This document shows, one piece after another, positions 1 through 64,000 of a stretch of DNA of 64,000 nucleotides. The notes below the pieces were generated by a model. The model worked only from the letters and a program-made list of their open reading frames with translations. It was not told the DNA's origin and did not search any database. How positions within the stretch are numbered: the stretch's first letter is position 1; every line of letters starts with the position of its first letter. The stretch is from Alphaproteobacteria bacterium (GTDB lineage: Bacteria; Pseudomonadota; Alphaproteobacteria; UBA9219; RGZA01): the NCBI GenBank assembly GCA_033762625.1, contig JANRLI010000011.1, positions 124,001 to 188,000 on the forward strand. Reading direction: 5' to 3'. The position numbers and the translations under genes are program-made.

Positions 1-1
1 C

Positions 2-292
2 GGCTTCAAGACCGTACTCGAAATCGAAGGTGTTGGTTTCAAGGCTGCTGTTCAAGGCAAGGATTTGATTTTGAACATTGGCTTCAGCCACGAAGTACGC
101 TTCCCAATTCCAGAAGGCATTGCAATCAAGGCTGAAAAGCCAACCTTGCTTTCCATCACGGGTATCGACAAACAACGCGTTGGTCAGGTGGCTGCGGTTA
201 TTCGCGGTTACAAGCGTCCTGAACCTTATAAGGGTAAAGGCATCCGCTATCAGGGCGAAAAGATTCAACGTAAAGAAGGTAAGAAGAAGTAA
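2..292 (+). CDS. rplF: Large ribosomal subunit protein uL6, C-terminal part (5' end outside window)
   Basis: The reading frame is open from base 2 to the stop at 290-292, giving about 96 residues, roughly the second half of L6. Visible family marks are the second repeat start (LEIEGVGF), [18 protein letters not shown], and the C-terminal YKGKGIRY followed by RKEGKKK. L6 binds 23S rRNA near the sarcin-ricin loop. It is followed by rplR as in the spc operon. The start lies upstream of the window, so the gene is truncated only by the window edge. Confidence 0.96.
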
Positions 293-297
293 TGCGT

Positions 298-324
298 AGC
301 GGTTGTGCGAAGCACAGAGCGAAG
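298..324. repeat. Short palindromic repeat between rplF and rplR (copy 1)
   Basis: The core is a small hairpin, TGTGC-GAA-GCACA (304-316), flanked by AGCGGT on the left and GAGCGAA on the right. The same flanks surround a different, longer stem at 38708-38739. Shared flanks with a covarying stem suggest a dispersed palindromic element. It lies inside the 59-base rplF-rplR spacer of the spc operon and may be transcribed as an RNA hairpin. Only two copies are visible in this window, so the family status is an inference. Confidence 0.45.
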
Positions 325-351
325 TAAAAGAGAAGGTATTAGGAGTTAGCT

Positions 352-723
352 ATGTTAAGCAACAAAGATAAATTTGCCCGTCGTAAGCAGCGTGTTCGCA
401 CACGTCTTGCACGCCTAACCGAAACCGGTAAGGGTCGTTTGCGCTTGTCGATTTTCCGTTCAAGCAAGCACATGGTCGCGCAAATTATTGACGACACCAA
501 AGACGTAACCATCGCCATGGCATCCACCATGGATAAGGACTTGCGCAAGTCGCTCAAGACCACTGCAAACAAAGATGCAGCGGTAGCAGTTGGCAAGTTG
601 CTTGCACAACGCGCAATCAAAGCGGGTGTTAAACAAGTTGCATTTGACCGTGCAGGTTACCTTTACCATGGCCGCGTAAAAGCGCTGGCTGAAGGTGCAC
701 GTGAAGGCGGATTAGAATTTTAA
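352..723 (+). CDS. rplR: Large ribosomal subunit protein uL18
   Basis: This 123-residue protein has the usual L18 length. It begins with a basic stretch ([14 protein letters not shown]), carries [12 protein letters not shown] in the middle and ends with the typical GGLEF tail. L18 binds 5S rRNA and helps dock it in the central protuberance of the 50S subunit. The ATG at 352 is preceded by AGGAG at 341-345. It is followed after 18 bases by rpsE, as expected in the spc operon. Confidence 0.97.
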
Positions 724-741
724 TTTTGAGAGGGTACATTA

Positions 742-1377
742 ATGGCGCAACGTCCTAAAAAACAAGAAGACGATAACAACAAGCGTTCTGAAAACCGTGG
801 CGGTGAGCAACGCGGTGGTGAACAGGGCGAAAACCCGTTTATCGAAAAGCTGGTTGCCGTAAACCGCGTTGCCAAAGTGGTGAAGGGCGGTAAGCGTTTT
901 GGTTTTGCAGCGCTGATGGTGATTGGCGATCAAAAAGGTCGCATTGGTTTTGCGCACGCAAAGGCACGCGAAGTGCCCGATGCAGTGAAGAAAGCAACCG
1001 AAGCAGCTAAACGTAACATGATCCGCATCCCATTGCGTGAAGGCCGCACCATTCATCACGATGTGTATGGCCATTTTGGTGCGGGTAAGGTTGTACTTCG
1101 CACGGCTCCTCCTGGTACCGGTATCATTTCAGGCGGACCAATGCGCGCGGTATTCGAAGTGCTGGGCGTACAAGACGTTATTTCCAAGTCGGTTGGTTCA
1201 TCCAATCCGCACAACATGATCCTTGCAACCCTGGAAGCACTGAAGTCAACCGTCAGCCCACGCCAAGTTGCAAACCGTCGTAACAAGAAAGTCAGCGACA
1301 TTGTTGGCAAGCAAAAAGAATATGGCGGCAAACTTGATGCAGAAGCTGCAACAAAAGAATCCGCGAAAGAGGAGTAA
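742..1377 (+). CDS. rpsE: Small ribosomal subunit protein uS5
   Basis: The protein has 211 residues, long for S5 (about 165-195). The conserved part starts near residue 30 ([18 protein letters not shown]) with the dsRBD-like N-domain, then the S5 C-domain (PAPPGTG-type segment, SSNPHNM). The first 28 or so residues are a charged, Asn/Glu/Arg-rich extension and the tail is acidic. S5 works in decoding accuracy and in mRNA unwinding at the entry channel. The stop is only 3 bases before rplO; in most bacteria rpmD (uL30) would sit between them. Confidence 0.97.
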
Positions 1378-1380
1378 ACA

Positions 1381-1857
1381 ATGAAACTGAACGAAATTCG
1401 CGATAACAAAGGTGCACGTAAACGCCCGATGATTGTTGGCCGTGGTATCGGCTCTGCACAAGGAAAGACATCAGGCCGCGGCGTAAAGGGTCAAAAGGCA
1501 CGTACCGGCGTTCGCTTGAAAGCGTTCGAAGGTGGTCAGATGCCATTGTACCGCCGTATGCCAAAGCGTGGATTTAATAATCCAAATGCAACGCAATACG
1601 CAGTGATGAACATTGGCGCCTTGCAACAAGCAATTGATGCGGGTCGTTTGAATGCCAAAGAAACCATTACCCAGGAAATGATGATTTTGGCTGGCGTTGT
1701 CAACAATGCAACTGGCGGCGTGAGCTTGCTGGCAAAAGGTGCGCTCAAGGCTAAAGTGAATGTGGTTGTTGCGCGCGCTTCTAAATCAGCTGTTGCTGCA
1801 ATTGAAAAGCTGGGTGGCAAAGTTACCATTGCTGGCGCTGAAGCAGCTGCTGCGTAA
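1381..1857 (+). CDS. rplO: Large ribosomal subunit protein uL15
   Basis: The 158-residue protein starts [14 protein letters not shown] and has the Gly/Lys/Arg-rich L15 N-terminus ([19 protein letters not shown]), the conserved [15 protein letters not shown] segment and a C-terminal L15 domain. L15 is a late-assembly 23S rRNA-binding protein. It lies 3 bases after rpsE and is tightly coupled to it. A hairpin follows before secY. Confidence 0.97.
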
Positions 1858-1901
1858 TCGCACATTGGCTTAACGCACTGCACAAATCATGATGATTAGG
1901 G

Positions 1902-1940
1902 AATGCCGGCGCAGGTGTCTTATACACTGGCCGGCATTTT
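1902..1940 (+). terminator. Hairpin between rplO and secY (attenuator or terminator)
   Basis: Inverted repeat AATGCCGGC (1902-1910) pairs perfectly with GCCGGCATT (1930-1938). The loop contains a further GTGT/ACAC pairing. TTTTC follows the stem, a short U-tract. Its place in the 166-base gap ahead of secY suggests partial termination that lowers secY-adk transcription relative to the ribosomal genes. This is an inference; the U-tract is weak. Confidence 0.5.
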
Positions 1941-2023
1941 CATTTGCACTATATGACCAGTCACTGTAAATTTTGCTAAGTAATTTAAGTCCTTCCATCA
2001 CTTTCATACCCTCCGAGGAACGC

Positions 2024-3370
2024 ATGGCATCCGCCGCAGAGCAACTAGCCTCTAACATCAATCTTGGTACCTTTGGTAAGGCAACTGAACTTAAGCAGCG
2101 CATTATGTTCACGCTGCTTGCGCTGATTGTTTACCGTCTTGGAACCTATATCCCTGTTCCGGGTATTGACCCTGTTGTATTGGAAGAATTCTTCCAGCAG
2201 CAATCGCGCGGTGTGCTTGGCATGGTTGATATTTTTGCTGGCGGCGCGCTTAGCCGTATGACGATTTTTGCACTCAGCATCATGCCGTATATTTCATCAT
2301 CGATTATCGTTCAATTGATGACCGCCGTACTTCCGCAACTGGAAGCCATGAAGAAGGAAGGTGAAGCTGGCCGTGCCAAGCTCAATCAATACACGCGCTA
2401 CCTCACAGTGTTCTTGGCGCTGATTCAATCTTATGCACTTGCAACAGGTCTTGAACACATGATGGGGCCATCTGGTCCTGCCGTGCCGGAAGCAGGTTTG
2501 CTATTCCGTCTAACAACCACTGTTACCTTAACGGCTGGCACATTGTTCTTGATGTGGCTTGGTGAACAAATCACCAGTCGCGGTATTGGTAACGGCACAT
2601 CGCTAATTATTTTCTCCAGCATCGTAGCGCGTATTCCATTCTCGATCGTGAATGCTTTGGAATTGGGACGTACAGGCGCGTTATCTGTTGGCGTAATTAT
2701 CCTGCTCATCATCATTATTCTGGCGGTGATTTATTTTGTGGTGTTTATGGAGCGCGCACAGCGCCGTGTATTGGTGCAATATCCAAAACGCCAAGTTGGC
2801 AATAAGGTCTATGGCGGTGAAGCAAGCCATTTGCCATTAAAGCTGAATTCCTCGGGCGTTATTCCGGCGATTTTCTCAAGCTCGCTCTTGCTCTTGCCAC
2901 TTACTGCTATTGGCTTCTTGGGCGCAGACGCATCATCGCCTTGGGCGCAGTGGATTTCACAGCATCTTGGCCATGGCAGCCCGCTGTTCATGTTCCTTTA
3001 TGCTGCACTGATTATCTTCTTCAGCTTTTTCTATACAGCGGTTGTGTTTAATCCCAAAGATACCGCTGATAATCTGAAGAAATATGGTGGCTTCATTCCG
3101 GGGATTCGCCCAGGTAACAACACCGCTGATTATCTTGATCATATTCTTACCCGTTTAACGGTTCTGGGCGCGATTTACATGGCGATTGTATGTTTGCTGC
3201 CAGAATTTTTGACGGCGGAATTTTCCATTCCATTCTACTTTGGCGGCACTAGCTTGTTGATTGTGGTGTCGGTAACCATGGATACGGTTGCGCGCATTCA
3301 ATCCCAGCTTTTGGCGCACCAATATGAAGGCCTAATCAAGAAAGCAAATCTCAAAGGAAAACGTAACTAA
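2024..3370 (+). CDS. secY: Protein translocase subunit SecY
   Basis: The protein has 448 residues with ten hydrophobic segments, the standard SecY length. The N-terminus NLGTFGKATELKQRI is followed by TM1 (LLALIVYRLGTYIPVPGID) and the plug region FAGGALSRMTIF. SecY forms the protein-conducting channel with SecE and SecG. I chose ATG 2024 because GAGGAA lies at 2015-2020; the open frame runs upstream to 1973 but without a ribosome site. The stop overlaps the adk start by one base (TAATG), indicating coupling. Confidence 0.97.
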   Translation: MASAAEQLASNINLGTFGKATELKQRIMFTLLALIVYRLGTYIPVPGIDPVVLEEFFQQQSRGVLGMVDIFAGGALSRMTIFALSIMPYISSSIIVQLMTAVLPQLEAMKKEGEAGRAKLNQYTRYLTVFLALIQSYALATGLEHMMGPSGPAVPEAGLLFRLTTTVTLTAGTLFLMWLGEQITSRGIGNGTSLIIFSSIVARIPFSIVNALELGRTGALSVGVIILLIIIILAVIYFVVFMERAQRRVLVQYPKRQVGNKVYGGEASHLPLKLNSSGVIPAIFSSSLLLLPLTAIGFLGADASSPWAQWISQHLGHGSPLFMFLYAALIIFFSFFYTAVVFNPKDTADNLKKYGGFIPGIRPGNNTADYLDHILTRLTVLGAIYMAIVCLLPEFLTAEFSIPFYFGGTSLLIVVSVTMDTVARIQSQLLAHQYEGLIKKANLKGKRN

Positions 3371-4035
3371 TGAGCGCAGCGGCAGAACCTATTATTTTAC
3401 TTGGACCCCCAGGCGCTGGTAAAGGCACGCAAGCCCGCCGCCTCGAAGAACACTATGGCCTGGTGCAGCTTTCAACAGGCGATGTATTGCGCGCTGCTGT
3501 AAAAGCCGGAACGCCATTAGGCCGTGAAGCCAAAACCTATATGGATGCAGGCAAGCTTGTTCCAGATGATTTGATTATCCGCCTCATTGAAGAATGGATG
3601 CAAAAGCCTGAAGCTAAAAAAGGCTTTATCCTTGATGGTTTCCCGCGCACCGTTCCGCAAGCCAAGGCGCTGGATGCGATGCTGCAAAAGCGCAGCATGA
3701 AGTTAAAAGCTGTCGTAGAAATGAAAGTGGATGACAAGGCTTTGGTAGAGCGCGTGTCAGGCCGTTTTAGTTGTGCAAAATGCGGCGAAGGTTATCATGA
3801 CAGCTTCAAGCCGCTGAAAAAAGCGGGCGAATGTGATAAGTGCCAAGGCAAGGAATTTGTTCGCCGCCCTGATGATAATGCGGAAACAATGAAGACACGC
3901 CTTGAAGCCTATCATGCGCAGACTGCGCCTATTATTCCATACTACCGCGACCAAGGTATTTTAGTGCAGGTAGATGGCATGGGCGAGATGAATGATGTCT
4001 ATGCCGAGATTAAAAGCGTTCTAAAACTTGCTTAG
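3370..4035 (+). CDS. adk: Adenylate kinase, zinc-LID type
   Basis: Adk converts AMP and ATP to two ADP in the cytoplasm. The 221-residue protein has the P-loop GPPGAGKGT at 12-20, DGFPRT in the core, and a LID domain with four cysteines (C135, C138, C155, C158) arranged as CxxC-N16-CxxC, a structural zinc site typical of the cysteine-LID class. Its position right after secY is the normal spc-operon order. The start overlaps the secY stop. Confidence 0.97.
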   Translation: MSAAAEPIILLGPPGAGKGTQARRLEEHYGLVQLSTGDVLRAAVKAGTPLGREAKTYMDAGKLVPDDLIIRLIEEWMQKPEAKKGFILDGFPRTVPQAKALDAMLQKRSMKLKAVVEMKVDDKALVERVSGRFSCAKCGEGYHDSFKPLKKAGECDKCQGKEFVRRPDDNAETMKTRLEAYHAQTAPIIPYYRDQGILVQVDGMGEMNDVYAEIKSVLKLA

Positions 4036-4157
4036 AACTCTAACTGCGGCGTTGGCTTTTCGCCGATTTCTGCGCTTCCGGGGCTCACGTACTCCAGCGT
4101 ACGCTGCGCTCCGGTTCTCGAACTCAACGAAAATCCTTAGCCGCAGCGAGATTCTAA
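4032..4157. repeat. Large imperfect palindrome between convergent adk and MFS genes
   Basis: Outer arms TTAGAA (4032-4037) and TTCTAA (4152-4157), then CTGCGGC (4044-4050) and GCCGCAG (4140-4146), are complementary. The inner arms stay partly complementary (TTTTCG with CGAAAA) up to a central CGTAC-6-GTACG hairpin (4088-4103). The whole 126 bases form one imperfect palindrome filling the intergenic space and touching both stop codons. It could be a bidirectional terminator or a REP-type repeat; no second full copy is seen here. Confidence 0.5.
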
Positions 4158-4165
4158 ATACTCGC

Positions 4166-5422
4166 TTAGGCCTTTTTATCTTCTTCCAGATATTCCAGCG
4201 AACGGCCGAATGTTTCCGGCAATCTAGATAGTGCAATGAGTGGCAGGATATAGCTTCCTGCCCCTACCAGCATCACAGCATCCAGTAATGGCATATGGTC
4301 CTTGAGCGCGCTGAGCGCCATGGTCATGGGTACCACGGAAGCTCGCGCAAAGTTCGGAACCGCTGTTGCAACCGTTGCACGCAGGTTGGTGCCAAAGCTT
4401 TCGGCTGAAATCATCGTCATCAATACCCAGCCGCCAGCACCAAACGCCATGAACCCATAAATCAGTTTTACGTCCAGTTCGGATAATGGGCGCGGAAGAA
4501 ATAACAGGCCGAGTGAGCCGACAACCGAGATGATCACGAATAAAGCAAACACAGGTCTGCGGCGCTTCACGAGTTGGCATAATAAAATACTACAGAAATC
4601 CCCCAGTGGCAGGGCGATATTGCAATACACCATCAATATAGCGGTTGCGATAATCGGCAGTCCTGCGTTTGGTAAAATTTCCTGTGAAAATGTCATCAGA
4701 ATTCCAAGTACAAACCAGGTAGGAAGACCCAGCATCATGCACCAAAAAAAACGCATGAAGCGTTCGCGTGTTGCAAACAACAAGCGGATATCACCTTTAT
4801 TCGGGCAGTGCGCCACATTTTTAAAGATGTCGGATTCCATGATTTTCATACGGAACAGCAACAGCACCAAGCCCATGCCGCCACCAATCATGTAGCAGAC
4901 ACGCCATTCGAATAATTGCGCAGTCACGCCTGCAAATAATGCACCCGTAACACCCAGCGCCACCATAAAGCCGACACCAAGCCCGCGTTTTTCTTTGGAT
5001 AAAATTTCGGAAATCAATGTCGCGCCAAGGCCAAGTTCGCCCGATAAGCCAAAGCCCGAGAGAAAGCGGAATACAGCAAAGCTTTCTACATTTGTTACAA
5101 AGCCGTTTGCGAGTGTTGCCAGCGAATAAGTCAAAATGGAAATAAACATCACGCGTGTACGGCCCAATTTATCGCCCAGCATGCCAAATACCAATCCGCC
5201 AATAAGCATGCCAACCATCTGCAAATTCAAAAGCAGAATGCCGGTATCCATTTGTTTAGCATCAGGAACGCCTAAATCTTTTAAGGCAATAACGCGGCTG
5301 GCAGCAAAGACCCAGATGTCATAGACATCGACAAAATAGCCCAGCGTTGTGACTAAAATAGTCATAACAACAAACGGGTTCATTTTTTGATTTGCGGTAT
5401 TTTCCATGATTGGCGTGTTCAT
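4166..5422 (-). CDS. MFS transporter, metabolite:H+ symporter-like
   Basis: This 418-residue membrane protein has about 12 hydrophobic segments. Loop 2-3 carries the MFS signature GDKLGRTRVM, and TM4/5 contain GFGLSGELGLGATLISE, similar to the sugar/organic-acid transporter group. Substrate cannot be told from sequence. It is convergent to adk and separated by a large palindrome; it breaks the usual adk-rpsM order. Two starts are possible (5422, or ATG at 5407); neither has a strong ribosome site. It is probably monocistronic and divergent from the signalling module. Confidence 0.85.
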   Translation of the reverse strand: MNTPIMENTANQKMNPFVVMTILVTTLGYFVDVYDIWVFAASRVIALKDLGVPDAKQMDTGILLLNLQMVGMLIGGLVFGMLGDKLGRTRVMFISILTYSLATLANGFVTNVESFAVFRFLSGFGLSGELGLGATLISEILSKEKRGLGVGFMVALGVTGALFAGVTAQLFEWRVCYMIGGGMGLVLLLFRMKIMESDIFKNVAHCPNKGDIRLLFATRERFMRFFWCMMLGLPTWFVLGILMTFSQEILPNAGLPIIATAILMVYCNIALPLGDFCSILLCQLVKRRRPVFALFVIISVVGSLGLLFLPRPLSELDVKLIYGFMAFGAGGWVLMTMISAESFGTNLRATVATAVPNFARASVVPMTMALSALKDHMPLLDAVMLVGAGSYILPLIALSRLPETFGRSLEYLEEDKKA

Positions 5423-5569
5423 AATTAAAGTGAAACGAATAGATGTGTTAATAGAAAGCTAATAGAAGGCTGTCCTTAACCGCATGTCAATCCTTTCATG
5501 GCATGAATATGCAGTAATCATAAGACTTTTCTTTCATGTGCATCCTGTCTCCTTTAAGGATTTTTCGCC

Positions 5570-5995
5570 GTGCCCAGTGAACCGCAACCAAAAATATTGA
5601 TTGCCGACGACCATTTTTTAATTCGGCAATTTGTAAAGCGCACCTTAGTGGACTCCGGCATGGAGAATGTCGATATGGTCAATGATGGAAACGAAGCGAT
5701 TGAAGCCATCAATACATCCATCGAGAAGAAAGATTTATACGATATTGTGTTTTTGGATTGGAATATGCCGGTTATGGCCGGCATTGATGTGCTGTCATAT
5801 ATCCGCACCAAGCCTGTATATCAAAATTCGGCTGTCGTGATGTTTACAGCGGAGTCCGAAAAACAGAATATTATGAAGGCCATCAAGATGGGCGCGACAT
5901 CCTATATCTTGAAACCGATTGCGCCGATGGAACTGAATAAGAAAATCCGTGAAATCATGGACTGGCTGCAAGGCCGGCGTCTGGCAAAGGTATAG
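5570..5995 (+). CDS. Single-domain CheY-like response regulator
   Basis: The 141-residue protein is only a receiver domain: acidic pair D13-D14, phospho-acceptor D63 in LDWNMP, switch T93 (FTAES) and K115 (LKP). There is no DNA-binding or enzymatic output. The GTG start at 5570 has AAGGA at 5556-5560. It is followed 8 bases later by a CheX-like gene and then an HPt-containing kinase, suggesting a closed phosphotransfer circuit in which this receiver is the phosphorylated output or sink. It differs clearly from the flagellar cheY at 45889. Confidence 0.92.
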   Translation: MPSEPQPKILIADDHFLIRQFVKRTLVDSGMENVDMVNDGNEAIEAINTSIEKKDLYDIVFLDWNMPVMAGIDVLSYIRTKPVYQNSAVVMFTAESEKQNIMKAIKMGATSYILKPIAPMELNKKIREIMDWLQGRRLAKV

Positions 5996-6003
5996 GAGGG
6001 GTA

Positions 6004-6516
6004 ATGACAACCAATCCTCCTTCCAAGCCGCTGGCGCTCGCATTGGGCGACCAGCTTGCACAAGATTTTTCGCATGCAGTGGGCGATGCCTTTAGCAAAA
6101 CATTCGGTATTGAAGTAAAGACCGGCCGCTATTCGATTGGTGAAGGCGCCGTAAGCTTGACTGGCGATGTATCGGGCGTTGTTGGGTTTGTTCAGGAAAA
6201 GCTCGAGGGGACATTAACGGCTTGTTTTAATATGAAAACAATCCGTACTGTTTTACCAAGGTTATTAGGGGATGATATTGAAATCACGCAAGCAGTCGCG
6301 ATGGACGCGGTTGGCGAGATCACCAATATGATTTTTGGCCAGATAAAAACCGAATTGAATAAGCGTGGCCATCATGTGCGCTTTGGTATGCCAAGTGTTA
6401 TCAGCGGTGATGGGCATTTTATTTCGCAGCTTCATCAGGGCCGTTACATGATCATGAATTTCGAGTTGGAAGGCGGTGTGATTCAAATCCATATCGCCTT
6501 GCATCACGGGGTATAA
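6004..6516 (+). CDS. CheX/CheC-like phosphatase domain protein
   Basis: This 170-residue protein resembles CheX-family CheY-P phosphatases. The family signature E-x-x-N is present as E105/N108 in the helix DAVGEITNMIFG, followed by a FGMPSVISG strand. CheX/CheC proteins dephosphorylate receiver domains by inserting this helix into the active site. Being directly between a single-domain receiver and the kinase, its likely substrate is the 5570 regulator; that is inference from context. The stop is one base from the next start, so it is translationally coupled. Confidence 0.8.
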   Translation: MTTNPPSKPLALALGDQLAQDFSHAVGDAFSKTFGIEVKTGRYSIGEGAVSLTGDVSGVVGFVQEKLEGTLTACFNMKTIRTVLPRLLGDDIEITQAVAMDAVGEITNMIFGQIKTELNKRGHHVRFGMPSVISGDGHFISQLHQGRYMIMNFELEGGVIQIHIALHHGV

Positions 6517-6517
6517 G

Positions 6518-8218
6518 ATGATGTCGGAATTGCCCACATCTGATCGGACGCTGCGGCAGGTGGAAATTATCCATACCAGCCTTGCCGGATTATCGCTCAT
6601 TTGTATGGTATTATTGGCTGGGTTGTTGCTGCCAGTATTCGGCTTTAGCCATGTACGCTCACTTCCAGTTGCTGCGCTTATCTGTGTTATTGTGTGCGTG
6701 GGCGTTGGCTATCTTTATTTTATGAATTACTGCGCACACAAAATTGTCCTGGAACAGGCCCGTCTGACAGATGTACTCACAAACAGTTTAGGTCAAGGCT
6801 TTTTGACCTTTGACGCAAAAGGGATATGCGGGTCTGCCTATTCGCAGGCCTGTTGCACATTGTTAGAATGCGAAAAAATCCCCGGCAAAAAAATCGCCGA
6901 TTTATTGAATGTAAGTCAGGAAGGCCGCGCTGATTTTGATGAATGGCTTAGCATTCTATATATGCCTGACCATGCGCTTAGTTTTGAAGATGCGGCGCGG
7001 TTTATGCCCGACCAGTTGTTGCATGATAATGGACGTGTGGTTCATTTGGCTTATCGCCCAGTGAGGGATAAACAAAAGCGTCTTGTGTGCATCGTGATGA
7101 TTGCAACTGACAAGACCGAAGAAAAAGACGCCCAAAAACGTGTGGATACCGAACGGCAGTTTGTGGCGATGGTGTGCGCGATTTTTGCTGAAAAACAAAG
7201 CTTCATGTTGACGATGACCGAAATGAAAGAGATGGTCGAGCGTCTCACGCGTATTGATGCAACATTATTCAGCCCAGAATTTTTCCGTGATGTGCACACC
7301 CTTAAAGGTGCTGCGATGCATTTCAAGATGGAAGTGATGGGTGAAAAACTGCATGGGCTTGAAAACACATTGCGCCAATTGCAAAGCACGGTTGCAGAAA
7401 TAGGTATTAATTCTGAAGCTCACGAAGCGTTATCGCAGCATCGCGCTGAGGTGCAATTGGAATTCGGACGTATCCAGAATTCGTTGCGTGCAGTTCTGGG
7501 GAATGAGAATGACCGTGTGCAGGGTATCATCGAAGTAGATGAAGACAGCCTTTATGATTTCGGTAAATTGCTCAAGCAGCATAATGTATCGCCCGATGTA
7601 TATTATGCGTATCAAAATAATCTGTTATCCGTACCGCTGTTCACATTGCTGAAATCGCTGGATAGACAGATGTTGCCGCTGGCAGAAAAGCTGGAAAAGA
7701 AAGTTAAACCGATTATCTTCAGAGGCGAAGAAGTTCGCTTGCCTGCAAAACCCTTGCAGCATTGGCTTATGGCGCTTACGCACGTTGTTCATAATATCGT
7801 TGACCACGGTATTGAAGCGCCGATTACGCGTATGGCAAAGGGGAAAGACCCGCAAGGCCAGGTGACCATTGATGTAAAGAAAGTCACAGGAGATGATGGA
7901 CGAAAATGGGTAGAGATAGTTATTTCCGATGATGGTGCAGGTATTGACCCGAACCGCGTGCGTCAAAAACTGATGACGGCAGACCCAGAAGGCAGTTGGC
8001 GTTTTGATGATGATGAACATATCATCCAGCAATTATTGACTCATGAAGTTTCAACCCGCGATGAAATTAGCATGTTGTCAGGCCGTGGTGCCGGCATGTC
8101 TGCTGTTTATCAAGAGGTACTGCATTTGAAAGGTCAGGCCGTGTTACGTTCTGAAATGCATAAAGGTACCCGCCTTATCATGCGCCTGCCCGAAAGCCTG
8201 CTGACTGAGTTCAAGTAG
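6518..8218 (+). CDS. Membrane-anchored CheA-like kinase: 2 TM + PAS + HPt + HATPase, no CheW domain
   Basis: The 566-residue protein has two TM helices (about 21-41 and 49-69) and a PAS-like region (about 85-205). An HPt domain follows with the phosphorylatable histidine H260 in DVHTLKGAAMHF, then a linker and a CheA-type ATPase (N-box N426 in HNIVDHGIE, DDGAGID, GRGAGMSAV, GTRLIMRLP). Unlike chemotaxis CheA it stops after the ATPase and has no CheW-like domain, so it should not join receptor arrays. Likely partner is the receiver at 5570. It is the last gene before the rpsM promoter region. Confidence 0.85.
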   Translation: MMSELPTSDRTLRQVEIIHTSLAGLSLICMVLLAGLLLPVFGFSHVRSLPVAALICVIVCVGVGYLYFMNYCAHKIVLEQARLTDVLTNSLGQGFLTFDAKGICGSAYSQACCTLLECEKIPGKKIADLLNVSQEGRADFDEWLSILYMPDHALSFEDAARFMPDQLLHDNGRVVHLAYRPVRDKQKRLVCIVMIATDKTEEKDAQKRVDTERQFVAMVCAIFAEKQSFMLTMTEMKEMVERLTRIDATLFSPEFFRDVHTLKGAAMHFKMEVMGEKLHGLENTLRQLQSTVAEIGINSEAHEALSQHRAEVQLEFGRIQNSLRAVLGNENDRVQGIIEVDEDSLYDFGKLLKQHNVSPDVYYAYQNNLLSVPLFTLLKSLDRQMLPLAEKLEKKVKPIIFRGEEVRLPAKPLQHWLMALTHVVHNIVDHGIEAPITRMAKGKDPQGQVTIDVKKVTGDDGRKWVEIVISDDGAGIDPNRVRQKLMTADPEGSWRFDDDEHIIQQLLTHEVSTRDEISMLSGRGAGMSAVYQEVLHLKGQAVLRSEMHKGTRLIMRLPESLLTEFK

Positions 8219-8357
8219 GGCCAAAACCCGCTTTTCGCACACATATAATATGTATTTCCTCAAAACAGATGCTTTGGCCTTAGGGTGCTAAGCAAAAAAC
8301 CCTTAAAAATCAATCTGTTCATTCTGGCCTAAAGATTAAAGAGGGGTTAAAGCCAGC

Positions 8358-8388
8358 CCTTGACTCAACCCTGTCAAGGCCTTACTTT
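8358..8388 (+). promoter_or_regulatory. Probable promoter of rpsM-rpsK-rpoA-rplQ, with inverted repeat over -35
   Basis: TTGACT (8360-8365), a 17-base spacer and TACTTT (8383-8388) form a sigma-70-like promoter in the 338-base gap (8219-8556). A perfect 7-bp inverted repeat, CCTTGAC (8358-8364) with GTCAAGG (8373-8379), covers the -35 and could be an operator or a chance overlap. A second stem CGCCC (8390-8394)/GGGCG (8411-8415) lies around the expected start. The rest of the gap is AT-rich with no recognisable gene. Confidence 0.4.
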
Positions 8389-8556
8389 CCGCCCACAATT
8401 TTCTGAAAACGGGCGTGGCGTTTAAGACGTTTTTTTTCAGGGATATAGTTTTTACAAAAAAGCGCAACCGACTGGATGTGCCTGATTAAAGGGCGGATTT
8501 GGTGCGGCTTTTTTTGTTTTTGGTTTTTGAGTTTTTGTTTTCTTGAGGAGAAGCGC

Positions 8557-8937
8557 GTGGCTCGTATTGCTGGTGTCAACATACCTACAAATAAACCGGT
8601 ATGGATTTCGTTACGTTATATTTTCGGTGTGGGCCCTTTGCGTGCTCGCCAGATTTGCGATGCGCTCGCTATCCCTGATGCGAAGCGCGTGAACCAGTTG
8701 AGCGATAGCGAAATTTTGAAAATCCGCGAGTTCATTGATGCGAACTATAAAGTAGAAGGCGATCTTCGCCGCGACATCGCGATGAACATCAAACGCCTGA
8801 TGGATTTGGGTTGTTACCGCGGCTTGCGTCATCGCAAGGGATTACCGGTTCGTGGCCAACGTACACACACCAATGCGCGTACGCGTAAGGGCCCTGCGAA
8901 GCCAATCGCTGGTAAGAAAATCGCAACCAAGAAGTAA
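8557..8937 (+). CDS. rpsM: Small ribosomal subunit protein uS13
   Basis: The 126-residue S13 begins [15 protein letters not shown] and ends with the basic tail containing [18 protein letters not shown]. It contacts tRNA and bridges to the 50S subunit. The GTG start at 8557 is chosen because GAGGAG lies at 8545-8550; the frame is open 81 bases upstream but those residues are not S13-like. It is the first gene of the alpha operon here, separated from adk by a transporter and a signalling module. Confidence 0.97.
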
Positions 8938-8979
8938 TTGGCAAAAAATTATTAGTTTTACTATTTGAAGGACACGAAC

Positions 8980-9414
8980 ATGGCTGAACCAAAAAAAGCT
9001 GCAAAAAAAGAAGATGCAAAAGCACCTGCAGCAGGCGCACCGCGTACCAAACGCAAAGAACGCAAGAACATTGCTGTTGGTATTGCAAAGGTAAACTCTA
9101 CCTTTAACAATACACTGATTACGATTAGCGATGGTCAAGGCAACACCGTTGCATGGTCATCATCTGGCGTTGTGGGCTTTAAAGGCTCGCGCCGTTCAAC
9201 CCCATATGCTGCACAGATGGCTGCTGAAGACGCAGGTAAGAAGGCATTGGAACATGGCATGCGTTCACTTGAAGTTGAAGTGAAGGGTCCTGGTGCTGGC
9301 CGTGAGTCTGCATTACGCGCATTGCAGTCGGTTGGCTTCATTATCACCTCCATTAAGGATGTGACGCCAATTCCACACAATGGTGTTCGCCCGCCAAAAC
9401 GTCGCCGCGTATAA
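8980..9414 (+). CDS. rpsK: Small ribosomal subunit protein uS11
   Basis: The 144-residue S11 shows the conserved [16 protein letters not shown] start of the fold, [20 protein letters not shown] and the C-terminal [13 protein letters not shown]. It lies in the 30S platform. ATG 8980 has GAAGGA at 8967-8972; an in-frame TTG further upstream is disfavoured. The N-terminus carries an extra Lys/Ala-rich stretch of about 15 residues compared with the usual roughly 129-residue protein. Confidence 0.97.
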
Positions 9415-9477
9415 AAATACCCGCGTTTTGTGTTTAAAGAATTTTTGTTTTTACCCTGACCCATAAGGAATAACCGA

Positions 9478-10500
9478 ATGTCGCAGATGCTGCAGAAAAA
9501 CTGGAAGCAACTTATTCAAGCTAACAAGCAAATCGGACAAAGCGTTGATCTGACCCGTTTTGCAACCCTCACCGCAGAACCATTGGAACGCGGTTTTGGT
9601 ACCACCCTTGGTAACGCACTGCGCCGCGTATTGTTGTCATCGCTGCAAGGCGCTGCAGTAACCTCCATTCAAATTGATGGCGTGTTACACGAGTTTTCGT
9701 CTATCCCCGGTGTACGTGAAGACGTAACCGATATTGTTCTCAACATTAAGTCGCTCGCGCTTCGGATGCACAGCGAAGGCCCACGCAAGATGCGCCTTTC
9801 TGCTGAAGGCCCTGGTGAAGTTCGCGCAAAGGCAATCCAAACCGGTTCTGAAATTGAAATCATGAACCCTGAATTGGTGATCTGCACCCTTGATAACGGT
9901 GCAAAGCTCAACATTGAATTCACCGTTGAAACCGGCAAGGGTTATGTTCCTGCATCCCAAAACCGTAAGGAAGATTCACCAATCGGCCTGATCCCCATCG
10001 ATAGCCTTTACTCGCCAGCACGTAAGGTTTCTTTCAAGGTGGAAAACAGCCGTGTGGGTCAAGTAACCGACTATGACAAGCTTTCATTGCAAGTTGAAAC
10101 CAATGGTGCAATTGCTCCAGAAGATGCGGTGGCAATTGCTGCACGTATTCTGCAAGACCAGTTGCAATTGTTCATCAACTTCGAAGAGCCAAAAGCACAT
10201 ATCGCTGAAGCTGTTAAAGATGAATTCCCATTCAACAAGAACTTGCTACGCCGCGTGGACGAGCTCGAACTTTCCGTTCGTTCTGCAAACTGCCTCAAGA
10301 ACGACAACATCATCTACATTGGTGATTTGGTTCAAAAGTCAGAAGCAGAAATGCTCCGCACGCCAAACTTTGGCCGCAAGAGCTTGAACGAAATCAAGGA
10401 AGTGCTTGCACAAATGGGCCTGACCTTGGGTATGGAAGTGGCTGGTTGGCCACCTGAGAACATCGACGAATTACTCAAGAAGATGGAAGAGCCATACTAA
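9478..10500 (+). CDS. rpoA: RNA polymerase alpha subunit
   Basis: The 340-residue protein has the alpha N-terminal assembly domain ([36 protein letters not shown]) and the C-terminal helix-hairpin-helix domain ([32 protein letters not shown]) that contacts UP elements and activators. Length and order after rpsK are standard for alphaproteobacteria; rpsD is not here. The start ATG at 9478 has AAGGAA upstream. Confidence 0.98.
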
Positions 10501-10516
10501 GTCTAAGTAGTAAAAC

Positions 10517-10603
10517 GGGCCATGGTGGCCCACTGCTTTTGTACCATCATGTTTGTAAAATGAGTGGGCAAAGGCAAACACAATCGGTCTCCAGAATCTG
10601 GAG
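10517..10603 (+). promoter_or_regulatory. Two hairpins in the rpoA-rplQ leader
   Basis: The 130-base rpoA-rplQ gap holds GGGCCA-TGG-TGGCCC (10517-10531) and a 7-bp repeat CTCCAGA-A-TCTGGAG (10589-10603). The first is followed by a short T-run (ACTGCTTTTG) and could attenuate; the second lies about 28 bases before the rplQ start and could affect its translation or be an operator. Function is inference only. Confidence 0.35.
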
Positions 10604-10630
10604 CCAAGCGAAGAAAAAAGGAAGTGTACT

Positions 10631-11065
10631 ATGCGTCACGCAATGTCAGGTCGTAAATTAAACCGCACAGCAAGCCATCGCAAAGCGATGTTCTCCAACA
10701 TGGCGGCAAGTCTTATCAAACACGAACAAATCAAAACCACGCTTCCGAAGGCTAAAGAACTTCGCACCGTTGTGGAACGCCTTATCACGCTCGGCAAAAA
10801 GGGTGGCATGGCAAATCGTCGCCGCGCATTTGCTGTTTTGCGTGATGATGCAATGGTAACCAAGTTGTTTGATACTGTTGCAACGCGCTATGCGAAACGT
10901 GCAGGCGGCTATACGCGCGTATTGAAAGCTGGCTTCCGTTATGGCGATGCAGCTGCAGTTGCAATTATTGAATTGGTTGACCGCGATGTATCCGCAAAAG
11001 GTAAGGACAGCGGCCCAAATCCAAACGAAGAAGTATTGGATACCGTATCTGAAAAGGCTGCCTAA
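10631..11065 (+). CDS. rplQ: Large ribosomal subunit protein bL17
   Basis: The 144-residue protein starts [25 protein letters not shown], the hallmark of L17, and has the [21 protein letters not shown] core. The C-terminus carries about 20 extra acidic/polar residues, common in alphaproteobacterial L17. L17 lies near the peptide exit tunnel. It closes the alpha operon; the next start is one base beyond the stop. Confidence 0.97.
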
Positions 11066-11066
11066 G

Positions 11067-11390
11067 ATGCACGTTCAAGCAACAGAGCGGAAAACATTTT
11101 CAGCCGCTCTTTGCTTGTTCCTGAGCTTATCGCTTGGGGTTTGCTTGTTGTCCGGCTGCGCCTATTTACGTAGCCCAGACAGATCAACCGATAATATTGA
11201 AGTTCCTCATACATCGCCAACAACGGATACAAAGCGCGAAGCCTGTGTTCGCGCCTGTAATCAGGAGCGCGATATTTGCAGTGCTGGCCCTGAGTCGCGC
11301 AACACGGTGTTTGATGCACCAACAGCTGTGGTTGGAGCAAGCGCGGGGTGCGATAAATCCCTTCGCGATTGTCTGCGTTATTGCAAATAA
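11067..11390 (+). CDS. Small cysteine-rich lipoprotein, unknown function
   Basis: From ATG 11067 the product has 107 residues: a basic start, a hydrophobic segment and a lipobox LLSGC, so it is likely lipidated and secreted. After a Ser/Thr/Pro-rich linker, six further cysteines follow (ACVRAC, DICSAG, GCDK, DCLRYC), which could form disulfides in the periplasm. The frame is open into rplQ, but that part is a shadow. I recognise no family. It starts one base after the rplQ stop and is followed by an SMR exporter. Confidence 0.7.
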   Translation: MHVQATERKTFSAALCLFLSLSLGVCLLSGCAYLRSPDRSTDNIEVPHTSPTTDTKREACVRACNQERDICSAGPESRNTVFDAPTAVVGASAGCDKSLRDCLRYCK

Positions 11391-11400
11391 GGGTTAGTGC

Positions 11401-11733
11401 ATGGCATGGGTTTATCTCATTCTTGCAGGGCTTTGCGAAGTGGCATGGATTGTCACACTCAAACTCAATGACGGATTCACTAAACTAATCCCAAGCCTTA
11501 TTGCGCTGGTCTTTATTCTGGCTAGCCCGTTCTTTGCGTCACTTGCCATGAAATCGCTCGGTATTGGCACTGGCTATACAGTATGGATAGGTGTGAATTG
11601 TGTCCTTCTTACACTGCTTAGCACGTTCTATTTTAATGAGCCGATTACATGGCAAAAAATCCTTTGTATTTCACTTATCATTGCGGGGGCTGTGGGCCTA
11701 AAACTGATTGAAGGGGGTATTATCAAGTCCTGA
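11401..11733 (+). CDS. SMR-family exporter, Gdx/SugE-like
   Basis: The 110-residue protein has four TM helices and the essential membrane glutamate E13 in GLCEVAW. LKLNDGFTKLIPS resembles the Gdx (SugE) subgroup, which exports guanidinium in exchange for protons as an antiparallel dimer, rather than the Qac subgroup. I see no guanidine riboswitch upstream; the gap to the preceding lipoprotein is only 10 bases, so the two may share a transcript. The subgroup call is tentative. Confidence 0.82.
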   Translation: MAWVYLILAGLCEVAWIVTLKLNDGFTKLIPSLIALVFILASPFFASLAMKSLGIGTGYTVWIGVNCVLLTLLSTFYFNEPITWQKILCISLIIAGAVGLKLIEGGIIKS

Positions 11734-11820
11734 ACGTGGTAGTGATATGCCAAATTCTTGCCCAACTTCTTGCTCATATCTTGGGGTGCTCTATATTATC
11801 CTGATGGATGGAGGCTCCCT

Positions 11821-13239
11821 TTGACCCGGCTTTTTTCTAATTTGCTTTTCGTTGTTTCAATCATGATGGCTGCGCCGGTTTTGGCAGCAGATGATGCGCC
11901 GCGCATCCCTACAAGCAAGCAAGACATTGCCATTAGTTTTTCGCCTGTAATCAAACGTGTGGCGCCCGCAGTCGTAAATATCTATACGCGCACATTAGTA
12001 CGCCAGCGCATGATGATATCGCCGTTTATGAACGATCCGCTGTTTCGCCAGTTTTTTGGTGACCAAATGCCACAAGGTTTGACCCAAAAGCGCGTACAAA
12101 ATTCGTTGGGTTCAGGCGTGATGGTTGGCGAAAACGGAATTGTCGTAACCAATAACCATGTCATTGAAGGCGCTGACCAGATTACAGTTGTGCTTTCCGA
12201 CCGCCGCGAATTTGAAGCATCGATTATTACCGATGACAAACGCAGCGATCTGGCAGTTTTAAAATTGAAAACCAAAGGCGAAACTTTTCCAACGCTAACT
12301 CTGGCTGATAGTGATGATGCGGAAGTAGGCGATGTGGTATTGGCAATAGGCAATCCGTTCGGGGTCGGGCAAACCGTAACCATGGGAATCATTTCTGCGG
12401 TTGCGCGCGCGGCAGAAGTAAGTAGTAGCGATTATAATTATTTCATTCAAACCGATGCGGCGATTAACCCAGGCAATTCGGGAGGCGCGCTGATAACGGC
12501 GGATGGTAAACTCGTGGGTATTCCTTCTGCCATTTATTCAAAAGATGGAGGCTCGCTAGGTATTGGCTTTGCTATTCCATCAAACCTTGTCCGTACGGTT
12601 ATTGCATCCGCAAGTCAGGGCGGGACAGTGGTGCGCGGCTGGCTTGGTATTTCCGTACAGGCGCTTAATAGCGAGATTGCACAAAGCGTAGGACTTAACC
12701 ATCCCACAGGCGTGATCGTGCGCAAAATTCACAAGCAAAGCCCGGCGCTGGATGCAGGGTTAAAAATTGGTGATGTTATTTTGGCAATTAACGGCAAGGA
12801 AATCACCGATGAGGAAGGTTTGCGTTACCGCACAGCAACAGCGGCGGTTGATACATCACTGACCTTCAGCATCATGCGCAAGCAGGAAAAACAGGATATC
12901 ACAGTCAAAATTTCACCGCCGCCAAAAGAAACAATAAAAAGTGAAACGACGTTAACAGGCGATACACCATTGTCCGGCGCCAGGGTTGTTAATCCATCGC
13001 CTGCGTTAACGCAAGACCTTGGTCTCCCGGATGATATTGAAGGCGTGATTGTGCTTGGCACGAGCAAGGGCAGTGTGGCTGCGCGTTTGGGACTTCAGCG
13101 TGGTGATCTGATTATCGGCATCAATAATAATGAAATAAAGTCAGTGAGCGATATTCAGACTGCATTAAATGCCCCTGCGTCAGCATGGAAAATCAGCATT
13201 AACCGCGGTGGTAATGTCATAACAGTAGTGGTGAGATGA
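11821..13239 (+). CDS. Periplasmic trypsin-like protease with two PDZ domains (DegP/HtrA family)
   Basis: From TTG 11821 (GGAGG at 11810-11814) the product is 472 residues and starts with a clear signal peptide ending AAPVLAADD. The protease domain has the triad H113 (NNHVIEG), D143 (RSDLAVLKL) and S220 (NPGNSGGAL). Two PDZ domains follow (about 260-350 and 380-470). Such enzymes degrade misfolded envelope proteins. The open frame starts at 11758, but the upstream part has no ribosome site and would bury the signal peptide. The 3' end overlaps rarA. Confidence 0.93.
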   Translation: MTRLFSNLLFVVSIMMAAPVLAADDAPRIPTSKQDIAISFSPVIKRVAPAVVNIYTRTLVRQRMMISPFMNDPLFRQFFGDQMPQGLTQKRVQNSLGSGVMVGENGIVVTNNHVIEGADQITVVLSDRREFEASIITDDKRSDLAVLKLKTKGETFPTLTLADSDDAEVGDVVLAIGNPFGVGQTVTMGIISAVARAAEVSSSDYNYFIQTDAAINPGNSGGALITADGKLVGIPSAIYSKDGGSLGIGFAIPSNLVRTVIASASQGGTVVRGWLGISVQALNSEIAQSVGLNHPTGVIVRKIHKQSPALDAGLKIGDVILAINGKEITDEEGLRYRTATAAVDTSLTFSIMRKQEKQDITVKISPPPKETIKSETTLTGDTPLSGARVVNPSPALTQDLGLPDDIEGVIVLGTSKGSVAARLGLQRGDLIIGINNNEIKSVSDIQTALNAPASAWKISINRGGNVITVVVR

Positions 13240-14546
13240 GCGCGCAAAAAGAAACATCCTTATTTGAAAGCGCAGCGCCACGGCCGCTTGCTGATAAATT
13301 GCGGCCAGTGCACTTATCGGAAGTCATTGGCCAAGACCATGTGCTAAAAGATAATGGCATCATTGCTCGCATGGTGGCGACAAAGCATTTATCGTCAATC
13401 ATTCTGTGGGGACCGCCAGGCTGCGGCAAGACTACAATTGCACGACTTCTGGCAAAAGCGGTCGGACTGAAGTTCGAGCCTGTGTCTGCCGTGATGTCCG
13501 GTGTTGCGGAATTGCGCAAAGTATTTGAATTAGCTGAGAAAAACCATGCCATGGGAAATGGCACATTATTATTTGTCGATGAAATTCATCGCTTTAATCG
13601 CGCACAACAGGATGCATTCTTGCCATATGTTGAAAATGGTACGGTGGTATTGGTTGGTGCGACAACCGAAAATCCATCATTTGAACTCAATGGCGCGTTG
13701 CTATCGCGTGCGCAGGTGGTGGTGCTCAATCGCCTCGATGAAGCGGCCCAAGAAGAGTTATTGCAACGCGCAGAAAAAGATACCGGCAAAAAACTGAGAC
13801 TGAGCGTAGAAGCGCGCAGCACATTAATTGGTATGGCGGATGGTGATGGACGTTATTTGTTGGCGCTTGCCGAAGATTTATTAACTTCGCTGCCACAGGA
13901 TGTTCTGGATACTCCAAATCTTATTAAACGGTTGCAAAAACGTGCGCCGCTTTATGATAAAAAGCAGGATAGCCATTACAATTTAATCAGCGCGCTTCAT
14001 AAATCATTGAGAGGTAGTGATGTGGATGCGGCGCTGTATTGGTTTTTCCGCATGCTGGAAGGCGGAGAGGATCCTAACTATATTGCGCGGCGCTTAACGC
14101 GATTTGCGGTGGAAGATGTGGGGCTTGCCAACCCAGCAGCCCTCACACAGGCGATTGCCGCATGGCAGGCCTATGAGCGTATGGGCTCGCCCGAAGGGGA
14201 TTTGGCGCTTACGCAATTGGTTATTTATCTGGCGGTATCGCCCAAATCAAACGCTACCTACACAGCCATGCATGGAGCAAGGGCCGCGGCTGCGCAATAC
14301 GGCTCGCTCATGCCGCCAAAGCATATCTTGAATGCGCCTACGAAAATGATGCGCGAACAAGGCTATGGCAAGGGATATGAATACGACCATGACGCGCCAG
14401 ATGCTTTTTCAGGACAAAATTATTTCCCCGATGCTATTGTCAGGCAGCAATTTTACCAACCAACGGGTCGCGGGCATGAAAAGGATATTGCCACGCGGCT
14501 TGCCGAGCTTGATGCACTGCGACAGCAGCGCCAAAAGAAAGAATAA
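13236..14546 (+). CDS. rarA: Replication-associated recombination AAA+ ATPase RarA (MgsA)
   Basis: The 436-residue protein has Walker A GPPGCGKTT at 59-67, Walker B FVDEIHRFN, the sensor-type TTENPSFELN and the C-terminal MgsA domain (MHGARAAAAQYGSLMPP, near YDHDAPDAFSGQNYFPD). RarA is a clamp-loader-like ATPase acting at stalled replication forks. Its ATG overlaps the protease stop (ATGA), so the two are co-translated, a common alphaproteobacterial pairing. Confidence 0.95.
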   Translation: MSAQKETSLFESAAPRPLADKLRPVHLSEVIGQDHVLKDNGIIARMVATKHLSSIILWGPPGCGKTTIARLLAKAVGLKFEPVSAVMSGVAELRKVFELAEKNHAMGNGTLLFVDEIHRFNRAQQDAFLPYVENGTVVLVGATTENPSFELNGALLSRAQVVVLNRLDEAAQEELLQRAEKDTGKKLRLSVEARSTLIGMADGDGRYLLALAEDLLTSLPQDVLDTPNLIKRLQKRAPLYDKKQDSHYNLISALHKSLRGSDVDAALYWFFRMLEGGEDPNYIARRLTRFAVEDVGLANPAALTQAIAAWQAYERMGSPEGDLALTQLVIYLAVSPKSNATYTAMHGARAAAAQYGSLMPPKHILNAPTKMMREQGYGKGYEYDHDAPDAFSGQNYFPDAIVRQQFYQPTGRGHEKDIATRLAELDALRQQRQKKE

Positions 14547-14560
14547 CCAAAGGAATCATT

Positions 14561-16129
14561 TTGTCTAAGGCCCCTATCATCATCATCGGCGCAGGTATTG
14601 CGGGGCTATCAACAGCGCTGCGGCTGGCGCCGCATCCGGTTACGGTATTGACGGGCGCACCCTTGGGCGAAGGTAGCGCGAGCGCATGGGCTCAAGGTGG
14701 TATTGCTGCCGCATTATCCGAAGAAGATACACCAAGCTTGCATGTAGAAGATACGATTGCCGCTGGTGCAGGGTTGGTGGATGAACATCGCACGAAAATG
14801 CTTACCGAACATGCGAGCGAACAAATCGCATGGCTTGAGAAGCTGGGCGTTCCATTTGACAGGCAAGAAGATGGAAATTTATCATTAGGCCGCGAAGCTG
14901 CGCATAGTAAACACCGGATTGTGCATGCAGGCGGCGATGGTACTGGCGCTGCTGTAATGCGTGCATTAATTGAAACTGCAAAAACAACGCCATCTATCCA
15001 TTTTCATGTCGGCTGGCGCGCGGTTGATATTGCAGTTGAAGATGGCGCGGTAGTGGGTATTCATTTAGCGCGTGCACATGAATATATGGTGTTGCCTGCA
15101 TCAGCTGTTGTGCTGGCAACGGGCGGTGTTGGCCAGCTTTATTGTTATACAACCAACCCGCTTGCCGCATGTGGCGAAGGCTTGGCCATGGCAGCGCGCG
15201 CGGGCGCAGAACTTTCAGATTTGGAATTTGTACAATTTCACCCAACTGCGCTGGCGATCGGCCGCGACCCCATGCCTTTGCTTACCGAAGCATTGCGCGG
15301 TGCAGGCGCAATTTTGATTAATGAAAATAACGAACGCTTTATGACATCCGTTGATAAACAAGCGGAACTAGCACCCCGTGATGTGGTGGCACGCGCCATT
15401 TGGCGGCAATTGCAATCGGGACACGTGCCGATGCTCGATGCGCGGCAATCTGTCGGCGAATTATTCCCGCAGCGCTTTCCATTAATTACTGCAGTGTGCG
15501 AAAGTGCGGGCTTAAATCCTGTTACAGATGCGCTGCCGGTTGCACCTGCCGCACATTACCATATGGGTGGCGTAAGTATTAATGATACAGGACACAGCAC
15601 AATTAAAAATCTGTGGGTGTGCGGGGAAACCGCATGTAGCCGCATTCATGGTGCCAACCGCCTTGCCAGCAATTCATTATTAGAGGCTTTGGTGTACGGA
15701 CAGGTGATTGCCAAAGATGTATTATCTGAACCGCTTGCGCAAAGTTCAACCAAAGTGGTTCAGCTGCATAAGGCACATGCCGTTGATGTGAACAAAGATG
15801 GAATTACACGTATGGCGCTTCGTAAGCTGATGTATGCGAATGTCGGCCTTGTGCGCAATGAAGCAAAACTGCTTGAAGCATTAAAAGCGATTGTAGATTT
15901 TCAGCGTCGTGGTGAGCTTAGCCGGACAACCCGTTCCATGATTTTGATTGCAGGAATGGTAACGGTGAGCGCATTGCAGCGCAAAGAAAGCCGCGGTGCA
16001 CATGCGCGCGAAGATTTCCCTAATTTACTTGAAAAAGCTGAACATAGTACGATTACATTGGCATTGTTCGAGCGCGCGGTACGTGAATTGGTGCATCAGG
16101 ACTGGCCGAAAGAAGTAAGACATGATTGA
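14561..16129 (+). CDS. nadB: L-aspartate oxidase
   Basis: NadB oxidises L-aspartate to iminoaspartate, the first step of NAD synthesis. The 522-residue flavoprotein has the N-terminal FAD motif IIIGAGIAGLSTAL, the SAWAQGGIAAAL segment, FVQFHPTAL, HYHMGGV and CGETACSRIHGANRLASNS, all typical. The start is TTG at 14561 with AAAGGA just upstream. It overlaps nadC by 8 bases. nadA, encoding the partner quinolinate synthase, is not next to it. Confidence 0.95.
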   Translation: MSKAPIIIIGAGIAGLSTALRLAPHPVTVLTGAPLGEGSASAWAQGGIAAALSEEDTPSLHVEDTIAAGAGLVDEHRTKMLTEHASEQIAWLEKLGVPFDRQEDGNLSLGREAAHSKHRIVHAGGDGTGAAVMRALIETAKTTPSIHFHVGWRAVDIAVEDGAVVGIHLARAHEYMVLPASAVVLATGGVGQLYCYTTNPLAACGEGLAMAARAGAELSDLEFVQFHPTALAIGRDPMPLLTEALRGAGAILINENNERFMTSVDKQAELAPRDVVARAIWRQLQSGHVPMLDARQSVGELFPQRFPLITAVCESAGLNPVTDALPVAPAAHYHMGGVSINDTGHSTIKNLWVCGETACSRIHGANRLASNSLLEALVYGQVIAKDVLSEPLAQSSTKVVQLHKAHAVDVNKDGITRMALRKLMYANVGLVRNEAKLLEALKAIVDFQRRGELSRTTRSMILIAGMVTVSALQRKESRGAHAREDFPNLLEKAEHSTITLALFERAVRELVHQDWPKEVRHD

Positions 16130-16961
16130 ATTAACGCAGTCCATCATTGATGCGGCGGTCAAATCCGCTCTTGCCGAAGATTTGGGGGATGCAGGTGACA
16201 TTACGTGTGCAGCACTAATTCCGGAAGGATTGCAAAGCACTGCTGATATTGTTGCGCGCGTTGACGGTGTGTTATGTGGCATGCAGTGTGCGCAAACGAC
16301 ATTGCGGTTAGTGGATGATAGTTTGCGCATCACTATTTTTAAAAATGATGGCGATCATTTGAAGGCAGGTGATGTTATTGCAAAACTGGAAGGCAATACG
16401 CGCTCTATTTTAACTGCTGAACGAACCGCGCTAAACTTTCTAACCCATTTATCAGGTATAGCAACGCTTACAGCCAAATTTGTAAAAGAAACAGCCGGGA
16501 CAAAAGCAAAAATATTATGTACACGTAAAACCCATCCCGGGCTTCGCGCACTTGAAAAATATGCAGTGCGCACAGGCGGCGCTGTTAATCATCGCTTTGG
16601 CTTGTATGATGCTGTGCTCATAAAAGATAATCATCTTGCCGCAGTGGGTTCGATAAGTATGGCCGTGCAAAAGGCGCGGGCAGCCGTGGGCAAGACCGTA
16701 AAGGTCGAAATCGAGGTCGATACGCTTGAACAGCTTGGTGAAGCCTTAATAACCGACGCAGATGTCATCATGCTTGATAATTTTTCCCTTGAATCGCTGC
16801 GCAAGGCCGTGAGTATGGCCGCGGGTAAGATTCCGCTGGAAGCATCAGGGGGGGTAAGTCTCCAGACTATTCGTTCTATTTCCGAAACGGGCGTTGATTT
16901 TATTTCGGTTGGCGCCATTACGCATTCTGCGCCGGCGCTTGATATCGCGCTCGACTTTTAA
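16122..16961 (+). CDS. nadC: Nicotinate-nucleotide pyrophosphorylase (quinolinate phosphoribosyltransferase)
   Basis: NadC converts quinolinate and PRPP to nicotinate mononucleotide. The 279-residue protein has family marks LAEDLGDAGDIT, TAERTALNFL, TRKTHPGLRALEKYAVRTGGAVNHRFGLYD, IKDNH and the C-terminal EASGGVSLQTI / ISVGAITHSAPALD. It starts inside the nadB 3' end, so the two are coupled. A 170-base gap with several TTAA motifs (17043, 17058, 17068) follows before the pilus locus. Confidence 0.96.
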   Translation: MIELTQSIIDAAVKSALAEDLGDAGDITCAALIPEGLQSTADIVARVDGVLCGMQCAQTTLRLVDDSLRITIFKNDGDHLKAGDVIAKLEGNTRSILTAERTALNFLTHLSGIATLTAKFVKETAGTKAKILCTRKTHPGLRALEKYAVRTGGAVNHRFGLYDAVLIKDNHLAAVGSISMAVQKARAAVGKTVKVEIEVDTLEQLGEALITDADVIMLDNFSLESLRKAVSMAAGKIPLEASGGVSLQTIRSISETGVDFISVGAITHSAPALDIALDF

Positions 16962-17131
16962 AACCGGCTTTTTTGCAAACCAGAATCCAAAAGACACGCC
17001 CCAGATTATCTGCCAAGCGATTTGGCGAAGGCGGCGCGACGTTAATTTTTTGTCAATCTTAACCCTTCTTAATCGATACAAGCCGCAAAATCGGTCGAAT
17101 CACACGTCTTACGGTCGGCATCGTTATTGAT

Positions 17132-18910
17132 ATGAAATGGTTTTGTAAAAGAAGTTTTGAACAGAATTTTGCTTTGCTTTTGCGCGTCTCGCGCACCTGC
17201 ACGGCGTTTATTCTCTCGTTGCTTTTGACAAGCTGTTCATTAGTTGGCGGAGATTTTTCACCGCCTGAGCGATTAACGGAACGTGAACCCCGCGTTCAGC
17301 AAATTCCCGAGCAAGCAGAAACTGTTCGCGGCGATAAAGATCCGCCAGTTGTGAAATTGCAATTAGGTCGCACCCTGCGTCCTGCCAACTTACGTCCAAG
17401 CGAGGATCTACCCGCGCATATTAAAATTGGTGCTACTAATTTAAATAATGTTCCGGTGACTACCGCGCTGCAAGCTGTTCTTGCCGATACTGACATTACA
17501 CTGCTTTGGGAAAGTGAAGAATTACAAACCCGCAAAGTCACATTAATGAACCTGAAAGGTTCGTTACCGGTCGTTGTAAGCCGAATGTGTCGCGCAGCAA
17601 AAATTCTTTGCGCCTATCGCAATGGCGCACTGGAACTCGCTGAAGAAGATACGTTTGTTGTTGAATTGCCTGGTGTTGCCGTGTCCGGATCGGGCAGTGC
17701 AGCGAATACGATTGCTGATTCAATTGAAGCATTGATTGATGGCAAAGTAAAAGCTGATACGAATGGCGGAAATCTGATTTATACAACGAACGCTATCGGT
17801 CATGAACGCGTTCAAGGTTACCTTGATCAATTGCGCAACGGCCGACCACTCATCGTGATGCAATTATACATCTGGCAGGTTACGCTGGATGATACAAAAA
17901 AATTGGGCATCAGCTGGAAAGATTTGCATCTGCCGGATTTTGGCGGAAAAGGCATGGGGCTTAACATCCTTGGAGAGTCCAATACATCAACGGTTGGAAC
18001 AAGCAAAGGTGTAAGCCTTGGCGCCGTGCTTTCAGGCGCGGTTGACGTCAATGTGCTTGCAGGGTTCCTTGCAACGCAGGGTAAGGTTCAAAATATCAGC
18101 TCGCCGCAATTGACGTTTGTGTCCGGTACATCCGCGAAGTTTGAAGTGGGTGATAGCGAGCGTTATGTGTCGCAAGTTGGCACGCTCGTTAACAGCACGG
18201 TCGCGGGCACCGGAACGACATCCGGAGCAAGCAATAACACCGTAAACACTGAAGAATTGAAGACTGGTCTTCAAATTACCGTTACCGGAAATTATGAAGG
18301 TGGTGTGGTATTCTCTAAACTTGAAATTAAAACATCCGACTTCATCAGGTTTACCAATATCCCAACCGGTACCACGCAATTGCAATTACCAAAAACAGCT
18401 AACCGTGCTGTGCAAACCGTGCTGCGTGTTCGACCCGGTGATAATCTTGTATTGGCAGGATTGCAAACTTCCCGTGAGGACCGCAACCGCGAAGGATTGC
18501 CTGGCCCCGATTTTATGAGCGGTATTATACCAACTTACGGCACTGGCACGGTCAGCAATTCGGAGCTTGTTGTGATGGTTAAACCATCGGTTGTATTCTT
18601 TAGTGACAAGGAAGCGCCCGATCTACGAAATGTAGATAGCTTACGCTCTGTTGGCGAAGTGGCAGATAAACCAAAAGAACAACCTGCTGTACCAGAAAAA
18701 GTTTCTGAAGCTACAGACAAAAAAGTTGCTGAAGATCAGCCTGTTAAGCCAAATGATTTACAAAATGAATTTGGGCAGGTTGTAAAGATGTTTGAAGAAA
18801 CCCATATTCCACCCGTTAAAACGCCGGAAACTGCATTAACGCCGCAGCCTATATCCAAGGACGACCCGCAAAGCATTCTGCCGCCTGGCCAGGAAAGCGG
18901 GGGTACGTGA
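17132..18910 (+). CDS. Secretin lipoprotein, type IVb pilus PilN-like
   Basis: The 592-residue protein begins with a basic, hydrophobic signal ending in lipobox LLTSC (C35), so it is an outer-membrane lipoprotein. An N-domain follows (NVPVTTALQAVL; about 100-250), then a secretin domain (about 270-520) with VNVLAGFLATQGKVQNISSPQLTF and the closing VRPGDNLVLAGLQTS. The Pro/Glu/Lys-rich tail after 520 may bind a pilotin or peptidoglycan. It resembles plasmid R64 PilN more than PilQ of type IVa pili. It opens a seven-gene cluster and overlaps the next gene (GTGATGA). Confidence 0.87.
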   Translation: MKWFCKRSFEQNFALLLRVSRTCTAFILSLLLTSCSLVGGDFSPPERLTEREPRVQQIPEQAETVRGDKDPPVVKLQLGRTLRPANLRPSEDLPAHIKIGATNLNNVPVTTALQAVLADTDITLLWESEELQTRKVTLMNLKGSLPVVVSRMCRAAKILCAYRNGALELAEEDTFVVELPGVAVSGSGSAANTIADSIEALIDGKVKADTNGGNLIYTTNAIGHERVQGYLDQLRNGRPLIVMQLYIWQVTLDDTKKLGISWKDLHLPDFGGKGMGLNILGESNTSTVGTSKGVSLGAVLSGAVDVNVLAGFLATQGKVQNISSPQLTFVSGTSAKFEVGDSERYVSQVGTLVNSTVAGTGTTSGASNNTVNTEELKTGLQITVTGNYEGGVVFSKLEIKTSDFIRFTNIPTGTTQLQLPKTANRAVQTVLRVRPGDNLVLAGLQTSREDRNREGLPGPDFMSGIIPTYGTGTVSNSELVVMVKPSVVFFSDKEAPDLRNVDSLRSVGEVADKPKEQPAVPEKVSEATDKKVAEDQPVKPNDLQNEFGQVVKMFEETHIPPVKTPETALTPQPISKDDPQSILPPGQESGGT

Positions 18911-20496
18911 TGAATAGAGGTATTCACTTGGTATGCATGGTTGTAATGGTGCTGGCGGTTGCATCTGCGCCCGCACATGCGCAGTCACGTAACGCATCTT
19001 TTGTGAACCCAAATACCGTTTCCCAAAAATCAGCAGACGGCAAGAATGCATCGATATCTAACACCGTTGTTGCGGACCCTGCATCAATTGATGCAGGTGA
19101 AACATTGGTAAATGTAGCGCGGCGAATAACGGTGTTTTTTTTCAACGGTTTTCGAAATCCCGTACAGATTAATGAACTGACCTTGAATGCTGATGGTAAT
19201 GTGCGTAGCAAAGTTATCACCGATGATTGCAAGGGACTTAAAACACTACCGGTTCAGGATAAATGTTCAGTTGCGTTGGAAATTACGCCTAGCAGCCCAG
19301 GGCCTTGGTCAGTTGAATTATTATTAAATCATTCCGGTACAGGCCGTATTGCGCGCGCGGAAGTAAATGGCACAACGCTTGGTAAAGCTGATGAAAAATC
19401 CGAAGGATTGGCAATCAGTAAAAAAATCGCGGCGCCACTCGATTTTGGTACGGTAATGGTGAATGAAGAAAAAGCCGCCCGCACCATGCTAATTGAAAAT
19501 GACAGCACGGTTCCGTTGCTTATCTCTTCGATAGATTTGATTGCCTCAGAAGATGAAGGGCTGAGTGTCCGAAAAATGGGCTGCAAAGAAGGTGATGAAT
19601 TAAAACCGGGCGAATCCTGCCCGATTACGGTGATGTGGGAGCCAACTTTCCGTGGGAATGTAGCGACCGATTTGATTGTGCGTCATAGCGGCAATCTGGG
19701 CTTTGTTGTAGTGCCCATTCGCGGTGCAGGTTCAGATGGACGCAGCGGAAAAGAAGAGGATGTTGCAGATACAAAATCCGGTTCGGATAAGCCAAAACGT
19801 AGTAGCTCTTCATCATTGATGCCAAGCGGTTCGGGTAAGCTGCAATTGCGTTCACAACCTTCACTTGAACCATTGCCACTGCCGAAATCAGCCGCAAAAA
19901 TGGATGGTTCGGATGACGGCGTTGTACCGATGAAATCAAGTGCGGTACTCCCAACTAAACCGCCAAGCGTTGAAGAAATGGTTGAAGCCGAGCAAGCGCC
20001 CGCTGCATCGGCACCGCAACTTATGTTGATTGGTACTGTCGGCGGGCGCGCTATTTTAGGCGATGCACAAGAACAATCCTATATGGTGGGGCTTGGTGAA
20101 AAAGTTTCGATTGACGGCGTCGATGTAGAATTATTACAGCTGGATCCAACCCGTGTCGTGGTGATGGCGGCTGGCAAACGTATGAATCTAACGCTTCGTA
20201 ACAAGCAAACTATTCAGCCCAGAAGCGCTGAAAAATCGGATGATGGAAAAAGCACATCGGATTCAGGACAGGCCAAGCGTAAACGCTCCTCTTTTGAGAG
20301 TGGTAGCTCAAAGTCAGAAAAGCTGGTGGATAATTCTGCGACTAGTTCATCTTCGTCATCTTCAGGCGGTAGTGGTCTGAATTCAACAGGCAGTATTGGT
20401 GGAACAAGCAGTAATAGTTCGGGCTTGGGCACCTCGACAAAACAGTTGAATAACGCCATGACCGCACAAGATGTTCTCAATATGATAAAGCCATAG
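18907..20496 (+). CDS. Periplasmic pilus/secretion protein: Ig-like repeats + GspC/PilP-like domain
   Basis: This 529-residue secreted protein has a signal peptide ending SAPAHAQ. Two similar beta-rich repeats (about 55-160 and 170-275) look like ASH/Ig-like domains; the second has LDFGTVMVNEEKAARTMLIENDS. A Ser/Pro-rich linker leads to a GspC/PilP-like HR fold at about 375-435 (LMLIGTVGGRAILGD, YMVGLGEKVSIDGVDVELL). A Ser/Gly-rich tail ends in TAQDVLNMIKP. By position and fold it should connect the inner-membrane machine to the secretin. The domain combination is unusual. Family assignment is by visual resemblance. Confidence 0.72.
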   Translation: MMNRGIHLVCMVVMVLAVASAPAHAQSRNASFVNPNTVSQKSADGKNASISNTVVADPASIDAGETLVNVARRITVFFFNGFRNPVQINELTLNADGNVRSKVITDDCKGLKTLPVQDKCSVALEITPSSPGPWSVELLLNHSGTGRIARAEVNGTTLGKADEKSEGLAISKKIAAPLDFGTVMVNEEKAARTMLIENDSTVPLLISSIDLIASEDEGLSVRKMGCKEGDELKPGESCPITVMWEPTFRGNVATDLIVRHSGNLGFVVVPIRGAGSDGRSGKEEDVADTKSGSDKPKRSSSSSLMPSGSGKLQLRSQPSLEPLPLPKSAAKMDGSDDGVVPMKSSAVLPTKPPSVEEMVEAEQAPAASAPQLMLIGTVGGRAILGDAQEQSYMVGLGEKVSIDGVDVELLQLDPTRVVVMAAGKRMNLTLRNKQTIQPRSAEKSDDGKSTSDSGQAKRKRSSFESGSSKSEKLVDNSATSSSSSSSGGSGLNSTGSIGGTSSNSSGLGTSTKQLNNAMTAQDVLNMIKP

Positions 20497-20507
20497 GTTA
20501 GTCGTGC

Positions 20508-22277
20508 ATGGAAGAGGTTATAACAACTCCGGCGGATGAGACAAAAGAAACAAAGTCATCCCTTCAAGCGCCAGAAGCACGCTTTAAATTATCACAGCGA
20601 CATGTCGATTTAGCGCTTGCCGAGCAAAGTGTGCACCGTGCACGCGGCCGTCACATGTCGGTTGAAGAAATTCTTAAGCGCAATGGTTTCCGGATTGAAG
20701 AAGAAGAAACCAAGGGCAAAAGTAAAATCGGTGTCCGTCAGGATTTGAATATGCAATCCCTGCGGCTCTATGTTCCAACATCCATTCAAACTGCGATGGG
20801 TATTTGCCTTCTTGACCTAAAAGAAGGTGTGCTGCGTGTCGCGACAGGTGACCGATTTGAAGAAAGCGAATTGGAGCGCATCATTCTTGCGCTTAAACGC
20901 GGTAAGTGCGATGTCAATGATGTCGAAATCGAGCCATGGGATAGAGGGGAACTGGCGCGCCTGATGCGCGACCAAACCGAAGTTGCCAGTGAACGCTTGG
21001 TGCGTATTTTTGCCACCCTTTCACGCGACCCAGATAACGCAACCATGGTCGAACAGGCCGTTTATGATATTCTGGCGGAAGCCTGCCAAAGTCGTACATC
21101 GGATATTCACTTAACCCTGCAAGAAGATGATGTGCGCTGCTGGATTAGATATCGTGTTGACGGTGATATTACCTACAAACACTTGCTTCCGAACCGTGTG
21201 ATGGCGCCGATTGTCACCCGTATTAAAACGGAGTCCAAGATGGACGCCGCTGATCGTCAGCACCCACAAGACGGCCGTCTGTCATTTGAATGGCAAGGTC
21301 GCATGATTGACGTTCGTGTTGCATCCTTACCTGTTGCGCCTTCGGGTGAAAAAATCACCATGCGGTTGCTCGATCGAGATAACCTTCGTTCATTCGATGA
21401 ACTTTTTTCCAATGCCCCCGATGTTGCCAAACGTATTCGCCGCGTGGTGCATGGTAATGTAAAAGATGGCGGTTTGATTGTGGTCAGCGGACCTACGGGC
21501 TCTGGTAAATCAACAACTTTGTACGGAATTATTCAAGAAATCGACCGCACGGCCAAAGCAGTCTATTCGGTTGAATCGCCTGTGGAATACGATATGCCAC
21601 TGGTGGACCAGACATCGGTTACCGATCATTCGGGTATGGGCCTTGCGGATGCGGTACGCGCGCTGATGCGCCATGACCCTGACGTTATCATCATCGGTGA
21701 AATGCGCGATGGTGATACGGTAGAAGCCGCATTGCGTGCAACAGAATCTGGTCACTTGGTGATTACTACGGTGCATGCTGTCAACGCCTTGCACGTGCTT
21801 GACCGTATTGATGGGTTTTTATCATCCACTTATCGTACATCTGGCCTTTATATTCTTGGTCATGCGCTAATCGGTTCATTATCACAGCGCCTTGTGAAAA
21901 CGGTTTGCCCGGCCTGTCACAAGCAAATGAATGCAATGGAAGTATTTGGCGATGAAAATCGCCTTCAGGATATGGGATTAACGGGTGACGACAGAGTAGC
22001 CATTGCTGATCGCAAGGGCTGTGATTTATGCAACCGCAGCGGTTTTCTAGGTCGAACGCTTGCGCTTGAAGCGTTATTCCCGCCTGAAGATCAGGCTAGT
22101 AAGCGCAGTATCACGGAAATGATTTTATCGAATGTTACCAATTCGGTAGTCGATGTGCCGGGCACAATATTCATTCCACGTGAAGCCACTATCCGTGATC
22201 TGATTAAACGCCGTGTGATTGACGCGCATATGGGCGCTGCGCTGCTTGTTGAAGAAATGGCAGGGAAAGCGCGATGA
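20508..22277 (+). CDS. Secretion/pilus assembly ATPase, GspE/PilQ(R64)-like
   Basis: The 589-residue protein is a type II/IV hexameric ATPase. An N-terminal region (about 30-110) is followed by the Asp-rich nucleotide-binding part: Walker A GPTGSGKS at 328-335, Walker B DVIIIGEMRDGDTVEAAL, a His box (SGHLVITTVHA) and a four-cysteine element starting C467PAC470 and closing at CDLC. It powers polymerisation of the pilin. No PilT-like retraction ATPase is seen. Its stop overlaps the next start by 4 bases. Confidence 0.92.
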   Translation: MEEVITTPADETKETKSSLQAPEARFKLSQRHVDLALAEQSVHRARGRHMSVEEILKRNGFRIEEEETKGKSKIGVRQDLNMQSLRLYVPTSIQTAMGICLLDLKEGVLRVATGDRFEESELERIILALKRGKCDVNDVEIEPWDRGELARLMRDQTEVASERLVRIFATLSRDPDNATMVEQAVYDILAEACQSRTSDIHLTLQEDDVRCWIRYRVDGDITYKHLLPNRVMAPIVTRIKTESKMDAADRQHPQDGRLSFEWQGRMIDVRVASLPVAPSGEKITMRLLDRDNLRSFDELFSNAPDVAKRIRRVVHGNVKDGGLIVVSGPTGSGKSTTLYGIIQEIDRTAKAVYSVESPVEYDMPLVDQTSVTDHSGMGLADAVRALMRHDPDVIIIGEMRDGDTVEAALRATESGHLVITTVHAVNALHVLDRIDGFLSSTYRTSGLYILGHALIGSLSQRLVKTVCPACHKQMNAMEVFGDENRLQDMGLTGDDRVAIADRKGCDLCNRSGFLGRTLALEALFPPEDQASKRSITEMILSNVTNSVVDVPGTIFIPREATIRDLIKRRVIDAHMGAALLVEEMAGKAR

Positions 22278-23506
22278 AGCTTTGGAATGTTCGCTATGCA
22301 GTGACTTTGCCCGGCGGCCACGTCAGTGTACGCGAAGAAGATTTCTATTTGCCATCCCAAGATGAAGTGCGCCGCGTATTGCGTTCCAAGGGATTATGGC
22401 CAATCAAAATCAAAGAGCGCAAGCAAGACATGTTCGAATGGATGGATGTGCGCTCTGCTGCTTGGCAAATTCAGTTACTACGCGCGTTGCGCTTTCAATC
22501 TGCAACAACATCAGCAGGTACCGCTTTATTGAATATTATTGAAGGCGAAACCGATCCGCGGCGGCGCCTAGCGTTTTTGCCAACACGCTCAGTATTAAAG
22601 GGTGGTGGTTCGTTTTCCGAAGCGCTTCGCCAGCTCAAATTGATGGATGCTGCGACAATGTCGATTATCATGGCAGGAGAGCGTGCGGGTGACTTGAAGA
22701 GTGTTATCGTGCATGCCATTCAGCACGTTGATGAAAAAGGCAAGCAGATGAAGCTGGTCATGGGTGCGCTCGGCTGGTTGTCGTTCGATATTTTTTCGAT
22801 TATTTCGACCATTTGGGGTGCACAATTTACGTTCATTCCTTATTTGAAAACATCAGGTAATAAATCCAGCACGGATCCTGTTGCAGCAAAAAAATTCAAT
22901 GATGCGATCGAAACCGTGAGCATCATCAATTACTCCTTGATGGTGATTACGCTTGGCGGTGCTGCGGCGATTGCTGGGATTGGTATGATATTTTGGAAAA
23001 ACCGCCACAAGGCGGATCACTATGCGTCGCGCATGGTATCAAAACTGCCACTTATCAGCAGTTACATGCACGATGCGACCATGCATGATACGACTAAATT
23101 GATGAGCCGTTTGCTGAAAGGCAATGTTCCGCTGGACGAAGCATTAAAAATTCTGATTGATTCGTGCATTGAACCGATTACCCGCAATTATTGGCGCGAA
23201 TGCTTATCACGCGTTATGGCGGGTATTGATACGGCAAAGGCACTGGCGCGCCCACCATTGACCAAGCAGGAAAGTGACCAATTACGTAGTATTCAATCTC
23301 TTGAACAATTATCAGAAGTGTTCGAGAGTATTTCGGAAGAACGCCATAGCATGGCAAAAACCGGCCAGAAGAAAATCATGATGTTTGGCGTTATTCTGAC
23401 CATGGTGCTTTTTGGTGCGGTAGTTCTGACGATGATTTATCTTTTAAGTATCCAAAACCAAGGCTTCATGGATAGCATGAAGGATATCGGCAAGGGTGGC
23501 GGTTAA
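22274..23506 (+). CDS. Inner-membrane pilus assembly protein, GspF/PilR(R64)-like
   Basis: This 410-residue protein has the GspF pattern of two repeated cytoplasmic helical domains and TM segments near 175, 225 and a last one at about 370-395 (FGVILTMVLFGAVVLTMIYLL). The first domain shows MIMAGERAGDLKSV-type spacing, typical for the family. It forms the platform to which the ATPase docks. It sits between ATPase and bitopic proteins with 1-4 base overlaps. Confidence 0.85.
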   Translation: MKLWNVRYAVTLPGGHVSVREEDFYLPSQDEVRRVLRSKGLWPIKIKERKQDMFEWMDVRSAAWQIQLLRALRFQSATTSAGTALLNIIEGETDPRRRLAFLPTRSVLKGGGSFSEALRQLKLMDAATMSIIMAGERAGDLKSVIVHAIQHVDEKGKQMKLVMGALGWLSFDIFSIISTIWGAQFTFIPYLKTSGNKSSTDPVAAKKFNDAIETVSIINYSLMVITLGGAAAIAGIGMIFWKNRHKADHYASRMVSKLPLISSYMHDATMHDTTKLMSRLLKGNVPLDEALKILIDSCIEPITRNYWRECLSRVMAGIDTAKALARPPLTKQESDQLRSIQSLEQLSEVFESISEERHSMAKTGQKKIMMFGVILTMVLFGAVVLTMIYLLSIQNQGFMDSMKDIGKGGG

Positions 23507-24480
23507 TGAGTTTTGTAAGCGGAGCAGACAGGGATGCAAACGCATCCGTTTTGGAAGCTGGTGCGTTAAGTACGGCGGATGAAGCGCTACAAACATTCTA
23601 CTTCCCGCCGGAAATGATTGGCGGCAGCTGTCCTGCGGTAAAAGGTGAAGAACAAGCTATTGCTTGGCAAGCAGCGGCAGAAGCTTGTGCCAGTGAACGT
23701 ATCCATTTTGTGTGGCGCGTCTATGAAGACCGCGTGTGGTATCTGGCCATCCGTTCGGAAGATATGGCATCGCATTCAAAATCATGGTGCCCCTTTGCTT
23801 GTTTGCTGCCTGGTGCTCCAGATAGCTTGGAAATGCCGATTATCTATACCTATTATAGTGACGAAGCCGCGACCCTTATGGCGGTTGACCGTGAAAGCAT
23901 GCAGATTATCCGTGGAACGTCATCAGTTATAAAAGCCAAGGCTGAACGCCTTTCCCGTGAAATGGGTAATGCAGAAATATTTGATTTAATTCCTGACCGG
24001 ATTATCACCTTGAAGGCAGTTGAATGGGAATCGTTGTCATTGCTTGAAAACCGTGCGCGCCGCTTTATGGGATTTGCATCGGTGATTACAGCCATCATCG
24101 TGACTATATTTTCAGTATTTGTGTGGTTCATGGCATCGGTTACGCAACTTGCCTATCGATCGGATTTAAAGGAATTGCAAACGCGTACTGCCGCATCACT
24201 TTTGCAATTGCAACAAACAGCCATGGTTTTGCGTACGAGTGATATGCGCGAACAAGTCGCCAATTTTAACAAACTCAATGAAAGCCTTATCAATGCACAG
24301 GGTTGGTTAAAGCTCTATATGCTTAAAGACAATAATGTTAAATGGTGGGGCGTTGTTCCTGAAAATCTAACATCGAACCGTATTCAGGAATTGGGCGGCC
24401 AGACGATCGAACGCAATGATGAAGGCCTGGTAATTGCCAATGGCAAGGATTCCTATATGCGCAAAGGGCAAATCAAATGA
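23506..24480 (+). CDS. Bitopic pilus accessory protein (PilO2/GspL-like position)
   Basis: The 324-residue protein has a cytoplasmic N-domain of about 185 residues, a single TM (about 188-213, IIVTIFSVFVWFMASV) and a periplasmic part beginning with a coiled-coil-like stretch (ELQTRTAASLLQLQQTAMVLR). This is the layout of GspL or PilO2. Sequence motifs do not settle which. It contains NNVKWWGVVPENL near the end. It is tightly packed after the GspF-like gene and overlaps the next one by 4 bases, so it is probably part of the inner-membrane platform. Confidence 0.6.
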   Translation: MSFVSGADRDANASVLEAGALSTADEALQTFYFPPEMIGGSCPAVKGEEQAIAWQAAAEACASERIHFVWRVYEDRVWYLAIRSEDMASHSKSWCPFACLLPGAPDSLEMPIIYTYYSDEAATLMAVDRESMQIIRGTSSVIKAKAERLSREMGNAEIFDLIPDRIITLKAVEWESLSLLENRARRFMGFASVITAIIVTIFSVFVWFMASVTQLAYRSDLKELQTRTAASLLQLQQTAMVLRTSDMREQVANFNKLNESLINAQGWLKLYMLKDNNVKWWGVVPENLTSNRIQELGGQTIERNDEGLVIANGKDSYMRKGQIK

Positions 24481-25178
24481 CAAAATTGCTTGATGGCATA
24501 TCGGGGTTTTTCAAGAAAATAAACTCGCTGGAAATTGATTTATCGAAAGGCAGTTTCAAAAAGCTTTTATCTAAAAAACAAACTGATCCGTTTGCTGATG
24601 ATGCTGTTCTCCCCACTGGCGTAACAAAACAATCTTTTGCTATGCCAAAGGGATTATCGCTCGATTTACGAATGGGTGATGTCGGCCGTTATTTTTCTGG
24701 CGCTGTATTTGAAAAAGCGATGGTGACGATTGATAAATCAACGCTTCTCATTATAGGCATCGCCTGGCTTGTTGCGATTGTAGCAATGGGTTTGGCATTC
24801 ACGGCTGTAAAAGATACTGCTCAGCTTAAACTGAAAACAGAGGTTGCGCGTGCGCTAGACCCCGTATTGCCAAAGATTGTTCGATTGCCGTTGACCAAGG
24901 AACAATACGAACCGTTGCAGGCGCGATTAAAAAAACAATTTCCCACAGTGAATTTTGATATTACATCCAAACCCACTTTGCGGTTGATGAGCAATAACCC
25001 CGATGATTTCATGAATTGGTTAAATGCTGTTAGCTATGTGGATTCGATGGTATCCACAGTGCGTTGGACACTGAATGCTTTTTGCGTTGGCGTGGAGTGT
25101 CCGGGAGATGGCTTGATGCAGGCTGAGTTAACCGCTGAGGCCATCAATATTACACAGCCGGAAACAGCTCAGAATTAA
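24477..25178 (+). CDS. Bitopic pilus accessory protein (GspM/PilP-like position)
   Basis: The 233-residue protein has about 80 cytoplasmic residues, one TM (about 86-108, LLIIGIAWLVAIVAMGLAF) and a periplasmic domain of about 120 residues containing two cysteines (CVGVEC). I do not recognise the family; position and layout suggest a GspM-like partner of the preceding bitopic protein. It is the last gene of the overlapping run; a 160-base gap precedes the pilin-like gene. Confidence 0.6.
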   Translation: MTKLLDGISGFFKKINSLEIDLSKGSFKKLLSKKQTDPFADDAVLPTGVTKQSFAMPKGLSLDLRMGDVGRYFSGAVFEKAMVTIDKSTLLIIGIAWLVAIVAMGLAFTAVKDTAQLKLKTEVARALDPVLPKIVRLPLTKEQYEPLQARLKKQFPTVNFDITSKPTLRLMSNNPDDFMNWLNAVSYVDSMVSTVRWTLNAFCVGVECPGDGLMQAELTAEAINITQPETAQN

Positions 25179-25270
25179 ATACTGATCAGTCAATACATAG
25201 ATAATGGTGGATTAAGCATCCTGCCGATGCACGAATCATGCAGTTGCGAAGCTGTTATCAGCTAGAGTAA

Positions 25271-25296
25271 CCTTTGTTTAATAAAGGTTTATTAAA
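25271..25296 (+). promoter_or_regulatory. Inverted repeats upstream of the pilin-like gene (possible operator)
   Basis: TTTAATAAA (25277-25285) and TTTATTAAA (25288-25296) are a perfect 9-bp inverted repeat with a 2-base centre; an overlapping CCTTT/AAAGG pair (25271-25275, 25283-25287) gives an alternative pairing. It lies about 45 bases before the ATG and upstream of AGGAG. It might bind a regulator or fold in the leader. Function is inference; AT-rich palindromes also arise by chance. Confidence 0.3.
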
Positions 25297-25338
25297 ATTC
25301 AAGCACTTCACATCGACCCATTTTAGGAGACATAGCCG

Positions 25339-25989
25339 ATGCAACGTCACGCTCATTCACGCTTAAATCAGCAAGCTGGTATTGCGATTGGCCCAATTCT
25401 GTTCGTGGTCGCAATTCTTGCTATTTTGGCAACTGCAATTGCCGCAGGGTCCTCAACCTTTGCAACTAACGCATCGCAAGAAACCAATCGCACGAATGCT
25501 GGCGCCATAATTCAGATTGGTCAAAATCTGAAGCTTGGTGTGGATCGTATTGTGGCATTGGGTACACCGCTTGCAAACGTAGATATTAATGCGTCGAACA
25601 CAACCACCAATACTGCGATTTTCTCCCCACTTGGTGGCGGTCTTGTTCCTCCTTCAACGGCGCTCGCTGCAAATCCTGCAACCGATACATGGATTTACAC
25701 ATGGGGTGCTGTAACCAGCCTGGGCAGTACTGCACTTGAACGTCTCGCTGTACTTAAAGTGAACCAAGGGGTGTGCGATCAAATCAACGTGATTGGTGCG
25801 AACACAACTACTCACGTAACTGGTACTGACGTTGGCGCCATATCGAATACTGTGAACTTCTCCGCATGGCCTGCGAACGTGGTGGGTCCCCCAGCGCAGG
25901 TGCTTGGCGGCAAAATGACAGGCTGCATAAACAACAGCAACGCAACTGTGCCTGGTTATTATTACTATCAAGTACTGGGTGTTCAATAA
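25339..25989 (+). CDS. Pilin-like protein with atypical class III/IV N-terminus
   Basis: The 216-residue protein has a short basic leader (MQRHAHSRLNQQAG) directly followed by a hydrophobic helix (15-37, IAIGPILFVVAILAILATA), as in type IV prepilins. If cleaved after G14, position +5 is proline instead of the usual glutamate. The rest is Thr/Asn/Ala-rich and secreted-like, with two cysteines (C146, C196) that could close a C-terminal D-loop. It lies after the pilus machine genes with its own leader and terminator, consistent with a highly expressed major pilin. No prepilin peptidase is nearby. Confidence 0.72.
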   Translation: MQRHAHSRLNQQAGIAIGPILFVVAILAILATAIAAGSSTFATNASQETNRTNAGAIIQIGQNLKLGVDRIVALGTPLANVDINASNTTTNTAIFSPLGGGLVPPSTALAANPATDTWIYTWGAVTSLGSTALERLAVLKVNQGVCDQINVIGANTTTHVTGTDVGAISNTVNFSAWPANVVGPPAQVLGGKMTGCINNSNATVPGYYYYQVLGVQ

Positions 25990-26000
25990 TACTTGATAAC

Positions 26001-26021
26001 AGCGACTTTCTAAGAGTCGCT
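26001..26021 (+). terminator. Hairpin after the pilin-like gene
   Basis: AGCGACT (26001-26007) pairs with AGTCGCT (26015-26021), 7 bp with a 7-base loop, starting 12 bases after the pilin stop. There is no U-tract, so it more likely protects the mRNA 3' end or pauses polymerase ahead of the strong terminator at 26047. Confidence 0.4.
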
Positions 26022-26046
26022 TGAAACTAAAAACTGCATTGAATCA

Positions 26047-26087
26047 GGGGGCGCAATAGGCTATCTATTGCGTCCCCTTGTTATTTT
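26047..26087 (+). terminator. Strong rho-independent terminator of the pilin-like gene
   Basis: GGGGGCGCAATAG (26047-26059) pairs with CTATTGCGTCCCC (26065-26077) over 13 positions (one G-U), with a 5-base loop and then TTGTTATTTT. This is the clearest plus-strand terminator in the window and closes the pilus locus. Confidence 0.85.
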
Positions 26088-26212
26088 AAGAGTGTGGGTT
26101 TTTAAAGCACGAGGGTTTTTTTTACAGCAGAAGTTCCACCCACAAATGCAGCGCAGTCTCAAGAACTAGCGGCGCATTTCAAAATCAAAAATATAAAAAG
26201 AAAGGTCGGGGC

Positions 26213-26779
26213 ATGGAGAATATCCTGTCAGGTAAGAAGATTTGTATTTTGGTAGCAAGCGGTTTTGCCGAAGAACAATTTAGCAATATTCAAAAGTCAT
26301 TAAACAAAACCGGCGCAAAATTTATCACTGTATCCCCCGAAAACGGTTTGGTTCATGGGTGGTTTGAAAACACATGGGGCCATTATTTTCCGGTTGATGT
26401 ACAACTCGACCAAGCATTGGGTTCTGATTACGACGCGGTTTTGCTACCCGGTGGCGCACGTGCAATTGAAAAGCTTAAGAACAACCTTCATACCCGCCGT
26501 GTGCTGCGTCATTTCTTTGATGCACAAAAGCCGATTGTTGCGATTGCTGAAGCCATCGAATTATTGACACTTTGCGAACATCTGAATGGTCTGGAAGTAA
26601 GTGTTCCTGCCGGATTGGTGCAGACCATTAAAACCGCAGGGGCTATTATTTCTGATCAGCCAGCAATGATCGATAATCATCTGCTGACATTCGCAAAACT
26701 TTCGGATGATGGTGAATGGCTGGATGCAATTATCCAGCATGTCGCCGAAGACCGCACAGCTGTTCTAAAGGCTGCTTAA
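26213..26779 (+). CDS. DJ-1/PfpI family protein lacking the catalytic cysteine
   Basis: The 188-residue protein has the DJ-1/PfpI fold pattern: ICILVASGFAEEQF at the start, DAVLLPGG (74-81), and the strand-elbow PIVAIAEAIELL where the family normally has A-I-C-H-G-P. Here the nucleophile position is A112 and the histidine position E113, so it is probably not an amidase/hydrolase of the usual kind. It could be a sensor or scaffold. It is convergent with ctaA with a 4-base overlap of 3' ends. Ribosome site: GGTCGGGG just upstream is unusual. Confidence 0.8.
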   Translation: MENILSGKKICILVASGFAEEQFSNIQKSLNKTGAKFITVSPENGLVHGWFENTWGHYFPVDVQLDQALGSDYDAVLLPGGARAIEKLKNNLHTRRVLRHFFDAQKPIVAIAEAIELLTLCEHLNGLEVSVPAGLVQTIKTAGAIISDQPAMIDNHLLTFAKLSDDGEWLDAIIQHVAEDRTAVLKAA

Positions 26780-27804
26780 ACTTTTTGTTTTACGACAAAT
26801 AATGCTGCGATGAGGCTGGTCAGCGCTAATACTGCATTCGCTTGATGCAGGCTGGCGGGGATGATATGCGCACCGGTCAATATGGTTGCTATACCAAGAC
26901 AATATTGCAGGATCATAAAACCACTTAACGCGATGCTTAGTCGTTTATCAATACTGTGCATCCGCCAAGCCAGTGTTACGGTCAACACAAAGGTAATGGT
27001 TGCCAGTACGCGGTGAATGAATTGCACGGCTGCGGGATTTGCCGTGATGTTTTTCAGCCAATCTTCAAACGCGATAAAATCTGTCGGCACTAAGCGCCCG
27101 TCCATCAATGGGAAGCTGTTATAGATTTTTCCGGCATCAAGCCCTGCGGTGAATGCTCCCCATACAATCGTGATCGATAAAAACAATAATGCGAATAACG
27201 TGTGGCGATGCAAACACCATGTGTAAGGTCTGTGAAGTCTGAATTGCTCCGGATGTAATCGCAGGATTTGCCAGAAGGTTAGGGCGTAGATTAACAGTGC
27301 AATCCCTAGATGCAGTGCAAGGCGAATAGGGCTGACACTTACTTGTCCGGGTTCCAGACCGCTTTGCACCATGAACCAGCCGATAAAGCCCTGAAAGCCA
27401 CCCAGTAAAAAAATGCCCAACAGGGGCAGTTTAAAGCTTTTGGGTATCATTCCCTTTACCCAGAAGAACAATAAGGGTAATGCAAAGACAACGCCAATCA
27501 TCCGGCCCCATAGCCGATGTATCCATTCCCAGAAATAAATACCCTTGAATTCTTCAAGGCTCATCCCGTCATGGATACCAGCATATTGTGGGGTAGCCTT
27601 ATATAGTTCATATGCTTCATTCCATGCGGCAGCGTTCAAAGGCGGCAGGGTACCCTTAATCGGCTCCCATTTTGTGATGGAAAGGCCCGATTCCGTTAGA
27701 CGCGTAATGGCGCCAATAACCGCCATGCATAAAATCAGGATGCAGCAAGTGGTTAGCCAGACGGTGAGCGCTTTACGCGCCGGAATTGAAGATTGGGAAA
27801 TCAT
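26776..27804 (-). CDS. ctaA: Heme A synthase (COX15/CtaA)
   Basis: CtaA hydroxylates heme O to heme A for the aa3 oxidase encoded at 50226-55392. The 342-residue protein has about eight TM helices. It has the N-terminal GAITRLTESGLSITKWEPIKGTLPP signature (given in part), WEWIHRLWGRMIG with a heme-ligand histidine, and later QFIHR and ASLHQ histidines. It is the last gene of a minus-strand run argH-lptM-lysA-DUF-ctaA, each separated by a few bases. Confidence 0.95.
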   Translation of the reverse strand: MISQSSIPARKALTVWLTTCCILILCMAVIGAITRLTESGLSITKWEPIKGTLPPLNAAAWNEAYELYKATPQYAGIHDGMSLEEFKGIYFWEWIHRLWGRMIGVVFALPLLFFWVKGMIPKSFKLPLLGIFLLGGFQGFIGWFMVQSGLEPGQVSVSPIRLALHLGIALLIYALTFWQILRLHPEQFRLHRPYTWCLHRHTLFALLFLSITIVWGAFTAGLDAGKIYNSFPLMDGRLVPTDFIAFEDWLKNITANPAAVQFIHRVLATITFVLTVTLAWRMHSIDKRLSIALSGFMILQYCLGIATILTGAHIIPASLHQANAVLALTSLIAALFVVKQKV

Positions 27805-27811
27805 TTATTAT

Positions 27812-28627
27812 TTAGCTTTTAGCAAGACCCGTGGGGTGTCTGTCTTCAAATAGCACTGCTGCGTGCCATAATAAATCAAGGGCGGTACGAAGACCATCAT
27901 TGGTTTTATCTAGCGCAATACGCACCGCAGCGCTGCGCAAGGTAAGCAAGCTTAACTCATTATGCTCAAAGTTGTCGCGTTGCTGTAACAGCACTGCAAG
28001 GCCGCGCAGGGTTTCCAAACGCTTGTTCTGTGGGTCTTCACGCAAGTTTTTGCGGAGGGAATAAATAGCCTTGGCAACGGGATGATTGAAATTATGTTCA
28101 GGAAGCGTGATAGAAACGGTATCGCTTGTGCCTTCGCGTCGGTCACTGTCCTGCGCAATGATTTGTAGTACAACTGGCGTGCCTGCCAGTATTGAACCCG
28201 TTAAATCTAACTGGCCATCCCAATCAAGACTTTTACGGCCAATGATATAGGTTGGAACTTCCATGACCTCTTTATCAATATAAATCCCAGACATTTGCAC
28301 AACAGGCGTGATGCTAATTTTAACGCTGCGCAGCGGCGCTGATGCGCCAATTTTAAAAGCCATAGCAACACGACCCTGCGCGGAATGTTGCGGTTGGGCA
28401 ACCCATGAAACAACCGGTGGTGCAAGATTGGGGTTGGGGCGCACGGTTTCCTGCGCGGCAGTCTGCTCAGCAGGTAGAGTTTCGCTGCGGTTTAGGGATT
28501 GTAAAAATTCGGTGGTTTTATCTTTCCAGATGACGGTTGCGCCAACTGCAATAATTGCAACTACAGCTAAAACTAAGGGACCCCAAAACCGCTTTCCGTA
28601 TTTTTTCTTAATCACTGGTGGTCGCAT
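27812..28627 (-). CDS. Short DUF4175/TIGR02302-like membrane protein
   Basis: The 271-residue protein has one N-terminal TM (about 15-35) and a periplasmic part. The segment from about 75 to 260 recalls the middle of the alphaproteobacterial TIGR02302/DUF4175 proteins: PVVSWVAQPQHSAQGRVAM, LPEHNFNHPVAKAIYSLRKNL (abridged), LRSAAVRIAL, and DLLWHAAVLFED. Those proteins are usually around 800 residues with a Gln-rich tail and sit beside lysA and argH, exactly as here. This one therefore looks like a reduced form. Function unknown, envelope-associated by topology. Confidence 0.6.
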   Translation of the reverse strand: MRPPVIKKKYGKRFWGPLVLAVVAIIAVGATVIWKDKTTEFLQSLNRSETLPAEQTAAQETVRPNPNLAPPVVSWVAQPQHSAQGRVAMAFKIGASAPLRSVKISITPVVQMSGIYIDKEVMEVPTYIIGRKSLDWDGQLDLTGSILAGTPVVLQIIAQDSDRREGTSDTVSITLPEHNFNHPVAKAIYSLRKNLREDPQNKRLETLRGLAVLLQQRDNFEHNELSLLTLRSAAVRIALDKTNDGLRTALDLLWHAAVLFEDRHPTGLAKS

Positions 28628-28646
28628 AGGTCATCCCGCAGAAGGT

Positions 28647-29903
28647 TTAATTAGCTGGAATAGTTTCCCATAATAATTGCTGTTCAATCGTTAACGGCTT
28701 ACGGATTGTTTCGGCGCGGTTGCCATCAACCAACACTTCCCCAATCAGCGTCCGCGAATTGTACATGGAAGACATGGTCGCCCCATAAGCCCCTGCCATA
28801 GATATAGCGATTAAATCTCCTGCCTGACAGGGGGAAAGAGCGCGGTTTTCAGCCAGATAATCTCCTGTTTCGCAAATGGGGCCAACAATATCATATACTT
28901 GGTTCGCGGGTGCCGATGGCGATTCGATGACCTTGCAGATGGGGTGGTGGGCTTCATAAAGGGTAGGGCGCAACAGGTCATTCATGGCAGCGTCCACAAT
29001 CAGGAAGTTTTTGCTGCTGGCTTCCTTCACATAAATGACCCTGCTTATGAGCAAGCCTGCTTCACCAACCAGAAAGCGTCCCGGCTCCAGTTCTACATCG
29101 CAATTCATTTTATCGGCGAAGTCGTGAACCAGTTTGCCAAATTCAGTCAGCGGAATGGTTTCGCCCTGATATGGAATGCCAAGCCCGCCGCCAAGGCTGA
29201 TGCGTTGAATAGAATGACCTTGCGCGCGAAGCTTGGTTACCATTTCTTCCATGCGCGCAGCGGAGTTGATGAAAGGCTGAGTGGTTATAATTTGTGAACC
29301 TATATGTGCGCTTAGCCCCAACACATTAATATTCGAAAGCGCCGCGGCTTTTGCAAAGGCGGCTTCGACGTGATCCCAGCTGATGCCGAATTTGTTTTCA
29401 TCTTTGCCGGTTGAAATCTTGGCATGGGTTTCTGCATCGACATCCGGATTGACGCGCAGGGCTACAGGCGCCTGCACTTTTAACGCAGCTGCGACGCGGT
29501 TAATTGCAATCAGTTCGGGTAATGATTCAGCATTGATTTGATAGATATAGTTTTTTAGCGCGAATTCCAACTCATCATCGGTTTTGCCAACACCGGAAAA
29601 TACAATCCGGTTTCCGGGAATGCCAGCCGCCAAAGCCCGCTTCATCTCGCCAGCCGATACGATATCCATATTCGCACCGGCTTTGCCCAGCAGTGATAAC
29701 ACAGCAATATTGGAGTTTGCCTTTACGGCAAAAAAGATTTTCACGCGCGAATGATTAACCGCGCTGCATAATTCAGAATACCGTGCGCGGATGGTATTGG
29801 CGGAATACACATAAAAAGGAGTAGGTGTCGTTTTTGCCAGTTCCGCAATATCAACATCTTCCATCATTAGTCTTGTGTTTTTGTGAGCAATAAAATGTTT
29901 CAT
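28647..29903 (-). CDS. lysA: Diaminopimelate decarboxylase
   Basis: LysA removes CO2 from meso-diaminopimelate to give L-lysine. The 418-residue PLP enzyme has the lysine motif FFAVKANSN, MDIVSAGEM, the glycine loop ISLGGGLGIPY, EPGRFLVGEAG and CETGDYLAENR in the active site, then AGAYGATMSSMYNSR. It follows the lptM-like gene by 11 bases and precedes the DUF4175-like gene. Confidence 0.96.
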   Translation of the reverse strand: MKHFIAHKNTRLMMEDVDIAELAKTTPTPFYVYSANTIRARYSELCSAVNHSRVKIFFAVKANSNIAVLSLLGKAGANMDIVSAGEMKRALAAGIPGNRIVFSGVGKTDDELEFALKNYIYQINAESLPELIAINRVAAALKVQAPVALRVNPDVDAETHAKISTGKDENKFGISWDHVEAAFAKAAALSNINVLGLSAHIGSQIITTQPFINSAARMEEMVTKLRAQGHSIQRISLGGGLGIPYQGETIPLTEFGKLVHDFADKMNCDVELEPGRFLVGEAGLLISRVIYVKEASSKNFLIVDAAMNDLLRPTLYEAHHPICKVIESPSAPANQVYDIVGPICETGDYLAENRALSPCQAGDLIAISMAGAYGATMSSMYNSRTLIGEVLVDGNRAETIRKPLTIEQQLLWETIPAN

Positions 29904-29914
29904 TGAGTGTTAAG

Positions 29915-30082
29915 TTATGGATTGGCGTGTCCAGCTGGATCTATTGAAATATCAGGGTATTTACGTGGAAAGGCGTTGGGGTCGCTGCCTTCGGGGGCAT
30001 CAACCACGTCTGGGCGCTTGCCGCATGCGGCGCATAACAACAATACACAAAGCATCAATAAAATCTGGGCTGGCCTGCGCAT
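29915..30082 (-). CDS. lptM: LptM-like small lipoprotein (55 residues)
   Basis: Reading the minus strand from ATG 30082 gives 55 residues: MRRPAQ, a hydrophobic signal, lipobox LLCAAC (C20), then GKRPD and PEGSDPNAFPRKYP. The Cys-Gly-(K/R) start and the acidic/proline YP tail match the small lipoprotein (YifL/LptM) that sits between argH and lysA in proteobacteria and helps maturation of the LptD translocon. The start codon overlaps the argH stop by one base and the stop is 11 bases before lysA. It is shorter than usual ORF cut-offs. Confidence 0.78.
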   Translation of the reverse strand: MRRPAQILLMLCVLLLCAACGKRPDVVDAPEGSDPNAFPRKYPDISIDPAGHANP

Positions 30083-31509
30083 TAAAGAAACCTTTTCTTG
30101 GCATCGTTAATCGCTGCGCGTACAGCAACAGGCGCAGTGCCACCAAAGCTGGTGCGGCTATTCATGGATGCTTCAACGCTTAAGACGTCAAAAATTTTGG
30201 CGGTAATGCGTGGTTCAATCGATTGCAGTTCAGGTAATTTCAATTCGTGGAGTTGCACGCTTTTACCTTCAGCCAGTTTGACAATTTGTCCGGTAATATG
30301 GTGCGCATCGCGGAATGGCAGTTGCAATTCACGCACCAGCCAATCGGCGCAATCGGTTGCAGTGCTGAAACCCAAGGCGGCTGCTTCCTTCATCGCCTTA
30401 GTGTTCGCTTTCATATCGTGCACCATCGCAGTCATTGCGCTTAACGCAAGGTCAAGCGTTTCAGCAACCATGAAGGTTTGCTCCTTGTCTTCCTGTAAAT
30501 CTTTGGCGTAAGCAAGTGGCAAGGCTTTGAGCAGCGTCAACATTTGCGTAAGCACACCAAACACACGGCCAGTTTTGCCACGTACCAATTCCGCTGCATC
30601 GGGGTTACGTTTTTGTGGCATGATGGAGCTGCCGGTGGTGAGTTGATCACCCAACGTGATGAAGCCGATTTGCGGGTTCATCCAAAGAATGATTTCTTCG
30701 GCAAGGCGCGATAAATGCACCATGATGATGCTTGCCGCGCTTGCATAATCCATGGCAAAATCGCGGTCTGACACGCTGTCCAGCGAATTGGCGGTGGGCC
30801 TATCGAAACCTAACGCATTTGCGGTCATGGTGCGGTCAATTGGGTATGGTGTACCAGCCAAAGCCGCAGCACCCAGCGGGCATTCATTGGCGCGCTTTCG
30901 TGCCGATGTAACGCGATCGCGGTCGCGGCCCAGCATTTCAACATAGGCAAGTAGGTGATGTGCAAAACTTACCGGTTGCGCAATTTGAAAATGCGTAAGG
31001 CCTGGCATCACGCTATCTACATGCTTTTCAGCTTGGGCAATGAGCGCGCCTTGCAATGCTTTTAATTGAGATTCGAGGTAATCAAACGCATCGCGTATCC
31101 ATAATTTAAAATCTGTAGCAACCTGGTCGTTACGTGAACGGCCAGTGTGCAAGCGGCGTCCTGCATCGCCAATCGCTTGCGTTAAATGATGTTCGATATT
31201 CATGTGCACATCTTCGAGTTCTTCTGTGAACTGGAAAGTGCCCGCCTTTATCTGCTCTTTGATGGCGTTAAGGCCATTGGTAATTTTTGTAACGTCATCA
31301 CTGCCGATAATTTTCTTTGCGCCGAGCATGGTTGCATGCGCAATCGACCCTTCAATGTCATAAAGGGCAAGCTTTTTATCAAAACTGATGCTGGCATTAA
31401 TGCTTGTCATAATTGCCGATGGTCCAGCCGCATAGCGGCCGCCCCACATACTGTTTCCGGATGTGTTCTTTTCGGTAGGATTGGGCACGTTTTTCTGCTT
31501 ATCTGACAT
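30082..31509 (-). CDS. argH: Argininosuccinate lyase
   Basis: ArgH splits argininosuccinate into arginine and fumarate. The 475-residue protein shows the fumarase/aspartase superfamily signature [24 protein letters not shown], and the N-terminal [11 protein letters not shown]. The N-terminal 20 residues are a Ser/Asn-rich extension. It heads the argH-lptM-lysA operon and is divergent from the tlpA-like gene, a standard alphaproteobacterial arrangement. Confidence 0.97.
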
Positions 31510-31537
31510 TCATAAATCTTGGTTTTAAGGGTCTTTA

Positions 31538-32110
31538 TTGATTATGCAGAAAAAGAGCGCGTTCTTACAAGTCTTTCGCGTAGCAATCTTCGTTTTTTTG
31601 ATTGGTGGGCTTCAAAATCAGCCTGTTTACGCAGGTTCTGCGGCAGATTTAATCCAAGGTGAAATGAAGGATTTTGTCCTTCACGCTGAGCCAAAGCCCC
31701 TTCCTGATGTCGATTTTCTGGATGTAACAAGTAGACCCATTAAGCTCAGTGATTTTCGTGGGCGTCTGGTTTTGCTTACGCTCTGGGCGACATGGTGTCC
31801 CTATTGTTCGATTGAAATGCCGATGCTGAGCGATATGCAGGAAGAATTTGGCCGCGATAAATTTATGGTGTTACCCATCAGCGTTGATAAGGAAGGTCCG
31901 CGCGTGGTGAAAAAATATCTTGAAGAAAAAAGCATTAACCTGCCGACATACTCCGACCCTAAAATGCGGCTGGGCATTTCGCTGCGTGCGTCTGGTGTTC
32001 CCTATGCAATACTAATTGATCAGCAAGGGCGTGAAATTGGCCGCATTCCAGGCGAGACGAACTGGAAAGCGCCCGAAGCAGCTGCGTTGATCAAAGCATT
32101 TATCAAATAG
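31538..32110 (+). CDS. TlpA-like thiol:disulfide oxidoreductase
   Basis: This secreted 190-residue protein has a hydrophobic N-terminus (about 10-30) and a thioredoxin fold with active site WCPYC (C87/C90 counted from the TTG start) and the cis-proline region ASGVPYAILID. TlpA proteins reduce periplasmic thiols, for example the CuA site of cytochrome oxidase. TTG 31538 has AAGGG six bases upstream; ATG 31544 is the alternative. It is convergent with flgD, with a 3-base gap. Confidence 0.88.
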   Translation: MIMQKKSAFLQVFRVAIFVFLIGGLQNQPVYAGSAADLIQGEMKDFVLHAEPKPLPDVDFLDVTSRPIKLSDFRGRLVLLTLWATWCPYCSIEMPMLSDMQEEFGRDKFMVLPISVDKEGPRVVKKYLEEKSINLPTYSDPKMRLGISLRASGVPYAILIDQQGREIGRIPGETNWKAPEAAALIKAFIK

Positions 32111-32113
32111 CGA

Positions 32114-32848
32114 TTAGTTGGATGCAACTGTAGTCGGGGTGTCGTGGATGCCCAAAATCTTATCCAGCGTTACCTGTAACTTGCCAACATCCAGCACAAC
32201 CGCGCCGGATGAATCTTTTTCAACCCCATCCACTTTACCATTGGTGCTGACTTTGGTGGTCACAGATGCGCCGCTGGAATTGGTTGCAGTGACCGACACT
32301 CCATATACGCCAGCTGGCAATTGATGGCCATCATCATCCTTGCCATCCCATGTAACTGTATGTTTGCCAAGCGTGCCGGAACCGGTTGATGTGCGGACCA
32401 GTGTGCCGCTCTCATTATATATTTTAATTGTCGCCGAAGTTGCTACATCGCTCAGGGTATAATTGAACGAACCACCTGAAGTTGCATCAGTAGATAGATA
32501 AGCGCCATCCATTTCGATGGTTTTGCCAAGATAGCCGAGCGATGAACCCACTCCCGCGCTATTTTGTGCGGCGAGTAGAGCATCTAGTTTTTCGTTGGAT
32601 TTGATTTGCTGTTCAACTTGCGAATATTGAACCAGCTGCTGGGTGAATTGCGCGGAATCCATGGGATTAGTGGGATCCTGATTTTGTAACTGCGTGGTCA
32701 GCAGTTTCAAGAAGGTTGTGTAATCGCTGGTTAGCTTGTCTTTAGCAGCCTCAGTTGCGGATTTAGTTGTCGAGCTGGTTGCGCCTGCTTGGTATTTCGC
32801 TAGCGGGTTATCGGTGCTGGTATTCGTTAGGGAAGATGTGGTGGCCAT
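32114..32848 (-). CDS. flgD: Flagellar hook capping protein FlgD
   Basis: FlgD caps the growing hook and guides FlgE assembly. The 244-residue protein has the FlgD N-terminus with FLKLLTTQLQNQDPTNPMD and the following FTQQLVQYSQVEQQ, then the Ig-like/tudor C-part (WDGKDDDGHQLPAGVYGVSV). It lies 11 bases after fliK on the same strand, so the two form one transcript from the sigma-54 site at 34553. Confidence 0.95.
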   Translation of the reverse strand: MATTSSLTNTSTDNPLAKYQAGATSSTTKSATEAAKDKLTSDYTTFLKLLTTQLQNQDPTNPMDSAQFTQQLVQYSQVEQQIKSNEKLDALLAAQNSAGVGSSLGYLGKTIEMDGAYLSTDATSGGSFNYTLSDVATSATIKIYNESGTLVRTSTGSGTLGKHTVTWDGKDDDGHQLPAGVYGVSVTATNSSGASVTTKVSTNGKVDGVEKDSSGAVVLDVGKLQVTLDKILGIHDTPTTVASN

Positions 32849-32859
32849 TGTGCTTGCTC

Positions 32860-34497
32860 CTATACCCGTAAATCAACGCGGCCATTGGCGCCCGCGATAT
32901 CAAATGTCAAAACTTTGGACTGAGCCGGTTCATCAGGCAGGGTTTTGTCCATCCATCTATTCCATGCATTGCCCGATTGGTTCTGTGCTTGCTGTTGCTG
33001 TGCCTGATTTTGGTTATGACGCAAATTGAAGCTCAAGGATGAATCATCGGTCTGCAAACCGGCCTGTTGCAATGCGCGTTCAAGCGCTTTGGAATCTTTT
33101 TGCAGCATATCGAACGCTTGCTGGTTGTCGGCAGAAACAGTTGCGCGTACCATGCCATCCTTACTGATATCCAGTTTGATATCGACGCGGCCCAATTCAG
33201 CAGGGTGTAATTGTAGCTCATACTGGGTAGTGCCAGATTTTGCCATACGGTGCAGGCTTACTGCAATTTGTTCGCTTGGCACCATCAAGCTTGCTTGCGC
33301 TTCTTTGGTGCCGCGCAGCGTTGCTGCAAAGGATGCTGCATCCGCAGCATGGCCCGGGCGCAGTCCTGCAAGGCCTGTGAGGGCGGTATTTGCGCCATCA
33401 CCTTTTGGTGCAATGGGGGAGCCGCTGCCAGCAGATCCGTTAAGGGTGGGTGCGGAGGAGTCCGAAGCTTTCAAAGCAACGGAAATCGCGCGGTCGCCGG
33501 CAGCGGGGGGGGTGGAGTTAGCAGAGAATTTTCCCTGCAATAGGTCTAACTGGTCATCATGTTTCTGGGTTGCTTCTTTTTGCGTAGCGCGTTCTGTTTT
33601 CGCATCTGTTTGCGTATCTTTGCCCTGTTGGTCTTTAACCAGTTTACCATCAGCATCAAGGGCGGCAGCAAAATCGTCATTTGCAGCTGCGGTAGTATCG
33701 TCCTTGCCCGTTTTTTGAAGCGCTGCCTTGTCATGAACAGGTTTTTGAAAATCCAACCCCTGTAACTGGAACTTGCTTACTGCTTCCAAATGAACGGTTG
33801 GCAAATCTTCTTTGGCGATTAATTGCAGGTTAGCAATTACCACGCCTGCTGATTTTGATTGGTCTGCTGTATTAGCTGCTTGTTCCTGCGTGTTGGTAGA
33901 TGCGTCTGCCAAAACATCAGTCGCAGCTTGTTCGCTGCCATCACTGTTTGCGGTGTTTTCTTCGCTGCTACATGTATGGGTTTCAGCTTCTGCTGACACG
34001 CCAACATCAAGGTCAACAAGGCCGGTATCGACAGATGCTTTTGCTTCCACTGTTGCTTTTACTTCTGTGCTTGCATCTGCTTTGTCTGTGCATGCGGTAT
34101 GCTTGCAGCCATCTTTATCGTCGCTGGCCTCTTCGGTTTTATCAGTCTTATCTTTTTTAACATGCTTGGTCTTTTCATGTTTCGGTGCAGCGATTTTATT
34201 TACTTCGTTTTCGCTGGTTGCTTTATCTTCATCGCATGCTTTGGAAAGTGACTTATCATCATCTTTGCGTTCTGACTTATGTGAATGGTTGTGACCATGT
34301 GCGCGCTGTGGGCCTTCGTTCTTTGGCTCAGGGTTATTTTCTTTTACTGGCGCGGCAACTTTATCGATGCCATCGAAAATCTGTTTAAAGGCATCGGATG
34401 AACCAAAACTGTGACGGGCTTTAAACGCGGCTTCCGCTGCGTCCTGTTTAAGGCTGATTTGAAGCTGTGCTACTGCTGTGTCGTTCAAAGAAACCAT
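32860..34497 (-). CDS. fliK: Flagellar hook-length control protein FliK
   Basis: FliK is a secreted molecular ruler that ends hook growth. The 545-residue protein is mostly low-complexity (Lys/Glu/Asp/Thr-rich, residues about 40-330, as in other FliK rulers). The conserved C-terminal hook domain is at about 400-500: LQLHPAELGRVDIKLD, VSADNQQAFDMLQ, LERALQQAGLQ. A Gln-rich tail follows. It is first in the fliK-flgD transcript. Confidence 0.92.
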   Translation of the reverse strand: MVSLNDTAVAQLQISLKQDAAEAAFKARHSFGSSDAFKQIFDGIDKVAAPVKENNPEPKNEGPQRAHGHNHSHKSERKDDDKSLSKACDEDKATSENEVNKIAAPKHEKTKHVKKDKTDKTEEASDDKDGCKHTACTDKADASTEVKATVEAKASVDTGLVDLDVGVSAEAETHTCSSEENTANSDGSEQAATDVLADASTNTQEQAANTADQSKSAGVVIANLQLIAKEDLPTVHLEAVSKFQLQGLDFQKPVHDKAALQKTGKDDTTAAANDDFAAALDADGKLVKDQQGKDTQTDAKTERATQKEATQKHDDQLDLLQGKFSANSTPPAAGDRAISVALKASDSSAPTLNGSAGSGSPIAPKGDGANTALTGLAGLRPGHAADAASFAATLRGTKEAQASLMVPSEQIAVSLHRMAKSGTTQYELQLHPAELGRVDIKLDISKDGMVRATVSADNQQAFDMLQKDSKALERALQQAGLQTDDSSLSFNLRHNQNQAQQQQAQNQSGNAWNRWMDKTLPDEPAQSKVLTFDIAGANGRVDLRV

Positions 34498-34552
34498 AAT
34501 CGTTCATCACCTTGTATTTGGGCCGGAAGGCCTGATCATCTCTGATGGACTT

Positions 34553-34569
34553 TGCACACTTTGTGCCAA
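34553..34569 (-). promoter_or_regulatory. Sigma-54 promoter of fliK-flgD
   Basis: On the minus strand the site reads TTGGCACAAAGTGTGCA, with -24 GG and -12 GC exactly 10 bases apart and only two mismatches to YTGGCACGRNNNTTGCW. The predicted start is near 34543, about 45 bases before the fliK ATG. The same two mismatches occur in the flgF site at 42128. Flagellar genes of this class in Caulobacter use RpoN with FlbD. The remaining fliK-flgN gap (34498-34663) shows nothing else. Confidence 0.75.
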
Positions 34570-34663
34570 ATGCCTTTTTTCGGAAAAGTTTTTAAAAACA
34601 ACAGGTTAGTATAAATTTAGGTATGAGGTTATCCGGCAAGGAATGCCAGTCGGCGGAATGCGC

Positions 34664-35161
34664 CTATATGCGTTGGTTGACTGAGACGGGGCGTGATCGT
34701 TGTGCCTCAGCCAACGCCAGAACACCGCGCACGGAATAGCCACTTTCCTTATGCAAATCCTTACGGATGTCATTGATGATGTATTTCAGAAAATGCTCAT
34801 TGGCATGATGTGCAAAACGCAAGGCATCGGCATTTTTTTGTGTCACTTCTTCCAATTTTTTGCCGCTGGAGCGTAATTGCAGCGACTCCTCTTTGGGAAG
34901 GCTTTCAAGCAACACCTTGTTTTCGATAAACACTTTCATGGTTGATTGATAATCCATCGTCAATTCCTGTTTGCGGCGCAGATATAACTCCTGTTTGCTA
35001 TAATCGCGCGCAAGAAGAATTGGTGTTTCTTCTTCCATGACGTTTGATAATTCATTGATGATATTAAATAGCTTCTTAGCCAATTCGCGTGCTGCTGCAA
35101 TCGGCATAGTCGCTGCTGGTTGTGGCGGCGGATCGGGTTGTTGAATTGTATGCTGAATCAT
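34664..35161 (-). CDS. FlgN-like flagellar protein (tentative)
   Basis: The 165-residue, mainly helical protein has a Pro-rich start and long amphipathic helices (AARELAKKLFNIINELSNVMEEET, abridged), which resemble the FlgN chaperone of hook-filament junction proteins. It includes QELYLRRKQELTMDYQ. Coupling supports a flagellar role: its ATG overlaps the flgJ stop by 4 bases, so it is the third gene of flgI-flgJ-flgN. The family call rests on helix pattern and context, so a different flagellar export helper is possible. Confidence 0.6.
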   Translation of the reverse strand: MIQHTIQQPDPPPQPAATMPIAAARELAKKLFNIINELSNVMEEETPILLARDYSKQELYLRRKQELTMDYQSTMKVFIENKVLLESLPKEESLQLRSSGKKLEEVTQKNADALRFAHHANEHFLKYIINDIRKDLHKESGYSVRGVLALAEAQRSRPVSVNQRI

Positions 35162-35490
35162 GTGTGCTTCTCCTGCATCTTGAGCATCTCGCGTTTTACC
35201 GCGTCTGCAATTCCTAGGCCTCCTGATTTCTGCAACAATTTGCCGTATTCATTGACGAGCATGCTGTGATAGGTGTCTTCTGCTGAACCGCCGCCCATAT
35301 AGCTATCGCCGCTTACGCCTGCCCACATGGGCGCTAGCATTTGTGACAAAAACACCGCTTCAAAATCCGCAGCTGCTTTTCCTGCCTCTTCCGGCGTTGC
35401 TTTTTTATTGCTGACCAGATTGCCCGCTGCTTGCGCATCAGGAATGACTGGCGGGATGTAAGGTTTGTTACTGGTTAGCGCATCAAGCAT
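35158..35490 (-). CDS. flgJ: Rod-binding protein, FlgJ N-domain only
   Basis: The 110-residue protein matches only the rod-capping part of FlgJ: AAADFEAVFLSQMLAPM, GGGSAEDTYHSMLVNEYGKLLQKSGG (abridged) and IADAVKREML. The C-terminal peptidoglycan hydrolase domain of gammaproteobacterial FlgJ is absent, as usual in alphaproteobacteria, which use a separate lytic enzyme. Its ATG overlaps the flgI stop by one base. Confidence 0.9.
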   Translation of the reverse strand: MLDALTSNKPYIPPVIPDAQAAGNLVSNKKATPEEAGKAAADFEAVFLSQMLAPMWAGVSGDSYMGGGSAEDTYHSMLVNEYGKLLQKSGGLGIADAVKREMLKMQEKHT

Positions 35491-36644
35491 TAGATAACCT
35501 GAATTTCTGCCTGCAATGCGCCAGCTGCTTTGATGGATTGAAGAATGGTAATCATATCGCGGGGTCCGATTCCAAGGGCGTTCAGGCTGTGCACCAATTC
35601 CTGCAAGGTAACACCGGGTGAAAACACCGCGAGTTTTTTACCTTCGCCTTCACTGACATCAATATCGGTTCTATCAACAGTTTGGGTTGTGCCGTTTGAT
35701 AATGCGCCTGGCTGTGACACTTGCGGTGTTTCGGTAATCCGCACGGTTAAATTACCTTGAGCAATTGCAACGCGGCTAATGCGCACATTATCGCCCATGA
35801 TGATAACGCCGGATTGTTCATCGATTACGACTTTGGCAACCTCATCTGGCGTTACTTCAAGCTGTTCAATCCGTGTAATAAGCGAGACTAGCTTGTTCTT
35901 GCTCTTGTCATGGATGGCGACAGTGACGTTAGAACGATCAGATGCAATTGCAATCTCGCTGCCGAATTCCTTGTTCACGACATCTGCGATACGCTTTGCG
36001 GTGGTGAAGTCAGGATTGCGTAAATTGAGGCGCAAATTCGGCATATCCGCCAGTTGGAAATTAATTTCACGTTCAATAATCGCGCCGCTGGCAATACGGC
36101 CAGTAGTTGGAACCCCTTTGGTAACCGATGCGGCATTGCCTGCGGCGGTAAATCCGCCAATAACAAGTGAGCCTTGGCCAACGGCATACACTTCACCATC
36201 AGCGCCCATCAGCGGTGTTACCAATAATGTACCGCCGGATAAGCTTTTTGCATCGCCAAGTGTTGAAACAGTCACGTCAATACGCGTGCCTTGCGCGGAA
36301 AAAGGCGGCAAGGTTGCCGTAACCATCACGGCTGCGACGTTTTTGGTTTTAAGTGAATCACCGCGCGTATTGATGCCAAGGCGTTCCAACATACCAACCA
36401 AGCTTTTGGCAGTGAATGGTGAATTGCTGAGGCTGTCGCCCGTTCCGTTCAAACCAACAACCAATCCATAGCCCACCAGCATGTTGTCACGAACGCCATC
36501 AATATCCACAATATCTTTGATACGAACTGCGCTTGCCTGCGCCGTGCCTGAGCAAAGTAATATTGCCAGCATCAACGCTGACATGAGCGCTTTGGCTATA
36601 GTTCTTTGTTTTTTCATGCCGCACTGAACGATCGGTTGAACCAT
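35490..36644 (-). CDS. flgI: Flagellar P-ring protein FlgI
   Basis: FlgI forms the periplasmic P ring around the rod. From ATG 36644 the protein has about 384 residues with a signal peptide (KALMSALMLAILLCSGTAQASA) and the conserved VRIKDIVDIDGVRDNMLVGYGLVVGLNGTGD region (abridged), LDGEVYAVGQG-like and EGEGKKLAVFSPGVTLQELV motifs. AAGGAG at 36651-36656 fits ATG 36644 (6 bases). The frame is open to 36689, but that start would lie inside the sigma-54 promoter. It is followed by flgJ and flgN-like genes. Confidence 0.95.
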   Translation of the reverse strand: MVQPIVQCGMKKQRTIAKALMSALMLAILLCSGTAQASAVRIKDIVDIDGVRDNMLVGYGLVVGLNGTGDSLSNSPFTAKSLVGMLERLGINTRGDSLKTKNVAAVMVTATLPPFSAQGTRIDVTVSTLGDAKSLSGGTLLVTPLMGADGEVYAVGQGSLVIGGFTAAGNAASVTKGVPTTGRIASGAIIEREINFQLADMPNLRLNLRNPDFTTAKRIADVVNKEFGSEIAIASDRSNVTVAIHDKSKNKLVSLITRIEQLEVTPDEVAKVVIDEQSGVIIMGDNVRISRVAIAQGNLTVRITETPQVSQPGALSNGTTQTVDRTDIDVSEGEGKKLAVFSPGVTLQELVHSLNALGIGPRDMITILQSIKAAGALQAEIQVI

Positions 36645-36672
36645 CATGAGCTCCTTCTCCAACCCTTCACTA

Positions 36673-36689
36673 TGCGAAACGCATGCCAA
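36673..36689 (-). promoter_or_regulatory. Sigma-54 promoter of flgI-flgJ-flgN
   Basis: Minus-strand sequence TTGGCATGCGTTTCGCA has GG and GC 10 bases apart and three mismatches to the sigma-54 consensus. Transcription would begin near 36662, leaving about 18 bases before the flgI ATG, just enough for the AAGGAG site. The promoter therefore fixes the downstream start codon. Confidence 0.62.
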
Positions 36690-36871
36690 ATCACATCGTT
36701 TCTAACGCATTGAAATATAATAGAAAAATATCAATACATGGTCGTTACGAAAACGCAAACAATCAAAGAATAGGTAAGTAATGCCGTGCAGATTCAGTTG
36801 TTTTTGCTTGTCTTTTTTCAATTGTTTCGTAGTGCCGACTGTTGCTGTTTTGCGTGAGCGCAGCTTTTTCA

Positions 36872-36886
36872 TTAACTGGCCTTTAA
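36872..36886 (+). promoter_or_regulatory. CtrA box upstream of fliX
   Basis: TTAA-CTGGCCT-TTAA is a perfect match to the CtrA site TTAA-N7-TTAA and lies 77 bases before the fliX start. In Caulobacter, early flagellar genes including fliX are under CtrA, which is phosphorylated through CckA; a CckA-like kinase is in this window at 62727. A weak GG-N10-GC pair (36878-36891) overlaps it but fits sigma-54 poorly. The neighbouring 36690-36870 stretch holds no supported gene. Confidence 0.6.
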
Positions 36887-36962
36887 GAGGCATCGCGCAA
36901 AGTGCTATAGTAAGGTTCGTGGTCGAACTTGTGACCGGACATTTTTTCTAAGGCATGCGCAA

Positions 36963-37382
36963 TTGATCAATAAAGTTGATGGACCTGGCGGCGTACGTGG
37001 AACACAACCGGTGCGCAAAGCTGGTAAAACAGAAAAAACAGGTGGTGCAAACTTCTCTTCACATCTTGATGAAGCTAGTAGTGCACATGGCGTTGGCGGT
37101 GCATCTGGCATTGGCGGCATTAGCGCGTTGATTGGTCTGCAGGAAGTAGATGATGCCACCCAGCGCGAGTCAAAAGGCAAAAAACGTGCTCAAGCATTGC
37201 TTGATGAAATGGACGATCTCCGTTTGGCGTTGGCATGCGGCACGCTAACCCGTGCGCAGTTGCTGAAATTATCTGCTGCTATTCAAAGCGAAAAGGTTAA
37301 AGCCGATGATCCCGGCCTCAACCAGATTCTCGATGATGTTGACCTGCGGGCAAGAGTCGAGCTCGCAAAATATGGCTTTTAA
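36963..37382 (+). CDS. fliX: Flagellar assembly regulator FliX
   Basis: FliX couples flagellar basal-body assembly to FlbD/sigma-54 transcription and is found only in alphaproteobacteria. The 139-residue protein has the conserved pattern: VDGPGGVRG-like start, middle SALIGLQEVDD, and C-terminal KGKKRAQALLDEMDDLRLALACGTLTRAQL (abridged) ending VELAKYGF. The start is TTG 36963 after AAGG at 36950; an ATG at 36955 is out of frame. It is divergent from flgI, as in Caulobacter. Confidence 0.88.
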   Translation: MINKVDGPGGVRGTQPVRKAGKTEKTGGANFSSHLDEASSAHGVGGASGIGGISALIGLQEVDDATQRESKGKKRAQALLDEMDDLRLALACGTLTRAQLLKLSAAIQSEKVKADDPGLNQILDDVDLRARVELAKYGF

Positions 37383-37491
37383 GCCCCAAATAAGCATATG
37401 TATTACGCGAATTGCATCTAAATAGTTGCAAAACGGACAAAATCCCGCCAAGAAAGTCACCTATCCTTATTATGTATCAGGAGCGGATTTA

Positions 37492-37914
37492 ATGACTTCA
37501 GTTACTCTTCCACCCGACTACAAGCCGACTGAAAAAGAAAAATACATGAATCCTGTCATGTTGGAATATTTCCGCCAGAAGCTTATTAAATGGAAAGCCG
37601 ATTTGTTGCAGGAATCTTCTTCCACGCTCAAAGATTTACAAGAAGATGGCGGCATGCAGGAACCGGACATCGCAGACCGCGCAACATTGGAAACTGACAA
37701 ATCGCTGGAATTCCGTACGCGTGATCGTGAACGAAAGCTCATCAATAAAATTGAAGAAGCGCTTCGTCGTATTGACGAAAATACCTATGGCTATTGTGAA
37801 GAAACCGGCGAGCCGATTGGCATTAAGCGCCTTGAAGCGCGCGCGGTTGCAACACTTTCGGTTGAAGCACAAGAACGACATGAGCGGGTTGAGCGCACAC
37901 AGCGTGATGAATAA
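37492..37914 (+). CDS. dksA: DksA-type transcription factor, one-cysteine alphaproteobacterial form
   Basis: DksA binds in the RNA polymerase secondary channel and works with ppGpp. From ATG 37492 (AGGAG upstream) the product is 140 residues. It has the coiled-coil tip region (EPDIADRATLETDKSLEFRTRDRERKL, abridged; acidic tip D-x-x-D) and GYCEETGEPIGIKRLEARAVA. Only C102 remains of the four zinc cysteines, which is normal in alphaproteobacteria. Its place between fliX and flgH-flgF is shared with related flagellar clusters. Confidence 0.94.
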   Translation: MTSVTLPPDYKPTEKEKYMNPVMLEYFRQKLIKWKADLLQESSSTLKDLQEDGGMQEPDIADRATLETDKSLEFRTRDRERKLINKIEEALRRIDENTYGYCEETGEPIGIKRLEARAVATLSVEAQERHERVERTQRDE

Positions 37915-37946
37915 TCGACGCGATAAATAATTAAAAAGGAACTGGA

Positions 37947-38696
37947 ATGGCACCTAAAAAAATCATTCTACTATCCGTATCATTATGTTTACTCGCCGGT
38001 ATTGGTGTTGCGTATGCGCAATCGCAAGGAACAACAGCTTCGCCGCCTGATGCATCGCCGCGCAACTCTGTCTTAACAAATACTAAAGCTCTGCCACTGC
38101 CTGAACAGCCGCCCCCAGCACCAAAATCGGAGCCAAAACCCAAAAGCAATGATGTGGCAAACCCCACCAAAAAGATTTACGTAGCTCCGGAATTATCGGA
38201 GCGTCCCAATCCTGCCAGCAATATTATTCTGCCACCGCTCTATGGTTGGAGCCGGGTAGTTATCAAAGATTTGAAAATGCCTGATGAAGGTTTAGTGACC
38301 GATTGCGGTATGAAGAAAGACATGATTTTTCATTTCTTTGTCGAACGCTTACGTGAAGGCGGTATTCCGCTTGTGAATGAAGCGCAAAACGATACGCTGC
38401 TTTCCGATGTGGTAACCGTTGAAGCCGAGCCGCAAATCATTTCCATGCAGGATTTGGTGATTAACTGTATATCCTGGATTCAATACAAAGTGTCGGTGCA
38501 ATACACCTTCCGCGTGCCGCCGCTCATGTATCGCCGCAAGGTGCCGATTATGCTGTGGTATGATGGCATGATGGTATCATCTGCCAAGTCAACCCATAAT
38601 GGCGCGCTGATTAACGGCTTCATCGATTTGGCAATGCGCTTTAGAAATGCGTGGGATAAGCAACACGCATCCGTTGATCCGGAGACACTTAAATAA
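37947..38696 (+). CDS. Secreted protein of unknown function between dksA and flgH
   Basis: The 249-residue protein has a signal peptide (ILLSVSLCLLAGIGVAYAQ), a Pro-rich linker (about 40-75) and a folded domain (about 85-245) with two cysteines (C around 125 and 173), the motif LPPLYGWSRVVIKDL and a beta-rich part (YKVSVQYTFRVPP, VPIMLWYDGMMV). It lies 32 bases after dksA on the same strand. I recognise no family. Its location suggests an envelope role linked to flagella, but this is only context. Confidence 0.75.
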   Translation: MAPKKIILLSVSLCLLAGIGVAYAQSQGTTASPPDASPRNSVLTNTKALPLPEQPPPAPKSEPKPKSNDVANPTKKIYVAPELSERPNPASNIILPPLYGWSRVVIKDLKMPDEGLVTDCGMKKDMIFHFFVERLREGGIPLVNEAQNDTLLSDVVTVEAEPQIISMQDLVINCISWIQYKVSVQYTFRVPPLMYRRKVPIMLWYDGMMVSSAKSTHNGALINGFIDLAMRFRNAWDKQHASVDPETLK

Positions 38697-38707
38697 ATCT
38701 ATACCCG

Positions 38708-38739
38708 AGCGGTTGTTCCGCGCAGCGGAACAGAGCGAA
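38708..38739. repeat. Short palindromic repeat between convergent genes (copy 2)
   Basis: TGTTCCGC-GCA-GCGGAACA (38714-38732) forms an 8-bp hairpin flanked by AGCGGT and GAGCGAA, the same flanks as the element at 298-324. It lies in the 52 bases between the secreted protein and flgH, which converge on it, and could act as a bidirectional terminator without a U-tract. Confidence 0.45.
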
Positions 38740-38748
38740 TGGCAAATA

Positions 38749-39516
38749 TTAGAACGGGAAGATGATATCGAGCAGCTGCGAGCCGTAGCGTGCTTGCTGA
38801 ACATCCATCAACTGACCGCGGCCGCCGTATGAAATGCGGGCTTCGGCAATCTGGTCGTAATTGATAGCGTTTTGTGAGCTGATATCTTCTGGGCGAATAA
38901 CGCCGGTGACTTTTAATTCACGCATATCGTAATTCACAACCATTTCCTGCTTACCGGCAATTACCAGATTGCCGTTTGGCAATACTTGAGTCACCACAGC
39001 AGCAACCCGCATGTTGACGGTATCGGTACGTGTCATTTCGCCTTTGCCATCTTGTTGGGTTTTGCCCTTGATGTTCAAGAGGCTGGTTGGGTCAACAGCT
39101 TCTGGCAAGTATTTATGCAGCTTGGTTTCAAAGCCAAGGATTTTTGGTGCGCTGTCATCTTCATTCGTGGTGCGTGAACGCTTGGTTACGTTCTTGAACT
39201 CGGCCTTATCTGCTACTTGAATAATCACGGTCAGAATATCGCCAACCTTGCCAGCGCGCTGGTCTTTCAGGAATTGGCGCGCGCCGGATTGCCATAAGGA
39301 ATTCGCCTGGTGCTTATATTCTTCCTTTTGTGGCATCGGGAATGAAACGGGTTCTGGCCCCGCAAGTTTGGACGGGTTTTCAACGGAGCTCAATGCTGGC
39401 GCTTCACCCAGTTCAGACAGGCGTTGCCCCGCATTGCATGCGCTAAGGCTGACCAGTGCGCTGGTGAGCATTACCATTTTGATGAATGCCCCGTTGGTAA
39501 GAATTCGTGTTCTCAT
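38749..39516 (-). CDS. flgH: Flagellar L-ring lipoprotein FlgH
   Basis: FlgH forms the outer-membrane L ring. The 255-residue protein has a lipobox (LVSLSAC), then SLWQSGARQFLKDQRAGKVGDILTV (abridged), NMRVAAVVTQVLPNGNLVIAGKQE and GVIRPEDIS, all standard FlgH segments, ending QLLDIIFPF. GAGGAG lies before the ATG at 39516. It is the last gene of flgF-flgG-flgA-flgH. Confidence 0.95.
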   Translation of the reverse strand: MRTRILTNGAFIKMVMLTSALVSLSACNAGQRLSELGEAPALSSVENPSKLAGPEPVSFPMPQKEEYKHQANSLWQSGARQFLKDQRAGKVGDILTVIIQVADKAEFKNVTKRSRTTNEDDSAPKILGFETKLHKYLPEAVDPTSLLNIKGKTQQDGKGEMTRTDTVNMRVAAVVTQVLPNGNLVIAGKQEMVVNYDMRELKVTGVIRPEDISSQNAINYDQIAEARISYGGRGQLMDVQQARYGSQLLDIIFPF

Positions 39517-39540
39517 GTTTTACTCCTCAAAAACTCTTTC

Positions 39541-40506
39541 CTATTTTGCTGCAACCTTGCTCAATAATTCACGTGGCGTTACTGAAACTTTTCCGCTGCC
39601 AACAACCACCGCATCTACTGCGCGGTTGCTTTGTGTATTAATAACCTGAATCGTATCCCCCATTGCGCCATCGGCCATGGCGCGTCCTTGGGTGCTTAAC
39701 GTCATGTTAGGTGTTTCAACGGCGATGGTGATAATTGCGCCTTTCAAAACCATTTTTGCGCCGCGCAAATCACGCATGCGTAACACGCTGCCAACATTCA
39801 ATGCGCGACGGCTTTCTGCATTCACGAGACGTGAAGGATCAGTTACTGCATCCGCGCCAGCTTTATCAACGGCCACTCGCGACCATTCGACATCATGTTC
39901 GGTAATCACATCGCCAGTGGTAACGCTACGATTAAGAATCGCGACTTGTACCATCAGCATTGCACGGCCTGATAGCTTGATAACTTCAGCGTCAGGTGAT
40001 CCTGCACGATCAACAATCAGGTTGGTTTCAAAACGGCTTTTAATCGGGTCGTATTTGATTTCAGAAAAATGATAGCTAAGCGGTTCGCTTTTTGCGCGGT
40101 GGATTTCAATGCTCTGGTTATCCAGTGCAATATCCAGATCCTTGGATGGTACAACCTTGGCAATTTCGGCTGTAACCAGTTCCTTGATTTTCGTTGAGTT
40201 CAATGAGTTGCTATCACGTGTTACAACCACACGTTCATATGTATTTTCGGGCTTCCAATCAAAACCGTTGGAACGGGCAATTTGATTAAGTGCCGTTACA
40301 TCATAGCTAGTTTTCATGCCTGGTGCCGGGGCCTGCGCGACAATCATACCAGCCTTATCGCCGGCATTTATAAACAAATCACCCAGCGTCACATTGCTTC
40401 CCTCTAAAAGAACCTCGCCGCGCGTTGTTGCAGCTAGGCATGGTGCGGCCATGCTAACAGCCCAACTTGCGGCGAGGAGGAGGAGGAGCTTTTTGGCGCT
40501 AGTCAT
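39541..40506 (-). CDS. flgA: Flagellar P-ring assembly chaperone FlgA
   Basis: FlgA is a periplasmic chaperone for P-ring formation. The 321-residue protein has a signal peptide (LLLLLAASWAVSMAAPCLA) and a C-terminal SAF/FlgA domain with VDKAGADAVTDPSRLVNAESRRAL (abridged), MVLKGAIITIAVETPNMTLSTQGRAM and the closing INTQSNRAVDAVVVGSGKV. The long N-terminal part is usual in alphaproteobacteria. Confidence 0.92.
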   Translation of the reverse strand: MTSAKKLLLLLAASWAVSMAAPCLAATTRGEVLLEGSNVTLGDLFINAGDKAGMIVAQAPAPGMKTSYDVTALNQIARSNGFDWKPENTYERVVVTRDSNSLNSTKIKELVTAEIAKVVPSKDLDIALDNQSIEIHRAKSEPLSYHFSEIKYDPIKSRFETNLIVDRAGSPDAEVIKLSGRAMLMVQVAILNRSVTTGDVITEHDVEWSRVAVDKAGADAVTDPSRLVNAESRRALNVGSVLRMRDLRGAKMVLKGAIITIAVETPNMTLSTQGRAMADGAMGDTIQVINTQSNRAVDAVVVGSGKVSVTPRELLSKVAAK

Positions 40507-40527
40507 GTATTAATCCCTGTTGCTTAA

Positions 40528-41313
40528 TTAACGGAGCTGGCTGACCGTGCTGAGCATTTCATCCGATGCTTTAATCACACGGGAATTCATTTCATAAGCA
40601 CGTTGCGCGGTAATCAGGCTGGTAATTTCTGAAACGACGTTGACGTTTGAATTTTCAATCGAACCTTGGCGTACTTCGCCAAAACCGGTTGATGCTGGAG
40701 CACCAGTTGTTGGCGTACCGGAAGCGGGGGATTCCCGCAGCAAGTTGTTACCAATAGCTTCAAGGCCAGCCGGGTTCACAAAGGTTGCAAGCTGCAGCTG
40801 ACCTACATTAGTCAAGGTGGTGGTGCCATCTTGTTTCACCAATACTTCGCCGCTGGAATTGATGGTCACGTCAATCGCATTACTTGGAATGGTGATGGAT
40901 GGCTGAATAGGGTACCCATCCGCATTTACAATCACGCCATCTGCGTTGAGCTGCATGGAACCTGCGCGTGTATAAGCTGTGGTGCCATCCGGTAATTGGA
41001 CCTGAAAAAAGCCGCGGCCAGATACGGAAATATCAAGCGGATTATCGGTAATGGTTACGTTGCCTTGCGAATTGATGCGGTACACAGCCGCAGGACGCAC
41101 GCCCATTCCCACTTGAATGCCTGTTGGAACAATGTTGCCAGCGTCGGTTGACGTAGAGCCGGGGCGGCGGATGTTCTCGTAAATCATATCCTGGAATTCT
41201 GCGCGTTGGCGCTTGAACCCGCTCGTCGAAATATTGGCGATGTTATTGGAAATGACTTCCACATTTAATTCCTGTGCTTGCATTCCCGTTGCGCCGATAA
41301 GCATACTACGCAT
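40528..41313 (-). CDS. flgG: Flagellar distal rod protein FlgG
   Basis: FlgG builds the distal rod. The 261-residue protein has the rod/hook N-motif (ATGMQAQELNVEVISNNIANISTSGFKRQRAEF, abridged), the FlgG-type middle (NPLDISVSGRGFFQVQLPDGTTAYTRAG, abridged) and the C-terminal ENSNVNVVSEITSLITAQRAYEMNS (abridged). GGGAGAAG precedes the ATG. It follows flgF by 27 bases. Confidence 0.97.
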   Translation of the reverse strand: MRSMLIGATGMQAQELNVEVISNNIANISTSGFKRQRAEFQDMIYENIRRPGSTSTDAGNIVPTGIQVGMGVRPAAVYRINSQGNVTITDNPLDISVSGRGFFQVQLPDGTTAYTRAGSMQLNADGVIVNADGYPIQPSITIPSNAIDVTINSSGEVLVKQDGTTTLTNVGQLQLATFVNPAGLEAIGNNLLRESPASGTPTTGAPASTGFGEVRQGSIENSNVNVVSEITSLITAQRAYEMNSRVIKASDEMLSTVSQLR

Positions 41314-41340
41314 GGTTCTTCTCCCTTTATACTTTACCCG

Positions 41341-42060
41341 TTATGCCACTTTACCGAGTGAGCGAATGGCGTTAGTTAACCGTTGATTTTCGGTGTCAAT
41401 TAAACGAGCGACGCGTTCATAAGCGCGCGAAATCTCAATTACATGCGTCATCTCGGTAACTGATTTGACGTTGGATGCTTCGACCATGCCTTGGTTTAGT
41501 TGTGCATCTTCATCTACTTCTGGCAGTTCGTCGCTTTTGTAAAAGCCGCCATAGGTCTGCTTCATTAGTTGTTCATTCTGGAACTTGACAACCTGCAAGC
41601 GACCAATTTTTCCGTTTTCGGTTGAAAGGGTGCCGTCTTGTGAAATCAAAATACTTTTCGCATCGCTTGGAATAGTGACATTCGAGCCGCCACCGGAGAG
41701 TACAGCATAGCCATCTGGCGTTACCAGATTGCCTTCGGCATCCAGTTGGAAACTTCCTTGGCGCGTATATTGGACGCCTTGTGGCGTATCAACTGCAAAA
41801 TAGCCTTGCCCGGCAATCGCGATATCTAATGGATTTTCAGTTTTAATAAATGTTCCTTGGGTGGTGTTTCGCAAGGTTGCGCGATCCAGCACCATGTGAT
41901 GTGTGAATTTTGGTGCAGGCTTCACCATATAATCTTGGAACAATACGTCGTTCGATTTATAGCCAGTGGTGTTCACATTCGCGATATTCTGCGCGACAAT
42001 GTCCATCTGCCGTTGCAGAGCTTCTTGTTGTGATAGCAAAACATATACTGGCGATTCCAT
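41341..42060 (-). CDS. flgF: Flagellar proximal rod protein FlgF
   Basis: FlgF is a proximal rod component. The 239-residue protein starts MESPVYVLLSQQEALQRQMDIVAQNIANVNTTGYK (abridged), has NPLDIAIAGQGYFAVDTPQGVQYTRQG (abridged) and a C-terminal rod helix (VEASNVKSVTEMTHVIEISRAYER, abridged). GAGGAGAAG lies before the ATG. It is the promoter-proximal gene of a four-gene operon behind the sigma-54 site at 42128. Confidence 0.95.
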   Translation of the reverse strand: MESPVYVLLSQQEALQRQMDIVAQNIANVNTTGYKSNDVLFQDYMVKPAPKFTHHMVLDRATLRNTTQGTFIKTENPLDIAIAGQGYFAVDTPQGVQYTRQGSFQLDAEGNLVTPDGYAVLSGGGSNVTIPSDAKSILISQDGTLSTENGKIGRLQVVKFQNEQLMKQTYGGFYKSDELPEVDEDAQLNQGMVEASNVKSVTEMTHVIEISRAYERVARLIDTENQRLTNAIRSLGKVA

Positions 42061-42127
42061 TTGGCCCTTCTCCTCTCTTTTGTGCGTTGGTTCGTTAAAG
42101 GCTGACCATCGTCACACCGCGTTGCTA

Positions 42128-42144
42128 TGCACATGCTGTGCCAA
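42128..42144 (-). promoter_or_regulatory. Sigma-54 promoter of flgF-flgG-flgA-flgH
   Basis: The minus strand reads TTGGCACAGCATGTGCA: full -24 TTGGCAC, -12 TGC, GG to GC spacing of 10, two mismatches to consensus. Start of transcription near 42116 leaves a leader of about 55 bases. This is one of the two best sigma-54 matches here and shares its mismatches with the fliK site. Confidence 0.78.
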
Positions 42145-42248
42145 GATTGTTTTTTATTTTATTTCATGTGGTTAGTTACTGGGCGTGCAAAAAAATGCGC
42201 ATTTTGTGCTAACCTTCAAACCAGCTTGGGGGCGTTTTTACCCAGAAC

Positions 42249-42265
42249 TTGGCATAGAAATGGCA
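42249..42265 (+). promoter_or_regulatory. Possible sigma-54 promoter of the fliL-fliM operon
   Basis: TTGGCATAGAAATGGCA has GG and GC 10 bases apart and three mismatches. It points to fliL, with a leader of about 165 bases to the GTG at 42442. The leader also carries TTAACCAT (42353-42360), a CtrA-type half-site, and a GTTAAAGTGTTAAC palindrome. The rest of the 381-base divergent gap (42061-42441) has no supported gene. Confidence 0.45.
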
Positions 42266-42441
42266 TAGGCAAGGTATGGTTTGGCCACCACTGTTGGTTG
42301 CGAAAGCCAAATAACATATTGAAAGACCTAATTTTTTTCTTTCAAGAAGTTGTTAACCATGTTTTTGTTAAAGTGTTAACATCTAAAAGGCTTTCCGCCG
42401 TTCTATCTCCGGTAGGCCGTTTTCCCAAAAGGATTTTCTGC

Positions 42442-43080
42442 GTGGCTAAAAAAGAAGAAAAAAAAGCTGAAGAGAAGGACGATAAGAAAGTCGCAGCACC
42501 AGAAGGCAAAGAAGGCGCGGAAGGCGAAGCGACGGAAGGCGCCGAAGGCGGGAAAAAGAAACTCGATAAGAAAATGATCATCATCATTGCGGCTGCCGCA
42601 GTGTTGTTGTTGGGTGGTGGTGCTGCGGCGTTGGTATTCACTGGCGTGCTGGGCGGTAAAAAGCCGGAAGCGGCAGCGGCCGATGGCCACGGTGAAGCAG
42701 CAAAAGAAGATGGTCACGGTGAAGCCAAGGATGATGGCCATGGCGGCAAAGAAGATGGAAAAAAAAGTGAACATGGCCCCATTTTTTATGATATGGGCGA
42801 AGTAGTTGTGAATTTACAAACGGATGGCAAGCGCCAGATATTCTTAAAGCTGGTGATGCAACTGGAGCTGGAAGCAGAAGAAGACAAAGCGGTTATTGAA
42901 AAAATCAAACCGCGCATTATTGATAATTTCCAGACGTATTTACGTGAATTGCGCCTTGATGATTTGCGTGGTTCTGCAGGGCTTTACCGCTTACGTGAAG
43001 AATTGCTGTTCCGCGTTACTGAAGCGGCGCAACCAGTTAAAGTTAAAGACGTACTGATCCAGCAAATGCTGGTGCAATGA
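42442..43080 (+). CDS. fliL: Flagellar basal body-associated protein FliL
   Basis: FliL is a single-pass protein around the stator that helps torque under load. From GTG 42442 (AAGG upstream) the product is 212 residues. It has a Lys/Glu-rich cytoplasmic head, a TM at about 42-65 (IIIIAAAAVLLLGGGAAALVF), a His/Gly/Asp/Glu-rich linker and the periplasmic FliL domain (FYDMGEVVVNLQTDGKRQIFLKL, abridged; RDLRLDDLRGSAGLYRLREEL-like). The frame is open 315 bases further upstream, but that part is unrelated. Confidence 0.92.
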   Translation: MAKKEEKKAEEKDDKKVAAPEGKEGAEGEATEGAEGGKKKLDKKMIIIIAAAAVLLLGGGAAALVFTGVLGGKKPEAAAADGHGEAAKEDGHGEAKDDGHGGKEDGKKSEHGPIFYDMGEVVVNLQTDGKRQIFLKLVMQLELEAEEDKAVIEKIKPRIIDNFQTYLRELRLDDLRGSAGLYRLREELLFRVTEAAQPVKVKDVLIQQMLVQ

Positions 43081-43102
43081 TGAATGTGAATGGGGGCCTC
43101 CT

Positions 43103-44215
43103 GTGACGCCTGCTGATGATAAACCACCTGGTGGTGAACAAATGAGCGAAGAAGAACGCATGGCCGCCGAATGGGCTGCCATGTCGGGTGATGGCGCTGC
43201 TGCGCCTGCCGGCGGAGATGATATGGCCGCCGCGATGGCTGATATGGGCGGCGATACCCGTGTCTTAAGCCAGAATGAAATCGACAGCTTGCTGGGTTTT
43301 GGCGGCGCGGATGATGGCGATGAAAACAAAGGCATCATGGCGCTGGTTAACTCCGCGCTTGTGAACTATGAACGCTTGCCGATGCTCGAAGTGGTCTTTG
43401 ACCGCTTGGTGCGTATGATGTCCACATCGCTTCGCAACTTCACATCTGACAACGTAGAAGTCAGCCTTGACCAAATCTCGTCGGTACGTTTTGGCGATTA
43501 TCTAAATTCTATCCCATTGCCTGCGATGCTTGCCGTATTTAAGGCCGAAGAGTGGGATAATTTCGGGTTGATGGTCGTTGATAGCGCAATGATTTATTCG
43601 ATTGTTGACGTGCTTCTGGGCGGCCGTCGCGGTACGGCAGCAATGCGTATTGAAGGCCGTCCCTATACAACCATTGAACGTAATCTTGTGGAACGTCTTG
43701 TGCATGTGATATTGGCGGATATGAGCGGTTCGTTTGACCCGCTATCGCAAGTAAACTTCCGTTTTGATCGTCTTGAAACCAACCCTCGCTTTGCAACGAT
43801 AGCACGACCTGCCAATGCTGCGGTGCTCGTCAAGCTGCGCATTGATATGGAAGATCGTGGCGGCTGTCTTGAAATCATTATTCCTTATGCGACGCTTGAG
43901 CCGGTTCGTGAACTGCTTTTGCAGATGTTCATGGGTGAAAAGTTCGGACGTGATTCCATCTGGGAAACTCACTTGGGTAATGAATTACTCACCACGGATA
44001 TGAGCATGCATGCGGTCTTGGATGAAATGACCATGCCGCTTTATGATATTTTGAATATGAAACCTGGAACCTTCGTGCCACTCAACGTGAAGCCCGACAG
44101 TATGGTGGAATTGCGCAGCGGTGAAGTATCCTTATTCAAAGGGCGCATGGGCAGCAAGAATGGCCGTATTGCCGTGATGATTGAAGAAGAAAAAATCAAG
44201 CGTCCCGGAGAATAA
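43103..44215 (+). CDS. fliM: Flagellar motor switch protein FliM
   Basis: FliM is the C-ring protein that binds CheY-P. The 370-residue protein carries the N-terminal CheY-binding peptide (VLSQNEIDSLLGF, about residue 53), the CheC-like middle (NYERLPMLEVVFDRLVRMMSTSLRNF, abridged; GSFDPL) and a C-terminal SpoA domain (MKPGTFVPLNVKPDSMVELRSG, abridged). The start is GTG 43103; ATG 43142 is an alternative. The Gly/Ala/Asp-rich N-terminal 50 residues are extra compared with enteric FliM. Confidence 0.95.
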   Translation: MTPADDKPPGGEQMSEEERMAAEWAAMSGDGAAAPAGGDDMAAAMADMGGDTRVLSQNEIDSLLGFGGADDGDENKGIMALVNSALVNYERLPMLEVVFDRLVRMMSTSLRNFTSDNVEVSLDQISSVRFGDYLNSIPLPAMLAVFKAEEWDNFGLMVVDSAMIYSIVDVLLGGRRGTAAMRIEGRPYTTIERNLVERLVHVILADMSGSFDPLSQVNFRFDRLETNPRFATIARPANAAVLVKLRIDMEDRGGCLEIIIPYATLEPVRELLLQMFMGEKFGRDSIWETHLGNELLTTDMSMHAVLDEMTMPLYDILNMKPGTFVPLNVKPDSMVELRSGEVSLFKGRMGSKNGRIAVMIEEEKIKRPGE

Positions 44216-44218
44216 TTT

Positions 44219-44935
44219 ATGAACTGGAGTATCGTTATCAATGCCGTGTTTATCGTGTGTATGGCAGTTGGCATTGTGGTCGTGTGGCGTTTGCAAAAAA
44301 CCTTGAACGGATTAAACAAAAGCCGTCTGGAAATGGAAAAGTTCGTCGCCGACTTTTCTGGCAGCATTGCGCGCGCTCAAAAAGCTATTAATGATTTGCA
44401 GCAAACCGCACGAGATGTAGGTGAGGATGTTGAAAATCATTTATCACGCGCACAAGGCTTGCGCGATGAACTGACTTTTTTGGTGGAAGCGGCAGATAAA
44501 ATTGCAACGCGACTTACCGATAGCACGGCATCCGCGCAAAATGATGCAAAAGCATCACGTAATAATCGATCTGAAAAGCAAAACGAAAAATCTGTAGAGA
44601 GTAAAGCTGATACCAAACCACTTTCATCCATTCAGGAAGTGCAAAAACAAAAAGCGGAAACAGTCATTAATTCGCCTGCTGCAAAAGCTGAAGTCGCACC
44701 TCAACCTGTGCAGGCCAAAACCGTACCGTTATGGGCAAAACGCGCTGAACCAAATGGCCCAGTGATTAATGCGCCCGTTGAAGCAGCAGCGCCTGTCTCC
44801 GGTTTGCAGTTTGGCAAAAAGCCCGTTCAAAAATCGCCAGAACCGCTAGCCAATTCGCAACCCGCAAAAGAAGAAGAGCAGCTGCGCTCATTAGCTGAAC
44901 GCGAATTGCAGCAAGCACTTGAAAAGATGAAATAA
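44219..44935 (+). CDS. DUF6468-like membrane protein of the flagellar cluster
   Basis: The 238-residue protein has one N-terminal TM (about 6-25), a coiled-coil region (about 28-100, including LEMEKFVADFSGSIARAQKAI) and a long Ala/Lys/Pro/Glu-rich tail with a final short helix. The layout matches the alphaproteobacterial DUF6468 protein that follows fliM. Function unknown; a motor-associated membrane protein is likely from context. It starts 3 bases after fliM and ends 2 bases before the motE-like gene. Confidence 0.72.
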   Translation: MNWSIVINAVFIVCMAVGIVVVWRLQKTLNGLNKSRLEMEKFVADFSGSIARAQKAINDLQQTARDVGEDVENHLSRAQGLRDELTFLVEAADKIATRLTDSTASAQNDAKASRNNRSEKQNEKSVESKADTKPLSSIQEVQKQKAETVINSPAAKAEVAPQPVQAKTVPLWAKRAEPNGPVINAPVEAAAPVSGLQFGKKPVQKSPEPLANSQPAKEEEQLRSLAERELQQALEKMK

Positions 44936-44937
44936 TC

Positions 44938-45684
44938 ATGACACTTGGCCCCTTGGAAAAAACTGTGTCACCGAAACCGAAATTCAAAATCTCGTTTCGT
45001 ACTGGGATGTCGATTTTTATTTTCCTTGCGGTAGCCGTGATGGGGCTACGCGTTCAGGAAATGGCCACCGATTTGGCAAACGGTAATCCTTTGCAGGCTG
45101 TAACACCCGCAAAAGCTGAAACCGCAGCCAAGGAAGCGGATAAGCCAACGCCAGAAACCAAGACGGAAGCCAAAAAAGACGAAAAGAAAGCGGAGCACAA
45201 GGAAGGCGAGGTTGCAAAAGACGAAACACCTGATCCCATTAATCCCGATCCTGTGCAGGATCAGGAAAACTATTCCGAAGCGGAAGTGAACATCTTAAAG
45301 CGTCTTTCGGAACGCCGTCAGGAACTGGATAAACATGCGCGTGACCTTGACCAGCGTGAAGCGTTGCTGAAAATCACCGAGCAACGGATCGACAAAAAAC
45401 TCGCCGATATGAAAACGATGCAGGAGCAGGTCCGTGCAGCGATTAGCACGGCAAGTGCTGAACAAAAAGCCAAGACGGATAGTCTAGTAAAAATATATGA
45501 AATTATGAAACCCAAGGATGCTGCGAATATTTTTAACGCACTGGATATGCCTGTATTGCTCAGTGTGATTGCCAACATGAAAGAATCACGCGTTGCGCCT
45601 ATCCTTGCCGCAATGGATCCGCAGAAAGCAAAACAAGTAACCGGCGCGTTAATGGAAAAGAAACCATTGCCAACACAGCCCTAA
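44938..45684 (+). CDS. MotE-like stator/motor protein with MgtE-N-like domain
   Basis: The 248-residue protein has one TM (about 22-40), an acidic/lysine-rich linker and a coiled coil (about 118-175). The C-terminal helical repeat is of MgtE N-domain type, also found in FliG: SLVKIYEIMKPKDAANIFNAL, MPVLLSVIANMKESRVAPILAAMDPQKA (abridged). MotE in rhizobia is a periplasmic chaperone for MotC. Here it belongs to the fliL-fliM transcript. A 204-base AT-rich gap follows with no gene. Confidence 0.75.
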   Translation: MTLGPLEKTVSPKPKFKISFRTGMSIFIFLAVAVMGLRVQEMATDLANGNPLQAVTPAKAETAAKEADKPTPETKTEAKKDEKKAEHKEGEVAKDETPDPINPDPVQDQENYSEAEVNILKRLSERRQELDKHARDLDQREALLKITEQRIDKKLADMKTMQEQVRAAISTASAEQKAKTDSLVKIYEIMKPKDAANIFNALDMPVLLSVIANMKESRVAPILAAMDPQKAKQVTGALMEKKPLPTQP

Positions 45685-45888
45685 GTTAGCGTAATTTATC
45701 TGTTTCTCGGCTGATTTGTTCGTATATCAGAACAATTTTTTATTAGCATATCGCAGTCGTTTTATCAAAAACATCAAAAAAAATCACGCTAATAAGCCTT
45801 TGTTAAATCCTCACGGCTAACAATAGCCATTCCAAGCGCCCGCATTATTTAATCGGCAAAACTTTGCACATGTTAAGGAGCAACTCAC

Positions 45889-46275
45889 ATGGCTGTGAAT
45901 ATGGATATGAACGTCCTCATCGTCGATGATTACAAAACGATGCTGCGTATCGTGAACAATCTTCTCAAGCAATTGGGGTTTAAGAATGTGTACGAAGCAA
46001 CCGATGGCGGTATGGCTCTGAGCATGATGCGTGAAAAAGATTATGGTCTGGTGATTTCCGACTGGAACATGGAGCCCATGACCGGCTTACAACTTTTGAA
46101 AGAAGTTCGCGCCGATGCAAAATTGAAAGCAACACCGTTCATTATGGTAACCGCTGAAAGCAAAACCGAAAACGTGGTAGCTGCAAAGCAGGCCGGCGTG
46201 AACAATTACATTGTTAAGCCGTTTAATGCTGAAACATTGAAATCAAAAATAGTTACCGTACTGGGTCAATTCTGA
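45889..46275 (+). CDS. cheY: Chemotaxis response regulator CheY
   Basis: The 128-residue single receiver has D13-D14 (IVDDY), phospho-acceptor D58 in SDWNMEPM, T88 (VTAES) and K110 (IVKPF). The W59 and the WNM motif match motor-binding CheY proteins. AAGGAG precedes the ATG. It is 34 bases before cheZ and next to fliM, so it likely controls flagellar switching. It differs from the regulator at 5570. Confidence 0.93.
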   Translation: MAVNMDMNVLIVDDYKTMLRIVNNLLKQLGFKNVYEATDGGMALSMMREKDYGLVISDWNMEPMTGLQLLKEVRADAKLKATPFIMVTAESKTENVVAAKQAGVNNYIVKPFNAETLKSKIVTVLGQF

Positions 46276-46309
46276 TTATTGACAAAGCTGCTCTTGAAGG
46301 GATTGCGTA

Positions 46310-46954
46310 ATGACCGGGTATGATGATCAATTGCAGAAGACGCTGGAAAATGCGCTAGCGCAACTTGGCGATGCCACGGGCAAGCAGAACCCACAGGCGT
46401 TGATTGCAACGGCTATTGAATCACTTAAAACTGCGCGTGTGACCAACAATAGCGTTTATGAGCGTTTGGCTGACCTTGGGAAGTATATCGCCAACGCAAA
46501 ACAGGAAATCGCAAATATACGCGCGGATGCCATTAGCGGCGAGCACATCCCAAGCGCTACCGACCAGTTGGATGAAGTCGTTGGAGCAACCGAAGAAGCC
46601 ACCAACAAGATTATGGATTGTTGCGATGCAATCAATCTGATTGCAGGCAAACAGCCGCAGCCGACACAGCAGGAGTTGACTGACCAAGTCACAAAGATTT
46701 ACGAAGCATGTAACTTTCAAGACCTTACTGGCCAACGCATTACCAAGGTGGTGCGTACTCTCAAGCATATCGATACTCAGGTAACCTTGCTGCTTAAAGC
46801 GCTTGATGATGCAGGTTTCCAGATTGAAAAGAGTGGCGTGTTGCAAGGCCTCAATGTGTCCAAGGCAACCGATACTGAAAAGCATTTACTCAATGGCCCG
46901 CAAGCAGCCGACGCCGCTATTAAGCAAGATGATATCGATAAGCTCTTTGGCTAG
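46310..46954 (+). CDS. cheZ: CheY-P phosphatase CheZ
   Basis: CheZ speeds dephosphorylation of CheY-P. The 214-residue helical protein has the active-site motif NFQDLTGQRITKV with D138 and Q142, equivalent to D143/Q147 of the E. coli enzyme. Its C-terminal QDDIDKLFG resembles the CheY-binding tail of CheZ. CheZ is common in beta/gammaproteobacteria and patchy in alphaproteobacteria. Pairing with cheY supports the call. A short gap (46955-47074) without features follows. Confidence 0.9.
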   Translation: MTGYDDQLQKTLENALAQLGDATGKQNPQALIATAIESLKTARVTNNSVYERLADLGKYIANAKQEIANIRADAISGEHIPSATDQLDEVVGATEEATNKIMDCCDAINLIAGKQPQPTQQELTDQVTKIYEACNFQDLTGQRITKVVRTLKHIDTQVTLLLKALDDAGFQIEKSGVLQGLNVSKATDTEKHLLNGPQAADAAIKQDDIDKLFG

Positions 46955-47074
46955 TCTGTACCATCCTCAAGCCGCGCCCATTGAATCGCCATAAACCCTT
47001 GTTGTTTTGGCTAAAATCGGTCAATCTGAAAGTGTATTTTTTGCACTCTTTCCAGTGTTGTCACCGCACGTCCT

Positions 47075-50008
47075 TTGAAACCTAATTCGTCTGTTCTTCC
47101 AGCATTGATCTTATCGCTTGGCACGGTTGTGCCAACGCAGTTTGTTTGCGCGCAGGAAATTGCCGAGCATGGGCAACCCATTCAGGTGCAAGCAAAGGTG
47201 CGCGCCGGTATTCACGATGATTATGAACGCTTGGTTTTTGATTGGCCTGTGCAAATTTCCTACACCTTTTCGCAAAACGGCCAAGAAGTGAATTTGCGTT
47301 TTGCGCAAGGCGCGCCAGTTGATTTAACGCAAATCAAACGCCGCCATCTCTCAAAAATTATTCATAGCGAACAAATCGCTGAAGGTAATGCGCGTATTAT
47401 AAAGCTGCTTCTTGCTCCTGATACGGTTGCCAAACATGTGCAGCAAGCAGGCTTGGTCATACTCGATTTTTATGAAGGTCTCGCGCCCGTTGTTACAGTG
47501 TCATCCAATTTGCCGCAAGCAATGTCGATTGCTGGCGAAGCACCTGTACAGCATGAGCAACATTCAGCAACGGTTGTAGCCCCGGCGCCGCCAGCACCTG
47601 AAGTAAAGGCAGAAAAACCTGAAGAAACAAAAGCGTCAGTAGCAGAGGCGTCTGCAGGAAAGAACACAAATGGCCCAACGCCACCCAATTTAGACGATGT
47701 TGGAAACGAGGGATTGCCACTAGTAACGATAGATCCCGGTATTGTTGCAGGAACCGCAATTTACCGCCGGGCGGATTATATCTATATCGTGTTTGGTAAA
47801 AAAATTACTTTGCCACTTGCATCCATGCTGCGTGATACGCCGCGTGTAACATTAGAAAGCATGCAGTCGTCAACCGGAAGCGTGTATCGTTTTTATATGC
47901 CGCAGGATTTTAACCTGCGGTGTGTGCGTGAAGAAAACCGTTGGAGCATTCTGGCATCCAAAAAAGTTCCAACCGCTCCTATCAGTCTTACCCTGTCTGC
48001 GCAGCCTGATTATGCGCTAGGGGCACGTATTATTATTCCTGTCAGCAAGGCTGATGACGTGGTGCATTTTGTAGACCCCGAAATTGGCGATGAGTTGATT
48101 GTTGTGCCACTTGTGGGCTCCAGTCAGGCGGTGCGACAGGCCTACCAATATACGGATTTTCGATTTATTCCATCCGAGCAAGGCGTTGTTATTCGCCCAT
48201 TGGTTGATGGCGTTGACGTAAAGCGTCAGGGCCTTGGCATTGAAATTACATCCGATAAAGGACTTCGTCTTTCATCAAGTAAAGATACCGGGCTTCCCAG
48301 TGATACACGTGCAACCACACCATCAAAAGACCAGTTATTTGATTTAAACGACTGGTATGGGCCTGTTTCAAAATCCTATACGCAAATGCGCCAGCACTGG
48401 CAGCAAACCCTTGCTGAAGTTCCCGTAAATGAACGCGACCGCGTTCGTTTAAATATGGCGCGTTTTTATTTTGCACGTAACCATGCACAGGAAGCATTAG
48501 GGTTGCTTACACTTTTGTCGCAACAAGTTCCAGATTTGCTTCACCGCAGTGAATTTCGCGCGCTGCGCGGCGCGGTACGCGTGCTTACCCATGATATTGG
48601 TGCACTTGAAGATTTCAATTCACCCGATATTATGAATTATCCGGAAATGAAATTGTGGCGCGCGGTTGCTAAAACGCGCGTTATGGAATGGAAAGAAGCA
48701 GCCGAATTATTTGCCAGCGCTGATAATGTGTTGGATAAATATCCTGAACCGTTCTTCACAGATTTTTCAATTACTGCCATCGAAGCTGCAATTGCGAGCA
48801 AGGATAAAACCTATGCTAATTCAGTGTTAGACAGATTGATGCAGCGTCACCCCGAACTTGATGCCTCGTCTGGCCCTGTCAATTATCTGCGCGGCGTATT
48901 AATGAGCTTAACCGATCGTTTAGACAGGGCAGAAAAGTTCTGGAATAAAGCAGCTAGCAGTAAGGACCAATTATATAAAGTACGCGCAAAATTATCGTTG
49001 ACCGATTACGAAGTTATCAGTGGAAAAATTAATCCGCTGCAAGCTGCAGAAAAACTAGAAAAAGTGCGTTTTGCATGGCGTGGCGATGATCTGGAACTGG
49101 ATATCCTGCGCCGTATTGGCAAATTTTATATTGAAGGTGGCAAGATAGAAGAAGGCCTTGCAACGCTAAAGCAGGCGTTGGTGTTGTTGCCCGATAATGA
49201 TGTGGCAAAAAAATTGCATGAGGAAATGGCGTTTGCATTTCGTGATGTGTTCTTGGGAAATAAAAACCGTAATATTTCAGCGCTTGATGCGCTCAGCCTT
49301 TACGAGCGTTTTTATGATTTAGCGCCGCCGGGCGCAGAAGGTGATGCGATTATACGTGCACTGGCACAGCGCATGGTATCGCTTGATTTATTAGATAGAG
49401 CCGCGGCACTACTGGCTGACCAATCGCGCCACCGTTTAACAGGCGTGATGAAAACGCGGGTAGGGACGCAAGCCGCAGGAATTTATTTGCTCGATCATCA
49501 ACCGGACGATGCGTTAAAAATTTTAAAAGACAGTGATGAGACGGGAACACCAGAAGATTTAGTGGTAGAACGTAATTTGTTAAAAGCAAAAGCGTTAGCC
49601 GTGTCAGGCAAGGAAGATGAAGCCAAAGCTATGCTCAAAAATATAAACAGTGAATATGCAACCCGTTTGTTGGTTGATATTGCATGGCGTGCGCATGATT
49701 GGGCGGGCGCTGCAACTATTCTCAATGACCTGATTGGTGCGCCGCATGCTGAAGCAATGAAGGCAGAAACCGCCCAGCTAGTTATCAGCCGCGCGATTGC
49801 CCTTGCACTGATTAACGATAGTGTAGCACTTGAAAAAATGCGGAGCGATTTTTCATCTGGGATGAAAGGTTTGCCGCAGGAAGAACTCTTTAAAATGCTA
49901 ACGGAAGCAGATACAGGTCTGCCTCGCGACCCTTCGGCTATGAAATCGTTGATGGCCGATGTAGATTTGTTTCAAGGCTATCTTGAGAACTACCGTAATC
50001 TGAATTAA
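47075..50008 (+). CDS. Large secreted helical-repeat protein with AMIN-like N-domain
   Basis: The 977-residue protein begins (TTG 47075) with a signal peptide ending FVCAQ. Residues about 40-130 (QAKVRAGIHDDYERLVFDWP, VNLRFAQGAPVDLTQI) resemble an AMIN-type beta domain that binds the cell wall. A Pro/Ala/Glu linker and more beta segments follow (235-405). From about 440 to the end it is helical with TPR-like repeats (RFYFARNHAQEALGLL, LRRIGKFYIEGGKIEEGLATLKQAL abridged). It likely organises a periplasmic complex, perhaps of the flagellum or pole. No exact family is recognised. Confidence 0.7.
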   Translation: MKPNSSVLPALILSLGTVVPTQFVCAQEIAEHGQPIQVQAKVRAGIHDDYERLVFDWPVQISYTFSQNGQEVNLRFAQGAPVDLTQIKRRHLSKIIHSEQIAEGNARIIKLLLAPDTVAKHVQQAGLVILDFYEGLAPVVTVSSNLPQAMSIAGEAPVQHEQHSATVVAPAPPAPEVKAEKPEETKASVAEASAGKNTNGPTPPNLDDVGNEGLPLVTIDPGIVAGTAIYRRADYIYIVFGKKITLPLASMLRDTPRVTLESMQSSTGSVYRFYMPQDFNLRCVREENRWSILASKKVPTAPISLTLSAQPDYALGARIIIPVSKADDVVHFVDPEIGDELIVVPLVGSSQAVRQAYQYTDFRFIPSEQGVVIRPLVDGVDVKRQGLGIEITSDKGLRLSSSKDTGLPSDTRATTPSKDQLFDLNDWYGPVSKSYTQMRQHWQQTLAEVPVNERDRVRLNMARFYFARNHAQEALGLLTLLSQQVPDLLHRSEFRALRGAVRVLTHDIGALEDFNSPDIMNYPEMKLWRAVAKTRVMEWKEAAELFASADNVLDKYPEPFFTDFSITAIEAAIASKDKTYANSVLDRLMQRHPELDASSGPVNYLRGVLMSLTDRLDRAEKFWNKAASSKDQLYKVRAKLSLTDYEVISGKINPLQAAEKLEKVRFAWRGDDLELDILRRIGKFYIEGGKIEEGLATLKQALVLLPDNDVAKKLHEEMAFAFRDVFLGNKNRNISALDALSLYERFYDLAPPGAEGDAIIRALAQRMVSLDLLDRAAALLADQSRHRLTGVMKTRVGTQAAGIYLLDHQPDDALKILKDSDETGTPEDLVVERNLLKAKALAVSGKEDEAKAMLKNINSEYATRLLVDIAWRAHDWAGAATILNDLIGAPHAEAMKAETAQLVISRAIALALINDSVALEKMRSDFSSGMKGLPQEELFKMLTEADTGLPRDPSAMKSLMADVDLFQGYLENYRNLN

Positions 50009-50225
50009 CATATTGAAATAATTATAAAAATAATGATTTTCTGCTCTGTCGGGCTTCAAGAAGGCCACACCTTTTAATCTTGTTATGCAGGGCCAACTAT
50101 TTTGCTTATAAGCCCATATATTTCATGCTATTTAGATGCCCATTCATAAGGCAAGTGACGACTCATTTGTTTTAATTCCGTCTAATATCTAAATAAGCTC
50201 TTCCAGCTCAAGAGGATGTATCCCC

Positions 50226-51149
50226 GTGTTGTCACGTTTCTTTGCTTTTTTTGCTTGTATTCTGTTACTCGCCAGCCCTGCTCACGCAGATGACAAACTT
50301 GCTCTCGGCGCGCCCATTCCATGGGGGATTGACCTTCAGGAAGCATTTTCCCCGGCAAAGCACCGCATGCACGACTTCCACGATTTCATGCTTGTTATCA
50401 TTACGGTGATCACGCTCTTTGTGATGTGCTTGCTGATTTTTGTGATTTTGCGTTTCAACGCAAAAGCTAATCCAAAACCAGCGACCTTTGCTCATAATAC
50501 ATTACTGGAAGTTATATGGACATCAATTCCAGTGCTTATTCTTGTCGTGGTTGGCATTCCATCGATGCAATTGTTGTATTACGTTGATAAAACACCAAAT
50601 CCTGAATTGACGCTGAAAGCAACAGCGCATCAATGGTATTGGTCATACGAATTGCCAGACCAGAAAGTTGAAAGCTTTGATAGTCGCCCCATCTGGGATG
50701 GCACAAAGCAAACGCCAGAACAAATTGAAGCTGCGTTAAAAGATGCAGCGCCGAACTGGATTTATCCGACTGAACATCCACTGCGTTTGCTCGAAGTGGA
50801 TAACCGTTTAGTGCTTCCGGTTGATACGCAAGTTCGCGTTTATACAACATCAACCGACGTTATCCATTCCTTTGCCGTTCCATCGCTTGGTGTTCGTAAA
50901 GATGGTGTTGTTGGTCGTTTGAATGAAACGTGGCTCCAGATTGACAAAGAAGGCGTCTATTATGGTCAGTGCTCGCAGATTTGCGGTACGGGCCATGCTT
51001 TCATGCCCATCGTGATTGAAGCGGTGAGCAAAGAAAAGTTTGCGCAGTGGGTTGCTAAGAAAACTGGTGCCGCAGCGCCAGCTGAAACATCTGCGCCATC
51101 AAAGAAGCATTCGCAGCTGCAACGCTCATCCATCATTGCCCAACAATAA
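50226..51149 (+). CDS. ctaC: Cytochrome c oxidase subunit II
   Basis: Subunit II carries the CuA electron entry site of aa3 oxidase. The 307-residue protein has a signal peptide (SPAHAD), two TM helices (about 50-75 and 95-120), and the CuA ligands: H in DVIHSFAVPS, then CSQICGTGHAFMP with both cysteines, histidine and methionine. The GTG start is preceded by AAGAGG. A 217-base gap (50009-50225) upstream shows no gene and probably holds the operon promoter, which I could not place firmly. Confidence 0.95.
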   Translation: MLSRFFAFFACILLLASPAHADDKLALGAPIPWGIDLQEAFSPAKHRMHDFHDFMLVIITVITLFVMCLLIFVILRFNAKANPKPATFAHNTLLEVIWTSIPVLILVVVGIPSMQLLYYVDKTPNPELTLKATAHQWYWSYELPDQKVESFDSRPIWDGTKQTPEQIEAALKDAAPNWIYPTEHPLRLLEVDNRLVLPVDTQVRVYTTSTDVIHSFAVPSLGVRKDGVVGRLNETWLQIDKEGVYYGQCSQICGTGHAFMPIVIEAVSKEKFAQWVAKKTGAAAPAETSAPSKKHSQLQRSSIIAQQ

Positions 51150-51180
51150 GATTATCTATTCGACTTAGGAGTTCTTGAAT

Positions 51181-52767
51181 ATGTCAGCCGTAACACATGA
51201 TGCGCACCACGATGATCACAAGCCAGGTTTTTTCGTGCGCTGGTTTTGTTCTACTAACCATAAAGATATCGGTACGCTTTATCTGCTGTTTTCGATTATC
51301 GCAGGTTTAATTGGAGGCCTGTTCTCCGTCATCATGCGCATGGAATTGCAGACCCCAGGGCTGCAATATGTAGCTGATGGACAGATGTGGAACGTGCTTG
51401 TTACCGCCCATGGTTTGACGATGGTGTTCTTTGTCGTGATGCCTGCGGTGATTGGCGGTTTTGGTAACTGGTTTTTGCCGCTGATGATTGGCGCGCCCGA
51501 TATGGCGTTCCCGCGCTTAAACAATATCAGCTTCTGGTTGTTGGTTCCTTCTTTCCTACTGTTGCTTGGTTCGGCATTTGTTGGTCAAGGTGCTGGTACA
51601 GGCTGGACGGTTTATCCCCCGCTTGCAACATCCGGACAATCAGGGCCATCGGTTGATATGGCGATTTTTGCGCTCCATCTTGCGGGTGCATCATCCATTC
51701 TGGGCGCGGTAAATTTTATTACTACAATATTTAACATGCGTGCACCCGGCATGACCTTGCACAAAATGCCATTGTTTGTTTGGGCGATGTTGGTTACCGC
51801 TTTCTTGCTCTTGCTTGCTGTGCCTGTTCTTGGTGGTGCAATTACTATGCTGCTCACCGACCGTAATTTTGGCTCAACCTTCTTTGATCCAGCTGGGGGC
51901 GGCGACCCATTATTGTACCAGCATTTATTCTGGTTTTTTGGCCATCCCGAAGTTTACATCATGATTTTGCCGGGCTTTGGTATCATCAGTCACATCGTTT
52001 CAACTTTTTCTAAGAAACCTGTGTTCGGTTATTTGGCAATGGCCTACGCGATGATTTCAATCGGCGTAGTCGGTTTCGTAGTCTGGGCTCACCACATGTA
52101 TGTATCAGGTATTGATGTGGATACCCGTGCATACTTTACTGCTGCAACACTGATAATCGCGGTGCCAACAGGGATTAAAATCTTTTCATGGATTGCAACC
52201 ATGTGGGGCGGTTCGATTGAGTTCAAAACCCCCATGCTATGGGCTATTGGCTTTATCTTTTTGTTCACAATTGGGGGTGTAACTGGCGTTGTGCTTGCGA
52301 ATGCCGGTGTGGACGTTGTACTCCATAACACCTATTACGTAGTCGCGCATTTCCATTATGTGCTGTCACTTGGTGCTGTGTTCACCATTTTTGCCGGTTT
52401 TTATTACTGGATTGGTAAGATGTCTGGTCGCCAATACCCTGAATGGATGGGTGTTGTTCATTTCTGGCTCACCTTTGTGGGTGTAAACCTTACTTTCTTC
52501 CCGCAACACTTCCTGGGATTGCAGGGTATGCCGCGTCATTACCCCGATTACCCGGATGCGCTTACCGGCTGGAACCTCGTTTCATCGATTGGCTCATATA
52601 TTTCATATGCTGCTGCCTTATGGTTCGTGGTGGTAGTGATTGTGACGCTCAAATATGGCAAGAAAGTTGGCGCAAATTACTGGAATGAGCATGCCAATAC
52701 ATTGGAATGGACATTGCCGTCGCCACCACCATTCCATCAATTCGAAACACTGCCCCGTGTAAAATAA
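51181..52767 (+). CDS. ctaD: Cytochrome c oxidase subunit I (type A1)
   Basis: Subunit I binds heme a and the heme a3-CuB site. The 528-residue protein has 12 TM segments. D-channel residues lie in [22 protein letters not shown] (abridged), the GHPEVYI glutamate, [16 protein letters not shown] and the K-channel [15 protein letters not shown] carries heme ligands. It is an A1-type oxidase. ATG 51181 has AGGAG upstream; the in-frame TTG two codons earlier is less likely. It is 31 bases after ctaC. Confidence 0.97.
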
Positions 52768-52794
52768 AATAAGTTGAGTTAAGTAAACCGCACA

Positions 52795-53730
52795 ATGACA
52801 TTGTCACCTCTCGCGCTACAGGAACATCAACCGCTTGCATCCGATGTTGAAGCAAGCGTGCGCGATTATATTGCGCTTCTAAAGCCGCGGGTCATGTCAT
52901 TAGTAGTATTTACAGGGCTTGTTGGAATCGTTGTCGCGCCAGTGCCGATTAATCCTGTGCTTGCTTTTGTTGCGGTACTTTGTATTGCGCTGGCAAGCGG
53001 CGCAAGTGGCGCGATTAACATGTGGTACGAGCGTGATGTGGATGCGCTGATGGTGCGTACCCGCAACCGTCCGTTGCCACGTGGGCGTATTGCGCCTGAG
53101 CATGCGTTGGAATTTGGCGTCGTGATGCTCTGCGTGTCTGTGTTGCTGATGGGTGTTGCATTGAACTGGTTTGCGGCTGCTTTACTTGCATCTGCAGCCG
53201 CGTTTTATATATTTATTTATACTATTTGGCTTAAGCGCAGTACCCCGCAAAATATAGTCATTGGCGGCGCAGCGGGTGCTTTTCCGCCTATGATTGGGTG
53301 GGTTGCTGCAACAGGCCAGTTGGAATTACCAGCGATTGTTCTGTTTGCGTTGATTTTCTTTTGGACGCCACCGCATTTCTGGGCGCTTGCACTGTATCGC
53401 AGCGATGATTATGCCCGTGCGGGTATCCCCATGTTGCCAGTTGTTGCAGGTGAACGCGCCACAAAAATCCAGATGCTTGTCTATACCTTATTGCTTGTTC
53501 CCATTGCATTGGCGCCATGCTTTCTTGGATTTGCGGGCTGGTTATATGCGATAACCGCGATTCTATTCAGCATCGGCTTTATTGCTTACGCAGCCGCCGT
53601 GTTCTTTGACAAAGATTATAAGATCGCCAAAGGTATGTTCAAATTCTCGCTGCTTTATTTGACGTCTCTGTTTATGGCGCTGCTGATTGAACGTGTGGCC
53701 GGGTTCCCAGCTACAGGATGGCAGCTATGA
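52795..53730 (+). CDS. ctaB: Protoheme IX farnesyltransferase (heme O synthase)
   Basis: CtaB adds the farnesyl tail to heme b, giving heme O for CtaA. The 311-residue protein has about nine TM helices and the UbiA-type Asp motifs NMWYERDVDALMVRT-like and the loop PLPRGRI; YTIWLKRSTPQNIVIGGAAGAFPP (abridged) and FFWTPPHFWALAL are typical. It overlaps the next small gene by 4 bases. Confidence 0.96.
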   Translation: MTLSPLALQEHQPLASDVEASVRDYIALLKPRVMSLVVFTGLVGIVVAPVPINPVLAFVAVLCIALASGASGAINMWYERDVDALMVRTRNRPLPRGRIAPEHALEFGVVMLCVSVLLMGVALNWFAAALLASAAAFYIFIYTIWLKRSTPQNIVIGGAAGAFPPMIGWVAATGQLELPAIVLFALIFFWTPPHFWALALYRSDDYARAGIPMLPVVAGERATKIQMLVYTLLLVPIALAPCFLGFAGWLYAITAILFSIGFIAYAAAVFFDKDYKIAKGMFKFSLLYLTSLFMALLIERVAGFPATGWQL

Positions 53731-53873
53731 GCGAGCCAGTTGTAAAGATTTCCATTCCGCCTGCGCGCGCAAAACGTAATTGGGCAATTGCCATTGGGCT
53801 GATTGCTTTTGTGGTAATTATTTATGTGGTCACCGTTGTTAAAATCCATATTCATGGCGGCGTGCAACCATGA
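53727..53873 (+). CDS. 48-residue single-TM protein in the cta operon (CoxF/CtaF-like position)
   Basis: The short frame starts ATGA inside the ctaB stop and ends ATGA inside the ctaG start, so it is coupled on both sides. It has a charged N-terminus (KISIPPARAKRNWA), one TM (about 19-38, IAIGLIAFVVIIYVVTVV) and a short His-containing tail (KIHIHGG). A similar small protein lies between ctaB and ctaG in other alphaproteobacteria (CoxF/CtaF). Role unknown, probably oxidase assembly. It is shorter than common ORF thresholds. Confidence 0.75.
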   Translation: MSEPVVKISIPPARAKRNWAIAIGLIAFVVIIYVVTVVKIHIHGGVQP

Positions 53874-54505
53874 AGCAATTTGGGGCGAAGCCATCTGATA
53901 ATCTGCAAAGCAAAAACCGCAGCGTTGGCATGAAGCTGGCGGGTGGCGTTTTTGTTATGCTTGCATTGGCATTCATCTCTGTTCCGCTTTACAATCTCTA
54001 TTGCAAAAAGACGGGTTATGGTGGTGCAACACAGGTTGCAGCTGCGCCATTGCAAGACGGCATCTTGGATCGCAAGATTAAAATCCGTTTCAACGCCGAT
54101 GTGGCGCCCGGATTGTTGTGGAGTTTCAAGCCCGCAATCAACGAAATTGAAGTACGTATCGGCGAAGCGCAAAAAATTATTTATGAAGCGCGCAGCCAAA
54201 GCAAAACCAATGATATCGGCGTGGCTGTATATAATGTGCAGCCTGATCGTGCCGGATTATATTTTAATAAGGTTCAATGCTTCTGCTTTGATGAAAAGCC
54301 GTTAAAGGCTGGTGAAACCGCTGAGTTGCCCGTGCAGTTTTTTGTTGATCCAGCCTTGGCAAGCGACAGACAAATGGATGATGTAAAAACCATCACGCTT
54401 TCTTATACCTTTTTTGCTGCCAAAAGCCCAACGCTTGCACAAGCGCAGAAAAAATTTGATATCAAACAAACCCAATTGCTGGAAACAGCAAAAAATATAC
54501 CTTAA
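53870..54505 (+). CDS. ctaG: Copper chaperone for CuB, Cox11
   Basis: Cox11 delivers copper to subunit I. The 211-residue protein has one N-terminal TM (about 22-45) and the periplasmic immunoglobulin-like domain with the copper motif QCFCFDEKPL. The preceding LYNLYCKKTGYGG is typical. It overlaps the 48-residue gene by 4 bases and is followed by ctaE. Confidence 0.96.
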   Translation: MKQFGAKPSDNLQSKNRSVGMKLAGGVFVMLALAFISVPLYNLYCKKTGYGGATQVAAAPLQDGILDRKIKIRFNADVAPGLLWSFKPAINEIEVRIGEAQKIIYEARSQSKTNDIGVAVYNVQPDRAGLYFNKVQCFCFDEKPLKAGETAELPVQFFVDPALASDRQMDDVKTITLSYTFFAAKSPTLAQAQKKFDIKQTQLLETAKNIP

Positions 54506-54528
54506 TTTTGGCCTTAAAGGAGAACAGT

Positions 54529-55392
54529 ATGTCTGAACATCGCGAAAATGAATACGAGGACAGTGGCATCCCGCAACCTTATCACTTGGTTGCGCCGTCC
54601 ATCATGCCGCTGCTTGGCGCATTTGCTGCAGGTATATTGGCTGTGGGTATGATTTTATTTATGCATAAAATCAAACTTACTTTGGGTAGCTTTGCCTTTG
54701 AATTCGACAGCAAGGTTTTAATCCTTGGTGCGATCGCCGTTCTGGCCGTCATGTTCTATTGGTGGAAAGACGTGATTAAAGAAGCCTATGTTGAAAAACT
54801 GCATGGCCCGCTAGTAAAAATCGGCCTTCGTTATGGTATGGCATTATTCATCGCCTCAGAAGTTATGTTCTTTGTTGCTTTTTTCTGGGCGTATTTCAGT
54901 TCCGCGCTTTATCCAGTTGGCGGTGTTTGGCCACCAAAGGGTATTCACACAATTGATCCGTTTGATTTACCTTTCGTGATGACGATTATCCTTCTGCTTT
55001 CGGGCTCGACCGTGACTTTTGCTCACGAAGCATTGGTAGAAGGTCGCCGCAAAGATGCAATTCAAGCTTTGGGCTTAAGCGTATTGCTCGGCATACTGTT
55101 TACCTGTTTTCAGGTTTACGAATATATGAACGGTCATTTCAGCTTTAAGGATGGCATTTTTCCTTCAACCTTCTTTATGGCAACGGGCTTCCACGGGTTC
55201 CACGTGCTGATCGGGACGATCTTCTTGATAGTTGCTTGGGTGCGCACAGCAAAAGGTCATTTCACCAAGGATAGCCATTTTGGTTTTGAAGCTGCCGCTT
55301 GGTATTGGCACTTCGTTGACGTGGTATGGCTGTTCCTCTTCACATCTGTTTACTGGTGGGGTTCGGGTCCGCAAGTGCCAGGACATGGATAA
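54529..55392 (+). CDS. ctaE: Cytochrome c oxidase subunit III
   Basis: Subunit III stabilises oxygen reduction. The 287-residue protein has seven TM segments and typical motifs YGMALFIASEVMFFVAFFWAYF (abridged), GSTVTFAHEAL, and WYWHFVDVVWLFLF. ATG 54529 has AAGGAGA at 54517-54523. Its last codons overlap the start of the DUF983 gene (ATGGATAA). Confidence 0.96.
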   Translation: MSEHRENEYEDSGIPQPYHLVAPSIMPLLGAFAAGILAVGMILFMHKIKLTLGSFAFEFDSKVLILGAIAVLAVMFYWWKDVIKEAYVEKLHGPLVKIGLRYGMALFIASEVMFFVAFFWAYFSSALYPVGGVWPPKGIHTIDPFDLPFVMTIILLLSGSTVTFAHEALVEGRRKDAIQALGLSVLLGILFTCFQVYEYMNGHFSFKDGIFPSTFFMATGFHGFHVLIGTIFLIVAWVRTAKGHFTKDSHFGFEAAAWYWHFVDVVWLFLFTSVYWWGSGPQVPGHG

Positions 55393-55738
55393 TCTATCCA
55401 GCCTGCTTGCCAAAGGAGTAGCGTGCCGCTGTCCAAAATGCGGGCAGGGCGCATTATTCAAAGGTTATATTACGCTCGTTGATTATTGTGCTGTTTGCCG
55501 GTTGCCACTCGCCAAAAACGATAATGGCGATGGTCCTGCGGTATTCCTGATTTTTATTTTAGGCTTTTGCATGGTGCCGCCCGCTATTATTATTGCCATG
55601 CGTGTTGATTGGCCTTTATGGATCCATGGGGTGCTGTGGGGCGTGCTTATCCTTGGCGCTACGCTTGGGATGTTGCGTCCGGCAAAAGCGCTAACCGTTG
55701 CACTGCAATACAAAAACAGACCAGAAATTTTTCAGTAA
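55385..55738 (+). CDS. DUF983 membrane protein
   Basis: The 117-residue protein has the DUF983 zinc-ribbon-like head (CRCPKCGQGALFKGYI, then CAVC) and two TM helices (about 50-70 and 82-100). DUF983 genes regularly follow cytochrome oxidase subunit III in alphaproteobacteria and are thought to take part in oxidase biogenesis. It overlaps ctaE by 8 bases and the SURF1 start by one base. The frame is open further upstream within ctaE, but that is a shadow. Confidence 0.88.
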   Translation: MDNLSSLLAKGVACRCPKCGQGALFKGYITLVDYCAVCRLPLAKNDNGDGPAVFLIFILGFCMVPPAIIIAMRVDWPLWIHGVLWGVLILGATLGMLRPAKALTVALQYKNRPEIFQ

Positions 55739-56442
55739 TGGCACTTCCAACACTCAAATTCACGCCAAAGCTTGGGCCAAGCATCACCACAGCGGTGATA
55801 GTTGCGCTATTGTTGGCGCTTGGCACATGGCAGATGCAGCGTGGAGAATGGAAAACCGCACTGATTGCGGAGCGATCTGCACGGCTTGCTGAAAAACCGA
55901 TGGTATTGAAAGGGCTTCCGGATGGACCTGTTTCCGATCTCTATTATCGCGGCGCGTATGTTACGGCATCGGTGAAAATCGCGCGGCCATATTATACGTT
56001 TTCCCATACATCGGAACATGGTATTGGGTTTCAGCTTTATTTTCCTGAAACATGGAATGACAACCGCTGGTTCATTCGTAAATCGGATTTTCTAACGATG
56101 GAAGAGTGGAGAGCGGGGGGTCTGCGTTGGCCTACCAACGAACAGTTGGCTAATGAACCACCTCATGAACAACTGGGTATTTTTGTACCTTTGGAAGATG
56201 CAGCAAATTTTATTGTGCTGAAGGAAATCGGCAGCGAGCCCATTCGCCCACTGGATAAGGTGGAACCTGTTATTTTTATACCGATTTTTGAATGGGGTAG
56301 CGTACAACATGAATTGTTAAAATCGCGCCTGCTCAATATAAGCAATAACCACAAGGCTTATTCGCTAACTTGGTTTTTGCTCGCCTTCGCCTTATGCGTG
56401 ATTTATGTTGCTTCACATACCAAGCTCGTTTCCAAGGACTAA
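55738..56442 (+). CDS. SURF1 family oxidase assembly protein
   Basis: SURF1 binds heme a and helps its insertion into subunit I. The 234-residue protein has an N-terminal TM followed by LLLALGTWQMQRGEWK, a periplasmic domain (YYRGAYV; RWFIRKSDF) and a second TM near the end (LTWFLLAFALCVIYVAS). ATG 55738 overlaps the DUF983 stop. Residues upstream in the open frame do not belong to it. It ends the cta operon. Confidence 0.93.
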   Translation: MALPTLKFTPKLGPSITTAVIVALLLALGTWQMQRGEWKTALIAERSARLAEKPMVLKGLPDGPVSDLYYRGAYVTASVKIARPYYTFSHTSEHGIGFQLYFPETWNDNRWFIRKSDFLTMEEWRAGGLRWPTNEQLANEPPHEQLGIFVPLEDAANFIVLKEIGSEPIRPLDKVEPVIFIPIFEWGSVQHELLKSRLLNISNNHKAYSLTWFLLAFALCVIYVASHTKLVSKD

Positions 56443-56444
56443 TC

Positions 56445-57830
56445 ATGCGTTATATCAGTACCAGAGGCGGAGACGCCGTTCCGGATTTTGAAAGTGTTGT
56501 GGCACGCGGTCTTGCAAGTGATGGCGGATTGTTCGTGCCTGAAACATGGCCACAATTCAGTGTTGACGAACTACGCAAGCTATCAACGCTTTCCTATATC
56601 CAGTTGGCGCAGCGAATTATGCAGCCTTTTGTCGGGGATAGTTTGTCAGCAGGTGAATTGGCTGCCTTGGTACAAGATACCTATGCGGGATTTGATCATC
56701 CGGATGTTGTACCGTTGACCAAAGTAGATGATCAGCTTTCATTACTGGAATTATTCCACGGCACGACACTGGCATTTAAAGATGTAGCCTTACAATTTCT
56801 TGGCCGTGTGTTTGGGCATTTTACGTATAAGCACGGTGGTTCCATGACCGTAATTGGTGCAACTTCCGGTGATACAGGTTCGGCAGCAATTGAAGGTTGC
56901 CGTGGCATTCCCGGTATTAAGGTCATCATTCTTTATCCGCATAACCGTCCATCGGAAGTACAGCGCCGTCAAATGACCTGCGTTGATGCGCCAAATGTCT
57001 TTGCCGTTGCTCTGGAAGGTTCGTTTGATGACTGCCAGGCTTTGGTCAAGCAAGCATTCAACAATCAGGAGTTGCGCAAGAAACACACGCTGACAGCTGT
57101 CAATTCGATTAACTGGGCGCGTATTCTGGCGCAGGTGGTTTATTATTTCTATGCTGGCCTGAAGGCGGGTGCGCTTGAAAAACCGGTAAACTTTGTTGTG
57201 CCAACCGGCAATTTCGGAAATGTGTTTGCTGGCCATGTGGCAAAAAAAATGGGTTTGCCCATTCACCGCCTTGTGATTGCTACCAATAAAAATGACAGCA
57301 TGACAAAATTTATTGAAACTGGCCTAATGACTAGCGGTGTTGTGTCGCCAAGCTTGTCTCCCAGCATGGATATTCAAATTGCAAGCAATGCCGAGCGTTA
57401 TTTATATGAATTGCTCAACGAAGATGCTGGGCAAGTGAAAGCCGCAATGCAGCAGATTGCTGCACACAAAGATGTGCAGTTGCCGTCGGCAGCACACAGT
57501 ATGCTCAAAAACGAATTTATGGCTTCATCGGTAAGTGATGAAGATACGAAGGCAACGATTAAAGCTGTGTGGGAAAAGCATGGTATTTTGCTTGATCCAC
57601 ACACGGCCGTTGGCGTGACGATTGCAAATCGTTTCCGCAGCCAGTTGCCGGGGCAAATTATCAGCCTTGCGTGCGCGCACCCTGCCAAGTTCCCTGAAAT
57701 TGTGCGCGAAGTAACAGGCCAAAATCCGCCCTTGCCGCCGCATTTGGCTGATTTATATCAACGGCCAGAGCGATTTACCGTTATGCCAAATGATTATGCG
57801 GCTTTTGTGAATTTTATCGAGACGCGCTAA
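56445..57830 (+). CDS. thrC: Threonine synthase
   Basis: ThrC makes threonine from O-phosphohomoserine with PLP. The 461-residue protein starts MRYISTRGG, has the PLP lysine in FHGTTLAFKDVALQ, the phosphate loop GATSGDTGSAA, and NSINWARILAQVVYY. It is 2 bases after SURF1; the SURF1-thrC-M16 order is common in alphaproteobacteria. AAGGA precedes the ATG. Confidence 0.97.
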   Translation: MRYISTRGGDAVPDFESVVARGLASDGGLFVPETWPQFSVDELRKLSTLSYIQLAQRIMQPFVGDSLSAGELAALVQDTYAGFDHPDVVPLTKVDDQLSLLELFHGTTLAFKDVALQFLGRVFGHFTYKHGGSMTVIGATSGDTGSAAIEGCRGIPGIKVIILYPHNRPSEVQRRQMTCVDAPNVFAVALEGSFDDCQALVKQAFNNQELRKKHTLTAVNSINWARILAQVVYYFYAGLKAGALEKPVNFVVPTGNFGNVFAGHVAKKMGLPIHRLVIATNKNDSMTKFIETGLMTSGVVSPSLSPSMDIQIASNAERYLYELLNEDAGQVKAAMQQIAAHKDVQLPSAAHSMLKNEFMASSVSDEDTKATIKAVWEKHGILLDPHTAVGVTIANRFRSQLPGQIISLACAHPAKFPEIVREVTGQNPPLPPHLADLYQRPERFTVMPNDYAAFVNFIETR

Positions 57831-57854
57831 GCTGTTTCAGCATTAAGGAATAAA

Positions 57855-59114
57855 ATGACTGTTCAAATAAGCACATTGCCCAGCGGCTTGCGTGTTGTAA
57901 CTGACATGATGGAAAATGTCGAAACGGCGTCGATTGGTTTTTGGGTTGGTGTGGGTACGCGCCATGAAGAAGCAGCCGACAATGGTGTTGCGCATCTTGT
58001 TGAACATATGTTGTTCAAAGGCACAGAGCGGCGCAGCGCATTTGATATTTCGGCCGAGATGGAAAATGTTGGCGGGCATCTGAATGCCTATACGACCCGT
58101 GAATCAACAGCCTATTATGCCAAGGTTTTGAAACAAGATGTCGCCCTTGCCGCCGATATTCTGTGCGATATGATGCAGAATGCTTCGCTTGATAAGGACG
58201 AATTGGACCGTGAGCGCGGCGTAATTATCCAAGAAATTGGTCAATCAATAGACCAGCCAGATGATATTTTATTCGACTATTTACAAAAAACCGCATATCC
58301 CAATTCCGGTCTTGGTCGGCCTGTGTTGGGTTCGGCGGATATTATCCGTAATTTAAAGCGTGATCGCTTAACACACTATATTAACAGCAATTATACAGGC
58401 CCACAGATGATTTTTGCGGCGGCAGGCGCAGTTCATCATGACCAGATGGTTGATTATGCAAATACGCATTTGACTAAATTGCCTTCTGCATCGAAAACCA
58501 AGATTGATGCTGCGCAATTTCAAAGCGGTGACATGCGCGAAGACCGTGACATTGAACAGCTGCATATGGCGCTGGCATTCGAAGGATTGTCATATCTAGA
58601 TAAGGATTATTTTGCGTTATCTGTACTTTCCACGCTACTGGGCGGTGGTATGTCATCGCGCTTGTTTCAGGAAGTGCGAGAAAAGCGCGGACTGGTATAT
58701 AGTATATATTCATTCGTTTCTGCCCATAGGGACAGCGGTAGCTTTGGTGTGTATGCGGGCACTGATCCTGATAAGATTACCGAGTTATTGCCCGTTGTTG
58801 CAGAGCAATTGCAGCTCGTTACCAAGCATGTAAGTAATGAGGAATTGAATCGTGCCAAAGCACAATTGCGTTCATCGCTCTTCATGTCGCAGGAAAGCAC
58901 GATGAGCCGTGCTGAAAAACTGGCATTCAACCAGCTGATGTATAACCGGATAGTACCGAATGCGGAAATTCTGGAACGAATTGAAGCGGTAACAAACGCT
59001 GATATTCAGCGTCTTGCAACGAATGTGCTGAAGAAAGCGCCTGCTAGCGCGTTTGTGGGGCCACTTGGCAGCGTACCAAAAGAAGACGCTATTGCTGCCG
59101 CATTCAGATTATAG
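57855..59114 (+). CDS. M16 family zinc peptidase (processing-peptidase-like)
   Basis: The 419-residue protein has the inverted zinc motif HLVEH (H47, E50, H51) with the third ligand in ERGVIIQEI. It also has the family segment LGGGMSSRLFQEVREKRGLVYSI (abridged), like mitochondrial processing peptidase beta. Such peptidases cut peptides in a closed chamber. It follows thrC by 24 bases and precedes a GNAT gene by 6. Confidence 0.94.
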   Translation: MTVQISTLPSGLRVVTDMMENVETASIGFWVGVGTRHEEAADNGVAHLVEHMLFKGTERRSAFDISAEMENVGGHLNAYTTRESTAYYAKVLKQDVALAADILCDMMQNASLDKDELDRERGVIIQEIGQSIDQPDDILFDYLQKTAYPNSGLGRPVLGSADIIRNLKRDRLTHYINSNYTGPQMIFAAAGAVHHDQMVDYANTHLTKLPSASKTKIDAAQFQSGDMREDRDIEQLHMALAFEGLSYLDKDYFALSVLSTLLGGGMSSRLFQEVREKRGLVYSIYSFVSAHRDSGSFGVYAGTDPDKITELLPVVAEQLQLVTKHVSNEELNRAKAQLRSSLFMSQESTMSRAEKLAFNQLMYNRIVPNAEILERIEAVTNADIQRLATNVLKKAPASAFVGPLGSVPKEDAIAAAFRL

Positions 59115-59120
59115 GCATTA

Positions 59121-59741
59121 ATGAGCTTCTTATTGCAAACACTGATGGCATTAGTTGCAGGGGAACGTGGGCGGCGATGCCGTGCATCCTATGATACTAT
59201 TCTAGAGGGTACGAATATCATTCTGCGTATGCCGGATGTTGGCGATTGGGAGGAATGGACCAAGTTACGGCACTTAAGTACCAGTTTTTTAATTCCATGG
59301 GAACCGTTATGGCCAAAAGATGCGGTCACGCAAAGTTTTTACATGCGCCAATGGCGGCGTTTTGTGCGGCGCTGGGTTCAGGACCGCGAATATGCATTTC
59401 TTATTTTTCGTCGCGAGCCAGATAATATGGAAGGTGGATTGCTGGGGGGTATTACTGTTACTGATATCAAGCGCAGTGTCTATCAGGTAGGGACACTCGG
59501 CTACTGGATGGGCGCGCCCTTTGCCGGAAAAGGCGTTATGCGCGAAGCCATTTCACTGATATTGCCATTCGCGTTTGAACAGCTTGGCCTGCAACGCCTT
59601 GAAGCCACTGTTATGCCAGAAAATGAACGCAGCCTACGTTTATTACGTGGCTTAAATTTCCGCGAAATCGGGCTTTCAAAAACAAATATGCAGATTGAAG
59701 GCGCATGGCGCGATCAAATACTGTTTGAAAAAATAAAATAA
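59121..59741 (+). CDS. GNAT N-acetyltransferase, RimJ-like
   Basis: The 206-residue protein has the RimJ/RimL pattern: ILRMPDVGDWEEWTKLR, the acetyl-CoA region GTLGYWMGAPFAGKGVMREAISLIL (abridged) and NERSLRLLRGLNFREIG. RimJ acetylates the N-terminus of ribosomal protein S5; whether that is the substrate here is unknown. It is convergent with ilvE with 3 bases between them and coupled to the M16 gene. Confidence 0.85.
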   Translation: MSFLLQTLMALVAGERGRRCRASYDTILEGTNIILRMPDVGDWEEWTKLRHLSTSFLIPWEPLWPKDAVTQSFYMRQWRRFVRRWVQDREYAFLIFRREPDNMEGGLLGGITVTDIKRSVYQVGTLGYWMGAPFAGKGVMREAISLILPFAFEQLGLQRLEATVMPENERSLRLLRGLNFREIGLSKTNMQIEGAWRDQILFEKIK

Positions 59742-59744
59742 GAT

Positions 59745-60632
59745 TTAAGCGGCTTTGGCGACAGGTTTGCGTACTTCTGCGGAATAGGCTTCAGCAAGTT
59801 TCTGTGTAATTGGCCCTACTTTAAAGGTCATATCTGCAATTTGACCCACTGCAGTCACTTCTGCTGCGGAACCAGTGAGGAAGATTTCATCCGCGGTTTT
59901 TAGTTCTTCCGGCATAATCGCGCGTTCCGTTACTTTAATATTCATGCCGCGTGCCAGTTCAATTACAGTTTGGCGGGTAATACCATTCAGGAAGCAATCA
60001 GGCGTTGGGGTGTGAATTTCGCCATTTTTTACCATGAAAAAATTAGCACCGGTTGCTTCCGCAACTTGTCCGCGCCAATCCAGCATCAAGGCATCATGAC
60101 ACCCTGCATTTTCAGCTTCATGCTTTCCAAGTGTGCAAATCGCATAAAGACTGGATGTTTTGGCGTGAACAGGTGCTGTTTCGGGTGATGGGCGTTTCCA
60201 TTTACTCATAGTCAGACGGATGCCTTTGGTTTTAGCTTCGGGGTCGAAATAGCTCGGCCATTCCCATACGGCAATTGCTACATGGATTAGATTTTTCTGT
60301 GCAGCAACGCCCATCATTTCACTGCCGCGCCAAGCAATAGGTCGCACATACCCATCAACAATTTTCTGCGTGCGGACAACTTCCATGGTTGCTTCTTCAA
60401 GCTGTTGCAACGTGTAAGGAATGCTATACCCCATGGTTACAGCCGAATCGAGCAGGCGCTGGGTATGTTCACGCAGCTTGAATACTTGGCCGCCATATAC
60501 ACGCTCACCTTCAAAGACCGCGCCAGCGTAATGTAATGCATGGGTTAAGACGTGAATATTGGCAGAGCGCCAATCAATCATTTTACCGTCAAACCAAATT
60601 TTACCATCACGATCATGAAACGCTACAGCCAT
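59745..60632 (-). CDS. ilvE: Branched-chain amino acid aminotransferase
   Basis: IlvE transfers amino groups to 2-keto acids in leucine/isoleucine/valine metabolism. The 295-residue fold-type IV PLP enzyme has VAFHDRDGKIWFDG, ALHYAGAVFEGERVY, GYVRPIAWRG, the PLP lysine before TSSLYA, and EATGANFFMV with LNGITRQTVIEL. I prefer ATG 60632, about nine bases from an AGG; ATG 60638 and TTG 60641 are in frame too. Confidence 0.94.
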   Translation of the reverse strand: MAVAFHDRDGKIWFDGKMIDWRSANIHVLTHALHYAGAVFEGERVYGGQVFKLREHTQRLLDSAVTMGYSIPYTLQQLEEATMEVVRTQKIVDGYVRPIAWRGSEMMGVAAQKNLIHVAIAVWEWPSYFDPEAKTKGIRLTMSKWKRPSPETAPVHAKTSSLYAICTLGKHEAENAGCHDALMLDWRGQVAEATGANFFMVKNGEIHTPTPDCFLNGITRQTVIELARGMNIKVTERAIMPEELKTADEIFLTGSAAEVTAVGQIADMTFKVGPITQKLAEAYSAEVRKPVAKAA

Positions 60633-60651
60633 AGTCATCAACCTATTAATT

Positions 60652-60690
60652 GTTAAAAAAAAGACCCTCTAACAATGCGCTAGAGGGTCT
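60652..60690 (-). terminator. Rho-independent terminator of recA
   Basis: AGACCCTCTA (60662-60671) and TAGAGGGTCT (60681-60690) form a perfect 10-bp stem with a 9-base loop. On the minus strand it is followed by a run of T residues (60652-60661). It lies 43 bases after the recA stop. Confidence 0.88.
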
Positions 60691-60732
60691 GTATGAGTCA
60701 ATAATTAGGTGCAGGAGGTATACAAAAAAGGC

Positions 60733-61851
60733 CTATTCGTCGGCGTCAGAACCGCCTCCGGTATCGCCTTCCATCATAGCGCCAGCAACAAGGCCAGCAT
60801 TTGAACGCACTTCGTTTTCAATAGCTTCGGCAATTGCAGGGTTGTCTTTTAAGAACTGCTTGCAGTTTTCACGGCCCTGGCCGATGCGTTGTCCATCGTA
60901 TGAGAACCATGCGCCAGACTTTTCGACTACTTCCGCTTTAACACCTAGATCAATCAGTTCGCCAAGCTTTGAAACGCCTTCGCCGTACATGATATCGAAT
61001 TCTACCACGCGGAAAGGAGGAGCCATTTTATTCTTTACAACTTTGACACGTGTCTGGTTTCCAACAACGGTTTCTTTGTCTTTGATTGCGCCAATACGGC
61101 GGATATCAAGACGAACCGAAGCATAGAATTTCAGTGCATTACCACCAGTGGTCGTTTCAGGATTACCAAACATCACGCCGATCTTCTGGCGGATCTGGTT
61201 GATGAAGATCACCATGCAACGTGAACGGGAGATGGACGCGGTGAGTTTACGTAAAGCCTGGCTCATTAAGCGAGCTTGGAGGCCCATATGGCTATCGCCC
61301 ATTTCGCCTTCAATTTCAGCCTTTGGAACAAGAGCGGCGACGCTATCAACCACCAGCACATCAATTGCGCCAGAGCGAACGAGTGTATCCACAATTTCAA
61401 GAGCTTGTTCGCCGGTGTCAGGCTGGGAGATAAGGAGATCATCGATGTTTACTCCAAGTTTTTTGGCATAGGATGGGTCAAGGGCGTGTTCAGCATCAAC
61501 AAATGCGCAGGTGCCGCCCATTTTTTGTGATTGTGCAAGGACATGCAGCGCAAGGGTGGTTTTACCTGAGCTTTCAGGGCCGTAAATTTCAATGATACGG
61601 CCACGGGGTAATCCACCAATGCCCAGCGCAATATCAAGTCCAAGTGAGCCGGTTGAGATGGTTTCAATATCGATAGATTCACGGGTTCCCAGTTTCATTA
61701 CGGAGCCCTTACCAAATGCGCGCTCAATCTGGGTCAACGCAGCGTCTAATGCTTTTTGCTTTTCTGGGTTCATTTCCTTGGCAGCGGATTGGCTCATGCT
61801 GTCGCCTTTTTCATTGGGGATTACACGTAACGGGGCTTTAGGATTAGACAT
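60733..61851 (-). CDS. recA: Recombinase RecA
   Basis: RecA drives homologous recombination and LexA self-cleavage. From ATG 61851 the product has 372 residues with Walker A GPESSGKT (91-98), DNA loops ([42 protein letters not shown] abridged) and an acidic tail [15 protein letters not shown] at six bases favours 61851 over 61863. An N-terminal extension of about 20 residues precedes the usual start ([10 protein letters not shown]). Confidence 0.97.
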
Positions 61852-61925
61852 AGGGGACTCCATTTAGGTAAAGGGATTTTCGTGAGGACCATTTTTTAAG
61901 TACTTGGGGAATAACTATGCATGTC

Positions 61926-61968
61926 ATTATTCATGGTTTGTTCCCAATTTCAAGTTCTATTTTTGTTC
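61926..61968 (-). promoter_or_regulatory. recA promoter with adjacent LexA (SOS) box
   Basis: On the minus strand, GAAC-N7-GAAC (61954-61968) sits directly upstream of TTGAAA (-35, 61948-61953), a 16-base spacer and AATAAT (-10, 61926-61931). Direct repeat GTTC/GAAC with 7 bases between is the alphaproteobacterial LexA site. Transcription would start near 61919. The rest of 61852-62194 is AT-rich, without other genes. Confidence 0.75.
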
Positions 61969-62194
61969 TTTATGTGGATTTGTTTTTTGGATGATTCCAT
62001 AGCTATGAGGAGTACAGCTCTGGCCAAGATTTTACTGATAAAAATTGTGGTTAAGTCAGAAAAAACTGTCTATGCCTATAAAAATAAAGGGAAATAATCG
62101 TTACGGTAATAAACATTAACCAAGAAATTAAATAAAAGTTTAAATACTTTCACGTATTCTCATGCAATCAGCTAATTTTTTTAGGGATATAGCC

Positions 62195-62377
62195 ATGACA
62201 AGAACCCAAGAAGCAGTTGCAGATTTCGGCTCAGCATTACTAGGAGCCGTTCATCCTTCAGATGGGTCGGGCGAAATCATGATGAAAGACCCTTCAGGGA
62301 AATCGGTAGGCCGTTCAATGGATGAACCTTTGCGTCCTGGTAGCCGGGTTGTTGCTGCAAAATATGAGCACAATTAG
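62195..62377 (+). CDS. Small protein of unknown function
   Basis: From ATG 62195 (AGGGA upstream) the product has 60 residues: MTRTQEAVADFGSAL, then a middle DGSGEIMMKDPSGKSVG and a C-terminal RPGSRVVAAKYEHN. It is hydrophilic without TM or signal, possibly an OB/SH3-like strand peptide. An ATG at 62162 is in frame but lacks a ribosome site. It lies between recA and the cckA-like gene. I recognise no family. Confidence 0.55.
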   Translation: MTRTQEAVADFGSALLGAVHPSDGSGEIMMKDPSGKSVGRSMDEPLRPGSRVVAAKYEHN

Positions 62378-62389
62378 AAGCTCTGAACC

Positions 62390-62707
62390 ATGATGACGTC
62401 GCGGAAAGATCAATACAACACGATTGGGGCATCGCATGAAGAACATGCAATGCGTGCGCCGCGCGTGATTGACGTCGCGTATGAGAACCAGTGTTTCTCC
62501 GACAACTCCCTTAGCATCACGGAAATGGTATGGTCCTATGATTTTTATGGTATCGCTGTGTTTGATTACGGCTATTTCGGTGATGACTATGCGTATAAAG
62601 GCTCGGGCGGCCGCGGTGAAGGCGCGGGCGGCGGATATAAAGTAGTCAACTCCGTAAAACCCAATGCGCCATCGCCTTACGCAGGCGCAGGTGGCGGCGC
62701 AGGTTAA
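62390..62707 (+). CDS. Small Tyr/Gly-rich protein of unknown function
   Basis: The 105-residue protein begins MMTSRKDQYNTIG, has an acidic aromatic middle (WSYDFYGIAVFDYGYFGDDYAYK, abridged) and a Gly-rich C-terminal part (GSGGRGEGAGGGY, AGAGGGAG). No TM or signal is visible. It is 12 bases after the preceding small gene and convergent with the cckA-like gene, 19 bases away. I recognise no family; Gly/Tyr-rich tails can mediate phase separation or RNA binding, but that is speculation. Confidence 0.55.
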   Translation: MMTSRKDQYNTIGASHEEHAMRAPRVIDVAYENQCFSDNSLSITEMVWSYDFYGIAVFDYGYFGDDYAYKGSGGRGEGAGGGYKVVNSVKPNAPSPYAGAGGGAG

Positions 62708-62726
62708 TTCCGCTGTTCTTGTATTT

Positions 62727-64000
62727 CTATTCTTCGATTTCTCCGGTTAGAACTTCCTTCACCTTGCTCGCGAGCTGTTTCAAGCTGAACGGTTTAGATA
62801 GGAAATGCACAACTTCGCCTTCGCGCAGTTGTTCGCGGAATTTATCTTCGGTATAGCCGGAGATGAATACCACCTTTGTATCAGGCTTGCGGCGCATCAC
62901 TTCACGCACCAAGGTTGGGCCATCCATTTGCGGCATGACGACGTCGCTAATGAGCAGATCGATCTTGCCGCCTTGTTCATCAATAATGGTCAATGCTTCC
63001 TCACCGCCGCGGGCTTCCAGAACATTGTAGCCTTTATTGCGCAGAGCGCGTGCACCAAATACGCGCACGGCGTCTTCATCTTCAACCAGCAAAATGGTAC
63101 CTGCGCCGGTTAAATCTGACGTCTTCTTTTCGCGTACCACTTCAACGACAGCATCGGCTGGTTTTTCTTTTTCGATATGATGCGGCAGATAGATGGTGAA
63201 GGTGGAACCTTTACCAACCGTGCTATCCACTTCGATGAAGCCGCCCGTTTGGCGCACAATGCCGTATACGGTGGAAAGGCCAAGGCCGGTTCCGCTGCCG
63301 ACTTCCTTCGTGGAGAAGAACGGTTCGAAGATGCGCTGGATGTTTTCCTTAGGAATGCCCATGCCTTGGTCGGCTACTGCTATTTTGATGTAATCGCCGG
63401 GCTGCATGATGTCTTGGCCTCTGGTCACCGCGCTGTCTTGGTGATGCGGGCTGGTGCTGATGGTGACGGTGCCGCCTTGTGGCATCGCATCACGTGCATT
63501 CACGACCAGATTGATGATCACTTGTTCCAGCTGGCCCTGGTCAGCGCGGATAAGGCCAACGTCACGCGCATGCACCATCTTCAATTCGACATTGGCACCG
63601 ATCAGACGGCGTAGAAGATTGGCGAGTTCTGCCAATACATCCGTCACGCTGAGTACTTTAGGTTGTAGGGTTTGCTGGCGCGAGAAGGCAAGAAGCTGGC
63701 GCACAAGGTTTGCGGCGCGATTACCATTCTGCTTAATCTGCATGATATCAGCAAAGGATTGATCGCCGGGTTTATGACGTTGCAACAGCAAGTCGCAGAA
63801 CCCGATCATCGCGGTGAGCAGATTGTTGAAATCATGCGCGACGCCGCCTGCTAATTGGCCAATGGCTTGCAGTTTTACGGAATGCGCAAGTTGCGCTTCA
63901 ATACGTTTTTGTTCGCTGAAATCGATGAAGTACAGCATTAATCCCGTTTGCTGCGGGCTGGATAATTCTTCGTTTGATGTATGGCCCAACAATGCAAAAC
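62727..64000 (-). CDS. cckA: CckA-like hybrid histidine kinase, C-terminal part (5' end outside window)
   Basis: The frame runs off the window at 64000; about 424 residues are visible. It has the HisKA helix with the phospho-histidine in GGVAHDFNNLLTAMIGFCDLLL (abridged), then HATPase boxes (NLVVNARDAMP, DQGMGIP, GTGLGLSTVYGIV), a linker and a C-terminal receiver (SDVVMPQMDGP, phospho-acceptor D). CckA phosphorylates ChpT and so CtrA. HDFNNLLTAMIGFCDLL is the family mark. Presence here fits the CtrA box at 36872. Confidence 0.85.
   Translation of the reverse strand, partial: FALLGHTSNEELSSPQQTGLMLYFIDFSEQKRIEAQLAHSVKLQAIGQLAGGVAHDFNNLLTAMIGFCDLLLQRHKPGDQSFADIMQIKQNGNRAANLVRQLLAFSRQQTLQPKVLSVTDVLAELANLLRRLIGANVELKMVHARDVGLIRADQGQLEQVIINLVVNARDAMPQGGTVTISTSPHHQDSAVTRGQDIMQPGDYIKIAVADQGMGIPKENIQRIFEPFFSTKEVGSGTGLGLSTVYGIVRQTGGFIEVDSTVGKGSTFTIYLPHHIEKEKPADAVVEVVREKKTSDLTGAGTILLVEDEDAVRVFGARALRNKGYNVLEARGGEEALTIIDEQGGKIDLLISDVVMPQMDGPTLVREVMRRKPDTKVVFISGYTEDKFREQLREGEVVHFLSKPFSLKQLASKVKEVLTGEIEE

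Follow-up and report, generated by a model that had tools for sequence, protein, structure and literature searches.

A predicted receptor-free circuit of a receiver, a CheX-family phosphatase and a membrane HPt kinase, inserted between adk and rpsM across an order of Alphaproteobacteria

The window, by which we mean the whole 64,000 nt stretch of DNA analysed, comes from an alphaproteobacterial genome of 2.23 Mb in 26 contigs. Three genes lie close together on its forward strand, encoding a single-domain, CheY-like receiver (5570..5995, +; 141 aa, with a GTG start), a CheX-family phosphatase (6004..6516, +; 170 aa) and a membrane kinase (6518..8218, +; 566 aa), with gaps of only 8 bp between the first two genes and 1 bp between the last two. 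The open reading frames and Pfam matches agree with the preliminary description of the locus, which had named a stand-alone receiver, a CheX protein with an ExxN motif and a membrane HPt/HATPase kinase. The sole Pfam domain of the receiver is PF00072 (Response_reg, 2.3e-27); all the active site residues (DD, D, T and K) are present, no output domain is attached, and the best NCBIfam match is to CheY, below the equivalog cut-off of that family. CheX exceeds the cut-off for PF13690 (2.1e-17), its ExxN motif being E105-x-T-N108, and its matches to PDB CheX profiles include 1xko, 1squ and 3hzh. In the kinase, the ATPase domain matches PF02518 (HATPase_c, 6e-13), and the HPt domain falls slightly under the Pfam cut-off for PF01627 (9.9e-5), yet has an invariant HTxK motif.

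The kinase begins with two transmembrane helices (residues ~15-73), followed by a cytoplasmic PAS domain (~93-198), the HPt domain containing His260 (~226-327), a pair of short P3-like helices (~342-391) and a CheA P4-type ATPase (~400-560). The same succession of transmembrane hairpin, PAS domain, HPt bundle, two helices and ATPase is found in the AlphaFold2 model, which has a mean pLDDT of 80.9. The P4 region matches CheA entries in the PDB by sequence, with E about 1e-41, and the model aligns to CheA P4 and P3P4 structures with a VIA-align Z of about 20 (for 8c5v, Z 20.7 over 216 residues at 3.3 A). Residues 340-566 of the model align with CheA 266-511, with P3 shortened and the Pfam H-kinase_dim family unmatched; the kinase has no P5/CheW domain, there being no PF01584 match and the modelled protein stopping after P4. 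Folded alone, the PAS domain resembles other PAS domains with Z scores of 10-11; the comparison with WalK 9a5d, an integrative model, gave Z 11.5, and that with FixL 1dp6 gave Z 10.4 at 3.9 A. A histidine in this domain, H152, is nearly invariant, and the binding of heme or another ligand here is offered only as a suggestion. Some twelve residues make up the loop joining the transmembrane helices, too few for a periplasmic sensor domain, so that envelope sensing through such a domain is not supported; the cytoplasmic PAS is the only sensor-like domain.

Orthologue alignments of 25-26 sequences were assembled for each of the three proteins. D13, D14, D63, T93, Y112 and K115 of the receiver are invariant in 26 sequences, as are the ExxN residues E105 and N108 of CheX in 25, and, amongst 25-26 relatives of the kinase, H260 (the histidine of HTxK), N426, the DDGxGID motif at 471-477 and the GxG motif at 524-526. 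When compared with the nearest relative, genome G002, the dN/dS ratios were 0.037 for the receiver, 0.026 for CheX and 0.027 for the kinase. Conservation of this kind points to three working genes under strong purifying selection.

To the left of the module lies adk (3370..4035, +), an ORF forming the last gene of an spc-type ribosomal operon, which adjoins rpsM in outgroups and is the ancestral left neighbour; the ancestral right neighbour is rpsM itself (8557..8937, +). Outgroup genomes bear out the expectation that adk normally stands directly before rpsM in other alphaproteobacteria: the two are within about 270 bp of each other in 26 of 29 outgroup loci and about 1 kb apart in two, with adk unseen in the last, and the trio is found between them in none of the 29. 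The trio had been described as an insert at this point, and its position is as stated, but an MFS transporter gene (4166..5422, -; PF07690, 6e-26) has been inserted between adk and the receiver as well, and this had been missed. The transporter is found only in L035 and L036, two loci of the same genus, and is missing from the other syntenic loci, marking it as a genus-specific insert outside the conserved module. The right border of the insertion is an element before rpsM that resembles the alpha-operon leader (8482..8589, +); its match to RF00140, the alpha-operon ribosome binding site (28.7 bits, E 9e-4), is below the gathering threshold of 38. This sub-threshold match to the leader was found here in an alphaproteobacterium.

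Within the order, the gene order adk-[MFS]-receiver-CheX-kinase-rpsM was present in 11 loci that could be read across both borders. The three genes of the trio follow one another at short distances in nearly all relatives. The trio is mostly upstream of rpsM, often directly after adk, with several loci keeping the rpsM side only; it is detached from rpsM in six (L044, L045, L054, L058, L059 and L061), the last of which, from genome G009, has the trio (7970-13123) beside ftsZ. This arrangement is derived: the trio was inserted long ago where two ribosomal operons meet and has become fixed throughout the order, and the idea that the insertion is peculiar to the source genome was not confirmed. 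No receptor, CheW or CheR/B gene is found near the trio, and the CheA/CheW cluster of this genome is on another contig; the earlier view that this is not a classic chemotaxis operon is thus correct.

A kinase orthologue, either full length or cut by a contig end, was detected in 31 of the 33 genomes of the order; of the other two, G022 was matched only by the PAS region of another kinase, and no orthologue was found in G030, which is 69% complete. CheX is present in 29 of the 33 and in all 15 genera; it is found in all 21 genomes of good quality, and so offers a clean marker. Only eight of 240 genomes from the class at large have it. Long matches to the kinase outside the order were limited to G249, amongst 385 genomes of the class, and G415 in a sample of the phylum. 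The order comprises at least 33 species from three families, and the trio goes back to its ancestor; since nearly every member carries it, this is an old conserved circuit rather than a recent insertion. The same distribution led us to reject capture from outside, and it argues against the local capture of an independent loop that had been envisaged. A comparison of neighbourhoods found the module to be common in close relatives, which also goes against the preliminary description, and no known function for it was found. As regards a plasmid source, the kinase of a FIST-type relative (L131) was unmatched in a plasmid collection. In the kinase tree, the sequences of the order form a single group, which the receiver tree recovers weakly. 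The CheX tree places an outside sequence with a very long branch (L168) within this core, and long branches blur the deep relations to the FIST versions described below.

A conserved element (5476..5508, +) begins 94 nt before the start of the receiver gene. Its consensus in the order is TTAACCaTrCGGCAAkrwTTTTrTGgcAA, around 30 bp long, and 26 of the 28 upstream regions contain it, 77-203 nt ahead of the receiver gene, with a weak copy in L041. The element contains 37.4 bits of information over 32 columns, a figure somewhat inflated by the choice of register on TTAAC, with 2.3 and 0.9 bits in the flanks. Scanning with a weight matrix revealed no other site scoring above 8 bits in the window, and none above 14 bits in the other scanned loci. 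A pattern search of the 33 genomes, allowing up to two mismatches, gave 22 matches in 21 genomes, 20 of which were at the module; the remaining two were at contig ends (G012:C18, where the same sequence appears again, and G025:C108), and the reversed pattern gave no matches in the same genomes. The copy in the window is too diverged for this pattern, and was detected by the weight matrix. The element is essentially single-copy in each genome, at the module, and it also travels with relocated modules, such as those at L054 and L058. One part of it, TTAACCAT, recalls what we take to be a CtrA half-site. A CtrA-type or general promoter was nevertheless rejected, because the full element is present only at the module, which leaves a regulon unsupported. 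There was no match to the element in Rfam, a sigma-70 scan detected no promoter there, and by eye it does not fit the sigma-54 or sigma-28 consensus.

Similar combinations of genes are found at other loci. L066 has a diverged receiver, CheX, a FIST protein and a kinase together (6766-10775), with the FIST gene between those for CheX and the kinase, and L067, cut by a contig end, retains a CheX fragment, FIST and kinase. L068 has a diverged receiver, CheX and kinase, and the stretch read there shows no intervening FIST gene, whilst a full receiver-CheX-FIST-kinase set is found outside the order at L131 (7288-11301). At L069, a receiver and CheX-like protein accompany a larger PAS kinase without FIST; an ORF adjoining this cluster (L069:7346-7765) resembles, by eye, a hemerythrin-type protein. 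In another class of the phylum, L168 (8091-12395) has adjacent genes for CheX, a receiver and an HPt/HATPase kinase with four PAS domains. The PAS domain of the window kinase is also seen in HisKA hybrid kinases adjoining FIST proteins (L132 and L133). FIST proteins were found in six of the 33 genomes of the order, and not in that of the window (G000). The recurrence of a receiver, CheX and HPt/HATPase kinase with either FIST or a PAS array indicates that the trio behaves as a unit, and the window version appears to be one form of a three-part circuit that recurs with different, exchangeable inputs. No published description of the circuit was found in the literature examined, which is not proof of its absence. 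Hence the suggestion of an undescribed signalling system holds in that the kinase, receiver and phosphatase form a self-contained circuit with no function found in that literature, and has to be qualified in that this is a variant of a more widespread design; the circuit is apparently undescribed, whereas chemistry of the CheA/CheY/CheX kind is already known.

The reading we favour, with a probability of roughly 0.55, is a receptor-free circuit of three proteins in which the flagellar switch is the most likely target of the phosphorylated receiver. That the kinase phosphorylates the receiver and CheX dephosphorylates it is likely, judging from their domains and conserved residues. Through its cytoplasmic PAS domain and transmembrane hairpin, the kinase would detect a cue arising inside the cell or close to the membrane, whereupon the CheA-type ATPase would drive autophosphorylation of His260 in its own HPt domain, and the phosphoryl group would pass to Asp63 of the co-encoded receiver. 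CheX would then reset the receiver, since no HPt kinase like CheA is known to act as a phosphatase of its regulator. The kinase would in this way combine the receptor array, CheW and CheA in one protein, and the phosphorylated receiver would act through protein contact, FliM being the single likeliest target, so as to give receptor-independent control of swimming.

The proposal that the motor, through FliM, is the output is tentative. The receiver retains the CheY-type residues W64, T93, Y112 (equivalent to Y106) and K115, and FliM is encoded in 30 of the 33 genomes of the order. The LSQxEIDxLL peptide was seen in the FliM proteins of the window, of G009 and of five others; bacterial FliM proteins in general conserve it, and finding it here says little for a motor output. 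It is the FliM peptide bound by CheY and Cle proteins (PMC5677366). In the FliM gene of the window (43103-44215), it reads LSQNEIDSLL and follows a long N-terminal extension rich in acidic residues and alanine. Genome G009 (99% complete) encodes FliM and the trio, with no match to CheW or an MCP and none to a second CheA-type kinase, a gene content that fits an input to the motor without receptors. It is a draft MAG, however: the reading frame of its kinase is broken near position 9320 of L061, and the absent che genes may be assembly gaps. Counting against a motor output, a separate chemotaxis CheY in the window genome already provides the motor with an input, and receivers of the single-domain type frequently target kinases or other partners instead.

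Nearly as likely as the motor is that, with the same wiring, the receiver serves as a contact hub for some other target, such as a kinase, cell cycle or polarity proteins, pili or adhesion, in the manner of DivK or MrrA. It has no output domain, and its conserved surface and the basic tail following an invariant tryptophan are unexplained by CheY function alone; the MrrA study (PMC5964349) provides a precedent, in that hubs for stress and development are included amongst alphaproteobacterial single-domain regulators. However, the receiver is closer to CheY than to other regulators and keeps the Y106 equivalent, and the order is almost uniformly flagellated. It is improbable that CheX mainly dephosphorylates the CheY encoded in the che cluster elsewhere in the genome, with the kinase and receiver forming a side input: whilst most genomes of the order show no second CheX match, and CheW and MCPs are present in most of them, the gene adjoins the trio's receiver and kinase rather than the che cluster, is kept in G009, where CheW and MCPs were undetected, and has paralogues that likewise sit with paralogous receivers and kinases.

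Less probable still, with or without a connection to growth or ribosome production, is the original suggestion of an envelope-sensing loop captured locally beside translation genes. The placement at the junction of the spc and alpha operons and the two transmembrane helices are in its favour, whereas the order-wide distribution, purifying selection and absence of a periplasmic domain are not. A link to translation is likewise not supported, the module being kept without adk or rpsM flanks, with one copy having moved beside ftsZ, and retaining its own upstream element where it lies elsewhere.

Returning to the favoured reading of a receptor-free circuit acting on the flagellar switch, its strongest form is doubtful: that a membrane PAS kinase of CheA descent, with its CheY and CheX partners and under its own single-copy cis element, steers the motor in parallel with the receptor-CheW-CheA pathway and, in at least one species, replaces it. 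The circuit as such would be a case of CheA-type chemistry freed from receptor arrays, in a compact sensor-kinase with a dedicated phosphatase that a whole order has retained. The trio provides a testable model for signal input without chemoreceptors, and the FIST and PAS-array versions a natural series for studying how one input replaces another on kinases of this type.

Amongst known systems, the CheX proteins of T. maritima and Borrelia belong to the same family and share the ExxN motif, the window CheX being homologous to 1xko, 1squ and the CheX chain of 3hzh; it differs in being paired with a kinase that is not CheA, outside any chemotaxis cluster. The receiver is, like the Cle regulators of Caulobacter, an alphaproteobacterial CheY-like protein with FliM as its proposed target, and differs in keeping all the phospho-switch residues. 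The signature of Cle proteins is an arginine-rich tandem motif, [YF]xGP[DE][RK]R (PMC5677366), which is not found in the tail of the receiver (WLQGRRLAKV / W-KRKR). The NosP-NosK/NahK systems, which consist of a FIST sensor, a kinase and a regulator and respond to nitric oxide, are resembled by the paralogous clusters, in which FIST separates CheX from a kinase of the family described here, and the PAS domain of the window kinase is shared with kinases that partner FIST proteins. The window genome is without FIST, however, and its kinase is membrane-anchored and of the HPt type, whereas NosK is a DHp-CA kinase without a recognised sensory domain (PMC12570481). CheA itself is matched by the kinase in the HPt (P1) domain and the P4-type ATPase, between which lies a shortened helical pair that may correspond to P3; the kinase differs from it in having no P5/CheW domain and no recognised P2, with its own transmembrane helices and PAS domain taking the place of receptors.
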